Assembly: GCA_021272165.1 (NCBI GenBank)
Contig: JAJSLK010000063.1
Span: 26,528 to 90,527 of the forward strand
Direction: 5' to 3'
Source: Methylacidiphilales bacterium
GTDB lineage: Bacteria > Verrucomicrobiota > Verrucomicrobiia > Methylacidiphilales > UBA1321
Length of the DNA stretch: 64,000 bases
Positions 1-64,000 of the stretch are shown piece after piece. The position numbers were made by a program, and so were the translations under genes. A model generated the notes under the pieces. It worked only from the letters and a program-made list of their open reading frames with translations. It ran no database searches and was not told the DNA's origin. The stretch's first letter is position 1. Each line of letters begins with the position of its first letter.

Positions 1-870
1 CATTGCCTCGATCCTGTGCGCGAACTCGCGGTATATCTCCAGTGTATTGCAGCCGGAGTTTTGTTCCTCCTGTTTCATGCGTTGCAATTGTTCACTGGGA
101 CGCCGCCGTCCGGGATGGGAGACGAATGCGATTATTGATCCCCCGTGGATCGGGGCGAGATAGGCATCGAACAGTTCCAGTCCATGGCGCTGCAGCAACT
201 TTCCCAGCGTCGTCAGCGTGTAATAGAGGAGATGCTCGTGATAAATCTGGTCGAACGCACAGTTCTCCATGATCGACTTCATATAGAGAAACTGCACGAC
301 AAATACGCCGTTACCGTCGAGCGATTGCTTGATCCCCTCCGTTACCGAGTGAAGTTCCTCCAGATGAAAGAAAACGCCCGAGGCGTTGATCACATCGAAT
401 TTTTCCCCGATAGACCGAGCCGTCTCGAGATTGAAAAAAGCATGCCGCGTGGGAATGCCGCGGGCCTGCGCCTTTTCCCACGGGATGTGTGACGACTCCA
501 CTCCCAGCACTCGGTAGCCAAGCTGCTGGTAATGAGCCAGCTGCGTACCGTCATTCGAGCCGATGTCCAGCACCGACTTGCCCTGCGTTTCAGGAAAAAA
601 TCTCGTCGTTACTTCCTCTGCGATCCGGCTGAAGTGTTCGCTCAATGTTTTCGTCGTTCCGGAAAGATAGGTGTGATCGGCGAACATCACCTCTTTTTTC
701 ACCGTGTAGTCCAACTGGGCTGTGGCGCAATCGTGGCAATAGACCACGCGCAGCGGATAAAAGGGTTCCTTGCCCACCTCTTCGCGCGTCAGAAAATGAT
801 TGCACCAGGGCTGATGGCCCAGATCGATAACAGGCTCAAGCCGGGCGGAATCGCAGACGCGGCAGATCAT
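1..870 (-). CDS. Class I SAM-dependent methyltransferase with N-terminal zinc-binding motif (sugar C-methyltransferase type), partial, runs off the left edge
   Basis: Reverse-strand reading absent from the ORF track because it lacks a stop: MICRVCDSARLEPVIDLGHQPWCNHFLTREEVGKEPFYPLRVVYCHDCATAQLDYTV...FPETQGKSVLDIGSNDGTQLAHYQQLGYRVLGVE. CxxC...CxxC plus a SAM-binding DIGSNDG motif. The ATG overlaps the stop of the next gene (ATGA). Confidence 0.85.
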   Translation of the reverse strand, partial: MICRVCDSARLEPVIDLGHQPWCNHFLTREEVGKEPFYPLRVVYCHDCATAQLDYTVKKEVMFADHTYLSGTTKTLSEHFSRIAEEVTTRFFPETQGKSVLDIGSNDGTQLAHYQQLGYRVLGVESSHIPWEKAQARGIPTRHAFFNLETARSIGEKFDVINASGVFFHLEELHSVTEGIKQSLDGNGVFVVQFLYMKSIMENCAFDQIYHEHLLYYTLTTLGKLLQRHGLELFDAYLAPIHGGSIIAFVSHPGRRRPSEQLQRMKQEEQNSGCNTLEIYREFAHRIEAM

Positions 871-1637
871 GACAGGATCGCGGATGGCTCAGCGTGATTC
901 TCCGCAGGTGAAAAGAAAGCGGGATTCCCGGCAATAAAGCGTTCCGCTAGACCGAATGTTTTCGGAGTGCCAATATCCAGAAAGGGGCCGGTGGCAGGTA
1001 CAACGTGCAGCTTGGCCTTGTCGGCCAGGAGACGGGGAAATACATCTTTTTCGAAACTAAGAGGCAGACCGTCGGGAAAGCCGTTGCACGGGTTGCAGCG
1101 AAACAGGTACACACCCGCATTCACCAGCCCGCGACCGGGCCGCTTCTCCGCAAAGCGATGCAAAGTGCCTTGTGAATCGCACTCCAATGTTCCGTAGTTG
1201 GATGCATCGCCCACCGGTATACCCAGCAACGCTCCGGCGACAGTCTGCATCCGTAGTGTTTCAAACAGAGGACCCAGGGAAGTAAGAACCAGCGAATCCC
1301 CATTGCAAATCAGCCAGGCGTCGGGCGTGGCTGCTCCGGCTATCGCCTCCAGAAAGCCGCCTGCCGTGCCACGAGGTATCTTTTCGCGGACGCAGCGGAT
1401 CGTTGCACCCGGAATCTGGCTTGCGCCAAAATGGGATTCAATCTGTTCCGCCTTGTAGCCGGTGGAAAGGATGATGTCTCGAATCCCTTGAAGGATCAGA
1501 AAACGTACAATCCACTCCAAGAAAGGGCGCCCCAGCACCAGCGCCATCGGTTTTGGACACTCGGGCAGGAGATGCCGGATGCGCGTTCCCTGCCCACCGG
1601 CTAGAATCACCGCCGTGATTTGGGAAGGTGTTCTCAT
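867..1637 (-). CDS. Nucleotidyltransferase (sugar-phosphate nucleotidyltransferase, HddC-like)
   Basis: N-terminal VILAGGQGTRIRHLLPECPKPMALVLGRPFLEW signature; CNGDSLV motif. Confidence 0.85.
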   Translation of the reverse strand: MRTPSQITAVILAGGQGTRIRHLLPECPKPMALVLGRPFLEWIVRFLILQGIRDIILSTGYKAEQIESHFGASQIPGATIRCVREKIPRGTAGGFLEAIAGAATPDAWLICNGDSLVLTSLGPLFETLRMQTVAGALLGIPVGDASNYGTLECDSQGTLHRFAEKRPGRGLVNAGVYLFRCNPCNGFPDGLPLSFEKDVFPRLLADKAKLHVVPATGPFLDIGTPKTFGLAERFIAGNPAFFSPAENHAEPSAILS

Positions 1638-2570
1638 TTAGACATTGGAGTAAATACTGTTGCGCAGGATGACAAAGCCCTTGATTAATTCCTGAATGCC
1701 CCGATCCAGGCCCCATTCCGTCTTGAAACCGGTCGAGGCGATGCGAGTGTTCGAGATGATGTAGTCGCGTTTGTCCGGATCCTCACCAATGGGTGCTTCC
1801 AGAAAAACGAATGCAGGGAGATGTTCCTTGATCTTTGCGCAAAGTTCCAGCTTAGAGAGATTGGCGTCATCGAGCCCTACGTTGTAGGGGCGGCCGCGCA
1901 TTGTCTCGTAATTCCGGATGCCGTAAATGAAGACCCGGGCCACGTCGCGGATGTGGATATAATTACGCTTGAAGTGGCCCTCAAAGATCACCACCGCCCG
2001 ATCCATCACCGCCCGGTGGACAAAATCGTTGACCAACAAATCAATCCGCATCCGCGCCGACATCCCGAACACCGTCGCGAGCCGGAAGCTCATCCCGTTC
2101 TTCTCCAGCACCGCCGACTCCGCCTCCATTTTGGACGTGCCATACAGGGAGATGGGCCTCAGGGGGGATTCTTCCGTGCAGAATTTTCCCTTTTCGCCGA
2201 TGCCATAACCACTATTCGTTGTCGGATAGAGCAGCAATTGCTGCGGGGAAAGCAGGCGCACAATCATCCGCACCGCCTCCGAGTTGATCGATTGAGCCGA
2301 AAGCGGGTCCGTCTTGCAAAGCGGTGCGCCCACCAGCGCGGCCAGCGGGATGACGACGTCTGCCCTCGCGAGCAGCTTCTTCATCAAGGCCTCATCCCGG
2401 CAATCGCCGCGGACAACGGTGAAATGCTCCGAGGCGCAACATTCCAGCAAGCTGTTTTGCTTCCAGAGAAAGGAATCCAGAACCGTTACCGCGAAGCCCT
2501 CGCGCAACAGGGCAGGGACCAGGATGGAACCGAGGTAACCCGCCCCGCCGGTGACAAGAACGTGCGTCAT
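1638..2570 (-). CDS. NAD-dependent epimerase/dehydratase (SDR)
   Basis: MTHVLVTGGAGYLGSILVPALL Rossmann motif; YGTSKMEAE (YxxxK). Confidence 0.88.
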   Translation of the reverse strand: MTHVLVTGGAGYLGSILVPALLREGFAVTVLDSFLWKQNSLLECCASEHFTVVRGDCRDEALMKKLLARADVVIPLAALVGAPLCKTDPLSAQSINSEAVRMIVRLLSPQQLLLYPTTNSGYGIGEKGKFCTEESPLRPISLYGTSKMEAESAVLEKNGMSFRLATVFGMSARMRIDLLVNDFVHRAVMDRAVVIFEGHFKRNYIHIRDVARVFIYGIRNYETMRGRPYNVGLDDANLSKLELCAKIKEHLPAFVFLEAPIGEDPDKRDYIISNTRIASTGFKTEWGLDRGIQELIKGFVILRNSIYSNV

Positions 2571-2616
2571 AAGATTTTGTAAACCAAAAAATCCGTTTGG
2601 AATTAAGCCGCAGTCC

Positions 2617-3813
2617 TCATTCTTTGTCGAGTCTCGCCAGGATTTCTGAGGCGATCGCCAGCGAGGCAGTTGCCGCTGGCGAGGGGGAGTTGATCACATG
2701 GAGAGCGTTCCGGATTCGCACCAGCACAAAGTCCTGCACCAGTTCTCCCGAAGGTGTCATCGCCTGGGCGCGCACACCAGATCCTCCCGGCAGCAGATCC
2801 TCCATTCGCACTTCCGGCACCAGCCGTTGCAGGGCTGCGCAGAAAAGCGGCTTGCTCCATGATCGGCAAAATTCATTCCAGCACATTTTCCGGTGTCGGG
2901 CCAGGAACCGCCAAAGACCGTCAAAGCCAAGCGATTCTGCTAGGTCGCGCACATTCACATCCTGCTTGCGATATCCCTCGCGCGCAAAAGCCAGCACCGC
3001 ATTCGGTCCCGCTTCGATGCCTCCGCAGATCAGCCGCGTGAAGTGAACGCCCAGGAAGGGGAACGTCGGATCGGGAACGGGGTAGATCAGGTTTTTCACT
3101 AAAAACTGCCGTTCCGGACGAAGCTTAAAATATTCCCCCCGGAACGGCACGATCTTTGTCTTCAACTTTTCACCCGCCGCCTGTGCCATACGGTCGGAAT
3201 AAAGTCCTGCACAATTGATCAGGAAATCGGCCTGCATCGTTTCCCGTTCCGACGCTTGAATGTGCCAACCCGTGTCCGCTTCCGTGAGGCCCGTTACGCG
3301 GGTTTTGAACAGGAGCGTTCCGCCAAGTTCCTGGATCTTTTGCGCTAGGCAGGCGCATACCTGGGCATAGTCAACGATCCCCTCCTCGGGCACATGCAGC
3401 GCCGCACATCCCACGGCGTACGGCTCAATTTCCCGCAGTTCCTTCCGCCCCAGCAACCGCAGGCCCAAAAGGCCATTTTTCAGCCCCCGCCGATGCAGTG
3501 CCTGCAAGCGTCCTTCTTCCTCCGGCGAGGTCGCCACCACCAGTTTCCCGCAAATTTCGTGAGCTATCCCGTTATCCCTGCAAAAGCGAACCATCTCCCG
3601 GATGCCCGAAACCGCCAGCAACGCTTTCAGCGAACCTGGCTTATAATAAAGGCCCGCGTGCAGAACCCCGCTGTTGTGCGTCGTCTGGTGCCGCCCCGGC
3701 CCCGCCTCCTTCTCGACAACCGCTACTTCAGTGCCCGGATGCACCTGCAACAGGCGGTACGCCGTCGCCAGACCCACGATCCCCCCGCCAATGATGACAA
3801 CTTTTTTGCTCAA
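2617..3813 (-). CDS. lhgO: L-2-hydroxyglutarate oxidase (FAD-dependent oxidoreductase)
   Basis: MSKKVVIIGGGIVGLATAYRLL; HQTTHNSGVLHAGLYYKPGSLKA; PVPDPTFPFLGVHFTRLICGGIEAGPNAVLAFAREGY. Confidence 0.88.
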   Translation of the reverse strand: MSKKVVIIGGGIVGLATAYRLLQVHPGTEVAVVEKEAGPGRHQTTHNSGVLHAGLYYKPGSLKALLAVSGIREMVRFCRDNGIAHEICGKLVVATSPEEEGRLQALHRRGLKNGLLGLRLLGRKELREIEPYAVGCAALHVPEEGIVDYAQVCACLAQKIQELGGTLLFKTRVTGLTEADTGWHIQASERETMQADFLINCAGLYSDRMAQAAGEKLKTKIVPFRGEYFKLRPERQFLVKNLIYPVPDPTFPFLGVHFTRLICGGIEAGPNAVLAFAREGYRKQDVNVRDLAESLGFDGLWRFLARHRKMCWNEFCRSWSKPLFCAALQRLVPEVRMEDLLPGGSGVRAQAMTPSGELVQDFVLVRIRNALHVINSPSPAATASLAIASEILARLDKE

Positions 3814-3879
3814 AGCATTCCTTACAAAACCATCAAGCAGTGATCCTACGAGCTTTCGTTAGCAAGAAACTCGACGGGT

Positions 3880-4593
3880 TTGTTTATGAAGTGCACTTCC
3901 CAGATTTGGAATTTATGGATCTGGTTTCCGATCCTGATGTGGTCCGTGGCGAGGGCCGATACCGAGATAGATCAGACATGGCAGAGTATACGGGATCATC
4001 AGCCATCTGGTTTGCAATTGAAACTGACCTTGCCCAAGGACCATTTTTTCCAGGGAGAGGAAATCAACGGGACGGTCGAATTCATCAACAACTCCCAAGT
4101 TCCTTACTATCTCTGGACTGGCAGCGCGAGTCGATTTGGGCGCGCCTCCGGCATCGCCTTTTTCGCCGAGAGCGCCAGCGGCCACGCCGTCATCGATCCA
4201 CTCAAATGGGCGTCGATGGCCTTGCAAGATTTGGGTGGCATGGGGACATTCAAGGATTTGGGGACATGGGACATCACATTGCCGACGTCGTATTGGCTGC
4301 GGTTTGATCAACCCGGTACTTATACCCTTTATGCTTGGTCGGATCGTGCGCAAGCAGGATCCCAACCCAAGCCAGGGGTTCAGAATGGCCCATCGACTCG
4401 GGTCCCACTGGTTTCCGATAAAATCACGATCACGATTGAACCGCTGACACCCGAGCTGGAACAACAGACACTCGCCGAGGCCAAAGCGAAGTTAGCTACA
4501 AGTGCCGATAGAGCAGAGGGAGCAGTGGAACTTAATGCATTGCAAACACCTTCGGCGAGGGAGGCATTAGCGAGCAGAGGCGACGTCACATGA
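3880..4593 (+). CDS. Hypothetical exported protein
   Basis: 237-aa ORF with a hydrophobic N-terminus and coherent beta-rich composition; no family recognised. Confidence 0.5.
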   Translation: MFMKCTSQIWNLWIWFPILMWSVARADTEIDQTWQSIRDHQPSGLQLKLTLPKDHFFQGEEINGTVEFINNSQVPYYLWTGSASRFGRASGIAFFAESASGHAVIDPLKWASMALQDLGGMGTFKDLGTWDITLPTSYWLRFDQPGTYTLYAWSDRAQAGSQPKPGVQNGPSTRVPLVSDKITITIEPLTPELEQQTLAEAKAKLATSADRAEGAVELNALQTPSAREALASRGDVT

Positions 4594-4690
4594 ATGAAGA
4601 CGCCGGAACTAGAGCGCTCAGCGTATATGCCTGGCGGTAAAGATTCATCGGGCGAAAATAGTACCATGCGCACACCGGCACTCTGATCAT

Positions 4691-5494
4691 GTGCCTGCTG
4701 AAACTGCTCATCAGAGGTCAATTCTCCGAAGTATAAACGATTCGGATCACCTCCACGCCGTGATGTTGAATATGTCGCGGGACGAAGTTGACCTCAAATG
4801 GAAGGCGGGGCAGTTCGGTCGAATGCTTGAGCAAGCGCCGTACTTTCAAGAGGTTTTCGACAGTCACTTCGCCAAGGGCCTGGCCGGTATCGGCTATGCC
4901 ATGGAGCGCCGGGAAAAGAAGCTGGAAATAAAGGGAGTGCCAGAAGAGGTCGTGCAGAAATTCTCACGTCGTTCCAAGGAGATCGAGGAGAAGGCCAAGG
5001 AATTGAAAATCACGGATCCAAAGGAAAAAGCACAGTTGTCTTTATCGACCCGGGACAATAAGCGCGACGGTCTAACCGGAAATAAACTCAAGGAACGTTG
5101 GCGTGCAGAGTTAACCGACGAGGAATATAAGGTTCTTGAGGCCGCTGTTGCCGCCGCACAAAAGGGCCCTGTTGCCCCGGACCATAAAAGCGCCCGGGAG
5201 ATGATCGATTATGCCAGTCGCCACCTTTTCGAAAGAGCCTCGGTCATACCGGAACACATGCTCCTCATGGCGGCGCTCAAAGCCGGAACTGGCTTGGTCA
5301 GCCTAGAGGATTTGAAAAAGGCTCTCAATGAATCCGACATTATCCAGGAGAAAATGGATGGTGAAATGACCGGGAAATTCTCCAGCAGGTGGAGAAGTTG
5401 TTTCCCAATCAAGTCAATGCCGTGGTGGAAGAGAACGGGAAGGTTGATCTTTCAATTGCTCAGTCCGCTACCAACCCCACCGAGCGAGATCTAA
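4691..5494 (+). pseudogene. MobF/TrwC-type conjugative relaxase fragment, truncated at both ends
   Basis: HLHAVMLNMSRDEVDLKWKAGQFGRMLEQAPYFQEVFDSHFAKGLAGIGYAMERREKKLEIKGVPEEVVQKFSRRSKEIEE resembles the central relaxase domain. N-terminal catalytic Tyr region and helicase part absent. A second frame (EILQQVEKLFPNQVNAVVEENGKVDLSIAQ) continues after about 5370, suggesting a frameshift. Confidence 0.65.
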
Positions 5495-6533
5495 GGGTCG
5501 CAAGGGCCGTCACATCGGATGCCCTGTCGGTCCCGCCGGACGCCAAATAATGATATTCATCTGCATGGATTACACACAGGCGTTGGTTCCGGACTTGCGG
5601 GCGTCCCTGTAATGCCACGTAGAGGCGAGATTTTAAGATTCTACCCAATAACGAAGCTGATTCAAGGTTCCGCCCCGCTGCAAGGGAAAAGACCATGATC
5701 TTGCCGGAGACAATGTCTTCGGGCACGAAGGACAGGCCTCTCGAAGGGTCCAAATAGCGCCGGGTTTCAAGTGAAATAAGCGGGCCAAGAGCATCGAGCA
5801 GGCAGCTATTTAAGATTCCCTTGGTTCGTGGATCGAGCTTGTTCCACATATCGATTGTTGCCCTGACATGCTCAATCTTGCCGAGGAGGTTCGAGTTAAC
5901 GTGACCAGAAGCGACAGTCGCCATCGCTTCGAATCCGGTCAACAGTGCGTTGTCATCCGGTGAAGGACGTTTGGCCACTAACCAATTCATCAGGAATCTT
6001 ACCGCCATGTCAGTTTCCAACCGGCCACGCACAATCAGGCAAATACTGAGCGCCGCGTCGATTAAAGTCCTTGTGGTTTCCTGCCAGTAACCATTGTCCG
6101 AGTCATCGGTCCATGCGCCGTGAAAGAACTGAGCTGTGGCCGCAGGTACCTCATGGTATTTTCTTTTGGATTCACGGGCCTCCGCCAACAGGATCCGTTG
6201 GCGCGTCTGCTCAATGTCCTCCTCCACAGTCGTGTTCGCCAGAGTCTTTGCAACGGACTCTGGTGAGTCGGACGAAACTTCGTCCTCCTCCTGAGCAGCG
6301 GCTTCTTCCTGAGCCGAGGCGTGAAGCAGTTCGTGGTGCAGTTTGACTAGGTTTTCCCGGATAGATTCTTCATCACGACCGTTTGCACGGATCTTGATTT
6401 CCAATTCGGAGAGCTTCACCCATAAAGCTGACTCCGACCGGCCCAATATTTCAGCGATTTCCGCCCATTTACGTCTCTGTAAGCGGAGTTCAATCGCCCG
6501 GGCCAACTCCTTCTTCGTCCATATTTTGATCAT
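5460..6533 (-). pseudogene. T4CP (VirD4/TraG-like) C-terminal ATPase fragment fused to an N-terminal HTH/Myb-like segment
   Basis: Likely start at 6533 (MIKIWTKKELARAIELRLQRRKWAEIAEILGRSESALWVKLSEL) after a GGAGG RBS. C-terminal part FVPEDIVSGKIMVFSLAAGR...RLCVIHADEYHYLASGGTDRASDVTALATLRSRSVGLVAD resembles the T4CP Walker B region; no Walker A seen. Confidence 0.5.
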
Positions 6534-6815
6534 TATTTTTCCTCCTGATTGTTGTTCTCGGCGATTACCTGTTTGACGAAAAGATCGTCGGCGGCCGTCA
6601 CGCATTGCGTCGCGAGTGCCACGAGAAGGTCGAGCAATACTTCTGGTTCACGCCGCAGCCTCGCGCCATGCCAAAACGCATCGAGCCTTTCGGCCAACAA
6701 GGCATAGGCCTCATGGGGTGAACTGACGATTTGTCCGGTTTCGCGGGCTTCCGCGACGGAAGTTCCCAGCAGATCGAGAAACAGAGTTTCAGGTGAAGGT
6801 TTTGTTTGTTCCATA
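6533..6815 (-). CDS. Small hypothetical protein
   Basis: Plausible start MEQTKPSPETLFLDLLG...; overlaps the start of the downstream gene. Confidence 0.45.
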
Positions 6816-6885
6816 GATGAAGGCGATGTCTTCACCATATAAACGATTCTCGATGCCCGATTGGTGAATTTCAGCTCACAAAAGT

Positions 6886-7473
6886 TTGAAAAAAGTCCGG
6901 TCGGTTTTTTCACGACAACAAAAAAAAGTCGTGAAAACAACAACCACTAGTCCGTCGGGCTCTTTCAAAAATTGGGAGAGCGAAACCTTGAAACTCCTTG
7001 GCAACTATGAAGACGGGGTAGGTTCCCGGCTTCCCCGGGGAGAACTAACCTCGGGCGTCTTTCATCGGCTAGGCCGTGCCACGATCCGTGACGTCGGGCA
7101 TTTGCAAAAATTGCTCCCACGCGTGGTTCGTCAAGTGCTGATTGATTACAGTCGTGAGAAATCACGGGATCTTCAGCTCTTCGTGTATGATTACGCGTTT
7201 GACGTTCCCGCGTGCTCGAATGCTTCCTCTGAAATTATTGAAGAGCACAAGGAGATGCTGCTTGGTGACGATTCACCGTTGGACCAATCCGAAAAGACGT
7301 TGATCCGGTTGGCATTGGAAGATCCTGCCCAATTCATCAACCCGGATGGCCAACTGGCGCAGCGAGCCGTCGGTCGTCACTTGGGTGTCGATCATGCCAC
7401 CGTTCGCAATTGGTGGCTGAGGATACTGGAAAAAGTAGCAGCCATGGGCGAGGGGCCGGACTTTTCCATCTAG
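6886..7473 (+). CDS. Putative DNA-binding / sigma-like protein with C-terminal HTH
   Basis: C-terminal GQLAQRAVGRHLGVDHATVRNWWLRILEKV looks helix-turn-helix. Confidence 0.5.
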   Translation: MKKVRSVFSRQQKKVVKTTTTSPSGSFKNWESETLKLLGNYEDGVGSRLPRGELTSGVFHRLGRATIRDVGHLQKLLPRVVRQVLIDYSREKSRDLQLFVYDYAFDVPACSNASSEIIEEHKEMLLGDDSPLDQSEKTLIRLALEDPAQFINPDGQLAQRAVGRHLGVDHATVRNWWLRILEKVAAMGEGPDFSI

Positions 7474-7602
7474 AACCTCAGAGAAGCGCCTCACGTCGGG
7501 TGTGGCGCTTCCCTCCTCTTTCGCCGCTGAACGCGGCGGCACTCCAGCCCCAAAGATTGAAACAAACATCGCGATGGACGTGCTCGAACAAAAAAATACC
7601 TC

Positions 7603-8757
7603 ATGAAATCGATCATCCTCCATCCCGATGCCGCAATCCGCGAAATCATACGAACTCAGCTCGAACATCTCCATCATGTCGTTGTCCATGAGGACACGAA
7701 CATCGCTCAGATCTTGGTTGCAGTGGCCAAGTATCGTCCTCACTTCGTCGTGGCGGAAGACCCCGAACAGATTCATCGCGGAAGAATTGTCACCCTCTTT
7801 GAGGCACTGTCTCTCCGTGTACCGATTTTGTGGTATCCGCCCGGATTTATTGGGGCTGCCGGCGAAGGATGGCTCACGGCCGAAATCTCTCGCTTGCTTG
7901 AGGGATCGAGCGCCCATGGGTTTGCGCATTACTCCGGCGAATCCCGAAGTGTCCTCCGAGACCTCGGGTACGCACCATTTGAAGATGGGGCCAAAAGGAA
8001 TTTTCCCGCTTTTGGAGATGCTTCCTCGCTGGGTCTCGCCCGAGAAATGGCAGCCTTCGCCCAGCAAGTGGAATGTGCGCTGACTCATCATGCTACTGCC
8101 CGACGCTACCTGCGTCAGTGTCTGTTGACGGATAGAGGGCTCCGAAGGGAAGTGGCCTACCGCGCAGTCCATTCAAGTCACAAAATTTACTGGTTGAGAG
8201 AACATGTCTTTCGATTGGTAGGCGTTCTTTCGCACTACCTGAATGGTGTCGAACCAGCCTACCTGCCGCCGCCCGCACCACCGTCGCCCAAACTCGATTT
8301 TCTGCACCATACGTCAATCGCCGAGAATTATTACGCGGCGACGTCGCTGCTTATGCAAGGCATCAAGCCGAGTTGGATGTCGCCGTTGCGTTCGGTCTTG
8401 AACATGAAGTTCACCGGGCAGGATGAAGCGGCCTTGTTGGAAGAAACTCTCACCCTGGCTGGCTGGTCCTTGCTTTTGCGAGAGATCGCCATCGCCCAGG
8501 TACGCGTGATGGAATGCGCATTGCGTCCCGAACAGCCTTGGTACTCGACAGGCCTTCCCTCGCGCGCCCTCCATCGCGCTACTCAGACCTTCTGCGATTT
8601 CTGGGATTTGCGCCAGTTACGGACGAATCCCGAACACCTTCGTCTCATCGCCGATGGGATCGTGGTCGATGGTGTTAGGTCGCCCAGAGCGCTTTCGGTT
8701 GTGCCGCCTTTTGGCCACTACGTCGAGACCCGGACCAACAATTCTTCCCAAACATAA
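7603..8757 (+). CDS. Hypothetical protein with receiver-like N-terminus
   Basis: 384-aa ORF; MKSIILHPDAAIREIIRTQLEHLHHVVVHEDTNIAQILVAVAKYRPHFVVAED resembles a degenerate REC fold. Confidence 0.45.
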   Translation: MKSIILHPDAAIREIIRTQLEHLHHVVVHEDTNIAQILVAVAKYRPHFVVAEDPEQIHRGRIVTLFEALSLRVPILWYPPGFIGAAGEGWLTAEISRLLEGSSAHGFAHYSGESRSVLRDLGYAPFEDGAKRNFPAFGDASSLGLAREMAAFAQQVECALTHHATARRYLRQCLLTDRGLRREVAYRAVHSSHKIYWLREHVFRLVGVLSHYLNGVEPAYLPPPAPPSPKLDFLHHTSIAENYYAATSLLMQGIKPSWMSPLRSVLNMKFTGQDEAALLEETLTLAGWSLLLREIAIAQVRVMECALRPEQPWYSTGLPSRALHRATQTFCDFWDLRQLRTNPEHLRLIADGIVVDGVRSPRALSVVPPFGHYVETRTNNSSQT

Positions 8758-8798
8758 AAGCGACTCTTGAACCACAAACCAATACTGAAAGAAATACG

Positions 8799-9220
8799 AT
8801 GAAAATGGAATCTGACTACGAACCAATCACAGGAACCCTGCAACTTCAATACGACGCGCAAGCTCAGAAAATCTTCGACGAGGCGTCGAAGAAAATGGCC
8901 CCGCGTTTTGATTTCAGCAGCTCGCCCATACGCAAGATGATGGGTGAGGAGGCTGACGAGGATATTGGCAAACCACTTCGTCTCTTGGCGGAATTGGGCG
9001 CTTCATCTTCGAGGACGATACAGGTCAGGCCTATGGCAATGCAGTCTTTACTGAACCTGACCTGCTGGATGGCTCTTCGCTTGAGCGACGACCAGCAGCC
9101 GATCAAAATCTACACCCCGGATCAAATGCAGCGGCTTCTGGATGCAGCTTGGGGAATGGCCTCTCCGGGCGCTGCTCCTATGGCGTTCAGTGGTTTTGGC
9201 TACATTCGAGCAGAGGAAAG
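8799..9220 (+). pseudogene. Chimeric fragment ending in a tyrosine-integrase catalytic-domain piece
   Basis: IKIYTPDQMQRLLDAAWGMASPGAAPMAFSGFGYIRAEE parallels EVFTPAEFALLLTAADEHLLPFLIFGGMAGLRSAEI of the intact integrase at 57.3 kb. The frame after RAEE is unrelated. Confidence 0.5.
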
Positions 9221-9768
9221 CTGCCGAACTGACCCCGACGATCCTGCACGATGTGACCCACTTCATGCAGGACAGCAAACCCTGCAGCTCCGAGGAATAG
9301 CTCGTTTGCCAACCGGCTTGGCATCTCCGTTGGGGCTGCCTCGGGTTTAGGAACATCGTTCGGCCACTCAGCAGGATCGCCATCTTTGACCCCCGCGACG
9401 GCCCAATCGAGCAGTTTCGCAACGCGGCGTCCCTCCTCGTCAACGGTAAGCCTCGTGGCTTGAAACCCATTTGCTTGAAAGGCCCGGTACGCGTGCATCG
9501 CGCCATAACAGAGCGCCCAGAAATGCTCCAAACCACGAACCCCAACATAAACGAGACCCAAACCGCCGAATAAATCCGCTCCCTCGAAGCGCATGCGCAT
9601 GGCTTCCCGATCAAAGCTATACTTGATGTTCTTTTCGTCGAAGATCGCCTTCAGCTTATCTCTACGTTCGGGCGCAAGCCGGAATGGGGCGTCTTCGATG
9701 TCGGGGAAAAGAACTTCAATCGGCGAGGCCATAGGGTTGTCCAACGAGGGGCTGATCAGGCTCCACAT
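9220..9768 (-). pseudogene. Lit/U49-like metallopeptidase, 3'-truncated just after the HExxH motif
   Basis: GLGLVYVGVRGLEHFWALCYGAMHAYRAFQ...EWPNDVPKP...ANELFLGAAGFAVLHEVGHIVQ; layout recalls peptidase family U49 (phage exclusion protein Lit). Confidence 0.55.
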
Positions 9769-9872
9769 TTTGAATAATTCGACGAGCTTTTCATGGAGAA
9801 ATCAAAGAATTTGTCGGATTTGTCGGCAAATGGACTACTCAGCCCCCCCTTTTTAGAGGTAAAAAGGGGTGT

Positions 9873-9954
9873 GCCGGTGGAGGGACTTGAACCCCCACTT
9901 ACTTGCGTAAAACAGATTTTGAGTCTGTCGCGTCTGCCATTTCGCCACACCGGC
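9873..9954 (-). tRNA. tRNA-Leu(CAA)
   Basis: Reverse complement GCCGGTGTGGCGAAATGGCAGACGCGACAGACTCAAAATCTG...GGGGGTTCAAGTCCCTCCACCGGC; 7-bp acceptor stem, T-arm, anticodon loop CTCAAAA. Confidence 0.93.
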
Positions 9955-10351
9955 CTATTTGATAATCAATGACTTACACGGAATCCTAGCGCAGATAAAT
10001 CGATTATGCAAGTGCCTGTCGCGTCTGGCTCATAACTAGTTACAACTAATTTTTGTGCAATGGCATCCAAACTTCATTTGCGTATCGTTCACGGTTTACT
10101 CGGAAAGTAAGCAAAAATAGTAACTGGTCGTTTATCGACAGTCTCCGGCTAGCAGCAATGCGAAAGCCCCAACCGCTTTGGGATTTTTGGCGTAGAGTTG
10201 ATGTAAGGCGAGCCGTGCATCGCGATTCAATTCCTTAGCCGTGGCGGCGTGGAGGGCACTGGAAAAGCAGACCATTGAGCAGAACGCGAGAAGGGCCGGT
10301 GGCGAACTGATGATGGAGCTTCATAAGTTTGTGAAGACGAAAAAGCCCCTT

Positions 10352-11632
10352 TTAGCGCTGGAGCCTTCCGCCGCCGCCGCCACCGGCGTTGCTGGAGGAA
10401 GCGGGGCGAGATGCAGGTGCGGATTGGTTGCCAGCGGGACGCTGTTTGGTTCCTTCACGCGAGAAGTTGGGGGTTTGTGACGGAGCAGACCGGGTCGAGT
10501 GTTGGGCAGGCTTGGTCGTGGGCCTTTGCTGGCCTCCCTGTCCGGGGTTGGTCTGGGGTTTGGTCGGCAGGGTTGATGGTCTTTGCTGGGCCCCATTGCC
10601 CGGCAGTCTGTTGTTGCCGTTGGCAGGCAATTGGATCGGTTTATTGGCAGGGTTGCCACTCCCGCTGCCGGGCCGATTGCCGTTGTTCGATCCGTTGCCG
10701 ATGTTTCCGCCACCGGGCCGGTTGCCATTATTTGACCCATTACCGATATTCCCGCTGCCGGGTCGATTGCCATTATTCGATCCGTTGCCGCCGAAGGCCG
10801 GGAGTTGTTCCGGCTTCGGTTTGGTTTGTGGTTTCCAAACTGAACCTCCCCCACCGTTGCCAGGGCGGTTTCCATTGCCATTGCCGTTCCCAATATTGAT
10901 ATTCTTACTGTTGTCGATATTGATGTTGTTGTTGCCACCGTAATAGTTGCCACCGCCGTGATAGTGGTTGTTCCACCCGTAGTTGTGATAGTAGATATTA
11001 CGATTGTACCAATTCAATTCGTTGTGGATCCATATCCCCAGCGCCAGGCCGGCTCCAAATGTGATAACGGGTGCCACGACAGTGGCCGGTTGCTGGACAT
11101 AAACGACTTGGGGTGAGTATTGGGGGACGTAGATGATCTGTGGATCGGCGGGCATGATCTTGATGACTTCCTTTTCCACCACGATCACCTGCTGCGGAGT
11201 GTCCTTCAGGTTTCCAACGACCTGGGCCTTGGCCCGGAGCCGCTGTACCGAATTGTAGACATCGTCCGGTTGGGCGATAAACGCCTGGCCCAACTCTGTG
11301 GTCCAGTCGAGCTTTTCGTCCATCATCTGGAGCACCTCAGGATAGCGTGCCAGGGCCTTCACGCTTTCTTCCCAAGGCTGCGTGTCGATTTTATCCGGAT
11401 CCTTTTTCGCCGCCACATAACGGGAGGCTATGACCACATCACTCGGCACGGTGGAAGCGGGCAGAATCTGCGCCAGCAACGGATCGGGATAAAGTGCGAT
11501 GGGAGCCAGAAGCGTATCGAGTTGTTCGTCGGAGAGCTTGGATTCGACAGATTGCGCCAAAAGGGGTATTGGGCCGCTGACAATGCCGAGCAAAGTGATC
11601 CACGCAAGTGAAAATTGAAGGTATTTGAGCAT
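10352..11632 (-). CDS. DUF3300 domain-containing protein with Gly/Asn/Pro-rich C-terminal repeats
   Basis: LLAPIALYPDPLLAQILPASTVPSDVVIASRYVAAKKDPDKIDTQPWEESVKALARYPEVLQMMDEKLDWTTELGQAF is the DUF3300 signature. Confidence 0.9.
   Translation of the reverse strand: MLKYLQFSLAWITLLGIVSGPIPLLAQSVESKLSDEQLDTLLAPIALYPDPLLAQILPASTVPSDVVIASRYVAAKKDPDKIDTQPWEESVKALARYPEVLQMMDEKLDWTTELGQAFIAQPDDVYNSVQRLRAKAQVVGNLKDTPQQVIVVEKEVIKIMPADPQIIYVPQYSPQVVYVQQPATVVAPVITFGAGLALGIWIHNELNWYNRNIYYHNYGWNNHYHGGGNYYGGNNNINIDNSKNINIGNGNGNGNRPGNGGGGSVWKPQTKPKPEQLPAFGGNGSNNGNRPGSGNIGNGSNNGNRPGGGNIGNGSNNGNRPGSGSGNPANKPIQLPANGNNRLPGNGAQQRPSTLPTKPQTNPGQGGQQRPTTKPAQHSTRSAPSQTPNFSREGTKQRPAGNQSAPASRPASSSNAGGGGGGRLQR
10680..10792 (-). 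repeat. Tandem coding repeat of about 45 bp (GNIGNGSNNGNRPGS/G)
   Basis: NGSNNGNRPGSGNIG / NGSNNGNRPGGGNIG / NGSNNGNRPGSG within the DUF3300 ORF. Confidence 0.8.
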
Positions 11633-11799
11633 GATTATGTGGGGTTATGGTTAACCGATTGTCCGCCGGCCCAGAGGAATGCTCTTGCCGACGGGCTGCG
11701 GAAAAGTGGTCTTCCCTCGTATCGCATCTGGCTCATTTTTAGTCCGATCTCGAAGTCTGGCTATTGTACTAAAGTGCAATGGCCATGCGGCGCGGGTAA

Positions 11800-13527
11800 G
11801 TGAATGATGCCATCCGTTTGGTAAAGCATTTCACCATGTTCGCATCCCCGCAACTTAAGTTTCCTTTTCATTCATTCGCCAAGGCGGGAAAAGTTCAGTC
11901 GAAGATAGCTCTGATTGTTCTGTTTCTTGCATCGCTGACGGGATGCGCGCCCCTGGCTACTGTCAACTCTGTCGAGCCGCCGCAGCCCGTGGCTTTTGTG
12001 GTTAATCAGGATAACCCTAAACTCAAGGTGGCCCGGATGCAGGCGCTGTCGTCGGCGCAGTTGGTCAATTCCAATCCGCAGGAAGCGATGCGAGAGAGCA
12101 TCAACGCCGCCCGGTTAAGCCTCGATGAGATGGGCGAATTGTCGGGACGCCGCGCGGATGAGGCCATTGAGATATACAACTTCTCGGTCGGTCGGCTGAT
12201 CGATGCAGTTAATGCATCAAAGATGCAGCCATGGTTGAGTGTGGTTAAGCTCGATAGTCCCAGCGGCCCAATCTGGCTGAAGATGACGAGTGATTCTGAC
12301 GCGACCTGGAACCCGACCACCGATCAACTGGAAGCCACCGACCGTCTGATTATCGGAGGGCAGTACTTCCCGGAACGGGTCCATCTTCATGGCGTGGGAG
12401 CGCCGCTGGTCAGCAAAGGTCCCGGTCGAACGACACCCCCGTGGTCTCCAATGTTTAATTGCGTACCGGCAACCGGGCTGGTTATTTTTGAGGGCAACCA
12501 GGCTACCCTTCGGATTCTTAGCCCGTGCGTCACAACGCAGGCTTTCCTCGCCGGGAAAACACGCCCTGTTGCCGCCGACCTTTCCGCGCCACTCGCGGTT
12601 AATATTGTCGAGAACAAGCCTGAGTTCATCGGGATCAAGGCCCTCCTAAACGCGAGTAAATACCAAAGGGACGCCAAGCTGGTGATGAGAGAGCCCTATC
12701 ATCCGGGGCTTCAGCCGGTGATTCTGATTCATGGCTTAATGGATTCTCCCTTGAGCTGGGTGCCGGAAATCAACGCCTTCAACGCGAACCCGGAACTACG
12801 CAAGAGATATCAAATTTGGCATTTTCAATATTCCAGCGCACCTCCGTTCCCTATCTCAGCAGAAATCTTGCGGGAAAATCTTGCTGCGGTTTACAAACAA
12901 TTCCCCGACACGCCCAAAGCCATTCTTGTGGGACACAGCATGGGCGGGCTTCTTTGCCACATGTTGATGTGCGATTCCGGCACGCAATACTGCAAAGATA
13001 TTTTGGGCAAGACGGTGTCCGAGCTCAATTTGCCGCCTGATGCAAAGCTGATAAGGGGGGCCTTGGAGTTCAAGGCCTGCCCCTATATTGCCAAGGTGAT
13101 CTTTGAAGCTACGCCGCATCGTGGCGCGAACATGGCGGCTAATCCTCTCGGACGTCTCGGATCCATGTTGGTGCGTCTTCCCGTGTCGATGGTCTCCATG
13201 AGCTCCGACCTACTTTCCGATGCAAAGGAAAAAAACGGTGATGTGGTGCTGGACCATTTCCCGAACAGTATCGATACATTTCGACCTAAGGCCCTGGCCA
13301 TTGTTGCGATGAATAAGCTGACGCTCAATCCTCGAGTGCCATTCTATTCCATTATCGGCGATTGTGGTCGCGGAGATTCGCCGAACAGTTCAGACAAGGT
13401 TGTGGCTTACTGGAGCTCGCACCTGGATGGCGCGGTGTCCGAAAAAATTGTCCCTTATTGGCATTCCGACGTTTTGAAAGGCCCGGAAACCATCGCCGAA
13501 GTCCAACGCATCCTTTTGGAACCATAA
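11800..13527 (+). CDS. Alpha/beta hydrolase (lipase-like), probable lipoprotein
   Basis: Lipobox-like LTGCAP; PVILIHGLMDSPLSW; ILVGHSMGGLLCHML nucleophile elbow. Start may be 11836. Confidence 0.82.
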   Translation: MNDAIRLVKHFTMFASPQLKFPFHSFAKAGKVQSKIALIVLFLASLTGCAPLATVNSVEPPQPVAFVVNQDNPKLKVARMQALSSAQLVNSNPQEAMRESINAARLSLDEMGELSGRRADEAIEIYNFSVGRLIDAVNASKMQPWLSVVKLDSPSGPIWLKMTSDSDATWNPTTDQLEATDRLIIGGQYFPERVHLHGVGAPLVSKGPGRTTPPWSPMFNCVPATGLVIFEGNQATLRILSPCVTTQAFLAGKTRPVAADLSAPLAVNIVENKPEFIGIKALLNASKYQRDAKLVMREPYHPGLQPVILIHGLMDSPLSWVPEINAFNANPELRKRYQIWHFQYSSAPPFPISAEILRENLAAVYKQFPDTPKAILVGHSMGGLLCHMLMCDSGTQYCKDILGKTVSELNLPPDAKLIRGALEFKACPYIAKVIFEATPHRGANMAANPLGRLGSMLVRLPVSMVSMSSDLLSDAKEKNGDVVLDHFPNSIDTFRPKALAIVAMNKLTLNPRVPFYSIIGDCGRGDSPNSSDKVVAYWSSHLDGAVSEKIVPYWHSDVLKGPETIAEVQRILLEP

Positions 13528-13667
13528 GAGGCGAAGGTCGTGGAACCACTGAAGCAACTCCGCCACCCTCCAAATTTGCCTGCCGACCGTCTTAGGTCAT
13601 TTAAATTGACTTATGACGAAATTTTGCCCTGTTTTGAAACCACGCCTTGTGCTACGGCATCCCTGAA

Positions 13668-14432
13668 ATGAGTTCTATCGCAGCAAGTTTGATCGGTTTT
13701 GGCAGCATATCGGTTGGGATTCTCCTGGGCTTCTTTATTAACCGCCTCCTGCCCGACCACCATTTGAGCAGTGACTCGAAGGACGCCATCAAAATGGCGT
13801 GGGGCATCGTCGCGACCATGGCGGCGCTTGTGCTTAGCTTGCTGGTCGCTTCGGCCAAAAATACCTTCGATACGATAAACAACGAAACCACCGGGATCGG
13901 AGCGAAAATAATGGTGCTGGATCACGATCTTGCCCGGTATGGGCCCGAAACAAAGGCGACCCGCGAGGAGTTGCGCCAGGTGGTCGCCGCAAGGATGCAA
14001 AAAATCTGGCCGGGAGATGCCACCACCGGACCGGCATCGGCCGAACTTGAGCAGGGCAACGGCATGGAAGGCGTTGAGGACCAGATCAGCAAACTTGTAC
14101 CGCAAACGGATGACCAACGCGCGCTTCTGGCACAGGCAAAGCAGATTTGTGGCGATCTTCTCATGGCCCGGTGGCTGATCATTGAGCAATCGCACGCGGG
14201 CCTGCCGAATATTCTTTTGGTGGTGCTTGTCTTATGGCTGACGCTGCTCTTTTTCGGCATCGGCTTGCTTGCTCCCCGAAACAAGACGGTTCTTGTCGCG
14301 CTATTTCTATGTAATCTCTCTTTTTCAACGGCCATTTTCCTCATCGACGAGATGGACCGTCCCTTGGATGGTGTGATGAAGATTTCGAGCGCTCCGCTGT
14401 CCAAGGTGCTTGAGCATCTGAACCAGCCTTAG
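13668..14432 (+). CDS. DUF4239 (bestrophin-like) membrane protein
   Basis: GILLGFFINRLLPDHHLSSDSKDAIKMAWGIVATMAALVLSLLVASAKNTFDTINNE and C-terminal TM segments. Confidence 0.75.
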   Translation: MSSIAASLIGFGSISVGILLGFFINRLLPDHHLSSDSKDAIKMAWGIVATMAALVLSLLVASAKNTFDTINNETTGIGAKIMVLDHDLARYGPETKATREELRQVVAARMQKIWPGDATTGPASAELEQGNGMEGVEDQISKLVPQTDDQRALLAQAKQICGDLLMARWLIIEQSHAGLPNILLVVLVLWLTLLFFGIGLLAPRNKTVLVALFLCNLSFSTAIFLIDEMDRPLDGVMKISSAPLSKVLEHLNQP

Positions 14433-14717
14433 AACTTTTCAGCAGAGCTCATTTCTCCGTCTTGCGCCTTATGGGCACTGTTGGACTAAAGCACAATAGA
14501 CGACTGGCTAAACGGTGGGAAAACCCGCTCAATCAGGAATGGCTGCCTGCTCCCCGGAATAAAACCGTCCTCACGGAAATCTCCCGTTCATTTCTCCGAT
14601 AATCCAAGCTGGGCTGATCCCAAGTTGCTTGTTAGCCTCATTATTGGATGAGCTGGGTTACGATGCTTTGGTCAATGAACGCCGGGGCCTGTCTGGTTTT
14701 GGCTGGCGAGCATCTCG

Positions 14718-15353
14718 TTGTCTGGTTTAACACGCGTAAGGAATGGGCTCATCATGCAGGACAAGTCTCCAGACCTTGATGAGATTAAGGCTATTATTGC
14801 CGATATCCACAAGGATGACCAGCGGGCCGGCGCAGTCATCGACCGGATGCGTGCCCTATTACGACGTCAGACATCCGAAGTAAGAAAGCTCGACGTTGCC
14901 GAGATGATCGGCGATGTCGTGGCACTCGTGCGACCCGATGCCATGACTCGACACGTCAAGTTCACGGTCGAAATGCCGACGGATTTGCCTCCCGTGCTTG
15001 CTGACCGTGTGCAACTCCAGCAGGTGTTGCTCAATCTTGTTCTTAACGCCATGGACGCAATAGGTGATATCCGCGACAGGGAACGGATGGTCGCTGTGCG
15101 GGCGCGTGTCGATGACGCTGGAGGAGTCGAGATCGCGGTTGGCGACAATGGCCCCGGCATCGCCGCCGACAAGTTGGCCCACATTTTTGAACCTTTTTTT
15201 ACGACCAAGCTGAGTGGCTTGGGCATGGGTTTGGCGATCTCGCATTCGATCATCGCAGCGCATGGCGGACGCCTCTGGGCGGAAAATAACAATGGTGAAG
15301 GTGCAACGTTTCGCTTTACCCTCAAGACGTCCGAGGAGGCTGCCGCTTCATGA
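14718..15353 (+). CDS. Sensor histidine kinase C-terminal part (FixL-like), N-terminally truncated
   Basis: LQQVLLNLVLNAMDAI, VGDNGPGIAADKLAHIFEPFFTTKLSGLGMGLAISHSIIAAHGGRLWAENN; no sensor domain and no full DHp His motif upstream. Confidence 0.72.
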   Translation: MSGLTRVRNGLIMQDKSPDLDEIKAIIADIHKDDQRAGAVIDRMRALLRRQTSEVRKLDVAEMIGDVVALVRPDAMTRHVKFTVEMPTDLPPVLADRVQLQQVLLNLVLNAMDAIGDIRDRERMVAVRARVDDAGGVEIAVGDNGPGIAADKLAHIFEPFFTTKLSGLGMGLAISHSIIAAHGGRLWAENNNGEGATFRFTLKTSEEAAAS

Positions 15354-15994
15354 GTGCGTCCATTCCTGTGGTTCATCTCGTGGATGATGATTCGTCATTT
15401 CTTGCCGCCACCTCGCGCCTCCTGCGCACGTCGCGATTGCAGGTAAAGACATTTTCTTCGGCACAGGATTTTCTCGCTCAGATCACCCCCGAGGCCCCGG
15501 GATGCGCTGTAGTGGACTTGCAAATGCCTGGCATGAATGGCTTGGAATTGCAGGCGGCGCTCGCGCGTACGAACAAGAAAATGCCCATCGTCTTCCTCAC
15601 CGGCCACGGAAACATCGCCTCCACCGTCTCCGCAATGCGCGATGGTGCGGAAGACTTTTTGGAAAAGCTTGCGCCAAAGGAAAAATTGCTCGGCGCAGTG
15701 AGGCGCGCCCTGGCCCGTGACGCCATCGAACGCGAAACTCGCGCGAAGCAAAGCGAGTTGCGAGCGCGATTCGAGGACCTTACCGAACGTGAGTTGGAAG
15801 TACTGGAGCATGTAGTCCATGGCCAGCTTAACAAACAAATTGCCGACGATCTCGGCATTCATGAGCGCACCGTAAAGGCCCACCGCACCGCAATTACGAC
15901 AAAACTGGGCGTGCCTTCCGTCGCGGAACTCACACGATTGGCAATGAATTCGGGCATCTTTAACAAATCTTCACCCCTCCCCAAAGGGCAGTAG
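15350..15994 (+). CDS. FixJ/NarL-family response regulator
   Basis: VHLVDDDSSFLAATSRLL; VVDLQMPGMNGLELQ; LTERELEVLEHVVHGQLNKQIADDLGIHERTVKAHR. ATGA overlap with the kinase. Confidence 0.92.
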   Translation: MSASIPVVHLVDDDSSFLAATSRLLRTSRLQVKTFSSAQDFLAQITPEAPGCAVVDLQMPGMNGLELQAALARTNKKMPIVFLTGHGNIASTVSAMRDGAEDFLEKLAPKEKLLGAVRRALARDAIERETRAKQSELRARFEDLTERELEVLEHVVHGQLNKQIADDLGIHERTVKAHRTAITTKLGVPSVAELTRLAMNSGIFNKSSPLPKGQ

Positions 15995-16038
15995 TCGGCG
16001 CGCAACCTGTCCGATAAAGTGCGGTACTCGCCATCTCG

Positions 16039-16923
16039 ATGAGCCGACCACCTCAGATTTACGTCGCCGTTGTCGACGATGATGAAAGCCTTTGCCGTTC
16101 CCTCGGTCGCCTTCTCCGTATCGCCGGTATTCAACCTATTACCTATCTGTCGGCCGAAGCATTCCTCGAAGACGCTAAGCATCCGAAGTTCGATTGTCTG
16201 GTATTCGACCTCCAGCTCGGTGGCATGTCCGGCATGGATTTGTTTCAAAAGCTCTCCAAGACAAAAAGCAAAGTGCCTGTGATCCGCCCGAAGCGGCTCA
16301 AGTCTGTCGCCTTCACCAACAATCCTAATCTCCCGGTTCAGCCACTGGCCAATGATGCGAACGGCCTGACCGTTGAAGCCGCAGACGATTCCGCCGATCT
16401 GCTCATCACCACATTTATTGAACTCGGCATCCTCCAGAATTCCGACCGGGATGAATGGAAGGGTTATTTTGCGGAAGACTTCAAAACCGCCGCGTGGTGC
16501 CTGGCCAATTATGGGACGAGCGACGGCGCAAGGAAGGGCCGGGAAACCCGTCGCGGAAACATGGCTAAGAAGGACCCGGCCAATGTTGCCGCGAAAGTCG
16601 CGGCGAAAACGATGCGAGGATCACGTCCCATTCCTCCCCGTGGTTCAGCGATCACGAAACATCCCGCTTACAAAAAGGCGATCAATGAGGGCGCATCACA
16701 TGAGGTAGCCATTGCGGAAGCGCGTGGCGATATCGATCACGAGAAGCAGATGTCTCAGATGCAGACGAATGCGGACAAGGCGAAAGCGGCGCTGCCGCTC
16801 AAGCTCACGCCGAAGCCAATTAACCCCGCCGTGAAAGTCGCTGCCGCGACCGCTCGTTCCACGCCTCCTCCACTTCCAAAACTCGGTACGCCCGAACGGG
16901 CGGCGCTCCTGGCCCGGAAATAA
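16039..16923 (+). pseudogene. In-frame chimera: receiver domain fused to Mu-like phage protease/scaffold C-terminal domain
   Basis: IYVAVVDDDESLCRSLGRLL...LVFDLQLGGMSGMDLFQKLSKTKSKVPVI then RPKRLKSVAFTNNPNLPVQPLANDANGL...LGILQNSDRDEWKGYFAEDFKTAAWCLANYG. Confidence 0.6.
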
Positions 16924-16961
16924 TTTGTCAGTCAACCCACAACCAAAACGAAAAGGAACCC

Positions 16962-17675
16962 ATGAATAAAATCAAGTTAATGGTCCTCGGTCTGGCCTCA
17001 CTCCTCGTGGGCCTTTACCGTGGAGAAACCCCGCTGATCGCTAATGAGGCGACCAGCCGCAGTGCCGATCACTGGAAGCGCAAAACCGCAATGGCCATCG
17101 GCAAGCCCGCCCTGGCTGAGGCGAGTGACGAAGACCTGGAAAAGGCACACGACGCCCATATGACCGCGATGAATGCGGCATTGGCCAACGATGAAACGGA
17201 TGCTCCTCCTGGACCGGCTGAAGCCATGGCGGAAAACGAAAAGAAGGAGCTTGAGGCCAAGCTCGCCAATGCCGCGAGCGAAACGGAAAAGGCAAAGAAG
17301 CTCTTGGCCGATGAACGGAAGTCTCGCGCCGATCTCCTGATTGCCAATGCGTTGAGCGAAGGCCGCATTCTTCCCGCATCCAAGAATGAATGGACGGGCA
17401 AATTCGCCAACGATTTCTCCGCTGGGGAGACCGCCCTGGCGGCTGAAACCAAAAAGCTCAAGACCGATTCCAAGACCGGGAACCTCGGTCATCAGAGCAC
17501 GGCGGCAATGGCGAACGCCGCCGAACGCCGTGAACGCGTCGAGCAACTCGTCCAGGAAGCGCTTCCGATGTGCGGAAACGACCGCGACCGCGCCTTCCTC
17601 AAGGTCCAGAAAGACCCGAAGAACGCCGCTCTCTTTCAGGCGATGAAAGACCCTCTCGCCAAGAAGGACGCCTAA
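16962..17675 (+). CDS. Phage scaffold-like protein, paralogous to the C-terminal half of 16039..16923
   Basis: ADLLIANALSEGRILPASKNEWTGKFANDFSAGETALA parallels ADLLITTFIELGILQNSDRDEWKGYFAEDFKTAAWCLA. Confidence 0.5.
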   Translation: MNKIKLMVLGLASLLVGLYRGETPLIANEATSRSADHWKRKTAMAIGKPALAEASDEDLEKAHDAHMTAMNAALANDETDAPPGPAEAMAENEKKELEAKLANAASETEKAKKLLADERKSRADLLIANALSEGRILPASKNEWTGKFANDFSAGETALAAETKKLKTDSKTGNLGHQSTAAMANAAERRERVEQLVQEALPMCGNDRDRAFLKVQKDPKNAALFQAMKDPLAKKDA

Positions 17676-17702
17676 CCCCGAAACCATCAACCCAAAAAAA
17701 TC

Positions 17703-17906
17703 ATGGCTGAAAAAAACACCAAGGGCGAGGCATTGAGCTTCGCGGAACTCGTGAAACAAAAAATCGCGGAGAGCAACAACCAGCTCACGCGGGCGCAGGC
17801 CGAGCAGATCATCAAGGATCAGCTCGCCCACGACAAACATCTTGCGGAGGAAGCTGAAGCAGCTGCCGCCCCCGAGAAAGGCAAATCCAAAACCGACAAG
17901 GCCTAA
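17703..17906 (+). CDS. Small charged hypothetical protein
   Basis: 67-aa ORF closely following the phage-like gene, same strand. Confidence 0.4.
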   Translation: MAEKNTKGEALSFAELVKQKIAESNNQLTRAQAEQIIKDQLAHDKHLAEEAEAAAAPEKGKSKTDKA

Positions 17907-18016
17907 AGCCAAGTCACCAACCAAAGGACAACAACCATGACAGCACTCCTGTTACTAGCGATGGTCCTCGGTCTCGGCCTGGTGGCCTTGGCCTGGGGAA
18001 TTACGCGGGACCGCAG

Positions 18017-18583
18017 ATGCCGCAGCAAATCTATGTCGAAGGATTTGATACGACCCAGGGTGAATGGAACGTAGATCGGCAGGGCACAGAACTGGTCGAT
18101 TTCCAACAGAACCTCCAGACGATGCTAACAACCGGCGTCTCGTCGGACCTCACCAACAAGCTGGTGCCAGCTTCTGCAACCCCATCAGCGCAATCGCTTC
18201 CAGCCCAAAATGCCTGGGTAATCCGGGGCGAATTCGTGCGGGTGAACCAAGGCAGCCGCGCATTGCGGGCTCTCGTTGGCTTTGGTGCGGGCGGAACGAA
18301 GCTGGAAACCATCGTTCACGTCTATGATTTGCAGAATGGGTATACCGGCACGCCATTCATGAGCTTCACCACGACGGGCGGAAGTGGCGCGATGCCGGGA
18401 GGTCTCGCTTCTATAGGTCCCATTGGGGCGGTCATCAAGGGCGTTGCAGGTGCGGCAAAAGGCTTGACCCAGGATACCGCGCGCACCTCTCGCATGATTA
18501 CAGCGCAAATCTCGGAGCACATGTACCGCAGCGGCTGGATCGGCAAAGACAAGTACATTCCTCCGAAGACTCTCGGCGATTGA
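18017..18583 (+). pseudogene. DUF4410-like protein missing its N-terminal signal/lipobox
   Basis: QQIYVEGFDTTQGEWNVDRQG...NAWVIRGEFVRVNQGSRALRALVGFGAGGTKLETIVHVYDLQ is the DUF4410 pattern. Upstream frame comes from an unrelated small ORF (MTALLLLAMVLGLGLVALAWG). Confidence 0.6.
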
Positions 18584-18629
18584 CCCCGATTTTTTTGAGA
18601 CCGAAACCTAATCCACGCCGGAACAATCT

Positions 18630-19220
18630 ATGAAAACCTCACAACTCCTGAAAATCACTCGTGAAACTTTGATCGGTCTCGGCGCAGGCATTCTGCTGCT
18701 TGGAGCATCCGGCTTTCTTCAAGCGGAAACCGTTACGATGTATCTCCCGGAAGGGAACTATGCGACGCATATCGGTACGCGAACCATCTCGGATCCTTCG
18801 GGTGCGACCCATACCAAGAAGGAAGTTGCCGGCAAAGTAGTTGTCGCCATCTTTTCTGCTCCCAATATGAGCCAAGGCGGCCGGCAGGAAAAATGGTCCG
18901 ATCTCCTTGCCAACCAGCCTGCCACCAAATTATCTGATGATGTAGCGCTTTTCCTTGTCGAGGATATGTCCCAAGCGGGAATGTTCAAGGGCATGGCTCT
19001 TGACCAAATGAAAAAAGAGTTCACGCCAAAATCTCGTCCCTTCCTGATTCTAGACCAAGACGGAAGCGTCCTCAAACGGTTCGGAGTGCCGCGCGGAAGC
19101 ACTCAAATCCTAATCTACGATAAAAACGGGACCTTGCGAGACGTAGAAACCGATCTCGATAATCAGGACAAAACAATTTACCGACTCAAGAGCATCACCA
19201 AGAGACTCCTTGCAGAGTAG
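18630..19220 (+). CDS. DUF4174-like exported protein
   Basis: Signal-like N-terminus; SRPFLILDQDGSVLKRFGVPRGSTQILIYDKNGTLRDVETDL. Confidence 0.6.
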   Translation: MKTSQLLKITRETLIGLGAGILLLGASGFLQAETVTMYLPEGNYATHIGTRTISDPSGATHTKKEVAGKVVVAIFSAPNMSQGGRQEKWSDLLANQPATKLSDDVALFLVEDMSQAGMFKGMALDQMKKEFTPKSRPFLILDQDGSVLKRFGVPRGSTQILIYDKNGTLRDVETDLDNQDKTIYRLKSITKRLLAE

Positions 19221-19399
19221 CGGTCCCCGCAAATGCAGGGCCGAGCAACTGCTCATGAGGAGGTGACGTGCGCGGGAATAGAAACAAAAAGCAGATGGAT
19301 ACGGAGAGAACATGAACACTGAAAAGCCCCGCACCCAGATCGTAGTCATAGGTGCCGCTAACGGCTTCGTCGCCAGTTCGACTTGGCAGTAACACCCAA

Positions 19400-19512
19400 T
19401 GCAGTGCCTGCAAAAGATTCGGCGTACCCCGCGATATACCCAGATTCTCACTTACGACAAGAACGGCACGTTGCGCGATGTGGAAACCGATCTTGATGAC
19501 CAGGACCAGACC
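19400..19512 (+). pseudogene. Frameshifted partial paralog of the C-terminal end of 18630..19220
   Basis: KRFGVPRDI-(frameshift)-TQILTYDKNGTLRDVETDLDDQDQTV matches KRFGVPRGSTQILIYDKNGTLRDVETDLDNQDKTI. Confidence 0.75.
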
Positions 19513-19837
19513 GTTCCCGGGAAAGGCTGAAATGTCCTCCTACGCCTCTATGGTTCGCTTGAGCCTTGGTTTGACAAGACATGGAAGCCGGGGGAATTCG
19601 AATTGGCGCAATGATTCTTTTTGAAACGTGTGGGCTGCTTCACTGGAGGCGCCCCGCGACTTAACCAGCAAAAGAACGAAAACGAAACCTAACTTCCCCG
19701 CCGCCGTGCTCATAGGTGCGCTGGGATTCTGGAGAACAATAACCGGAACCGACGGCAGCATTGAATAGAACCGCGAAAATCCACCCCACTGCCGATTTCA
19801 TTTGCCGATCCCTATAGCAACCGACCCTCATCCCCCT

Positions 19838-20350
19838 ATGAGAAAACTATTCCACATCATCAAGAAAGAGTTTTTTGAACTGCTTCCCCCGACGATCTTT
19901 TTTTTCATCACACTGCATATCGTCGCGTTCGTTCATGTGTTAATGTTAAAGGGAACGGGGATTTCGCCGGTGTCTTCCATATCGATGGGAATCGCCGCCG
20001 TGATTTTGGGCAAGTCGGTGCTGATCGCTGATCTCTTGCCAATAATCAATCGTTTCCCGCATAAGCCGCTGATCTACAATGTCGTCTGGAAGACTGTGGG
20101 CTACCTGCTTTTGGCCACCTTCATTCACTACCTGGAACATCTGGTCGATTTCTGGCGACAGACCGGGGGCATTGTTGCAGCTAACAGTAAATTGCTGGCG
20201 GAATTGGTCTGGCCCCATTTCTGGGCTATTGAGATCGTTTTGTTCATGCTCATTGTCATGTACTGCACGATGCGCGAACTGGTGCGAATCATTGGAAGGG
20301 AAAAGGTGATGTGGCTATTCTTCGGCCCGATGCCACTTCCCGAATTCTGA
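19838..20350 (+). CDS. Hypothetical multi-pass membrane protein
   Basis: MRKLFHIIKKEFFELLPPTIFFFITLHIVAFVHVLML; several hydrophobic segments. Confidence 0.65.
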   Translation: MRKLFHIIKKEFFELLPPTIFFFITLHIVAFVHVLMLKGTGISPVSSISMGIAAVILGKSVLIADLLPIINRFPHKPLIYNVVWKTVGYLLLATFIHYLEHLVDFWRQTGGIVAANSKLLAELVWPHFWAIEIVLFMLIVMYCTMRELVRIIGREKVMWLFFGPMPLPEF

Positions 20351-20400
20351 ATAGCGACCAAAATCCATGGCTAATATCCCCCTTGAATTGAGAAAACACC

Positions 20401-21156
20401 ATGCCCTCCAAGAAAACCGAGCCTCCCACACCCAAGGGCAGAGGTATTCGCTGGAGGCGCTGGCTTGCCAGCGTCATTCTCGGCTTGGCGGTCTTGTTCG
20501 TGGCGCTTTTCGTCGCGGCCCGCTTTTACGGTTACGACATCGCTAAAAATTGGGTCGAGAGTCCCGCCGGTCCTCGCGTGGCGGCGCGGGAGTTGGACAA
20601 AGCAATTAAGGTGGATGGGGCTTTCGCGCCGATTCATCTCAACGGGTGGACGATTCAGACGGATTCTTTCACGAGTACGGGGTGGCCGGGAGAGGCCATC
20701 GGCGGTCTCGACGCTTACAATGTCCGCGCTCAATTTGATCCTTCAGCCGTTTGGCATCGGGCTTGGCGGTTCAGTAGCATTCAGATCGATCATGCGACCA
20801 TCCGACTTCTGGCCCCGGATGACGCGCTGAAAAGGAAGATGCCGCCCAAAAAACCGCCGCCATGGTATGCGGTATTCCTTCCGGACCATTTTGAATGCGG
20901 GCCGATTGTGTCGCAAAAAAGTCAGATCAACTTCGTCTTCCAAGGAATCGACTCGGGCATCCATGACGCGCATGTGCAAGCCGATCTGATCGGGAAAGAC
21001 CTGAAATATACGGTGACATCAGGCCAGCTCGATTTTCCGTATCTACCTACTCTCCAGATCAACAGGCTCGAAATGTTGGTGACTAGGCCTGCCATCACCA
21101 TCTACACAGCGCAACTGGCGGGAATTGATCCGCAAGATCCGGCCCGGCTGACTTGA
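20401..21156 (+). CDS. AsmA/DUF748-like protein, N-terminal part
   Basis: N-terminal TM anchor, then beta-rich AsmA-like sequence; stop overlaps the next ORF at TTGA. Confidence 0.55.
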   Translation: MPSKKTEPPTPKGRGIRWRRWLASVILGLAVLFVALFVAARFYGYDIAKNWVESPAGPRVAARELDKAIKVDGAFAPIHLNGWTIQTDSFTSTGWPGEAIGGLDAYNVRAQFDPSAVWHRAWRFSSIQIDHATIRLLAPDDALKRKMPPKKPPPWYAVFLPDHFECGPIVSQKSQINFVFQGIDSGIHDAHVQADLIGKDLKYTVTSGQLDFPYLPTLQINRLEMLVTRPAITIYTAQLAGIDPQDPARLT

Positions 21157-22589
21157 GCGGACGAGTCGGCATGCGCGAGGACAAGTCAATCGACGCCAAT
21201 GTGGAGGTCAATGAGATGTCCCTCGAGAAGATTCTGCCCGAAAACCTCCGTCAGCGGATTCAGGGCAAAATCTCGGGCAAGCTGACGTGGCAGCGTAACA
21301 AGTCCGGGGATGACATTGCCAGCGAAGGTGACTTAAACCTGACCGGGGCAAGCCTACACGACCTTTCCATCTTCAAGGAATTGACCGACTTGCACGAAAA
21401 TCCAGACTTGCAGGATTTCACGCTCGATCAGGCCAGCTTTCACTACGTCCTGCACGGCGGCCGGCTGGTTCTTAACCTTCATGCGCGAGCGACGGGCAAG
21501 TTCAACCTGACCGGGACGATCACCTACGACTTGAAAAGCAAGGTCGCTGACCTCGATTTATCGGTCGACGAATTGCCGTTGAAGATCTGGATGCCGAGTG
21601 AATTCAAGCCTCGCTACTCGGGCGTGGCGAAAGCGGCTTTGAAATGGCACGGGCAACTCGATACGGTAAAAGATTCAATCGCGACGATGGCGCTCAACCT
21701 TGACGGCACCCACATTTCGAACCCGGTGCTGTTGCGGCGTTTTTTGGCAAAGCAAGGTTTTCGAGCGCCGGACGAAATTCAATTGGACAAGGCGCAATTC
21801 ACCTTCAACTACCAGAATGAAACATTCAGTTTGATGCAGGCCGACTTGGTCGCGCCGGGCATCATGAACGCCCAATTATCCGGCAGCCTGACGAATGAGA
21901 AAGCCTTGACGGCGACCATGGATTGGCAAGGGATGAAGCTGCAGGATTGGCTTCCGGTCAAGTTCGCAAACCATCTGTCGGGTGACCTCGATGGGCACCT
22001 GACGCTCGCGGTTAGAAAATGGAAATTCGGGGACGGCTCTTACGGCGGGGATGTTCATTTGTTGAACGGAGAATTGAGCTACACGTCGATTCAGTCGGTT
22101 CTGGCAAGGTTTCTGAATGCACGGCCGCTTTTGAAGATGCCTCTGACCCGCACGCAATTGACATGGACCTGGGACAAAAGAACCCTGAACGTGAACGGAA
22201 TCGCTATCCGGGGAGCGAATGACATTGGGGTCAAGGGCGACTTTGCCATCGGCGGAGACGGCGAGCTGTTCGGCCTGTTGTGGGTCGGGACAAAGCCGGA
22301 ATACCTGAAATGGCTTCCGGATGCGGAAACAACGGTCTTCACCCATAAGGAAGATGGGCTGGCTTGGGCGAAGGTGAAGCTTTCGGGCACCATGAAGAAA
22401 CCCGGGCAGGATCTGGGCACCCAAGTGCTGGCGCAACTCAAATGGCATCCGCTGGCCATGGCAGCCTTGGGTGTCAAGCTGGTAAGTTGGTACGTGGGAG
22501 ACTGGTTCGGCGCAGCCGAGGAATGGAAGCGACCGGAGCAAGCAAGCGTCAAGGTAAAGTCTGCGATTACTCCAGCGAAGGCGAATTAG
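21153..22589 (+). CDS. AsmA-like protein, C-terminal part
   Basis: Repetitive beta-strand pattern (LSGRVGMREDKSIDANVEV, LTGTITYDLKSKVADLDLSV); continuous with the upstream ORF if one T is restored. Confidence 0.55.
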   Translation: MSGRVGMREDKSIDANVEVNEMSLEKILPENLRQRIQGKISGKLTWQRNKSGDDIASEGDLNLTGASLHDLSIFKELTDLHENPDLQDFTLDQASFHYVLHGGRLVLNLHARATGKFNLTGTITYDLKSKVADLDLSVDELPLKIWMPSEFKPRYSGVAKAALKWHGQLDTVKDSIATMALNLDGTHISNPVLLRRFLAKQGFRAPDEIQLDKAQFTFNYQNETFSLMQADLVAPGIMNAQLSGSLTNEKALTATMDWQGMKLQDWLPVKFANHLSGDLDGHLTLAVRKWKFGDGSYGGDVHLLNGELSYTSIQSVLARFLNARPLLKMPLTRTQLTWTWDKRTLNVNGIAIRGANDIGVKGDFAIGGDGELFGLLWVGTKPEYLKWLPDAETTVFTHKEDGLAWAKVKLSGTMKKPGQDLGTQVLAQLKWHPLAMAALGVKLVSWYVGDWFGAAEEWKRPEQASVKVKSAITPAKAN

Positions 22590-22617
22590 GATCATAATCG
22601 CCATTTGGTGAGTCCGA

Positions 22618-22645
22618 GGGGGCTAATAAAAGCAGCCCCCTCTTA
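22618..22645 (+). terminator. Rho-independent-like terminator after the AsmA-like gene
   Basis: GAGGGGCT aataaaagc AGCCCCCTC followed by TTATT. Confidence 0.55.
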
Positions 22646-22947
22646 TTGCCCTTTAGTGCAATGGGCACTTTGCGAGTAATAGCCTTGAATGTTCTTATGC
22701 AAGGTTCCGCTAAAACAGCGTTTACGGTCTCGGAGGCAAAACTTCCAATTTTATCTGCACTGGTCTCACTCTTGGTTTTCACTTCAGCTATGCGGCCTCG
22801 CATGGGTGCATTCGTCTGCCCCTGGGCATGGTTAAGGAACTCTATTGCCTCATCGCTTCCTGCACTCCGGTCCAAGTCATTGCCGAACCAGTCGATCCCG
22901 GCTATGCGGCGACCAAAAGCCCTTCGTTTTTCCCCAAGACTTGATTT

Positions 22948-25900
22948 ATGAGTGGAGATACTCGTCCCGATCAGGAGCGCCAGCCGGAAAATCTCCCGGA
23001 GATGCCGATGACAGGATCTGGCAACTTAGAGCACCGGGAGCCTCAAATCGGCGGCAAACGGAGCCTGGTCTGGCGGATCACGCCTATTCTCGCCCTAACC
23101 GCAGGTGCGCTCCTCTGGCTCGGCTGGCAGTTCTGGTCTCTTCATGTTGAGACCGAACACATCCGTTCCCACGATTTCCGTCTGGTGGAACTGGCCGGTG
23201 AGATCATCCACCTCGATGAAGTTCTGACCATGTCCGCGCGCATGGCTGCAGCCACCCTCGATCCGAATTGGGAGGCCCGCTATCGGCGATACGACCCGAA
23301 GTTGGATGACGCCATCGCGGAATGTTCCCAGCTTGATCCGCAAGTCATGGGTGCATTTGTCGCGCAGACCGATTTGGCCAACCGAAAGCTGGAAGATATG
23401 GAGAACCAGGCGTTTGATCGGGTTCATCGAAAGGATTCACTCGGGGCCTCAGCTATCCTTTCCAGTCCTGAATATGCACGGCAAAAGCAGATCTACGCCA
23501 ACGGGATACAGAAACTGAACGCAACGGTTCTCGCCCGGGCGAATGCCGCCATGGAGACCCAGCGCACACGTGTGTTGGTGGTGTTTATCACGCTTCTCTG
23601 CGTGATGGTGGTGCTCTCCCTGTTTTGGGCGGCTCTCTTGCGTTCAAGCAAACGGCAGACCGAAGCGGAGCAACAAGAAAGAGACGGCATGGCGGCCAAG
23701 AAAAGGGCCGAGGAAGCCACGCAGATGAAATCCATGTTCCTCGCGAATATGAGCCATGAGATTCGCACGCCGATGAACGCTATTATCGGCCTCTCCCATT
23801 TGGCGTTGAAAACGCCGCTCAACCCCAAGCAGCGGGATTACATCAGCAAAGTCCACAACGCCGGCACGTCGCTGCTGGCAATCATCAATGACATCCTCGA
23901 CTTCTCGAAAATTGAGGCGGGCAAGCTCAATATCGAGACCACCGACTTCCAGATCGATGAAGTGATTGCTTCAGTCACCACACTCACGGCCCAGAAGGCA
24001 CACGACAAGGGGCTGGAGTTTCTCGCGCATGTGTCGGCGGCGATTCCGGAGCACTTGCGCGGCGATCCACTCCGACTCGGCCAGATTCTGACCAACCTGG
24101 TCAACAACGCGGTGAAGTTTACCGAGCGCGGCGAAGTCCGACTCAAAATCGAGTTACTTGAACGTACCGGAGATAAAGTGCAGTTGAAGTTCTCGGTGCA
24201 TGACACGGGCATCGGCATGACCAAAGAGCAGGTGTCCCGGCTGTTCCAGGCCTTTTCGCAGGCGGACATGTCCACCACGCGCAAGCACGGCGGCACGGGG
24301 CTCGGCCTGACCATCTGCCGGCGGCTGGTCGAGTTAATGGGTGGACAAATCTGGCTGGAGAGCGAGCCCGGTGTGGGCAGCAGCTTCATCTTCACGATTT
24401 GGCTCGAGGTGAGTGACGCCGTCGCGACAGGAAGAGTCATCCCCGCCCAGTTCCAGAGCCTGCGAGTGCTCGTGGCGGACGACAATTCCGCAGCCCGTGA
24501 GATCCTCACTGAATCTCTCGGCTTCCTGGCGCAACAGGTCGATGCTGTCAGTTCTGGCCAAGAGGCGCTTGCAGCCATCAAAGAGCGTGATGCAAACACG
24601 CCTTACGACGTGGTATTCATGGATTGGCAGATGCCGGGGATGGACGGCTTGCAGGCCGCGCGGCTAATCAAGAACGACAGCCAGCTCCACAAGCAACCCA
24701 TCATCATCATCGTCACCGCGTTCGGGCGTGAGGAAGTGCGGGAGGAAGCGGAGAAACTCCACGTCGACGGCTTCCTCGTCAAGCCGGTCACCAAGTCCAT
24801 GCTCGTGGATTCGCTGGTCAATGTTTTCGCCGCGACCACAAGCGAAACGAAAGAGTTCACTGGCAACTCGATCGAGGAGACCACGCGATTTCAGGGGCTG
24901 CACGTCCTATTGGTGGAGGACAACGAGATCAACCAGCAAATCGCGGTGGAACTGCTCGAAGGTGTCGGTGCAAAGGTGGAGGTGGCGGGCAATGGCCGCT
25001 TGGCCGTCGAAAGGTTGTTCGAAGAGAAGTTCCCACCGCCGTATGACCTCGTACTCATGGACTTGCAGATGCCTGAAATGGATGGCTATCAGGCCACGGC
25101 CAGGATTCGCGGCGATAGCCGCTTTGCCAAACTACCTATTATTGCCATGACCGCACACGCCACCATGGAAGAGCGTCAACGCTGCCTTGATGCGGGGATG
25201 AACAACCACGTCTCCAAACCGATTGATCCGGCGCTGCTTTACACCACCGTGGGACGCTATTTCAAGCCATCGACCGATGATGGAGTGGCTGCCTCAGAAT
25301 CCAAGCCTGGTGTGGCTGCCCAGGAGCCAGTCTCCATTCCATCGATAGAAGGTCTCGATATTAAAGCTGGCCTTGGCCGAGTGGCCGGTAATCGAAAACT
25401 CTATCTAAAATTGCTTCGTCAATTCGCGGAGCAACAGGGCCCCGCGGCTGCGCAAATCAAGGAAGCACTGACGCGCCAAGATACCGCTCTGGCTGAACGT
25501 CTGGCCCACACGGTCAAAGGTGTCGCCGGCAGTCTTGGTCTGGGCGCTCTTCAAAATGTCGCAGCCACCCTCGAGAGGGCCATTGCCGCCAAGACTGATT
25601 CCTCAGCACTGGCACCTCTGCTGGAAGATTTCCGTGCGGGACTGGATGACTTCATTACGCGTCTTCGTGCTGCGCTGCCACCAGCGGAAGCCGTGTCGTC
25701 TTCTGTCGCTCCTGATGCCCCTCTTGATCTGGAAAAGGCGAAAAAGATCGTGCAAGAAATGATTGGATATTTGAACAACTTTGACCCCGCTGGCAGCGAT
25801 TGCCTCGAAGCCAATCGGAAACTGTTCCAGTCGTTGTTGCCCGGCGAAGCCTTCAGCGCGTTCGAGCAACAAGTGAACGGTTTCGTCTTCAGCGATGCGC

Positions 25901-25950
25901 TTGTCGTTTTGCAAAAGGTCGCAGCCGAGAAAAGAATTTTTTCCTTATGA
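22948..25950 (+). CDS. Hybrid sensor histidine kinase: HisKA-HATPase-REC-REC-Hpt (BarA-like)
   Basis: [20 protein letters not shown]; HATPase G boxes; two REC domains ([20 protein letters not shown]); Hpt motif [12 protein letters not shown]. Confidence 0.95.
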
Positions 25951-26963
25951 GCGCCACATCTCCCGCTGCTGAAAATCGCATCCTCATCGTTGATGACACG
26001 CCGGCCAATATCCAGACACTGACCGCCACGCTGAAGGAGAAGGGTTACCAGATTAGCGTTGCCTTGAACGGCAAACAGGCGCTGGAAGTCCTCACCCGCG
26101 TGGTGCCCGATCTTATTTTGCTGGACGTCATGATGCCGGAAATGGACGGTTTCGAAACTTGCCAGAGGATTAAGGCATCCGAAAAGTGGAGCCAGATTCC
26201 GATCATTTTTCTGACGGCCAAGACCGAGACGGACGATATTGTCCGAGGCTTCGAATTGGGCGCGGTCGATTATGTGGCCAAGCCCTTTAACGCCCATGAA
26301 TTGCTGGCCCGTGTCCACACCCACCTGACCATCGACCGGCTCCACCGTGAAAACGAGCGTCTCTTGCTCAATATTCTGCCTGCCGCCATTGCTGTCCGAT
26401 TGAAGGCGGGAGACGAACAGATCGCTGACAAGTTTGCCGAGGTAACGGTTTTGTTCTCTGACATCGTCGACTTTACCCCTCTTGCGGCCTCCATGCCGGC
26501 GCACGCCGTGGTCGAACTGTTGAATGATCTCTTTTCGCGCTTCGACCTTGCGGCGCACGAGTTGGGCATTGAAAAGATCAAGACCATCGGCGATGCCTAC
26601 ATGGCAGTCTGCGGCTTGCCGGAAAAATGCGCCGACCACTGTGAGCGCATGTTGAAGATGGCGCAACGAATGATGCAGATCGCGCGTGAGTTCACCGTCG
26701 AGCGCAAGGTGGCGTTGCATCTTCGGATCGGGATGAACTCCGGGCCGGTAGTTGCGGGGATCATTGGGCGCAGGAAATTTATCTACGATCTTTGGGGTGA
26801 TACGGTAAATCTCGCCAGCCGCATGGAGTCCCACGGGGTACCCGACGCCATCCAGGTGACGCGCGCGGTCTTCGATAGCCTGGGAGATCGTTATCCGTTT
26901 GAAGCACGCGGTCTGGTCGAGGTCAAAGGCAAGGGCCAAATCGAAGCTTGGCTCCACAAATAA
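25947..26963 (+). CDS. Response regulator with class III adenylate/guanylate cyclase output
   Basis: REC ([25 protein letters not shown]) then cyclase [64 protein letters not shown] overlap with the hybrid kinase. Confidence 0.93.
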
Positions 26964-27200
26964 TTCCGCCTGCCGCTTAATTCTAACTTGTGCGACTATT
27001 ACCTCTGTGAGCAATAGAATTCGAGCCCTAGAACTCATTGCAAAAGTAGCCAGGGTCGCGTTTAGACAAAAAATTCACGGTTGATGCCCAAAGACGTGCA
27101 AAACCGTGAACAATGGCGAAAACCCATGAAAATTACATTTGGCCTAACACACTAATCACGAGCTTCTTGAAAAGAAGTGGAAATTGGCGGAAACCTATAG

Positions 27201-27226
27201 AGACTCAAAATCTGAGTTTTGAGTCT
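27201..27226. repeat. Perfect 10-bp inverted repeat (AGACTCAAAA N6 TTTTGAGTCT)
   Basis: agactcaaaatctgagttttgagtct read directly; one arm lies in the tRNA-Leu fragment. Confidence 0.9.
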
Positions 27227-27254
27227 GTGGCGTCTGCCATTTCGCCACACTGGC
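27217..27254 (-). pseudogene. tRNA-Leu 5'-half remnant
   Basis: ttttgagtctgtGgcgtctgccatttcgccacacTggc versus ttttgagtctgtCgcgtctgccatttcgccacacCggc in the intact tRNA-Leu: 36/38. No variable/T arm follows. Confidence 0.85.
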
Positions 27255-27316
27255 GCGCAATCTTCATTATGCCGCAGTCCCGCATCGGGACAAGGAAAGG
27301 CGGGCGTCCCGACTGG

Positions 27317-28636
27317 CTAAATCCGGCTCTGGAAGAACCGTCCGATGCGGTTGGCGACGAATTCGAGCATCGGCGGCGTGAGGCCGGGATAGACGCCGAT
27401 GAAGAGCGTCTGGTTCATGATGGTGTCGGTGCCGATGAGCTCGCCGTGGACGCGGCGCGGGATGTCCTGGAAGCCGGGCTGCTTGAGGATGTTGCCGCCG
27501 AAGACGAGGCGCGTTTCGATCTTGGCTTCCTCGAGCCAGAGGATGAAGTCGCGGCGATTGATATGGGGCTTGAGCGTAATGGGAAACCCGAACCACGAGG
27601 GATCGGCCTTCGCTGGGACCGTGGGCAGGATGAGATGCTCCTCCCAAACCTTGAGCCGCTCAAAATAAAACGCGGCGTTTTTGCGGCGCGCGGCGATGAA
27701 GGAGGGAAGCTTGTTGAATTGGGCGCAGCCGATGGCGGCCTGCATTTCGCTGACTTTGAGATTATAGCCGAGATTGGAGTAGATGTACTTGTGGTCGTAG
27801 CCAAACGGGAGGGAGCCGAGCTGCCAGCCAAAGCGCTTGCCGCAGGTGTCGCTGACGCCCGGTTCGCACCAGCAGTCGCGGCCCCAGTCGCGGACGGAGA
27901 GGCAGGTTTTGCGAACGCCGCCCTGGTTGACGATGACCATGCCGCCCTCGCCGAGGGTCATGTGATGCGCGGGATAAAAGGAGATCGATGACATGGCACC
28001 GAAGGTGCCGACGAACTTGCCGTCCCAAGTCGAGCCGAGCGCATCGCAGCCGTCCTCGAGGAGCCAGAGGTTGTGCTTTTGGGCGATGGCAACGAGCGCG
28101 TCCATGTCGCAGGGGATGCCGACGGTGTGAGGCACGAAGATCGCGCGGGTTTTCGGTCCGATGGCCGCTTCGACCTGGCTGACGTCGATGTCGTAAACGC
28201 CGGGCTGGCAATCAACGAAGACCGGAACGAGGCCGTTCTGGACGAGCGGCGTGAGCGTGGTGGGAAAGGTGACGGCGGGTGTGATGACCTCGTCGCCGCG
28301 GCGCAGGCCGTCCTTGATCTGCGGGCTGAGGAGCGTGGCGATCATGAGGAGATTCGCGGATGAGCCCGAATTGACGAGGTAGGCGGCGTTGCTGCCGAAG
28401 TAGTCGCGCATCAATTTCTCGAAGCGATTGGCGAAGGGGCCCGCAGTCAGCCAGAAATCGAGGATACTCTCGGCGCCGAGCCGCAGCTCCTCGTCATCGT
28501 AAACGCGGCCGGCATAGGGCACCTTGGTCTCGCCGGGGACAAAAGGCTTCGGGGCGTGGGCCACCTCGTAGTACCGGGCGACCAGGCGCAGGATTTCCTC
28601 GCGCAATTGCGCAGCGGTGGGATCGGGAGAATTCAT
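27317..28636 (-). CDS. rfbH: CDP-4-keto-6-deoxyglucose 3-dehydrase / LPS biosynthesis protein RfbH (DegT/DnrJ family)
   Basis: PFVPGETKVPYAGRVYDDEEL; LVNSGSSANLLM; FYPAHHMTLGEGGMV, with His replacing the PLP Lys as in RfbH/ColD-type enzymes; RDWGRDCWCEPGVSDTCGKRF. Confidence 0.93.
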   Translation of the reverse strand: MNSPDPTAAQLREEILRLVARYYEVAHAPKPFVPGETKVPYAGRVYDDEELRLGAESILDFWLTAGPFANRFEKLMRDYFGSNAAYLVNSGSSANLLMIATLLSPQIKDGLRRGDEVITPAVTFPTTLTPLVQNGLVPVFVDCQPGVYDIDVSQVEAAIGPKTRAIFVPHTVGIPCDMDALVAIAQKHNLWLLEDGCDALGSTWDGKFVGTFGAMSSISFYPAHHMTLGEGGMVIVNQGGVRKTCLSVRDWGRDCWCEPGVSDTCGKRFGWQLGSLPFGYDHKYIYSNLGYNLKVSEMQAAIGCAQFNKLPSFIAARRKNAAFYFERLKVWEEHLILPTVPAKADPSWFGFPITLKPHINRRDFILWLEEAKIETRLVFGGNILKQPGFQDIPRRVHGELIGTDTIMNQTLFIGVYPGLTPPMLEFVANRIGRFFQSRI

Positions 28637-28667
28637 GATCGTCGCGAGGGACTGAAGCTACTATATA

Positions 28668-28688
28668 GAGGCTATCCGAAAATTAGGC
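28668..28688 (+). repeat. Solo copy of the terminal repeat of the 32.9-kb MITE-like element
   Basis: GAGGCTATCCGAAAATTAGGC versus GAGGCTGTCCGAAAAATAGGC. Confidence 0.7.
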
Positions 28689-28719
28689 GGCCTTGCGATG
28701 CAAAAGCCGCCTCTGGGTT

Positions 28720-29817
28720 ATGCCTTTCGATTTTTCCATCTATTCCGGCAGGCGCGTGCTGGTGACCGGCCACACCGGCTTCAAAGGCGCGTGGCTTTGC
28801 GAATGGCTGCTTGGTCTCGGAGCAGAGGTGCACGGGTTGGCGTTGCCTGCCGCGGAACCGTCTCTCTTTTTCGCGCTCGAATTGGATCGTCGGATAAAGC
28901 ATGCGATCCAGGACATCCGTCATTTTGCCGAACTGGCCGAAACGGTACGGCGGCTGAAGCCCGATTTCATTTTCCATCTTGCGGCACAGGCGCTTGTGCG
29001 CGTTTCCTACCGCGAACCGGTGCCGACTTTTGCCACCAATGCACTCGGCACGGCGCATCTTCTGGAAGCGGTTCGCACGGCCCATTTTCCCTGCACGATC
29101 GTGGCGATCACGACCGACAAATGCTACGAAAACGACGGGCGCCCGCGCCGGTTCAAGGAAAGCGATCCGCTGGGCGGGCACGATCCCTACAGCGCCAGCA
29201 AGGCCGCGGCGGAAATCGTCATCGCCTCCTATCGCGATTCCCTCTTTGCCCACGGAACAGACGTAGCGCTCGCGTCGGCCCGGGCGGGAAATGTGATCGG
29301 CGGCGGCGACTGGGCGGAAGACCGGCTCGTGCCCGACTGCATCCGCGCCTTGTCTGTCAACAACCCTATTCCGGTGCGCAATCCCGGCTTCACGCGGCCC
29401 TGGCAGCATGTGCTCGAGCCAGTCAGCGGTTATCTGCTCCTTGGCGCCAAGCTCGAGGCGGCACGCGCTAAAAAGGATGCAGCGGAGGTCGCGCGTTATG
29501 CGCAGGCTTTTAACTTCGGACCCGAACCTGAGGCGAATCGCACCGTGTGCGATTTGACCGAGGAGGTTCTGCGTCACTGGCCAGGCCGTTGGGAACAGGC
29601 GACACAGGAAAAACATCTCAGGGAAGCACCGCTGCTGAGTCTGGACATCGCCAAGGCGAAGGAAATCCTCGGCTGGCATCCGCGTTGGAATTTCTCCGAG
29701 ACGGTCGCACAGACGATGGCGTGGTATCGGGAATACGAGGCAAAAAAATCAGCCGCCGCCTCGATGATTGATTTTACGCAGAAGCAGCTTCGCGCCTATA
29801 CTGAACGCACCGATTAG
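28720..29817 (+). CDS. rfbG: CDP-glucose 4,6-dehydratase
   Basis: MPFDFSIYSGRRVLVTGHTGFKGAWLCEWLLGLGAEVHGLALPA; SVTTDKCY-equivalent AITTDKCYEN; DPYSASKAAAE. Confidence 0.93.
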   Translation: MPFDFSIYSGRRVLVTGHTGFKGAWLCEWLLGLGAEVHGLALPAAEPSLFFALELDRRIKHAIQDIRHFAELAETVRRLKPDFIFHLAAQALVRVSYREPVPTFATNALGTAHLLEAVRTAHFPCTIVAITTDKCYENDGRPRRFKESDPLGGHDPYSASKAAAEIVIASYRDSLFAHGTDVALASARAGNVIGGGDWAEDRLVPDCIRALSVNNPIPVRNPGFTRPWQHVLEPVSGYLLLGAKLEAARAKKDAAEVARYAQAFNFGPEPEANRTVCDLTEEVLRHWPGRWEQATQEKHLREAPLLSLDIAKAKEILGWHPRWNFSETVAQTMAWYREYEAKKSAAASMIDFTQKQLRAYTERTD

Positions 29818-29884
29818 GTGACTAAACTGACTCTATCCATTAATCGATCCCTCCACGTTGTAACCGGCCAGCCTAAGGGGTGGG

Positions 29885-30475
29885 CTACCTAGGCCGAAAA
29901 TATCCCAGTATACTTATTTTGGGATTTCGTACACACCATTGAAGGTGAGTCATCGAATGGAGTTTTGAGCCTTCAAAGAGAAAGCCTCCCTCCATAAAGG
30001 GTGCTCTTACAGTATCGAATGAAGGCTGTTTCTCTCTCGCTCTCATCGAATGAAGGTAATTAATAACTGCGCAATCGAGCTTCCGCTTTACCAAATCCAC
30101 ATCCGTTGGATCACCCGGTTCGTTTTTGGGCATTTTCATTTTGGCAAGCCTAAAGGATTCTTGGCAGGGAGCATAGGCTCCCTTTAGAATTTCCAAGGAT
30201 TCATATTGAGTTAGGTCCAGACAATTTCCCGGATCAATAATAGCGCCAATCACAAACGGTCTTTTAATCCGGCTCTTGGATGAGCCGGGAGTATCCTTGA
30301 GAAAATTGGCCCAATGAAGTGCACGGGAATAAGAATTTTCCCAGAAATATGCTCCTTCTCCGAGCCAATCAAACCTATTGGTGCTTACACGAATCTCATC
30401 CTGTCCGCGAAGAATGGATTCGCCGGTCGTTTCATCGCAACCGTGATACCCCAAAACCCAAGCGGCGTGCCGCAT
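29885..30475 (-). CDS. Putative toxin with ADP-ribosyltransferase-like fold
   Basis: VLGYHGCDETTGESILRGQDEIRVSTNRFDWLGEGAYFWENSYSRALHWA resembles the YHGT...STN.YDWLG.G.YFWE pattern of ART-like toxins. TAAGAAAATG junction with a small upstream ORF. Confidence 0.55.
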   Translation of the reverse strand: MRHAAWVLGYHGCDETTGESILRGQDEIRVSTNRFDWLGEGAYFWENSYSRALHWANFLKDTPGSSKSRIKRPFVIGAIIDPGNCLDLTQYESLEILKGAYAPCQESFRLAKMKMPKNEPGDPTDVDLVKRKLDCAVINYLHSMRAREKQPSFDTVRAPFMEGGFLFEGSKLHSMTHLQWCVRNPKISILGYFRPR

Positions 30476-30479
30476 TTTC

Positions 30480-30650
30480 TTAACGATATTGAGCGGTTAG
30501 GTGCTTACCATCCTTCGAAAGAATCCCCGCAGAAATCAGGAAGGCTCGTGCTCTTTTCGGACTGGAATTGACCTTTGCAGCGGCACGTTTCATCACTCGA
30601 ATCTCACGAAGTGCTTCCTGCTTGGTTATGGTCGAGTATCCAGTTGTCAT
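30480..30650 (-). CDS. Putative antitoxin, 56 aa (not in the supplied ORF track)
   Basis: Read from the reverse strand: MTTGYSTITKQEALREIRVMKRAAAKVNSSPKRARAFLISAGILSKDGKHLTAQYR*; AAGGA upstream; 4-nt gap to the next ORF. Confidence 0.6.
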   Translation of the reverse strand: MTTGYSTITKQEALREIRVMKRAAAKVNSSPKRARAFLISAGILSKDGKHLTAQYR

Positions 30651-30809
30651 CGGTTTATTTCCTTAAGCAACTCATAAGCCACATTCAACCGCATCGCCCA
30701 TCGGGACTTATTACCGAGGCAAGATCGGCCCGAAAAGCTAAAATTCAATTTATTTCAGTCTCTTGGCGGTACTGAAAAATCCATTTTGCCTTGACGTAAC
30801 GCCGGGTAC

Positions 30810-30846
30810 AAGAAGAATCCTATTAGAATCTAATTAGACTCTTCTT
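30810..30846. promoter_or_regulatory. Two-tier palindromic operator-like site
   Basis: AAGAAGA atccta TTAGA A TCTAA ttagac TCTTCTT; both arm pairs share one centre (30828) and the site abuts the GTG at 30847. Confidence 0.65.
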
Positions 30847-31041
30847 GTGCCTAAAATCCAAGTGATCATAAATGAGACTGTTAACCGGGTTTTAACCCAG
30901 ATGAAGGATGCTAACTTGAGAGGAACAAGCAAGTCGGAGGTCGCCTCAACCATCCTTGACGAATGGGTCTGGCACAATAGCAATCACCTCAAGGGATGGG
31001 GCATTTCTTTGACAAAGTCCACGAAAAGGCGCGGCAAATGA
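30847..31041 (+). CDS. Small RHH/CopG-like DNA-binding protein candidate
   Basis: VPKIQVIINETVNRVLTQMKDANLRGTSKSEVASTILDEWVWHN: beta strand plus two helices with GTSKSEVA pattern. Confidence 0.5.
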   Translation: MPKIQVIINETVNRVLTQMKDANLRGTSKSEVASTILDEWVWHNSNHLKGWGISLTKSTKRRGK

Positions 31042-31065
31042 ACGCCTCTGGAAGCTTGAAAATAA

Positions 31066-31848
31066 TTATACATCCTTCCAGAGTTTCCACGGCGGATTGC
31101 CCTGGGCCCAAAGCTTGTTGAGCACCTCGACTTCGCGCAGGTTGTCCATGCATTGCCAATAGCCGTCATGCCGGAAGGCCTGGAGCTTGCCCGCCTCGGC
31201 GACCTTGGGCAGCGCATCGAATTCGAAAATTGTGCCGTCGCCGGGAAGGTAGTCGACGATTTTCTTGTTCAGGACAAAGAATCCGCCGTTGATGTAGCCG
31301 GCCTCGGTGTCGGGTTTTTCGCGGAAGCTGGTGACCGCGTCACCGGAAAGGCTCAATTCGCCAAACCGGCCGGTGGGCCGGACGGCGGTGAGCGTCGCCA
31401 GACCCTGATGGGCGCGATGAAATTTGATCAGCTCGGGCAGGTTGATGTTGCTCAAACCATCGCCGTAGGTGAGAAGAAATTCGTCATCGGGAATGTGGGC
31501 GAGGGCGCGTTTAACGCGGCCGCCGGTAAGCGTTTCCTGCCCCGTATCGAGCAGCGTGACCTGCCAGTCTTCCTCCCCATGCTGGTTGTGCCAGGTGACC
31601 TCCGGAATCGGCCCGAGCCGCAGCGTGACGTCGCTGCTGTACCACTGATAATTGCGGAAGTAGTCCTTGATGACCTCGCCCTTGTAGCCGAGGCAGAGGA
31701 TGAATTCCTTGAATCCATAATGGGCGTAGAACTTCATGATGTGCCAGAGAATCGGGCGGTTGCCGATCGGCACCATCGGCTTGGGGCGAAATTCGGTCTC
31801 CTCGCGCAGGCGCGTGCCGAGTCCGCCACAAAGAATTACGACTTTCAT
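31066..31848 (-). CDS. rfbF: Glucose-1-phosphate cytidylyltransferase
   Basis: MKVVILCGGLGTRLREETEFRPKPMVPIGNRPILWHIMKFYAHYGFKEFILCLGYKG. Confidence 0.95.
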   Translation of the reverse strand: MKVVILCGGLGTRLREETEFRPKPMVPIGNRPILWHIMKFYAHYGFKEFILCLGYKGEVIKDYFRNYQWYSSDVTLRLGPIPEVTWHNQHGEEDWQVTLLDTGQETLTGGRVKRALAHIPDDEFLLTYGDGLSNINLPELIKFHRAHQGLATLTAVRPTGRFGELSLSGDAVTSFREKPDTEAGYINGGFFVLNKKIVDYLPGDGTIFEFDALPKVAEAGKLQAFRHDGYWQCMDNLREVEVLNKLWAQGNPPWKLWKDV

Positions 31849-31854
31849 GATGCG

Positions 31855-32847
31855 TCAGGGTTCAAAGTTGATCCGTTCCAGCTCGACCACATATGGCCGT
31901 TTCTGGACCTGGGTGTGGATCGCGCCGATATACTCGCCAAGAATGCCGATAAAGAAAAGCTGCACGGAGCCGAAAAAGAAGAGGCCGATTTCGAGCGGCG
32001 CCAGGCCGAGGCTGAACTTGTCCCAGTAAAGCAGCTTGAAAACAAAGTAGCCAAGCGCGATGCAAAGACTCATCAGCGATACGGCAAAGCCAAGCATGGT
32101 GGCGAGCCGCAACGGCACCTTTGAGTGGTTGGTGATGCCGAGCATGGCCATGTCGTAGAGCCGGTAAAAATTGTTGCTGGTGATGCCACGCTTCCGCACC
32201 GGCTGATGATAGGGAATCTTGGCGGCGGGAAATCCGATTTCCGAGACGAGCCCGCGGAAATAGGGATAGGGATCCTCCATCTCGGCGAGAATATCGACGA
32301 AACGGCGGTCATAGAGGCCGAACCCGGTCGCGTTCTTGTTGAGCTCGATCTCGGCCAACCGCGTGACCAGCTCGTAATAGAGCCGGCGGATGGTGAAAAA
32401 GATGATCGATTCCTCGCTGTCCTGCTTGACCGCCACGACAATCAGAAATCCCTCCTCCCACTTCTTGAGGAATTCCTTGATCAGCTCGGGCGGGTCCTGC
32501 AAATCAGAAACGAGGCTGATGACGGCATCGCCTTTCGCCTGCAACATCGCGTGATAAGGCGAGCGGATGTGGCCAAAGTTGCGCGCGTTGACGATGACCT
32601 TGACGTTTTTGTCCTGCGCGGCGATCTCCCGCAAAATGGCCACCGTGCGGTCCTGCGATGCGTTGTCGATGAAGATGTGCTCGTAGCGGTAGCGGCCGAT
32701 CTCCTGGAAGATTTTTTTGACCTGCTCGTAGCATTCGCGGACGTTGCCCTCCTCATTGTAGCAGCCGCTGACGACACTGATGAGCTTGGGCTTCCCGTCG
32801 GACGCGGAAATTGAAGAAGGGACAATGCAGGCGGAGGTTCGTTCCAT
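31855..32847 (-). CDS. Family 2 glycosyltransferase, DPM1/GtrB type with C-terminal TM segments
   Basis: ISVVSGCYNEEGNVRECYEQVKKIF; SDLQDPPELI; C-terminal two-helix region. Start set at MERTSACIV. Confidence 0.88.
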   Translation of the reverse strand: MERTSACIVPSSISASDGKPKLISVVSGCYNEEGNVRECYEQVKKIFQEIGRYRYEHIFIDNASQDRTVAILREIAAQDKNVKVIVNARNFGHIRSPYHAMLQAKGDAVISLVSDLQDPPELIKEFLKKWEEGFLIVVAVKQDSEESIIFFTIRRLYYELVTRLAEIELNKNATGFGLYDRRFVDILAEMEDPYPYFRGLVSEIGFPAAKIPYHQPVRKRGITSNNFYRLYDMAMLGITNHSKVPLRLATMLGFAVSLMSLCIALGYFVFKLLYWDKFSLGLAPLEIGLFFFGSVQLFFIGILGEYIGAIHTQVQKRPYVVELERINFEP

Positions 32848-32863
32848 CCTTCTGTCTTTCCTA

Positions 32864-33125
32864 GAGGCTGTCCGAAAAATAGGCAAGGGTCGCGCCGAAA
32901 GATTTTTTGTTTTCCGGCGAGGAGTCGAATGAGGAGCATAGCCATCGCTACGTGACGAGCAAACGACAAAGCCGAAAGGCAAAAAGGCTTCGGTCCGAAG
33001 GGTAACGGCGAATTTGGAGCCGAGCTCTTCGTTGCTCACTCCTTACAAACCGCGGAGGGTATGCTCGTCGTTCGGGCCTCGATTCGACCCATCACGCGAC
33101 CCCTGTCTATTTTTCGGATAGCCTC
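32864..33125. mobile_element. MITE-like 262-bp element with 31-bp terminal inverted repeats
   Basis: Left gaggctgtccgaaaaataggcaagggtcgcg; right reverse complement gaggctatccgaaaaatagacaggggtcgcg: 28/31 identical; no ORF inside. Confidence 0.75.
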
Positions 33126-33157
33126 TGGCAAAGGATTTCAAACCGCAACGCATGTCG

Positions 33158-34888
33158 TCATGGCATGCCCTTTACTTTGGGCACATAGGGGGTCAAATCG
33201 ACGGTCGGACCATCGCGGGAGCTAAGGGTGATCCTGAGCGGGACAAGGCTTTCCAGCGTGATGAATTTGAGCTCGGGCCGCTCGGCCATCAGGCGCTCCT
33301 TTTGATCGTAGGGCGGCTCCGGGTTGTAGGCGCCGAACGGATAATAGGCATAAGTTCGCGTATATAGCTGGTCCCCCTGGGCCGTGGGCGAATAGCCCCA
33401 GGTATTGGTGATGTGGGCCACGATGGCGTAGTTGTAAGTGCCGAGCAAACTGTAAGGGATGGCGAACCGGTTCAAATTGTAAACTTTTTCCGGAATCAGC
33501 ACAGCCACCCGGTCGCCCGGTTGCAGCATCGGACGGACTTGGTCCCAATAGCGGTCCATGCCGCCGGTGAAGAGAAGTTCACGGTCGATATTCATCGCAT
33601 TGAACGACGGCGGCAGGGGACAAATCAGCATGGGAACGACCATGGTCGCGGCGCTGGCAAAGGCGGTGATTCGCCGGCCCCGCAGCGTGAAGCCCGGCGG
33701 CCGCAACAGCAGAAAAAGATGAAAGAAGAACTGAAACTGAAGCAGCTCGCGAAAAGGCCAGCGCATCGATTTGAAAAGCGGCAGATGGATCATGATTCGC
33801 GTGATCCAGAGGGGGCGCCAGATCAAAACTCCCACGAAGATCATCATGCCGAACGTGACCAGCTCCAGGCCGCGCCATTTCCATGAGCCGGTCAGGGCCG
33901 GAAGCAGACACCAGGCCGCGGCGGATGCACCCAGGGCCAGGGTGTAGGTCGTTTGGATGTCCCAATCCGGTTGAATCAACCAGACCGCGGTGCCGATGAA
34001 GAAGGCGATCGGCATTTGTCCCAGCGGGATGTTGTATGACTGCATGTCGTCCAGGCTCACGCCGTGCGCGCGCCAACTGGTGAAGAATCCTTCGACCATC
34101 GGGACGAGCAGCGGCAGCATGATGATAATGGCCAGGCCGTATCCGAGCAGCCAGCAACCGATGGGCATGATCGACCGCCGCTCCAAGCTGACGCCGAGGG
34201 CAAAAAGCGTGAAGAGGATGCTACCCGAGACGGTGGGCGAGAGATGCCCCGCCAACACCGAATGGAGCGAGGCCAGCATCACGATGATAATTCCCCGCCG
34301 CCAGGTCCGCTGCAGAATGCCGAGGGCCAGCCAGGGCAGCCCGCTGTGATTGCCGAGAAAGTTGAGCCAGCTCGCCCCCGTGGTCAGCGCCATCACGCTG
34401 TAAGTGAAGCTCAGCGTGAAAAACATGATCCAGCCGTCATTGATTTCCAGCGCCATATCGCCCCGGAGATAGTGGGCCAGACAGACGAATCCGGCCGTGG
34501 CCAGCATGAAAAAGACGAAGGCATCGACGTCGATGATGAAGAAATGAAAAGGCGTGCCGGCCAGAAGCGAGACAAGCAGATAAAGCGGATGCCACGAAAA
34601 GAAGGTCGGATCGCGCAACAAATCGTAATGGCCGCCGAAAAGGTAATCGGAAATGAAGGGCGACCGTCCCGAGAGCAATCGGTGGCCCATCCCCATGAAA
34701 AACGGGTACCCGCCATCGAGATTATCGTCGGTCAGGAAAAAGCAGGGCCGCCAGCATTGAAGCAGCGCAAAGATAAGCGCCGAGGCAAGCAGGTTGTTCC
34801 GCAATAGAATGCCCAGATGGGTTTGCCTCTTGATTCCCTCCTCGGCTTCTGGCGCAATCACCTCGCAGTAATAGCTGCATATCGTCAT
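33158..34888 (-). CDS. Polytopic membrane protein (YfhO/glycosyltransferase-like)
   Basis: Long ORF with about 10 hydrophobic segments and a soluble C-terminus. Confidence 0.6.
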   Translation of the reverse strand: MTICSYYCEVIAPEAEEGIKRQTHLGILLRNNLLASALIFALLQCWRPCFFLTDDNLDGGYPFFMGMGHRLLSGRSPFISDYLFGGHYDLLRDPTFFSWHPLYLLVSLLAGTPFHFFIIDVDAFVFFMLATAGFVCLAHYLRGDMALEINDGWIMFFTLSFTYSVMALTTGASWLNFLGNHSGLPWLALGILQRTWRRGIIIVMLASLHSVLAGHLSPTVSGSILFTLFALGVSLERRSIMPIGCWLLGYGLAIIIMLPLLVPMVEGFFTSWRAHGVSLDDMQSYNIPLGQMPIAFFIGTAVWLIQPDWDIQTTYTLALGASAAAWCLLPALTGSWKWRGLELVTFGMMIFVGVLIWRPLWITRIMIHLPLFKSMRWPFRELLQFQFFFHLFLLLRPPGFTLRGRRITAFASAATMVVPMLICPLPPSFNAMNIDRELLFTGGMDRYWDQVRPMLQPGDRVAVLIPEKVYNLNRFAIPYSLLGTYNYAIVAHITNTWGYSPTAQGDQLYTRTYAYYPFGAYNPEPPYDQKERLMAERPELKFITLESLVPLRITLSSRDGPTVDLTPYVPKVKGMP

Positions 34889-35927
34889 GGTGGGCAAATC
34901 TCAAAAAAATCCTTTTGCACTACCCGCTGACGATCTCGCGCGAATTCTCCGCCAGGCTTCCGGCAATTTCGATCTACTGCGCGGCAAAAGTCTTTTTCTC
35001 ACCGGGGGCACCGGCTTTTTCGGCAAATGGCTCCTTGGCGCGCTGATCCACGCCAACGCCGAACTCGGCCTTGGGCTGAAGCTGACGGTGCTTTCCCGGA
35101 ATCCGACCGGCTTCCGGCAAAAATATCCCGAATTGGATAATTCATCCATTGTCCGCTTTATGCCGGGCCACGTCGCCGATTTCGCGTTGCCTGCCGACCA
35201 TTTTGATTACGTTATTCACGCCGCCGCCGACACGGTCATTGTCTCCTCGGAGGCGGAGGAACGGGAACGAAGCCGCGCCATTGTCCAGGGAACCCGGCAC
35301 ATGCTCGAGCTGGCCCGAAAAAACGGTGCCCGATTTCTCAATGTCAGTTCCGGGGCGGTTTATGGTTCTCTTGCCGGGCAACCTGGCGGCGCGAAGGAAG
35401 ATGATTATGCCGGGGCCACGCCGCTGATTCCCTATGCCGAGGCCAAACGGGAAGCCGAGGAGCTCTGCGCCGATTCGGACGTCGATTTCGTCACCGCCCG
35501 CGCCTTCGCCTTTCTCGGGCCCTGCCTGCCGCTCGAGGCCCATTTCGCCGCGGGAAATTTCCTGCGCGATGTGCTACGGGGCGGCCCGATCCAGGTTCGC
35601 GGCGACGGCACCGCTCTCCGTTCTTATCTTTACCCCACCGATCTCGTCGCCTGGCTTCTGCGGATTCTTCTGCGCGGCGAGCGCGGCCGTGCCTACAATG
35701 TCGGCTCGGCCGAAACCGTTTCGACCGCCCAACTGGCCCGCCTGATCGCGGACGCCGTCAATCCCGCCATGGAGGTGACGATCCAATCGATTCAGCCGCT
35801 GGGCCCGCAAAACATCTACCTGCCCGACGTCACCCGCGCCCGAACTGAGTTGAGTCTCGAGGTGACGATTCCCTTGCGCGAAGCCATCGCGCGCACTCTG
35901 GCTTTCCTAAGAGACGCCCACAGTTAA
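34887..35927 (+). CDS. NAD-dependent epimerase/dehydratase
   Basis: LFLTGGTGFFGKWLLGALI; NVSSGAVYGSLAGQPGG; YAEAKREAE. Confidence 0.88.
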   Translation: MVGKSQKNPFALPADDLARILRQASGNFDLLRGKSLFLTGGTGFFGKWLLGALIHANAELGLGLKLTVLSRNPTGFRQKYPELDNSSIVRFMPGHVADFALPADHFDYVIHAAADTVIVSSEAEERERSRAIVQGTRHMLELARKNGARFLNVSSGAVYGSLAGQPGGAKEDDYAGATPLIPYAEAKREAEELCADSDVDFVTARAFAFLGPCLPLEAHFAAGNFLRDVLRGGPIQVRGDGTALRSYLYPTDLVAWLLRILLRGERGRAYNVGSAETVSTAQLARLIADAVNPAMEVTIQSIQPLGPQNIYLPDVTRARTELSLEVTIPLREAIARTLAFLRDAHS

Positions 35928-36952
35928 CGCTTTTCGGCCAGCAATTCCTCGCAGGCCGCAATCACGTCGCGGGCCTCGATCTCCGCCATCGAGCGTTTTT
36001 TCACCTGCGCGTAACGTTCGCGCGTGTCCGTAACCGGGATGTATCCATGGCTCGTCACGATCCGGTAAGGCACCTGCCACGGGTACCAATAATCCTCGAT
36101 CGACGGGCCAAACAACGCGACCACGGGGCAGCCGCAGGCAGCGGCCAGGTGCATCGCGGCGGTGTTCGGGCCCACGTAAAGTTTCGCCCGGGAAAAAAGC
36201 CACGCCATCTCGGGCCAGGTGGTTTTTCCCTCGGTATTGAGCAGGGACGACCCCAATTCCCGCCGCACCCACGCCGCCTCTTCGATCTCATGCGCGACGG
36301 GCCCGCAGGCAATCACAACTCGGGAAAATCGTTTGAGCAAGGCACGACAGACCTCACGCCAACCCTCGCGATGCCACCGGTTGAATGCCTGTCGCGAGCC
36401 GACCTGCACGACACAAAAATCGTCCAGTTTTTCCGCGGGCTTCCAGGCTTTCATGAATGGCGGATCGAAACGCAACGGCGGGATCGGCTGGGCCAACGAC
36501 AAAAATTTGGAGACGGAATGAAAATCCTTTTCCACGCGATGGCATGTCTCCCAGTCGAAGCCGGACATGGCAGTGAATCGCCGTCGTTCGAGCCAGTTCA
36601 AGGGACTCGCCGTTTTGACCGAATAGCGTTTCCGTCCCCGGCACAACATCGCAAAGAGCCGCGCCCGATGCCCGTCGCCCAGCTCGAAAATATAGTCAAA
36701 GGTCACGCTCCGGAGCTTCAGCAATACGCCCACCTGCCGCCAGAAATCACCACGTTTTCGACTGTCTTTATCAATACCAGTCAGCGTGAAAATGCGATGG
36801 ATCTCCGGGCAACCGGCCAGGATCGATTCGCCACCCCGGCGCACCACAACCCAGATTTCCGCGTCGGGATAATCGCGTTTGATCGCCGTGATGGTCGGCG
36901 TCAGGATCAGGGAATCGCCGATGTGCTTCGGCTTGATCAGCAGGACGCGCAT
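35924..36952 (-). CDS. Family 9 glycosyltransferase (heptosyltransferase-like)
   Basis: MRVLLIKPKHIGDSLILTPTITAIKRDYPDAEIWVVVRRG; YVGPNTAAMHLAAACGCPVVALFGPS. Confidence 0.9.
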   Translation of the reverse strand: MRVLLIKPKHIGDSLILTPTITAIKRDYPDAEIWVVVRRGGESILAGCPEIHRIFTLTGIDKDSRKRGDFWRQVGVLLKLRSVTFDYIFELGDGHRARLFAMLCRGRKRYSVKTASPLNWLERRRFTAMSGFDWETCHRVEKDFHSVSKFLSLAQPIPPLRFDPPFMKAWKPAEKLDDFCVVQVGSRQAFNRWHREGWREVCRALLKRFSRVVIACGPVAHEIEEAAWVRRELGSSLLNTEGKTTWPEMAWLFSRAKLYVGPNTAAMHLAAACGCPVVALFGPSIEDYWYPWQVPYRIVTSHGYIPVTDTRERYAQVKKRSMAEIEARDVIAACEELLAEKR

Positions 36953-36958
36953 ACGCGC

Positions 36959-37705
<747 letters not shown>

Positions 37706-37817
37706 TCAGGGAGAAAGGTAGCGATTTACAGTGGGTTGTCGATCTTGACGTGGCTGAAGGGCAAAAACTTCAAACTCATTTTCTTGTCGGCCGATTTTCC
37801 TCGCCCACAATTCTTTC

Positions 37818-38330
37818 ATGCCCATCGGCCGCGTTCTTCTCACCCAGGCCCAAATTCGCAAGCGCGTGCGCGAACTCGGCCACAGCCTGAACCGTCACTA
37901 CCGCGGTCAACAACCAATCATCATCGGGGTCATGAATGGGGCGCTCTTTTTCCTCGCTGATCTTCTGCGCGCCATCGACCTCGGCGATGCTGAAATCTCC
38001 TGCCTGCGCCTGGCCAGCTATGCCGGGAAAAAAAGGACGGGCCAAATCCGGGGCCTCGACGCACTCGACCAATCAGTCGCCGGCCGCCCCGTCCTCATCG
38101 TCGACGATATTCTCGACACGGGCCAGACCCTCGTCGCACTGGTGAAGCGCCTGAAAAAACTCGGCGCTTCTGAAATCAAAACCTGCGTCCTGCTCGAAAA
38201 ACGGCGCCCGCGCAAGGTCAGTCACAAGCCCGACTGGGTCGGCTTCCGGATCGCCAATGAATTCGTGGTTGGCTACGGGCTCGATTACAACAGCCGCTAC
38301 CGAACTCTTCGCCAAATTCGTGTGCTTTGA
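37818..38330 (+). CDS. hpt: Hypoxanthine phosphoribosyltransferase
   Basis: GVMNGALFFLADLLR; VLIVDDILDTGQTL (PRPP motif); NEFVVGYGLDY. Confidence 0.93.
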   Translation: MPIGRVLLTQAQIRKRVRELGHSLNRHYRGQQPIIIGVMNGALFFLADLLRAIDLGDAEISCLRLASYAGKKRTGQIRGLDALDQSVAGRPVLIVDDILDTGQTLVALVKRLKKLGASEIKTCVLLEKRRPRKVSHKPDWVGFRIANEFVVGYGLDYNSRYRTLRQIRVL

Positions 38331-38393
38331 GGCCCTACTTCCCCTCAAGCTCACCCTTGCCCTCTTTGCCGGACGAGCCATAGTAGTAAGGAT

Positions 38394-39698
38394 ATGTCCG
38401 ACGCCTCCCAGCCGAACGGTGCCGCGCCCGCGCCAAAAAAACGCATCAATCTCCGCACACCGGAGATCATGAAACTCGTGCAGGAGCAGGTGGAGAGCCA
38501 CTACCGCAGCCCGGTTGTCGAATACCTGCGCCACACCAAATCGTACCTCTCCGCCAACGGCCTCACGGTCAAGCTGGCGAAGGCCTTCGGCTTCTGCTAC
38601 GGCGTCGAGCGCGCGATCAATCTCGCCTATGCCTCCGCCAAGTATTTCAAGGGCCACAACATCTATCTGCTCGGCGAAATCATCCACAACCCGGAGGTGA
38701 ACGACCAGCTCCGCGAAATGGGCATCAAGCAGCTCAAGGAAACCCGCGGCGTCTACGATCTCGACGGCCTGACCGAGGAGGACGTGGTCATCGTTCCCGC
38801 TTTCGGCGCGGAAGTGAAAGTCCTTCATCGCCTCAAGGACATCGGCTGTTACCAGGTCGACACCACCTGCGGCGACGTCATGAGCGTCTGGCGCCGGGTC
38901 CATCAATATCGCAAGCAGGGCACCACTTCCATCATCCACGGCAAGGCCTGGCATGAGGAAACCAAGGCCACCGTTTCGCAGGCCATCAGCGAGAACGGCA
39001 GCACCCATTATCTCGTTGTCTTCTCCCTGGCGGAAACCGATTATGTCTGTGACTACATCCGCAAGGGCGGCAACAAGGATGAGTTCCTCAAGAAATTCGA
39101 GGGCGCCTATTCTCCCGGCTTTGATCCCGACCAGCATCTCGTCCGGGTGGGCATCGCCAACCAGACCACGATGATGAAGAACGAGACGGAAGAAGTGCAG
39201 CACCGTTTTGAAAAGGCGATGGCTGACCGTTTTGGCCGCGGGAACCTCGACGCCCACTTCAGCAAGGCCGACACCATCTGCGGCGCCACGCAGGAACGGC
39301 AGGACGCTCTTTCCGAGATGCTCGGGCAGGAAAAGATGAACCTGCTCCTGGTTGTCGGCGGCTACAACAGCAGCAATACCTCACACCTTGCCGAAATGGG
39401 TGAGGCCGTGCTGCCGACCTACTTCATCAAGAATTCCGAGAAGCTCATCTCGCCGAAGGAAATCTCCCATTACGACCAGCATCGCCAGCAGGAAATCATC
39501 ACCCATGACTGGCTGCCTGAAGGCAAGGCGGTGGTCGGCATTACCGCCGGGGCTTCATGCCCGAACAACCTGCTCGAGGAAACCATCCACCGCCTCTACG
39601 AATTCCGTGACGTCGAGGTGGAAAGCCTTCTGCCCGCCGACTATCGCGAGATCGTCGGCCTGGCGCCGATGCCCGGCGACTCCGCCGGGCATAATTAA
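38394..39698 (+). CDS. ispH: 4-hydroxy-3-methylbut-2-enyl diphosphate reductase (long form)
   Basis: AKAFGFCYGVERAINLAY; LLGEIIHNPEVN; conserved Cys; ITAGASCPNNLLEETI. Confidence 0.95.
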   Translation: MSDASQPNGAAPAPKKRINLRTPEIMKLVQEQVESHYRSPVVEYLRHTKSYLSANGLTVKLAKAFGFCYGVERAINLAYASAKYFKGHNIYLLGEIIHNPEVNDQLREMGIKQLKETRGVYDLDGLTEEDVVIVPAFGAEVKVLHRLKDIGCYQVDTTCGDVMSVWRRVHQYRKQGTTSIIHGKAWHEETKATVSQAISENGSTHYLVVFSLAETDYVCDYIRKGGNKDEFLKKFEGAYSPGFDPDQHLVRVGIANQTTMMKNETEEVQHRFEKAMADRFGRGNLDAHFSKADTICGATQERQDALSEMLGQEKMNLLLVVGGYNSSNTSHLAEMGEAVLPTYFIKNSEKLISPKEISHYDQHRQQEIITHDWLPEGKAVVGITAGASCPNNLLEETIHRLYEFRDVEVESLLPADYREIVGLAPMPGDSAGHN

Positions 39699-39716
39699 GC
39701 GTTTCGTCCGGAGCCG

Positions 39717-39953
39717 CTATTCATCTCCGTCGTCGCCGATCGAGGCCGTGGGGCAAACGTCCCGCGCCCGTCCCGCCGCATCCTCCTCTTCCGGCGTGGC
39801 GGGCTGCTTGAAGAAATAGACCTTCGTCTCGTCGGCGTTGTACTTCAACAGCTGCGGCGCCTCAGTCAGGCAGGTCTGGCACGGCACGCAGGTATCGTCG
39901 ACATACCATTTGCCCGGCACATTCTCGGAGACTTTTATCGTTTTATCGGCCAT
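39717..39953 (-). CDS. Ferredoxin
   Basis: YVDDTCVPCQTCLTEAPQLL...RARDVCPTASI: CxxCxxC...CP. Confidence 0.9.
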   Translation of the reverse strand: MADKTIKVSENVPGKWYVDDTCVPCQTCLTEAPQLLKYNADETKVYFFKQPATPEEEDAAGRARDVCPTASIGDDGDE

Positions 39954-39983
39954 GGAACTTCTCCTCCTTTGGGGTTTTTCTAA

Positions 39984-41306
39984 TCATCGAAATTCCGCGG
40001 GCTGGCCGGTGGCTTCCAGCACCGTCAGCCACAGGTCGCCCTGCGGATTGACCTTCCGCCGCCGTACCGTGACCACTTTGATCGGTAGGTTGACGTAGTG
40101 GCCGTGCCAGCGCCCGACCACCATGTTCGTCTTGCCCGCCATCGCGGCATGGACCGCGTTCTGGGCCAGACGGAGGCAATAAATCGCGTCCTGCGGCACT
40201 GCTGGCACGCTGCGAATCACGTAACTGGGATCGATGTACTTGATGTTGATTTCCTTGTTGATCGATTTGAAGTGGGTCTCGATTTCCTTCTTGAGGAAAG
40301 GTCCGATATCGCCATAGCGGACGTTGCCCGAGGCGTCCTTCAGGCTCGGATCGCAATTCACCAGATGCTGGCCGGCGCCTTCCGCCACCACCACCACGGC
40401 ATGTCCTCGTCCCGCCAGCCGCTCCTCCAGGCATTTCAGCAGGCCATGCTTACCTTGAAGCTGAAACGGCACCTCCGGAATGAGCACAAAATTCACGCTA
40501 TTGTCCGCCAGCGCCGCAAACGCCGCGATGAATCCCGAATCGCGTCCCATCAGCTTCACCAGCCCGACGCCATTGGGATAACCCCTCGCCTCGCTGTGGG
40601 CGCAGCGCACCGCCCGGACCGCCTCGGCGAAGGCCGTCTCGAAGCCGAAACTCTTGTCCATGAACTCGAGGTCGTTGTCGATGGTCTTCGGAATGCCCAC
40701 CACGCTGATCTTGAGCCCGCGGCTGGCCACCTCGCTGACGATGTCGCTGGCGCCGCGCAGTGTGCCGTCGCCGCCGATGACAAAGAGGATGTTCACCTTC
40801 AGTTCGACCAGATTGTCGACGATTTCCTTTTTCGACTGCGGGCCGCGCGAGCTGCCCAGGATCGTTCCGCCCTCCTGATGAATCTCGCTGACAAAATCAG
40901 GCGTCAGGTTGAGCGGTGTGTGGCCGTGGCGCGGAATGAACCCCTCGTAGCCGTAGGGAATCCCGTAAATCGTCCGTACACCATAGCCGTAATTGAGCGT
41001 CATCACCAGGCCGCGGATCACGTCGTTCAATCCGGGACAAAGACCGCCGCAGGTGACGATCGCACAGATGGTTTTGCTTGGTTGGAAATAAATCTTCTCG
41101 CGCGGCCCCGCCCGCTCCATGGTCACGGGTTCTCCGCCGGCTTCCAGCGCCAGGCGAACCTTCTCCGGCGAGTAGTCAAAAAGAATCCGGCAATTGTCCG
41201 TAATGAAGTCGGCATGTGCCTCGCTTCGAACGCGATGCAGCGGGGTGGAAAACTCCGCCTCCCCGAGGCTGGGGATATCAAAATCTTTCCGGGAAATCTT
41301 CGTCAT
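39984..41306 (-). CDS. pfkA: 6-phosphofructokinase (pfkA superfamily, long form)
   Basis: AIVTCGGLCPGLNDVIRGLV; FVIGGDGTLRGASDI; GIPKTIDNDLEFMDKSFGFETAFAEAVRAV; start set at MTKISRKDF. Confidence 0.9.
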   Translation of the reverse strand: MTKISRKDFDIPSLGEAEFSTPLHRVRSEAHADFITDNCRILFDYSPEKVRLALEAGGEPVTMERAGPREKIYFQPSKTICAIVTCGGLCPGLNDVIRGLVMTLNYGYGVRTIYGIPYGYEGFIPRHGHTPLNLTPDFVSEIHQEGGTILGSSRGPQSKKEIVDNLVELKVNILFVIGGDGTLRGASDIVSEVASRGLKISVVGIPKTIDNDLEFMDKSFGFETAFAEAVRAVRCAHSEARGYPNGVGLVKLMGRDSGFIAAFAALADNSVNFVLIPEVPFQLQGKHGLLKCLEERLAGRGHAVVVVAEGAGQHLVNCDPSLKDASGNVRYGDIGPFLKKEIETHFKSINKEINIKYIDPSYVIRSVPAVPQDAIYCLRLAQNAVHAAMAGKTNMVVGRWHGHYVNLPIKVVTVRRRKVNPQGDLWLTVLEATGQPAEFR

Positions 41307-41469
41307 GGTTGCGTCCTTGGGAAAACAGAAAGCACTAATCGTTCCTGATGGAAAGCCTGGCGTGCGAATTTGCGCGTCCACGCGAGTTCCCTCTCCGCTT
41401 GCACCCATTCTTTCCCAGATTGACCTCTCCGGCGAAATACGCGACTTTGCCTCTGTCTTCCCCAAAACA

Positions 41470-41511
41470 GGACGAGTGGCAGAGTGGTTGAATGCGGCTG
41501 ACTTGAAATCA
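41470..41511 (+). pseudogene. tRNA-Ser 5'-half remnant
   Basis: GGACGAGTGGCAGAGTGGTTGAATGCGGCTGACTTGAAATCA; ends immediately after the anticodon loop. Confidence 0.85.
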
Positions 41512-41697
41512 TTTCGCCACATACTTAAGGTTATTATAGGATTGTAAGTGACTATTTGGGCGACCACTTACAAAAGTCGATTTTCACTCAAAAATGAAAA
41601 AAGTCTGCCAGAGGAGACAAATCTGCCTCGGGGGTTGTGGGGAAATGTGGGGAAAATCTTGGACTGACAGATAGTCAGCCTGAGAGAAAAAGAGGGC

Positions 41698-41783
41698 GGA
41701 CGAGGTAGGATTTGAACCCACGGTGGAGTTTCCCCCACGCTCGATTTCAAGTCGAGAGCCTTAAACCACTCAGCCACTCGTCC
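41698..41783 (-). tRNA. tRNA-Ser(TGA)
   Basis: Reverse complement GGACGAGTGGCTGAGTGGTTTAAGGCTCTCGACTTGAAATCGAGCGTGGGGGAAACTCCACCGTGGGTTCAAATCCTACCTCGTCC; complete arms. Confidence 0.94.
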
Positions 41784-42007
41784 AGAGGTGAGAAGGCATA
41801 ATACCCTTGGTGGTAAGTGGTTTCAATCTAAACGTCGAAGGCGCGATTCTGAGACACAATTTGACGATGCCTTTAGGCCGTTGGCTTCGCAGGATCGTAC
41901 CTGAGAATTAGCAGAGCCGGGCCTGTGAATAAAGAAAGTCAGGTGTTCACTTTAGATAGAAATCCGATTGTAGGTTCTCCCTACACTCCTAGTCCTGACC
42001 TTCAAAG

Positions 42008-42733
42008 TTAGTTCGACAACATCTGCTCAAACGTCTTATCCACTTCATCATCGCTCTCATTTTTCTGTTCTTCCAAGAGACGTTTACCCGCATCCAACAT
42101 CGATTCCCTCTTAGGTGGTTCTTTCTTGGTTATCTCGGGGGGAGGAGTGTTGCTCAATCCACGGTAGCATTTGAAACCGTCTTGCTCGTCGGTGATGTAG
42201 ACCATAGCACTAAGTTCTCCTCTTGTCGGTATCTTCAATTCCTTCGCCTTCTCCCTGAAGGTCGCAGGTGCCACATGGAAGAATGAAGCCAGTTCCTTTG
42301 TTCTAATCAACCCATAGCCGATTTTCTTCATAACCTCGCTACGGTCTAACACGATCTTTTTCCGTGAATGACCCTTTCTCGTGTTCGCACCTACTGTTAC
42401 CGTGTGGTTACTACCGTTAATGGTAGAGGGCGTAGAAACAGCGTTATTAGATGGTAGAGGATCATCATCAATGAAGGCGTGAAAGGGATGTGATTGCTTC
42501 TCAAGTTTGGCCCTGTAGCTGGAAAGTCCTTCAATCTCGGATTGTTTCTGTTTAATCAGATTGTCGGTTCTTTCTATCTTCGCATTTTTCAACTCAAACT
42601 TGTAGAACTCAACTTGATGAGCCATCGCCTCTGCAAGAGCCAGTTTGTCTGACAGTTCACCGTAGACGAATACTTTCTTGATCCGGCGTTTGATTCCTTC
42701 GATGTACGATGGAAGGTCGCGAATGGTTCTCAT
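42008..42733 (-). CDS. Hypothetical protein with HTH-like segment
   Basis: MKKIGYGLIRTKELASFFHVAPATFREKAKELKIPTRGE; island gene. Confidence 0.5.
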   Translation of the reverse strand: MRTIRDLPSYIEGIKRRIKKVFVYGELSDKLALAEAMAHQVEFYKFELKNAKIERTDNLIKQKQSEIEGLSSYRAKLEKQSHPFHAFIDDDPLPSNNAVSTPSTINGSNHTVTVGANTRKGHSRKKIVLDRSEVMKKIGYGLIRTKELASFFHVAPATFREKAKELKIPTRGELSAMVYITDEQDGFKCYRGLSNTPPPEITKKEPPKRESMLDAGKRLLEEQKNESDDEVDKTFEQMLSN

Positions 42734-42761
42734 TTGTTACCTTCCTTGTCCTTAACGATCT

Positions 42762-43256
42762 TTAGAACGAGTTCACGGGTACCCAGTTCTTGATATGAGA
42801 AGCGTCGTCATCGTCATTTGTCGCTGGAAGAAATCCTGTGTAGAAAAACTCCAACCGATTCTCGCTTACTTTTAGAGACGGATGTACATCGTCATAACCA
42901 CACAAGCTTTCCGGCATTCCTTTCAATCGGGCGGTTATGCTGTCACAATCCTTTCCCATACTAACCAAGGATTTGAATAGTTCGATGTAACCAACCGGAA
43001 ACGTCCAGTCCTTTTGAATCGAAAGCAAATCCTTGCTAGAGATATTGTGACTCACGGTTGATTGTGACCACCATACGTTGTTATGGACGTAATCCACCCG
43101 TCGTTTCCGCAACAACTCCTCTATACTAACAGTGCGAATTGTTAGTGCCTCTCTGGTGATCTTGTTGACCTGTCTAATCAGTACCGGTTTCAGTCTCTTG
43201 GCAGAGTTTCCAATAGTTGCGAGTTTAATGTCGTCGCGTGACTGTTCTTTTTTCAT
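42762..43256 (-). CDS. Hypothetical island protein
   Basis: 164-aa ORF upstream of and co-oriented with the previous gene; no family recognised. Confidence 0.45.
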   Translation of the reverse strand: MKKEQSRDDIKLATIGNSAKRLKPVLIRQVNKITREALTIRTVSIEELLRKRRVDYVHNNVWWSQSTVSHNISSKDLLSIQKDWTFPVGYIELFKSLVSMGKDCDSITARLKGMPESLCGYDDVHPSLKVSENRLEFFYTGFLPATNDDDDASHIKNWVPVNSF

Positions 43257-43414
43257 TGTGATTGTATTTATAGCATATATTAACTTTATACTCGATCCTA
43301 AAATGCTAGTGAGTAGTTATTTTTCAAATGTGCTTGTAGAAATATAACTCTGTGCGTTTCACTGCAAAAATACTCAGAACGCATTCACATCTATTTTGGT
43401 AGGGATATAGCCAA

Positions 43415-43816
43415 TCACTTCATTTCGTCGAATCTAGGGCCATTTCTGACGTTGCATGTTGCAGAATGATGTTTTTCCCTTCGGATATTCCACCTGTGAC
43501 ATGCGGAGTAAATCGTCGGCTTCGATGTCTTCAAAGCTTCAGCAATGCCTGTTACCGAGCAGTTACCTTTCTCGATCTCCGCAAGAATGGCTTCCTTGGT
43601 TACCTTGTAATATCGGAAGGTGAGAATGTCAGTAGAGGGAGGTAGAGAATCACGACGTAGCGCGAATTCGATTCCTTTTAAACCCCGTTGTTCAAGGATG
43701 CCCTTCTTTATAAGTTCTTGGAGTATACACCAAACGTAACCTAAGCGGATGCCGGTGACCGCGCCACCTACGACCCGCGCAAACGGTATGGGAGTTTTTG
43801 CCCGGCGAAACTGCAC
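43415..43816 (-). CDS. Hypothetical DNA-binding protein (two HTH-like segments)
   Basis: LGYVWCILQELIKKGILEQRGLKGIEF (winged-HTH-like) and CSVTGIAEALKTSKPTIYSACHRW. Confidence 0.45.
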   Translation of the reverse strand: MQFRRAKTPIPFARVVGGAVTGIRLGYVWCILQELIKKGILEQRGLKGIEFALRRDSLPPSTDILTFRYYKVTKEAILAEIEKGNCSVTGIAEALKTSKPTIYSACHRWNIRREKHHSATCNVRNGPRFDEMK

Positions 43817-43960
43817 TCAACTGCGACCAAATTTGCGACCAGTGCGACCGGAAATGTGACCAAACTAGTAATGGCAAGTTAACGCGAATTTTAACTCTTT
43901 AGCCTTGAATAATAGGAAGTTACAAATATACTAAAATACGCTTCAGAGTATAGAGTTGGC

Positions 43961-43977
43961 CGAATCCTACCTCGTCC
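43961..43977 (+). pseudogene. tRNA-Ser 3'-end remnant
   Basis: CGAATCCTACCTCGTCC; last 7 nt pair perfectly with GGACGAG at 41470; 17 nt (aatcctacctcgtccgc, to 43979) identical to the intact tRNA-Ser 3' end. Confidence 0.75.
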
Positions 43978-43986
43978 GCATTCTGA

Positions 43987-44856
43987 TCAGCTTTTCTTCG
44001 GTTCTTTACGCCAGAAACAGGCGTTCCCGTCTATGTCGACCAGGGAATCATGAATGTCATTCTGGGTGCGGTATTCGTGAACGGCCCGTCTACAGGGCTC
44101 CAGGAAATAATCGTCGATCACGCAAAAGCCCCCTGGTGAAAGCAGGGGATAAAGGTTCCTGAGAGCGTCCATCGTGGATTCATACATATCTCCATCAAGC
44201 CGAATGAGCGCAAAGCGCCGGTCGCTAACCGTCGGTAAAGTGTCTTTAAACCACCCTTTAAGGAAAATCACCTGATCGTCCAGCAGGTTATATTTCCGGA
44301 AATTTTCCTGAACCTGGTCGAGCGACACCGCGAGAAACCTGTACGAGTAATTCCTGTCCCCCACATCGGCCGGATATTTAGCGTCATCCGGTTTAGGCAA
44401 TCCAGCAAAGGAATCTGCGACATAGACCCGGCGGTCGGTCACTCCGTAGGCCATCAGAATGCCGCGCATAAAAATGCAGGTGCCTCCGCGCCAAACTCCT
44501 GTCTCGATCAAGTCGCCGGGTATTCCTTCCCGGAGGATAGTTTGCATGCAGTCCTGCACATTCGTCATCCGCTTCAATCCAATCATCGAATGCGCTTTCT
44601 GCGGCCAAAAAGCCCCGGTTTCGATTTGTTCCCGGCTATAATTGGAAGGTAAGAATACTTGAGCTCCCGCCAATTTTGCTGGTAGTAACGCGGAACCCAG
44701 TCGAGCCAAGCTTGCCATAATCCGTCTTAGCCGCCCTCCATATTCCAGCTTAAACATAAGCGGGACGTAGGTTTCCTCATAGATGGTATTACAAATGCAC
44801 CGCTTGAGTAGATCGATGTATACCAACGGCAATTGTGGATTCACGTTTTGCATCAA
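43987..44856 (-). CDS. TylF/MycF-family O-methyltransferase
   Basis: GDLIETGVWRGGTCIFMRGIL; VYVADSFAGLPKPD; IRLDGDMYESTMDALRNLYPLLSPGGFCVIDDY. Confidence 0.9.
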   Translation of the reverse strand: MMQNVNPQLPLVYIDLLKRCICNTIYEETYVPLMFKLEYGGRLRRIMASLARLGSALLPAKLAGAQVFLPSNYSREQIETGAFWPQKAHSMIGLKRMTNVQDCMQTILREGIPGDLIETGVWRGGTCIFMRGILMAYGVTDRRVYVADSFAGLPKPDDAKYPADVGDRNYSYRFLAVSLDQVQENFRKYNLLDDQVIFLKGWFKDTLPTVSDRRFALIRLDGDMYESTMDALRNLYPLLSPGGFCVIDDYFLEPCRRAVHEYRTQNDIHDSLVDIDGNACFWRKEPKKS

Positions 44857-44952
44857 ATAGCGCTTAAGGTACAGCCGGGCAAGTTTCTTTGAAACTCACC
44901 TCGTATCTTATGCGGCGCTTTGTCTCAGAAAGCGAAGGGTACCAGCGCCGCC

Positions 44953-45109
44953 CTAGGAGCTTGCTGAAAAGGGCCTTTATTAAAAAAATGCAGTCATCCC
45001 GAGCTTGTCGAGGGATCTCTCGCTATTATTCTCTGAGGAGCCCAACGAGCGAAATAGTTAGAGATCCTTCGACAGGCTCAGGATGACGACCTTTTTCGGC
45101 AAGTTCCTA
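44953..45109. repeat. 157-bp palindromic MITE/REP-like element
   Basis: ctaggagcttgctgaaaa...gtcatcccgagcttgtcgagggatctct / agagatccttcgacaggctcaggatgac...ttttcggcaagttcctag; ends are inverted repeats. Confidence 0.8.
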
Positions 45110-45134
45110 GACTGTGCCGCTACACAAAGCAGCC

Positions 45135-45599
45135 TTATTGCGCGGCCATGAAGTCGGAGCGATTCAGGCGCGTCCACTTGCCGTCGGCGCTTTTTTCGTA
45201 GAGAAAATTCTGCATCCGGTTCGCGGTGAGGAAAATGCCCTTCGGAACCTCATTGGAACTGATGATCGCCTCATCGTAGCCGTCATGCTCGACTTCCTTG
45301 ACCGCTATTTTCCAAAGCTCGTCGACTTCCTGGTTGAGGGCCTTGGTTTCGTCCACCGACAGGCTCGTCTGGTAGCGCACCATCAGGGCCATGATTCCTT
45401 TGGAGTATTCGATCTTGGAAACGCTCAGGATTTTGACCGTATGGCCGGAGGGGAGTTTGATGATCTCGTTTTCCGTGAGGCCGCCGGCGAAGGCGCGGGA
45501 CGAAAGGGTGACGAGTCCCAAAACAAGGAAAAGAAGGAGGTTTCGGTTCATAAAACAGGTAGCGGGACTCAAGCGAAGGGGGGCCGATTTGGCAAGCAT
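45135..45599 (-). CDS. Hypothetical exported protein
   Basis: MNRNLLLFLVLGLVTLSSRAFAGG signal peptide (probable start about 45551). Confidence 0.6.
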   Translation of the reverse strand: MLAKSAPLRLSPATCFMNRNLLLFLVLGLVTLSSRAFAGGLTENEIIKLPSGHTVKILSVSKIEYSKGIMALMVRYQTSLSVDETKALNQEVDELWKIAVKEVEHDGYDEAIISSNEVPKGIFLTANRMQNFLYEKSADGKWTRLNRSDFMAAQ

Positions 45600-45691
45600 G
45601 GTGTTGTGGAATAGGACTTAAGCAAATCTTATACCCAGAAGGCGCTTATTTTAGCTCTTCCTCCGGGGACTTCCTGTTAATCTCCGTTTCG

Positions 45692-47077
45692 GTGACCGAT
45701 CTTACATCAAATTTCGGGCAACTTGCGTCGATTCTCCCGGCAGAACGCATTCTGACGGCGGCAGAAGATTTAATCCCCTACTCCTTCGACGGCACGGCGG
45801 CGCTGTCCCAGAGGCCCGCCGCCGTGGTGCTGGCGGAAACGACGGAGGAGGTCTCCCGGGTGCTCCGCTGGGCCAACGAAACCCGCACGCCGATCGTGAC
45901 CCGGGGCAGCGGGACCGGCCTGGCGGGTGGAAGCATTCCCTCCGTTGGATCGCTGGTGCTCTGCCTGAGCCGGTTCGGGCGGGTGCTGGAACTTGACCGC
46001 CGTAACCTGACCCTGCTGGTCGAGCCGGGCGTGACGACGCAGACCGTTTTCGATACGGCGGATGCGGCGGGGCTGCTTTATCCGCCCGACCCGGGTTCGA
46101 TGAAAATCTCGACCATCGGCGGCAACGTGGCCAGCAACTCGGGCGGGTTGCGCGGGCTCAAGTATGGCGTGACGAAGGATTACGTGATGGGTTTCGAGAT
46201 CGTGCTGCCGAATGGCGACGTGACCTGGATCGGCAACAAATGCGTCAAGGACGTCGCTGGTTATTCGTTGCGCGAGGTATTCATCGGTTCGGAGGGCACG
46301 CTGGGAGTCTTCACCAAAATCCTGCTGCGGCTGCTGCCAAAACCGGCGGCGAAGCGGACGTTATTGGCGGTCTATGCGCGAATGGAGGACGCGGCCGAGA
46401 CCGTCTCGGCCATCATTGCGCATCCGATTATTCCGTGCACGCTCGAGTTTCTCGACCGGACCACGATCCAATGCGTGGAGGATTACACGAAGGTCGGCCT
46501 GCCGCGGGAAGCCGAGGCGATTCTGCTGATGGAAACCGACGGACATCCGGCGGTGGTGACCGAGGAGGCCGAGATCATGGCGCAATTGGCGCGGAAACAA
46601 GGCGCGCTGGATGTGCGGCTGGCGAAGACGGCTGAGGAATCGTTGCGGCTGGCGACGGCCCGCCGCTCAGCCTTCGCGGCGCTGGCGCGGGTGGCGCCGA
46701 CGACCGTTCTTGAGGACGTGACCGTGCCGCGCAGCGAACTGGCCGGGATGGTGAAGTTCATCCAGGAACTGGCGAAGCGGCATCGGATCAGGATCGGAAT
46801 TTTTGGCCACATGGGCGATGGCAATCTTCACCCGACCTTCCTGACCAACGAAAAGGACATCGACGAAATGCATCGCATGGAGCTGGCCTTCGCGGAAATC
46901 GTGGCCGAGACCGTGCGACGCGGCGGGACGATCACCGGCGAGCATGGCGTGGGCCTTGCGAAGAAGAAGTTCCTGCCCCAGTCGGTCGGTGGTCTGAACG
47001 TGGAAATCATGCGGAAGCTGAAACGGCTCTTTGATCCGAACCTGATCCTCAACCCCGGGAAGATGTTTGATTGTTGA
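45692..47077 (+). CDS. glcD: FAD-linked oxidase, GlcD-like glycolate/D-lactate dehydrogenase subunit
   Basis: PIVTRGSGTGLAGGSIPSVGSLVLCLSR; YPPDPGSMKISTIGGNVASNSGGLRGLKYGVTKDYVMG; GHMGDGNLHPTF; TGEHGVGLAKKKFL. Confidence 0.93.
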   Translation: MTDLTSNFGQLASILPAERILTAAEDLIPYSFDGTAALSQRPAAVVLAETTEEVSRVLRWANETRTPIVTRGSGTGLAGGSIPSVGSLVLCLSRFGRVLELDRRNLTLLVEPGVTTQTVFDTADAAGLLYPPDPGSMKISTIGGNVASNSGGLRGLKYGVTKDYVMGFEIVLPNGDVTWIGNKCVKDVAGYSLREVFIGSEGTLGVFTKILLRLLPKPAAKRTLLAVYARMEDAAETVSAIIAHPIIPCTLEFLDRTTIQCVEDYTKVGLPREAEAILLMETDGHPAVVTEEAEIMAQLARKQGALDVRLAKTAEESLRLATARRSAFAALARVAPTTVLEDVTVPRSELAGMVKFIQELAKRHRIRIGIFGHMGDGNLHPTFLTNEKDIDEMHRMELAFAEIVAETVRRGGTITGEHGVGLAKKKFLPQSVGGLNVEIMRKLKRLFDPNLILNPGKMFDC

Positions 47078-47120
47078 GGGGGCCACTTGCCAAAACGAAA
47101 GCCCATGCCACGTTAGCTCC

Positions 47121-47663
47121 ATGATTGTCCTGCTGATCGCGACGAACCGGCCGGGGAGCAATACCGAGAAGGTGGCCGCCCAGGTGATCGAAATTTACGA
47201 AAAGAAGGGCGCCAAGCCCCATGTGATCGACCTGCACAAGCTGCCGCCCGAAATTTTCTCGCCCACGAGTTATGCGGAAAAGCCGGCGAGCTTTGCGCCG
47301 TTCCAGGAGGCGATTTCCAAGGCGGGTGGAATTGTGGTGGTGACGCCGGAATACAACGGCGGGTTCCCAGGGGTATTCAAGTATTTCGTCGATATGCTCA
47401 AGTTTCCGGAGAGCTTTCGCGAAAAGCCGTTCGCCTTTGTCGGCCTGTCGGCGGGCATCGGCGGCGCGGTGCGTCCGATTGAGCAGTTCACGACGCTGGT
47501 GCATTATCTCCAGGGGATCGTTTATCCGGTGAAGGTGAACCTGCCGGGAATCAATGATCTCCTGGACGAGAAGGGGCGTTTAAAAAAGGCCGACCTGGTC
47601 GAGCGGCTCGAAAAACAGGCTGATGGGTTTCTGTCCCTCCTGAAACAGCTTGGGAAAATTTAG
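47121..47663 (+). CDS. NAD(P)H-dependent FMN reductase
   Basis: MIVLLIATNRPGSNTEKVAAQVIEIY; GGIVVVTPEYNGGFPGVFKYFVDML. Confidence 0.88.
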   Translation: MIVLLIATNRPGSNTEKVAAQVIEIYEKKGAKPHVIDLHKLPPEIFSPTSYAEKPASFAPFQEAISKAGGIVVVTPEYNGGFPGVFKYFVDMLKFPESFREKPFAFVGLSAGIGGAVRPIEQFTTLVHYLQGIVYPVKVNLPGINDLLDEKGRLKKADLVERLEKQADGFLSLLKQLGKI

Positions 47664-47748
47664 GCTGAAAAAAACATACCATCGCAGGTTGCCCGTCTCA
47701 TTCGGGCAGATTGGTTGAAGTCGAGCACAAGTCCGATGCCGTGGACAA

Positions 47749-49185
47749 TCAGAAGGTGATGGTCGTCCTGACCCCAAGGACAAGGGCGTCGGGGATCGCC
47801 CTGGTTCCGGAGAGATCAGTCGGATCGGCGACATGACCGCCGGGATGGATGATGTACTGGACGTCGGGCTGAAGGGTCCACCACGGCGCGAGCTTGGCCT
47901 GATAGGTCAATTCGAGGGCGATTTCCTCATCTTCAACGGGCCCATTGACGCCGGTGACGGCGTTGGTTTCGCGGTCGAGGGTGCTAAGAGAATCGCTGAC
48001 ATGGGCGTAGGCGGTGCCGAAGCCCAGGACGTCTTCGTCGCGGCCAGGGAAAAGGCCGGTGTAATTGAAGCCGCCGTCGGTGTAGAAATCGATGGGATTG
48101 CGGTCGGAGGGTGTACCGCCGATGCGCCAGAAGAGGCCGAGGCCTTGGTCGCTAGGCTGGCTGGCGGAGGTGTTCTTAACGCCCTTGGGATCGGCGGGTT
48201 TGCGCCAGACCATCTGGTCGGCAATGAAATAGACCCCCCAGTCGCCGGAATGCCGCAGCGGCTTGCCATCGCTGGCTGGGCTGGCCAGGGAAACGCCATT
48301 TTCGTCGACACCGAGATCGGAATAATTCTCGGTGGCATAGAACCCGCCGAGCTTGTAGGTGCCGGGAAGACCCTTGGCGCCATCCTCCTGGTTGAGTTTG
48401 TAGTCGGCCTCGAAGAATGAGAGGGCGCCCTGATTGAAATCGATATTGGTGCCGGAGCTGTCGTTCTTTTGGGGATTGGCGGCGCCATCGCCGGGGTCTC
48501 CGTCGAAGACGGCGGCCATGAGGCAAACCTGTGGAATCGGATTGAGCATGAGGCGGATGCCGGGAGCGGCGAGGGGATAGGCGGGTCCGCCACTGGCAAG
48601 ATTGTTCGCGGTAAAAGGCGGCCAGCCGAAGGTGGCATTCATGAAGGTCGCGCCGTATTGGCTGATGACAAATTCATCGTCGGCCGCGATCTGACCGAAG
48701 CGCAGCGAGATTTTGCCGTCGAGGAGTTCCTGTTGGTACCAGAGATCGAAGAGGCGAAGAGTGTTGTAGGCCTCGATGTTGCTGACGGGAAGGAGATTGC
48801 CGATTTTCTGGCTGGAGAGGCCATTGCCATAGATGTCGTAGGCGTTGGCATGGAAGCTGGCGCCGTCGAGACCGGCGAGTTTTTGGAAATCGAGGTCAAG
48901 GGTGAGTTCAATCCGTCCTTCGTGAATGACGCCCTGGTGGATGCCGCCGGTCGGATTGCCGAGAACCTCGCCGATATAATTAACGCCGAAAGCAACGCCC
49001 TTGTCGGCCAAGGAAGTGCGGACGCCACTCCAATCGCCGGTGAGATAATCCTGGTCCCAGAAACCGGGAATTGATTCGGGACGGGTCTGTTCGGCCTTGA
49101 CGGGCGAGGGTGCGGGAGTCTCCTGCGCGCAGAGCGGGGAAATCGTGATAATGAGGAAAAGAGTGGCCGGGGCAGGCGATCTCAT
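47749..49185 (-). CDS. Carbohydrate porin, OprB family
   Basis: GFWDQDYLTGDWSGVRTSLADKGVAFGVNYIGEVLGNPTGGIHQG; C-terminal porin strands ending in RTTITF. Confidence 0.9.
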   Translation of the reverse strand: MRSPAPATLFLIITISPLCAQETPAPSPVKAEQTRPESIPGFWDQDYLTGDWSGVRTSLADKGVAFGVNYIGEVLGNPTGGIHQGVIHEGRIELTLDLDFQKLAGLDGASFHANAYDIYGNGLSSQKIGNLLPVSNIEAYNTLRLFDLWYQQELLDGKISLRFGQIAADDEFVISQYGATFMNATFGWPPFTANNLASGGPAYPLAAPGIRLMLNPIPQVCLMAAVFDGDPGDGAANPQKNDSSGTNIDFNQGALSFFEADYKLNQEDGAKGLPGTYKLGGFYATENYSDLGVDENGVSLASPASDGKPLRHSGDWGVYFIADQMVWRKPADPKGVKNTSASQPSDQGLGLFWRIGGTPSDRNPIDFYTDGGFNYTGLFPGRDEDVLGFGTAYAHVSDSLSTLDRETNAVTGVNGPVEDEEIALELTYQAKLAPWWTLQPDVQYIIHPGGHVADPTDLSGTRAIPDALVLGVRTTITF

Positions 49186-49487
49186 CGACAAAAAGTCTAG
49201 ATAAAATGCAAGTAACTTGCAACAAATAGTTGCGAGCGAGGAACCGACTTGAATCAAGAAGCCTTTATGTTGCAGTTGATTAAAGAAATGCAGATGATTT
49301 GCGCCAAAAGCTCGGAACAAGGGAGAGACAGGCCTTGAACCTGGATAATCTTTCATGGCCCGTGACCATATCGGTTGCGACAATTTGCCGCTAACGATAA
49401 GTTGCCATTTTTTGGCGAATTCTTGTGGAGATGAAAATAAAAGGAAATGGCTTTTCAGCGCGATAGGAATGTTGGTAAGAGAGGGGC

Positions 49488-50315
49488 ATGAAACGAGGAG
49501 TGCCTGGCCGGCTTATGGCCTTATTAGTTGCGGGAATGTGCCCCCTGCTGGCTGAGACGGCGGGAACGGTAACCGAGGCGGTGAACGATGTGATGCATGG
49601 AGCGCAGACGTCGTCGAGCGCCTCTCCGGCGAAGACCGGCACGCACCTGAAAAACGGCGAGTATCTCAAGACCGGCGCGCAATCGCGGGCGGAGTTGGAA
49701 CTGGCCAACCAGAGCATCACCCGGCTCGGTGCGAATACGATTTTCAATTATTCCACCGCGGACAATGAGATCGACCTGCAGGCCGGGACGATTCTTTTCT
49801 CCAAGCCGAAGGACGGCCAGCAGATGAATATCAAGACCGCCTCGGTGACGGCGGCCATTGTCGGAACGACCGGCTTTGTGCAGGTGCATGGCAAAGGATT
49901 TGTTTTCGGAATTGTCGAGGGTCATGCGACGGTGACGATCGGTGGGGTCGATTACACGATCACGGCCGGTGAAATGTTAAAATTCACGCCGGGGAAGCCT
50001 CCGGTCATCGTGGCGTTCGATGTGCCAAAGTTCCTGGGAACCTCACCGCTCTTTACTCGGTTCCATCGTCATTTGCCGAACCAGACCTATATCGATGAGG
50101 AAATCGCCGACTATAACGACTTGGTGAAGCGGGGCTTCATCCAGCCGGCGAGCGAGCCTTTCTTCCCGGAAGGTTTCGATGGCAATACTCCTGTGCTGCC
50201 CTTCATCGGGGGTGATTCGGCCGGACAGGGGCTCCACGATTTCAACATGCCACCGCCGCAGCAGCAGAAATCGTGCTGCTGGTGGGAATATTGCTGCCGC
50301 CATTCCGAGCCGTGA
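49488..50315 (+). CDS. FecR-domain protein
   Basis: Signal peptide; LKNGEYLKTGAQSRAELELANQSITRLGANTIFNY...INLQAGTILFSKP-type FecR pattern; IKTASVTAAIVGTTGFVQ. Confidence 0.88.
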   Translation: MKRGVPGRLMALLVAGMCPLLAETAGTVTEAVNDVMHGAQTSSSASPAKTGTHLKNGEYLKTGAQSRAELELANQSITRLGANTIFNYSTADNEIDLQAGTILFSKPKDGQQMNIKTASVTAAIVGTTGFVQVHGKGFVFGIVEGHATVTIGGVDYTITAGEMLKFTPGKPPVIVAFDVPKFLGTSPLFTRFHRHLPNQTYIDEEIADYNDLVKRGFIQPASEPFFPEGFDGNTPVLPFIGGDSAGQGLHDFNMPPPQQQKSCCWWEYCCRHSEP

Positions 50316-50377
50316 CATTCCAAAGGCGAAGGAGACTCTATCCACAGACAGCTTTAACCGCAGGGGAGAATGAATAA

Positions 50378-51322
50378 ATGAAACGGACTGGTATATTTTT
50401 TGTAGAGGTTTTGACATTGAGTCTTTTGGCCGCGACTGCGGGCTGGGCCCAAAATCCGGCGGCGGAAACATTGCAACAGAATGTTCCGCTATCGCAGCAG
50501 GCGCCTCCGCCGACACCGACCACCACCTCGGATCAGGACCTGGGTGAGCTCAGCGTGGTGCAGAAGTTTCCGAAGCCGGAGATGTTCAGCTTCTGGACGA
50601 CCCAGCAATTTTTCTACACGGACAACGTCTTCTATACCGATGCGAATCCGGTGAGCAGCACGGCCTACCTGGGCAGCTACACGGCGAGCTTTGTGCCTTA
50701 CTCGCTACGGGATTGGACGCCGCGGGTCTCTCTCCAGTACAACATGGTCCGTTACGGGGACGCGTCGAGCGGCGACTTCGACAACGAGAACCTCGCTCTT
50801 TCCAGCCAGTATATTTTCAGCGAGGACCGGAACTGGTCGTGGACGGCGACGGTCGATTTGTCGCGATTCACGGCGCCGCATGCCAACGATCACGAGTTTT
50901 ATAAGGAAGTGGTTTACGACAACCAGATTACGCGGGTGGCGCAATTGATCCAGGGAACGCCGCTGTTTTTCATCGGGGCGTATGATCTGGCCTACCACCA
51001 GACGAGCCCGGCGATCTTCGACCGGCTCGACAATACGCTTTCGTTCAGCCTGGCTTATTACCCCATGAAGGAGATCAGCATTGGGCCGTTCATTCGGGCG
51101 GGAGCGAGGACCTATTTTACCGATGGCGTGGTGAATGGCATCACGCAGCATGATCGGGACGATTTCAATCTGGCCGAGGGGCTGGATGTGACCTGGATGC
51201 CGTGCAAATACGTATCGCTTTCGGCCGATTTCAGCCACGTAAACGATTACTCGGATAACACGAGCTTGAGCTACAATAATACGGTTCCAGGCGTATCGGT
51301 GACTGGCACGGTGAAATTCTAG
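50378..51322 (+). CDS. Outer-membrane beta-barrel protein
   Basis: Signal peptide; alternating aromatic/polar strands; C-terminal VSVTGTVKF. Confidence 0.75.
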   Translation: MKRTGIFFVEVLTLSLLAATAGWAQNPAAETLQQNVPLSQQAPPPTPTTTSDQDLGELSVVQKFPKPEMFSFWTTQQFFYTDNVFYTDANPVSSTAYLGSYTASFVPYSLRDWTPRVSLQYNMVRYGDASSGDFDNENLALSSQYIFSEDRNWSWTATVDLSRFTAPHANDHEFYKEVVYDNQITRVAQLIQGTPLFFIGAYDLAYHQTSPAIFDRLDNTLSFSLAYYPMKEISIGPFIRAGARTYFTDGVVNGITQHDRDDFNLAEGLDVTWMPCKYVSLSADFSHVNDYSDNTSLSYNNTVPGVSVTGTVKF

Positions 51323-51334
51323 AATCCCTGGCTC

Positions 51335-53443
51335 CTACTTTTTGGTCATGATGCGGACGCCGGTCCAACCGGCGTCCGGTGGATTTTTCGCAAGTTCCTC
51401 GCAGTCGGCGAGGTAATCGGAAGCGAGGAAGTCATCAGGTCTGAGCTGGAGGGCCTGGGTGAAAAGATCGCGGGCCCGGGCAAATTCGCGCTGGCGAAAG
51501 AGAGCGACGGCCTCCTCGTAGAGGCGAAGGAACTCTTCAAAATCAGGAGACTGCGATTCCGATTTTTCGCCCAGCACGGTAAAGGTCTGGACCGCCTTGG
51601 TCTTGCCCTTGACTTGGACGAGATCGACGGTGCGCAGATGGAACTGATCGCGGACAAGTTCCGCGACACTTTCACCGAGGAGGATCTGGACATGGTATTC
51701 CTTGGTCAGGCCCTCGATGCGGGAGCCGAGATTGACGGCGTCGCCGATAACGGCGAATTCCTTGTGCTGCTGGGAGCCCATGTCGCCGACGATGACCTGA
51801 CCATGGTTGAGGCCAATGCCGATCTGCCATTCCCCCCGGCCCTCGGCGAGCCATTTGGTATTGAGGACGCGGAGTTCGGTGAGCATGGCGAGGGAGGCGC
51901 GGACGGCGCGGATGGCGTCCTCCTTCGGGCCGAAGTTGTAGGGTGTGTTGCCCCAGACGGCCATGATTCCATCGCCCATGAATTTATCGAGGGAGCCATC
52001 ATGGCGGAAGACGCAGTCGACCATGGCGGTGAAGTATTCGTTGAGTTTTTCGACCAGCTTCTGGGAGTCGGCCTCCTCGGTCATCGTGGTGAAGCCGCGG
52101 ATGTCGGAAAAGAGGACGGTGACGGGGCGGCGGGTGCCGGCGAGCATTTCGCGGTAGCTGTCGGTATGGTCGAGGAGGTACTGGACGACGTTTTTGGAAT
52201 TGTAGCGTTCGAAGGTGGTGCGGAGGCGGAATTTTTCAACCTGGGCCAGGACGAAATCGTAGACGAAACCGGCACCGGCGGTGGCGCTGAAGATGCCGAT
52301 GGGCGCGACGGCAGGCAGCAGCCAGCCGGGGCCATTGTAGGCCCACATGAGGACCGCGCCGTAGGCGCCCAGGAGCGTGACGGCAGCGGGGAAGCGCCAG
52401 GCAATTTGGGGAATGGCGAGAGCAAGGAGAAGGGCGATTAGTCCGGCACCGAGAGCCGAGGTAATATTGAGGCGATCTGATGCGGGATAGAGAAACTCAT
52501 TTTGCAGGAGGGAATTGATGGCGTTGAGGTGGATCTCGGCGCCATTCATCAGGCCCCACGGCGTTTCGAGCTCATCCTTGGTCCAGTCACCTTGAGGACC
52601 AATGAGGACAATTTTCCCACGAAAGAAATCACCATGATGAAATGTTTTGTTCCAACTATCGGGATCGAAGATGGTGTAGAGCGAATAGGAGGGGAATTTT
52701 GTTTCAGGTTTGCCTGCGAAGCGAAGCGCGCGCGAATCGAGATCATCGGGGACCAGATTGTTGAAACCCGCCTTCTGAACAGTGCGGGCAGCGAGAGAAT
52801 AATATTTTGGGAGTTTGTCAGAGCCTGGAATCTTGTGATTGAGGTATTCCAGGTTCTGACGGTATTGGGCATCGGTGACGACGCCGTAGGGATTTTTCCA
52901 AAAATTGAGATAGGCGAGGCGGTTATCGAAGGCGTCCTGGTCAGGGAACAGATCGGACGCGGGTAAAGTCAGCGTCGTGGAATAGCCGTTGAGCTGTTCA
53001 TCGCTGAAGTTCATGCCAATCACCACATGATCGCGATTGTGGTCAAGGACTTCTTTCCACAGGACATCCTCCGGCTTGGGTGAAAGAAAAAGGATGTCGA
53101 GAGTCACGACTTTTGCGCCGGCGGAAATGAGGCGGTCGCAGGCGTCGGCATAGACCTCGCGCGAGAAAGGATAACCAGCGCGCATGAGGGAGAGGGGCCG
53201 GGAGGCCGCAATGACCCGGTCATCGAGCTGGCTAAGCGAAACGGAGGCTGTGTCGATGGTAAGAAAAACCAGGTCGGGATCAACGGGGGCACCGCGGCCG
53301 TAACGGACGCGATCCGCAATGGTGGACAGTTCGCTCTTCGGTAGAAAATCGAAGGAGTAATATTTGAGAAAGCCCCAGAGGAGAAGAAATCCCAGGCAGA
53401 TTAAAACATGAATGATTTCACGCCTTTTGAGCCATCGCACCAC
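51335..53443 (-). CDS. CHASE2-domain adenylate/guanylate cyclase
   Basis: CHASE2-like periplasmic region with 3 TM; cyclase [67 protein letters not shown]. Confidence 0.92.
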   Translation of the reverse strand: MVRWLKRREIIHVLICLGFLLLWGFLKYYSFDFLPKSELSTIADRVRYGRGAPVDPDLVFLTIDTASVSLSQLDDRVIAASRPLSLMRAGYPFSREVYADACDRLISAGAKVVTLDILFLSPKPEDVLWKEVLDHNRDHVVIGMNFSDEQLNGYSTTLTLPASDLFPDQDAFDNRLAYLNFWKNPYGVVTDAQYRQNLEYLNHKIPGSDKLPKYYSLAARTVQKAGFNNLVPDDLDSRALRFAGKPETKFPSYSLYTIFDPDSWNKTFHHGDFFRGKIVLIGPQGDWTKDELETPWGLMNGAEIHLNAINSLLQNEFLYPASDRLNITSALGAGLIALLLALAIPQIAWRFPAAVTLLGAYGAVLMWAYNGPGWLLPAVAPIGIFSATAGAGFVYDFVLAQVEKFRLRTTFERYNSKNVVQYLLDHTDSYREMLAGTRRPVTVLFSDIRGFTTMTEEADSQKLVEKLNEYFTAMVDCVFRHDGSLDKFMGDGIMAVWGNTPYNFGPKEDAIRAVRASLAMLTELRVLNTKWLAEGRGEWQIGIGLNHGQVIVGDMGSQQHKEFAVIGDAVNLGSRIEGLTKEYHVQILLGESVAELVRDQFHLRTVDLVQVKGKTKAVQTFTVLGEKSESQSPDFEEFLRLYEEAVALFRQREFARARDLFTQALQLRPDDFLASDYLADCEELAKNPPDAGWTGVRIMTKK

Positions 53444-53499
53444 GGGCTAATCAGAGCGGAAGCCGGGCGGGCTGGCAAGGCGGTCGTCGGAGGTTATTC

Positions 53500-53638
53500 A
53501 CATAGTGTATTGCCTAAGTGTAATGCTCTGGCTTTGAACGGGTGCCTGAGGGGATGCGTCTATCCCTATGTAAGTTCATTCATCCCTCCCCTGGCCGGGC
53601 GGTGACTCTCTGAGTTGCCGCCCGGTCTTTTTTTGCAA
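53500..53638 (+). ncRNA. Candidate structured small RNA ending in a Rho-independent terminator
   Basis: Internal complementary segments (gaggggatg / catccctc) then CCGGGCGG tgactctctgagttg CCGCCCGG TCTTTTTTT; no convincing ORF. Confidence 0.4.
53594..53635 (+). terminator. Rho-independent terminator-like hairpin
   Basis: ccgggcggtgactctctgagttgccgcccggtcttttttt. Confidence 0.7.
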
Positions 53639-53662
53639 CGAAAACACCGCTAAGGTGGATCC

Positions 53663-54157
53663 ATGGCCCCGGGTTCCATCTTCATCGTCATGGGCGTTTC
53701 CGGCAGCGGCAAGACGACCATAGCGTAGCGTCTGGCGGAGGCGACAGGAGGCCATTGGCTGGATGCGGATGATTTTCATTCCGCGGAGAACAAGGCGAAG
53801 ATGTCCTCAGGTATTCCGCTTACGGACGAGGACCGGTGGCAGTGGCTGGAGCGACTCCATGTGGAACTCCGTTCGATGGCAGGGAAGGGCGCTCCGATTT
53901 TCCTGGCCTGTTCGGCATTGAAACAAGCGTACCGGGACCGACTGATAGCGGGATTATCGCAGGTCCGGTTTGTTTATCTTAAAGGTTCAATGGAGCTGAT
54001 CCGCCGCCGGATGCTCGCACGGCCGCATCACTTCATGCCGGCGGCATTGCTGGAGAGCCAGTTCGCCGACCTGGAGGAACCGGCGGATGCAATCGTGCTC
54101 GATATTGCCCGATCACCGGAGGAAATGGTGCATGATTTTCTGCGCATTGCAGGGTGA
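53663..54157 (+). pseudogene. gntK: Gluconokinase with in-frame amber codon after the P-loop
   Basis: MAPGSIFIVMGVSGSGKTTIA*RLAEATGGHWLDADDFHSAENKAKMSSGIPLTDEDRWQWLERL; TAG at 53726-53728; rest of the frame intact. Confidence 0.88.
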
Positions 54158-54228
54158 CAACGGTTCGCTAGCCGCATGCTTGTCAATTGGGCGGAGGAGA
54201 GGAGAATAAATAAAAACGAGGGGCCTTT

Positions 54229-55137
54229 ATGGAAAAAAGAATGCTGGGTAAGACCGGATTAAATGTGACGGTGCTGGGGCATGGGGCGATGGAAATCCGC
54301 GGGCCGCGGATCTGGGGCGGTCGGCCCGTGACGGATCAGGAAGCGGAACGAATCCTGAATGCGGTGCTGGACGCCGGCATCAATTTCATCGACACGGCCT
54401 GGGATTACGGCCGGAGCGAGGAGTATATCGGGCAGTTTATTTCAGGCCGGAGACAGGAATACGTGCTGGCGACGAAATGCGGCTGCACCTGGGTGGATAA
54501 AGGCGATCATGACGACACGCCGCATGTCTGGACCCGGGACAACCTGCGGAAGAACATTGATTCCAGCCTGCAGCGGATGAAGACCGATTACATCGACATC
54601 TGGCAATTGCATAATCCGTCTCCGGAGGAAGTAGAGCGGGGCGATCTGGTGCCGTTTATGGACGAGGTCAAAAAAGCGGGGAAGGTTCGGCATGTGGCGA
54701 TCAGCTCGACGCTGCCTCACCTGCCCATCTTTTTAAAATGGGGCGTATTCGAAACGTTTCAGATTCCCTACTCGGCATTGGAGCGGGCGCACGAAGAGGT
54801 TCTTTCCCAGGTGGCACGGGCCGGTGCAGGAGTGATCGTGCGCGGCGGAGTGGCCCGGGGCGAGCCGGGATCGGGATTGGGCGACGGCGGGCGGTGGAAT
54901 GCCTTTGAACAGGCGCGGCTCGACGAGCTTTGTGCGCCGGGTGAAAGCCGGACGACCTTCCTGATGCGATTTACCATTTCGCATCCCGACATGCATACGA
55001 CGATCGTCGGGACGAAGAATCCCGGGCATCTGGCGGAGAACGTCAAGGCGGCCCAGGCCGGGCCTTTGCCCGCGGACGTTTACGCTGAAGCCAAAAAGCG
55101 GCTGACGGCGGTCGGCCAGGCGTCGACGTCGGTTTAG
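54229..55137 (+). CDS. Aldo/keto reductase
   Basis: MLGKTGLNVTVLGHGAMEI; INFIDTAWDYGRSEEYIG; DIWQLHNPSPEEV. Confidence 0.92.
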   Translation: MEKRMLGKTGLNVTVLGHGAMEIRGPRIWGGRPVTDQEAERILNAVLDAGINFIDTAWDYGRSEEYIGQFISGRRQEYVLATKCGCTWVDKGDHDDTPHVWTRDNLRKNIDSSLQRMKTDYIDIWQLHNPSPEEVERGDLVPFMDEVKKAGKVRHVAISSTLPHLPIFLKWGVFETFQIPYSALERAHEEVLSQVARAGAGVIVRGGVARGEPGSGLGDGGRWNAFEQARLDELCAPGESRTTFLMRFTISHPDMHTTIVGTKNPGHLAENVKAAQAGPLPADVYAEAKKRLTAVGQASTSV

Positions 55138-55157
55138 CGCGGGCCGGGACGGGTATC

Positions 55158-56171
55158 GTGATGAAAACCCTCGCTGGATATTTGAAAGCATCCTGGCAGA
55201 CGGAACTGCGGCAAATCGAGCTGCCCGAAACACCGCCGCCCGGGGAAGTGCTTTTGCGGGTGGAAGCCTGTGGCATTTGCGGCACCGATCTGTCGGCGGC
55301 AGTGAAGGCGGAGAAGTGGCAGCCCTTTGGACATGAAATCGCTGGAGTGATCGAAAAAGTGGGAGAAGGACTGGGGCATCTTTCGCCGGGGCAAAAGGTG
55401 GTGTTGGAGACGTCAAGTTTTTGCGGCCATTGCGCAATGTGCCGGAACGGGCGCGTGAATCTGTGCAACAAGGCGCCCCAGTTCTGGGGCCGGCCGGCGA
55501 TGGGTTTCAGCGAGCACATGGTGGCGCCAGGCTGTTGCGTGGTGCCTTATGAAGGCCTTTCCGCGGAAGTGGCGAGCCTGGCGGAGCCCGCGGGCGTCGC
55601 CTACGACATGGTAAAGACGGCGAACGTGGCCTTTGGCGATCGCGTGGCGTTGATCGGCCCGGGGCCGATTGGGCTGATGGCGATTCCGATTTTGCTGCGC
55701 GGGGGCGCCCGCGAGGTGGTGTGCCTGGGACGATCACGGAACAAGCTGCGGTTGGAAGTGGCGCAAAAGCTGGGGGCCAAGATACGGATCGTGGAAGGAT
55801 CTCCGGCCGGGGAAAAGGATTTGCAGCGGCAATTTGAGCACGTGCTGGTCACGGCGCCGGTGGGGACGATTCCCTCCGCGCTTGGGCTGCTGGCTTACGG
55901 CGGCGAGCTGACCTATATCGGGATCGGGACGGAGGCGGGGCCGATCAGCTTCGACGCGAACGAGTTTCATTTCCGGAAGCTGCAATTGCGGGCGAGCTTC
56001 GCCAGCCCCGCGCTTTATTTTCCCATTGTGCTCGATCTGCTGAGGGCAAACGTGATTCCCGGGGATTTGATTATTTCGCACCGGTTCTCATTAAAGGATC
56101 TAGCGGAAGCGATGCACCTGAACCGCGACCGGAAGGAAGAAGCGGTGAAGGTGGTGATGAGAAATCCGTAA
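55158..56171 (+). CDS. Zinc-dependent alcohol/polyol dehydrogenase (MDR family)
   Basis: GEVLLRVEACGICGTDLSA; PFGHEIAGVIEKVGEGLGHLSPGQKV; FCGHCAMCRNGRVNLC; GPGPIGLMAIPIL. Confidence 0.93.
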   Translation: MMKTLAGYLKASWQTELRQIELPETPPPGEVLLRVEACGICGTDLSAAVKAEKWQPFGHEIAGVIEKVGEGLGHLSPGQKVVLETSSFCGHCAMCRNGRVNLCNKAPQFWGRPAMGFSEHMVAPGCCVVPYEGLSAEVASLAEPAGVAYDMVKTANVAFGDRVALIGPGPIGLMAIPILLRGGAREVVCLGRSRNKLRLEVAQKLGAKIRIVEGSPAGEKDLQRQFEHVLVTAPVGTIPSALGLLAYGGELTYIGIGTEAGPISFDANEFHFRKLQLRASFASPALYFPIVLDLLRANVIPGDLIISHRFSLKDLAEAMHLNRDRKEEAVKVVMRNP

Positions 56172-56295
56172 ACGGAGATGTGACCGGCCATTTTCCGGCG
56201 AGCCTTATCCTATTTTGAAGATACGCGCCAATTTAGCAGACTTTCCCCGGGGCGCATCTTGAATTCCGGAGTTTCACTTTCGGCAGTGGCATTCC

Positions 56296-56616
56296 ATGCG
56301 AAGTGGGCGATGTTTTGGGATGAAACCATTGGGTTGGATCGGGTGCGTTTTGCTCGCGGGAGCCATGGTCAGCGCGGCCATGGCCCAGAGTAACAGTCGG
56401 CCGGCAGCGGCGCCGGGAATGTCATCCATTACCCCGCCGAATGCACCGGGAAGGCCTTCCACGCCATCTCCAAATGCACCCGGAATATCATCCGTTCCCC
56501 GGCCAGCAGCGCCTGGAATGCCTTCAACCACAGCATCTAACGCACCGGGACTGCCCACCAACGGCGCAGGAACAAACGAGAATGTGAATCCGACGCCACC
56601 GGGAAATGAACAATAA
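56296..56616 (+). CDS. Small secreted Pro/Ala/Gly/Ser-rich repeat protein
   Basis: Signal peptide then repeats PAAAPGMSSITPPNAPGRPSTPSPNAPGISSVPRPAAPGMPSTTASNAPGLPT. Confidence 0.65.
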   Translation: MRSGRCFGMKPLGWIGCVLLAGAMVSAAMAQSNSRPAAAPGMSSITPPNAPGRPSTPSPNAPGISSVPRPAAPGMPSTTASNAPGLPTNGAGTNENVNPTPPGNEQ

Positions 56617-56686
56617 GATAGATTTAATGCCTGGGGCCACTTGAAGAGGGGCGTTTCTGCATTAGGTTTTCCCAAAGCAGGGTCGT

Positions 56687-57172
56687 ATGAAGCGTGCGTT
56701 GGTTAGAGGCTTGGAAATTTTGTCATTCCTCCTCTGGATGCTATTTACCATTAGTGCCATTGCCATGGCTGGACTGGGTATGGAAGGATCTCTTCTCTCC
56801 GCCTTCATGTTCCTGACTGGAAGTTCACAGCCGGTGCATGTTCCCTTAAATTTGTTGTTGGGCGGCGTCGTGGGGATGGTCATTTCCATTTTTTGGCGGC
56901 AGGTGGGAGTCGATTACTTTAACTATTTGCTTTATGATTCGCCCAAGTTCATGGGCGGAGACGAAGATGAGGACGCTCCGTCTTTCATTCTGCAGGCGCT
57001 GATTCGTGATGTGGAGGAAAGCGAAGGCTTTGCCCGCAACGAAGCACGGGCCCGCGCGAAGACCTGGCTGCTGGACCATGTCTCCCTGCTGAACGAGGAG
57101 GAGATCCATCTGGCCGAGGCCCATTTCGGCTACATGTTACCGGCGGGCTGGGGACATCCGTCGGAGCGCTAG
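56687..57172 (+). CDS. Hypothetical membrane protein
   Basis: Two hydrophobic N-terminal segments and a charged C-terminus; 161 aa. Confidence 0.6.
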   Translation: MKRALVRGLEILSFLLWMLFTISAIAMAGLGMEGSLLSAFMFLTGSSQPVHVPLNLLLGGVVGMVISIFWRQVGVDYFNYLLYDSPKFMGGDEDEDAPSFILQALIRDVEESEGFARNEARARAKTWLLDHVSLLNEEEIHLAEAHFGYMLPAGWGHPSER

Positions 57173-57207
57173 AGAATAGCGGGTGACATCCGATCCTGTT
57201 TTGAGAG

Positions 57208-57236
57208 CGGAGCCAACGGGGCTCGAACCCGTTTCC
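57208..57236 (-). pseudogene. tRNA 3'-end fragment (T-arm and acceptor strand), likely att site
   Basis: Reverse complement GGAAACGGGTTCGAGCCCCGTTGGCTCCG: T-stem ACGGG/CCCGT with TTCGAGC loop; lies 109 bp before an integrase gene. Confidence 0.65.
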
Positions 57237-57344
57237 ATGGAAAGCCTGAATTTGTGTTCCTGGCCTCTTATCAGAGGTAAAGTAGAAGTTTTTCACCTCC
57301 GTTCGTTCATGTAAGGACTTGCATCTTTATGAAAATAGAGTGTA

Positions 57345-58586
57345 ATGTTTGTAATGCGCAAAACCTCTGAAAAATGGCCGATTGCGATCAAGGCCGGTAG
57401 CGTCACGGTCAAAATTTATCGGACGGTGAACCGGGGCCGCCCAATGTTCACCGCCAGCTATCACGAGGCCGGAGGCCGTAGGCTACGCCAATTTGCCGAT
57501 TTAGCCGATGCCCGCCGGGAAGCCAAGGTCATTGCTGGGCAATTGAGCGCGGGGCAAGGTGCGGCCTTGGAGCTTACCGGGAAGGATCGCGACGTTTATC
57601 TCTTCGCAGTGTCGAAGCTCAAGCCGTTACAGGTGCCCTTAAATGTCGCCGTGGAAGAGTTTGTTGCCGCCAAAAAAATCGGTGTACCCTTGTTAGCTGC
57701 CGCCAAATTCTATCATGAGACGCACTCGGCCAAACTGCCGGAGAAAACCGTCTCTGATGTCGTCGCCGAGTTCCTTGTGGCGAAAAAGGCTGATGGCCGC
57801 AGCGTCCGCTACCTTCAGGACTGCAAAGCTCGCCTGGAGCGATTCTCGCGCGATTTCAGGGAGAATTTGAAGGACGTGCGGACTAAGGAGCTAGATGCTT
57901 GGTTGCGTGGCCTGAAACTGTCGCCCAGGACACGTAATAATTTTCGGACGGTCATTTGCTCCCTCTTTAGTTTTGCCCGCGATAATGGTTATTTGGTCAA
58001 GGGCAAGCCAACGGAAGCCGAATCAAGTACGGTTGCAAAGCAGGGAGACGGTGAGATCGAGGTATTCACACCGGCGGAATTTGCGCTGCTTCTCACGGCG
58101 GCGGATGAACATCTTTTGCCGTTTCTCATCTTCGGGGGCATGGCCGGGCTGAGGAGTGCGGAGATTCTCCGGTTGAAATGGGAAAACGTGAACTGGGCGG
58201 AAGGTGTTATCGAAATCCAAGGTTCCGTGGCGAAAACCGGAACGCGCCGTCTTGCGCCCTTGGTTCCCGCCGCTGCCGCATGGCTCAAGTCCTATAAGGG
58301 GGCACGAGGCCCGGTTATCGGGGCAATCAAACTTTACGAACGATTGGAGAAGCTGTCCGAATCGACCGGCGTGGCATGGAAACAAAACGCGCTTCGCCAC
58401 AGCTTTTGCAGCTACCGCATGGCTACCTTGAAGGACGCTCCCCGCGTCTCCTATGAGGTAGGTAATTCTGTCCGTATCATTCAACGGCATTACGACAAGG
58501 TCGTGACCGAATCGCAGGGGAAGACGTGGTTTTCCATCTTGCCAAAGACTGCCGCGAATGTGATTCAGATGGAGGCTGCGGCATGA
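57345..58586 (+). CDS. Tyrosine-family site-specific integrase
   Basis: FGGMAGLRSAEILRLKWENVNW (R), ALRHSFCSYRM (HxxR-like), VRIIQRHYDKV (H/Y). Confidence 0.9.
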   Translation: MFVMRKTSEKWPIAIKAGSVTVKIYRTVNRGRPMFTASYHEAGGRRLRQFADLADARREAKVIAGQLSAGQGAALELTGKDRDVYLFAVSKLKPLQVPLNVAVEEFVAAKKIGVPLLAAAKFYHETHSAKLPEKTVSDVVAEFLVAKKADGRSVRYLQDCKARLERFSRDFRENLKDVRTKELDAWLRGLKLSPRTRNNFRTVICSLFSFARDNGYLVKGKPTEAESSTVAKQGDGEIEVFTPAEFALLLTAADEHLLPFLIFGGMAGLRSAEILRLKWENVNWAEGVIEIQGSVAKTGTRRLAPLVPAAAAWLKSYKGARGPVIGAIKLYERLEKLSESTGVAWKQNALRHSFCSYRMATLKDAPRVSYEVGNSVRIIQRHYDKVVTESQGKTWFSILPKTAANVIQMEAAA

Positions 58587-59347
58587 AGAAAAAGGCCCAG
58601 ACCTTGCCGAAGAAGTTAGGTGACGAGTTCGACCTTACCTATATTGAGACGCTGAGCGAACAGGAACGCCGCGCCGCGACGTTTTACGAATACGCCCGCC
58701 ATTCCGGTCCGATCAAGGATTTGATAATGGAGTTGCGAAAAGAAGGCATTTTCAGCGGGAGCGGGAGGGAAGCCAGCCCGGAGCTATTTAAAAAACTACT
58801 TCCAAAAATGACATCGGGCATTTTAAAGGGGGACGAACTGATATTCCTCACTAACTGCACCGATTTTCCCGATCAGCCTTTCAGACTAACGGCAGAGTAC
58901 CGTAACCTTTTTGGCTCTGGGACCCAATCATTCGGGATCAAGGCACCCTGTTTTTTTCCGTGGAAGGCCGTAGATGCTTTTCGCTCGGACTGGAGGAGCA
59001 AAGGATTAAACGAGGCTGAGATGCTGGCAAAAGCTGGCTGGTATCCAGTTTACCTGCCGTGGGGAAATTACACGGATGAAGAAATTACCGAGATGCTTGG
59101 CGAACGCATCGGTAGCTTGCGCCCCAGCCATGCTCCCGAACCTAAAAGACCTGGCCGCAAAGGGAGTTCCAAGAGTTTGGGGACGCTCGACATGGTTCGT
59201 CAGCTCAAAGCTTATCGGCTGCACGCCACATGTTGTGATCGTCCGCCTCGATTGTACCAAAGCGAAAAAGGGTGGAACCAAGCAATTCGAGCTGCCGAGA
59301 AGCGTATCGAGGGAATGATGGAGCGGCCATTTTTCGGCTCCTCTTGA
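58583..59347 (+). CDS. Hypothetical element-encoded protein
   Basis: ATGA overlap with the integrase; MKKKAQTLPKKLGDEFDLTYIETLSEQERRAATFYEYARHSGPIKDLIMELRKEG. Confidence 0.5.
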   Translation: MKKKAQTLPKKLGDEFDLTYIETLSEQERRAATFYEYARHSGPIKDLIMELRKEGIFSGSGREASPELFKKLLPKMTSGILKGDELIFLTNCTDFPDQPFRLTAEYRNLFGSGTQSFGIKAPCFFPWKAVDAFRSDWRSKGLNEAEMLAKAGWYPVYLPWGNYTDEEITEMLGERIGSLRPSHAPEPKRPGRKGSSKSLGTLDMVRQLKAYRLHATCCDRPPRLYQSEKGWNQAIRAAEKRIEGMMERPFFGSS

Positions 59348-59396
59348 GAGGAAGAAGACGGAAATAAATGGTCGGGCATTTACTTCCGTTGAGAGG

Positions 59397-59633
59397 TTGC
59401 CAGCCTGCGCATTAAAGTGCTGCCCAGTGATACGGAGCACACCACAAATCAGCGCAGGCGGCTATCTGCGGGGCGATAAGGCCCTTGCTGAATACCTCGG
59501 CGTGTGCCTCCGCACGGCCATAAATTTACGCGAACGCGGTTTTCCACACTACCGCATCGGTCGCGGAGTCTTTTTTAAGGCGAGTGACGTTGACCGCTAC
59601 CTTGAAGATCATTGCCGGAGGGGGGCGCAATGA
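59397..59633 (+). CDS. Excisionase-like HTH protein
   Basis: GDKALAEYLGVCLRTAINLRERGFPHYRIGRGVFFKASDVDRYLEDH (HTH_17 pattern). Confidence 0.75.
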   Translation: MPACALKCCPVIRSTPQISAGGYLRGDKALAEYLGVCLRTAINLRERGFPHYRIGRGVFFKASDVDRYLEDHCRRGAQ

Positions 59634-60604
59634 GGCCGCCGTTTATTCCCCGACGTACTCGCGCGGAACTTGCCAGCCCCACCGCGCCCGGTGGTCGGCA
59701 CGAACAGGCCCGGCGCATTATCTTCTCTCTCGTGGCGCAAGGATTCTGCGTCGATGCCGTTTTCGCTCAGGTGCGAGGCATGTACGGCGCTGATTTTAAG
59801 GATGCTGAAATATGGTCCTTAATCCGAGGGGCAGAGAGAAAGAATCCCCAGCCCAGCGGATACGGCAACCGCTATCACAATTCTCCCGTGCCCCGGCCCG
59901 CTCAGCCGGTCACCGCAGAAAGTGCCACCGCCGGCGTGGAGCGATTTTTAAAGTCATTCCGATGCGACGAGGCGGACGTGTGGCACGCTTCGCCCTGGCG
60001 TCCGCTGGAAGATTGGCGCATGGATTCTCTGATGGTTTTTGCCGGTCTCTTTTTTGAGCATGAGTACGTCAACATCGTTGCCGATCATGTCGAAGGTCAA
60101 CCAGTTGGCGCTGGCCAGATAATGCCACGTGACAAATGGATGCGACACTTTCGAGAGCACGGCGCTCCGCAATGCCCGGCGGGTGCATGGTTCCGATTTA
60201 ATCCGGTTGCCGAAAAGGGGAGCGGGAAAGGTGGCGCTGTCTGTGATTCGGACGTGACCGCATATCGGTTCCTGCTTATCGAATCGGACAAGCTGTCGAT
60301 GGAATTGCAGCTTTCCTTTTTGGGTAAGCTGAGACTTCCCATTGCTGCCCTCATCTCATCCGGCGGAAAGTCGATTCATTGTCTCATCAAAATGGATTGC
60401 GCCGACGCGGATGAATACCGCGAACAGGCTGCACGGATTCTGAAAATGCTCCTGCCCTATGGATTCGATATAGCCAATAAAAATCCTTCCCGCATGGCTC
60501 GCTTGCCAGGCGCTACTCGGCAAATTGACGCGAACGAGAGCGGCGAACAGCGGTTGCTTTTTTTCAGCCCAGAGGCGGCACACGGCGACAGGATTTTTCC
60601 ATGA
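59630..60604 (+). CDS. Primase/replication protein-like
   Basis: LLIESDKLSMELQLSFLGKLRLPIAALISSGGKSIHCLIKMDCADADEYREQAARILKMLLPYGFDIANKNPSRMARLPGATR, typical of element primases. Confidence 0.65.
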   Translation: MRPPFIPRRTRAELASPTAPGGRHEQARRIIFSLVAQGFCVDAVFAQVRGMYGADFKDAEIWSLIRGAERKNPQPSGYGNRYHNSPVPRPAQPVTAESATAGVERFLKSFRCDEADVWHASPWRPLEDWRMDSLMVFAGLFFEHEYVNIVADHVEGQPVGAGQIMPRDKWMRHFREHGAPQCPAGAWFRFNPVAEKGSGKGGAVCDSDVTAYRFLLIESDKLSMELQLSFLGKLRLPIAALISSGGKSIHCLIKMDCADADEYREQAARILKMLLPYGFDIANKNPSRMARLPGATRQIDANESGEQRLLFFSPEAAHGDRIFP

Positions 60605-61632
60605 AGGGCGAAACTTTGAACGAGACGGAATCGGAACTCATTGAGGCCATGCCAGACTGTGAAGACGTTCCGACCGCCCGTGACGCTATCGACTTGGTCA
60701 ACGATGTCGAGTTAGTCGAGCCGCCGATCCTGGTTGCCGGGCTGCTGCACAAGGGCAGCACGCTTTTACTTGGTGCATCGTCAAAGAGTTTCAAGTCATG
60801 GAGTCTTATCGACCTTGCTCTATCCGTTGCCAGTGGCCGGGAGTGGTGGAATTTATCATGCACAAAAGGCCGGGTACTCTATGCCGATTTTGAGCTTACG
60901 CCATTTTTCTGGCGCAAACGGGCAATGGAGATCGCCGAGGCACGCAATTTAACCTTGGACAACATCCGCGTGATGAACTGCCGAGGGTATGAAGCTTGTG
61001 CTGCTCTGTTAGCGATTGAACGCGAGGCGCAGTCTCAGCCTTTCGATTTGATCTTACTCGATCCACTCTATTCCTTCCTCGCGGGCAGAGATGAAAATTC
61101 TGCGGGCGATGTCGGCTTGATCTTGCGAAGACTCGCCATGCTTGCCGAATCAACGGGTGCGGCTCTGGCCATCTCACACCATTTCAGCAAGGGCAATCAA
61201 AGCGCGAAAGAAGCCATCGACCGCTTTTCCGGTAGCGGCGTGTTTGCTCGCTTCCCAGATGCGTTGCTCACCATGACCCGACACGAGGAAGATGGCGCGT
61301 TTGTTGTCGATGCCACCGTGCGAAACTTTGCGCCTATAAACCCGTTTGTCTTGCGCTGGCAGCACCCGCTCATGGCACGGGACGGCTCGCTTAATCCTGC
61401 CGATATAAAAAAGCCGCCTGGATCGTTTCAAACCAAGTACACGCTTGAACAAGTCCTAAGCGTCATGGGGTCAAAGGTAATGACCGCAAAAGAGGTGGAG
61501 CTTGCCTGCCGTGACACACACAAAATGGGCGATTCGACGGTAAAGCGTCTTTTGAAAAAAGGCAAAGAGGACGGAAAAGTAATCCAGCCCAGTGCCGGGT
61601 TATGGCAGAGGGTCACGGGGTCACAGCCGTGA
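60601..61632 (+). CDS. RepA-like P-loop ATPase/helicase
   Basis: GLLHKGSTLLLGASSKSFKSWSLIDLALSVASG; LYADFEL; FDLILLDPLYSFLAGRDENSAGDVGLILRRLAMLAESTGAALAISHHFSKG. Confidence 0.78.
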   Translation: MKGETLNETESELIEAMPDCEDVPTARDAIDLVNDVELVEPPILVAGLLHKGSTLLLGASSKSFKSWSLIDLALSVASGREWWNLSCTKGRVLYADFELTPFFWRKRAMEIAEARNLTLDNIRVMNCRGYEACAALLAIEREAQSQPFDLILLDPLYSFLAGRDENSAGDVGLILRRLAMLAESTGAALAISHHFSKGNQSAKEAIDRFSGSGVFARFPDALLTMTRHEEDGAFVVDATVRNFAPINPFVLRWQHPLMARDGSLNPADIKKPPGSFQTKYTLEQVLSVMGSKVMTAKEVELACRDTHKMGDSTVKRLLKKGKEDGKVIQPSAGLWQRVTGSQP

Positions 61633-61795
61633 GCCTCATGCCCATGAACCCCATGAGCCTCGCGCATGAGGGTCAAAGGCTCACACCCTTTAGGGTGAGC
61701 CTGAACCTCTGCACCGAGGGTCAAGGCGACATCTACGCACCAGCCATACTGCCGGGTGGTCGTCACACCGAGGACATTTTATCGAAAGGAAAAAC

Positions 61796-62179
61796 ATGAT
61801 CCCGCTGGAAACCGAATTTTACTCACGGGGCTTTTGCCACAAACAAACCATGAGGGTCAAATTTACTGCGATATTTGCCCGTTTTAGGCGTTCCGATCCC
61901 GAAAAGGTCATCCACTACGAGGTCGTGACTATAACGCCCGGAAAACCCTACAATATTGCGGGAATCAATTTTCCAGCCAAGGAACAGTACCCGTGCTCCG
62001 AGCAATGGGGGGAAAAGGGCTGGACGTACTTGGACGAAGACCAAGCTCGCAGCCGGTTCGAGATGTTGCTGGCAGTCGGACGTGACGTGCCTGGCCGATG
62101 GTTGAGCGTTGCTAACGAATCCCTGGTTAACCCGATAAAAGGCACCCCGCCTCGCGCAGGCGCGCGCGATAGCAGATAA
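61796..62179 (+). CDS. Hypothetical element protein
   Basis: 127-aa ORF in the replication cluster. Confidence 0.4.
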   Translation: MIPLETEFYSRGFCHKQTMRVKFTAIFARFRRSDPEKVIHYEVVTITPGKPYNIAGINFPAKEQYPCSEQWGEKGWTYLDEDQARSRFEMLLAVGRDVPGRWLSVANESLVNPIKGTPPRAGARDSR

Positions 62180-62329
62180 AATTATGAACAGTAATCAAAA
62201 ACATTCAAATTCGCTGTTAGCTACAAATTTAATAACAGTGAAGCAGAATGCGTTTGACCCCTAAAAACATAGATTCCTCGCGCGTGCGCGCGCGCATACA
62301 AAATAAAATCATGAACCGCAATCAAAAAC
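62150..62329 (+). repeat. Imperfect direct repeat of about 53 bp (62150-62202 and 62276-62329)
   Basis: cctcgcgcaggcgcgcgcgatagcagataaaattatgaacagtaatcaaaaac / cctcgcgcgtgcgcgcgcgcatacaaaataaaatcatgaaccgcaatcaaaaac. Confidence 0.8.
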
Positions 62330-62646
62330 GGGACGCGACACTCGGCGATTTGAACAAACAACTAGCCGAAAAGGACCTGGAATCCAAAGCCGTCGATAAG
62401 CTGGAGGAATGCCTTGAGGCGACTAACACCATGTATGACATCAAGGGAAAGATCCTCCGCAAGTTCCCCGACTTCAAAACGAAGCTGCGCGCGATTACCC
62501 TGGGCCTTGCTTATACGGCCGGCAAACCGGTGGAGAGGTCCGAAGTGATTACCCAGCGTCACACCAGCTTGGAAGACTTGCGCGCCCAGGCGAAGGCATC
62601 GCCTGAACTGAGGCGTGCGCTAAGGGAACTTCTCGGCGAGGATTGA
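62248..62646 (+). CDS. Hypothetical element protein
   Basis: 132-aa ORF, charged helical composition. Confidence 0.45.
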   Translation: MRLTPKNIDSSRVRARIQNKIMNRNQKRDATLGDLNKQLAEKDLESKAVDKLEECLEATNTMYDIKGKILRKFPDFKTKLRAITLGLAYTAGKPVERSEVITQRHTSLEDLRAQAKASPELRRALRELLGED

Positions 62647-62915
62647 TTATAACTTTGTAAGTTTTTAATGACAAGAAGGATGCGACTTGAATCGAGCCGT
62701 ACTTAGAGGTGATACTGACTGCCGATTCAGGTTGCAAGTTATTGATCTAAAACGAGGTATGACTCTGAAAAATTGAGCGAAAACAGCGGGCGTGTTCAAA
62801 AAGGGGGGCCCTTTGCTTACCTCTGGAACAGGTGCCTAAAAACCGCGTTCATAAATCGGGCAGTTTTTGAACGAAACCGGTTTCCGGTTTCTCGCCGTCT
62901 CCGTAGGGTATAGTT

Positions 62916-63521
62916 GTGAAAGTTGCCCTCTACGCCCGAGTTTCTACTGACGAACAAACAGTCAGCCAACAACTTGATGTCCTGCGGGGTGATTGCCAAC
63001 GTCACGGCTGGAACATCATTGAGGAGATTGATGACACCATTTCCGGCATGACCTTTACCAGAAAGGGCCTTGATCGGCTCATGGGACTCGTCAGGCGGAA
63101 GAAAATCGATCTGATTGTGGCCCACAAGTTGGACCGGCTTGGCCGTTCCCTGCCGCACCTGGCGCAGATGATTGGCGAATTTGAGGCGAATGGGGTTGCC
63201 TTGTTCATTCCGGGACAAGGCATCGACACGAGGCTGGCGAACCCAGCGGGACGGCTCCAGCTTCACATTTTGATGGCCGTGGCTGATTTTGAGCGGGCTT
63301 TGATTTCGGAACGGACCACGCTCAAGCTGCGAGCGCTGCAGGCAGCAGGTAAGCATGTTGGCAGGCCGAAAATGCTGGCGAGTGTCAAAGGACGGGCTCA
63401 GGCGGTCTGTGAGCGGGTACTGGCCACCACGGGAAAGCTTCCAACCTGCCGGGCCTTGGCAACCGAACTGAGCATGTCCATCGGCTCGGCTCACTCACTT
63501 ATGCGTGGGCTTAGAAATTAA
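62916..63521 (+). CDS. Serine recombinase (resolvase/invertase family)
   Basis: MKVALYARVSTDEQTVSQQLDVL; IVAHKLDRLGRSLPHL; NPAGRLQLHILMAVADFERALISERT; C-terminal HTH. Confidence 0.93.
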   Translation: MKVALYARVSTDEQTVSQQLDVLRGDCQRHGWNIIEEIDDTISGMTFTRKGLDRLMGLVRRKKIDLIVAHKLDRLGRSLPHLAQMIGEFEANGVALFIPGQGIDTRLANPAGRLQLHILMAVADFERALISERTTLKLRALQAAGKHVGRPKMLASVKGRAQAVCERVLATTGKLPTCRALATELSMSIGSAHSLMRGLRN

Positions 63522-63571
63522 TATTCAAATACCTGGTTTCCGGCTCTGATCTCGCTCCGTATGGTCTTGTT

Positions 63572-63811
63572 GTGAAAAGACTTTTTAAACTGATGGCTGC
63601 GGGAATGCTGATGGCTTCGCCGCTGGTGAAGGTGAACACGAACCGCCATGCTTTCGCCCAGGTCCAGCGCATCGGGTCGGGAAAGCCGGACCTCGCTCGC
63701 CTGACCGTGAAGGAACTCCGAGCGATGGCGACCGCGATGAAGATCAAGGGCCGGAGCAAAGCGCGGCGAAAGGCGCAACTCGTGGCGCTGATCCAGAAGG
63801 CCAGCCAATAA
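63572..63811 (+). CDS. Small SAP/Rho-N-like protein
   Basis: DLARLTVKELRAMATAMKIKGRSKARRKAQLVALIQKA. Confidence 0.6.
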   Translation: MKRLFKLMAAGMLMASPLVKVNTNRHAFAQVQRIGSGKPDLARLTVKELRAMATAMKIKGRSKARRKAQLVALIQKASQ

Positions 63812-63860
63812 ACATTCTCGACCCCGGTGGCGGGTGATCCCCGGATTTTGAAACACACAC

Positions 63861-64000
63861 CTAGTGTTGTGTCCCTGAAATACGCGAAAGTAATCTTTCG
63901 AGCTTGAGGAAAATGGATTCGGCGGTGGCAGTCCAGGCGAAGGGTTTGGCCGTGCGATTGTAAGCTTCGACGAAAGCGTCGATCTTGCGGATCAAATCCT
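63861..64000 (-). mobile_element. IS630-like transposase, 3' end (partial, runs off the right edge)
   Basis: Reverse strand: DLIRKIDAFVEAYNRTAKPFAWTATAESIFLKLERLLSRISGTQH*. Confidence 0.8.

Follow-up and report, generated by a model that had tools for sequence, protein, structure and literature searches.

The window analysed here is a stretch of 64,000 nucleotides (bases 26528-90527 of a 90.5-kb contig) from the genome (G000) of an uncultured Methylacidiphilales bacterium, whose assembly consists of 88 contigs and is 88% complete. Two fragments of a tRNA-Ser(UGA) gene lie on the same strand and border an island of 2.45 kb, across which the GC content drops from approximately 60% to 40-47%. 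The island contains a complete tRNA-Ser(UGA) on the opposite strand and three co-oriented open reading frames, also on the minus strand (Table 1). This arrangement was recognised in the initial annotation and is confirmed here: both fragments are identical to the tRNA-Ser(UGA) gene of a relative (G006), the complete tRNA was recovered by ARAGORN and by the Rfam tRNA model (41697-41783), and the three reading frames and the low GC content are present as described. The comparison sample comprised 384 genomes of the class, and the family consists of G000 and 11 other genomes. The relatives are approximately 77% identical to G000 at pfkA, and their gene order hardly matches that of the window. Because pfkA and tylF are not adjacent in these relatives, the orthology of the broken tRNA gene was traced through G006; no tRNA-Ser was found within 1.5 kb of pfkA in G002, G004, G006 or G007.

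Table 1. Features of the island and its borders (window positions).
Feature	Position	Strand	Remarks
Promoter region of the broken type A tRNA-Ser(UGA)	41419..41469	+	blastn 81% to the region upstream of intact type A in G006:C149; TTGACCT conserved
Type A tRNA-Ser(UGA), 5´ relic (positions 1-42) that breaks off in the anticodon arm	41470..41511	+	42 nt identical to G006 type A; 44/44 with G009:C11
Junction DNA between relic and inverted tRNA (182 nt)	41512..41693		no convincing relative; GCGACCACTT and CTTACAAAAGTCGA-like matches to attL weak
Perfect 9-bp inverted repeat TTGTAAGTG/CACTTACAA	41542..41573
Tandem TTTCCCCACA, two copies, possible arm-type sites of a lost integrase	41636..41655	-	2 matches in the window, 0.11 expected
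Complete type B tRNA-Ser(UGA), apparent replacement	41694..41784	-	ARAGORN; Rfam 55.3 bits; 96% identical to G002:C54
Type B promoter (GACGTTTAGATTGAAA, then TATTAT)	41785..41836	-	conserved in G002 and G007
Orphan ORF of 241 aa, not assignable to a recombinase family	42008..42733	-	low-confidence AlphaFold model
ORF, 164 aa, orphan	42762..43256	-	low-confidence AlphaFold model
ORF, 133 aa, helix-turn-helix	43415..43816	-	weak HTH matches
attR arm-type integrase sites TGCGACCAAATTTGCGACCAGTGCGACCGGAAATGTGACCA	43822..43862	+	array shared with att ends of integrase elements in G002, G003, G004 and G009
3´ end of type A tRNA-Ser (positions 70-88), attR core	43961..43979	+	19 nt identical to type A, 17 to type B

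The tRNA-Ser(UGA) genes found in the relatives belong to either of two lineages, and no relative in which such a gene was found carries both. Type A occurs in G006 and in the more distantly related G008-G011, whereas G002, G005 and G007 have type B as their UGA gene; no type A relic was found in these three. The two fragments in the window derive from type A. A blastn comparison of 41419-41511 with G006 (81%, E 8e-16) covers the 5´ relic together with approximately 50 nt of upstream sequence, and the 3´ fragment corresponds to the last 19 nt (70-88 of 88) of the G006 gene. A stretch of 27 nt of the type A tRNA (GCTTTACCCTCGCGGGTAACGTGGGTT in G006) is contained in neither fragment, and so the 42-nt and 19-nt pieces do not sum to a whole gene; no type A 3´ half was seen elsewhere in G000. 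The type A gene of this genome is thus broken and not rebuilt, and 41470-41511 and 43961-43979 are its remains. The initial description of a split tRNA-Ser gene holds, but the missing 27 nt show that the fragments are not clean halves; the two ends of the island differ in their history. The promoter of the broken gene is kept (41419-41511), and the orphan 5´ half of the tRNA may still be transcribed.

The complete gene in the island belongs to type B and therefore is not an inverted copy of the broken one. Its body resembles tRNA-Ser(CGA), and its acceptor stem and 3´ end resemble type A, as if the gene (41694-41784) were a recombinant. The possibility that it arose as a hybrid from the 5´ half of an element and the 3´ half of type A was rejected, as its 3´ half is its own (anticodon stem CTCGA/TCGAG). 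The tRNA and its promoter are common to G000, G002 and G007; the type B tRNA of G005 has a different upstream region. The 5´ sequence of the type B tRNA was absent from viral contigs. UCA codons require a UGA anticodon, so loss of type A is viable only with a second UGA tRNA. Type B is intact, is the sole UGA gene found in the G000 assembly and fills this need, although a further UGA tRNA may lie elsewhere in the incomplete genome. With the same specificity, type B apparently took over the job of the broken serine tRNA.

The three reading frames of the island yielded at most weak helix-turn-helix matches against Pfam and PHROG. No relatives of the 241-aa protein were found in the order and none of the 164-aa protein in the phylum sample; viral contigs, phages and plasmids contained no relatives of the island proteins where each was tested. 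Single-sequence AlphaFold models of the 241-aa and 164-aa proteins have pLDDT values of 36-43. The start annotated for the 133-aa frame, which falls immediately within the attR arms, may be incorrect. The integrase domain PF00589 was detected at 13 places in the genome, none of them inside the island, so the earlier observation that the island encodes no recognisable integrase stands. A novel recombinase among the three proteins finds no support, although these proteins are too isolated for it to be dismissed.

The right end of the island is the attR of a tyrosine-integrase element that targets tRNA 3´ ends. An arm-type motif, GCGACCAAATTTGCGACCA, lies 121 nt before the tRNA 3´-end core. Among the 384 genomes of the class, exact copies of this motif are confined to G000, G002, G003, G004 and G009; outside the family it is matched only with two mismatches, and it was absent from viral contigs. 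Several GCGACCAAATTTGCGACCA sites adjoin relatives of one tyrosine integrase of approximately 370 aa, and sites are also located beside tRNA 3´ ends, such as that of tRNA-Asn in G009. The type A tRNA-Ser(UGA) of G009 harbours the closest counterpart, an intact element of 6.5 kb (G009:C11:9507-16013; L063:5507-12101) that has the motif at both ends and encodes an integrase beside the restored tRNA, a rolling-circle-type replication protein (REP_ORF2-G2P) and a KAP NTPase. The arm motif, the core and the target gene are the same as in the window, and the arm-core spacing (123 nt) is nearly so. Since this spacing and the orientation match, the 3´ fragment in the window is the displaced end of an element of the G009:C11 type, with the arm array and the core in the fixed order and spacing of this integrase family. 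Whereas the G009 element is complete, with its integrase and a restored tRNA, the window keeps the attR only: the attL with restored tRNA and adjacent integrase is absent, type A is unrestored and the integrase is gone. Two related integrases (40-42% identity) are encoded elsewhere in G000, and mobilisation of the island by them in trans is conceivable but not indicated. The KAP NTPase of the compact G009 element shows a strong PifA match.

The left end presents a different picture. The type A relic breaks off in the anticodon arm, at tRNA position 42. An independent relic, of tRNA-Ser(CGA) in G009 (G009:C23:179286), stops at position 40, also in the anticodon arm, and belongs to a group of elements that attack the 5´ side of tRNA-Ser(CGA) and transcribe their integrase away from the tRNA; integrases are located upstream of tRNA-Ser(CGA) in G003, G007, G008 and G009. 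This coincidence of the relic ends suggests that the left break was made by an anticodon-site integrase rather than by random deletion. The left end would fit an anticodon core; its partner att end is absent. Crossover sublocations in the anticodon loop and at the 3´ end are both recognised among tRNA islands, and 5´ fragments are rare (159 of 3919 islands; PMC4383910). Within the junction DNA, a 10-nt match to GCGACCACTT at approximately 41562 (+) resembles an attL arm (alignment score 21, p about 0.02 before correction). The perfect inverted repeat encloses GGGCGACC. The tandem TTTCCCCACA repeats have no match in the other 11 family genomes even with up to 3 mismatches allowed. They may be arm sites of a lost left-end enzyme, or they may instead belong to an element located at the type B 3´ end.

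These results are best accommodated by a decayed composite of two integrations at a former chromosomal type A tRNA-Ser(UGA) site from which the integrases were deleted, a reading that we regard as evenly poised between acceptance and doubt. A tyrosine-integrase element related to that of G009:C11 would have entered the 3´ end of the tRNA and left its attR, namely the arms and the 19-nt core (43822-43979). For the left side, we infer a second element, whose crossover in the type A anticodon loop left the relic without rebuilding the gene and which most likely carried type B on the opposite strand as a substitute. Both integrases would later have been lost in a deletion that also took the inner att sites and the central part of type A and so fixed the dependence on type B. 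Elements with an integrase 5´ of tRNA-Ser exist in the family, which supports this reading, and breakage with replacement would find a precedent in tRNA-dependent lysogeny (PMC10865867). The missing att partner of the supposed anticodon-site element counts against it, and with no integrase remaining, the left end is not tied to any element. Type B may also be an ordinary chromosomal gene that arrived otherwise, given that G002, G005 and G007 have it without a type A relic. The initial annotation had proposed one element that breaks its target and supplies the replacement. The old gene is indeed broken and the only UGA tRNA found lies inside the island, but the replacement need not be the act of a single element, given that the attR at the right end stems from a different, 3´-end-targeting element and that the target has lost 27 nt.

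A simpler history, which we consider possible but rather unlikely, involves the 3´-end element alone: type B would be its cargo or the product of horizontal transfer or rearrangement, and a single ordinary deletion would have stripped the redundant type A of its 3´ half, together with the integrase next to it. Two events, an integration and a deletion, suffice here; the attL-like match at the left end is accommodated, and type B sits among ordinary-looking genes in the relatives. However, the deletion would have to end by chance at the crossover position of integrases in the anticodon arm (a coincidence of roughly 3% by position alone), and no tRNA gene other than the targets was found near the related att sites. 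An inversion between the 3´-end cores (41694-41712 and 43963-43979, which are inverted repeats) that flipped a segment once carrying type B in the plus orientation is improbable. A 22-nt inverted repeat of 91% identity is located exactly at both ends, and undoing the flip sets type B directly before the right flank; yet the attR arms are already correct in orientation and spacing to the core, and undoing the flip would part the arm-core pair from its flank and leave the relic next to a bare attP-like site. Since both tRNAs have the same 3´ end, they would share the core in any case. In its simplest form, as an exchange between copies of one tRNA, the inversion suggested earlier is also unlikely on account of lineage, as the body and the anticodon stem of the inverted gene are CGA-like and the fragments belong to the other type. 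An assembly error at the island, joining DNA of different loci or strains, is possible but unlikely and has the smallest chance of all: the assembly is fragmented (88 contigs, 88% complete) and tRNA genes are repeats, but the longest exact matches of the junctions to other tRNA-Ser copies (11 nt on the left, 17-19 nt on the right) are below usual assembly k-mers, the island GC is coherently low and the att signal has the correct geometry.

Under the two-integration reading, delivery of type B by the anticodon-site element would make the event resemble tRNA-dependent lysogeny; otherwise, type A would simply have decayed as a redundant gene. The evidence leans only modestly towards the former. 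In tRNA-dependent lysogeny, which is known from Fionnbharth, LeBron, Gaia and other actinobacteriophages, integration occurs at a short core (8-17 bp, common to attL and attR), the tRNA is not rebuilt and a tRNA of the same isotype is supplied (PMC10865867). The locus resembles these cases in its broken, unrebuilt host tRNA and in a tRNA of the same anticodon within the inserted DNA. Unlike them, it has no integrase within the island, no phage genes and only one att end of the anticodon-site event; moreover, the target lacks 27 nt, the tRNA is presumed to have come with an element, and the host belongs to Verrucomicrobiota. How common the phenomenon is outside Actinobacteria was asked by its describers (PMC10865867), and the locus, though degraded, is a Verrucomicrobiota candidate. 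A bolder proposal is doubtful at present: that a small integrative element outside Actinobacteria cuts the essential tRNA-Ser(UGA) at the anticodon loop without rebuilding it, carries an opposite-strand tRNA-Ser(UGA) to which the host becomes addicted, and in this way spreads type B through the genus. The old gene is broken but retains its promoter, and the new one appears to do the work alone, so that the locus resembles a snapshot of an essential tRNA gene being exchanged via mobile DNA.

As in the tDNA islands catalogued by Islander (PMC4383910), tRNA fragments mark the ends of the island. In those islands, the gene is usually restored by the island and oriented as the fragment, whereas the complete gene in the window is opposite and of another lineage, a configuration that is filtered out by Islander (PMC4383910). 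The window also has no integrase between the complete tRNA and the fragment. The 5´-side elements at tRNA-Ser(CGA) in G003, G007, G008 and G009 share with the window a relic that ends in the anticodon arm, as seen in G009. These elements supply, in the same orientation, a new promoter and a new 5´ half; in contrast, type B in the window is complete and inverted, and its 3´ half is not that of type A.

The two tRNA-Ser genes of the family are integration hotspots, with integrases hitting opposite gene ends. The 5´ side of tRNA-Ser(CGA) is occupied repeatedly (L062:16785-18077, L073:10278-11471, L124:6503-7816 and L023:1619-2547), with the integrase pointing away from the tRNA, and the supply of a new promoter and 5´ half makes this a rare type of tRNA integration. 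In G009, the occupation forms a nested array (L061:5000-5420 and L062:18037-19370; G009:C23:179286-245300), in which the 5´ relic with a truncated integrase lies 64.7 kb upstream and the complete gene has integrases on both sides. An 8.3-kb element is located at the type B tRNA-Ser of G007 (G007:C10; L058:6690-15120); its integrase is cut to a 102-aa DUF6538 start, and its cargo gives weak matches to defence families. A separate integrated element occupies 57345-62646 of the window, with a 413-aa tyrosine integrase followed by an AAA_25 ATPase, and contig C42 of G000 carries a relative of the gene at 59612.
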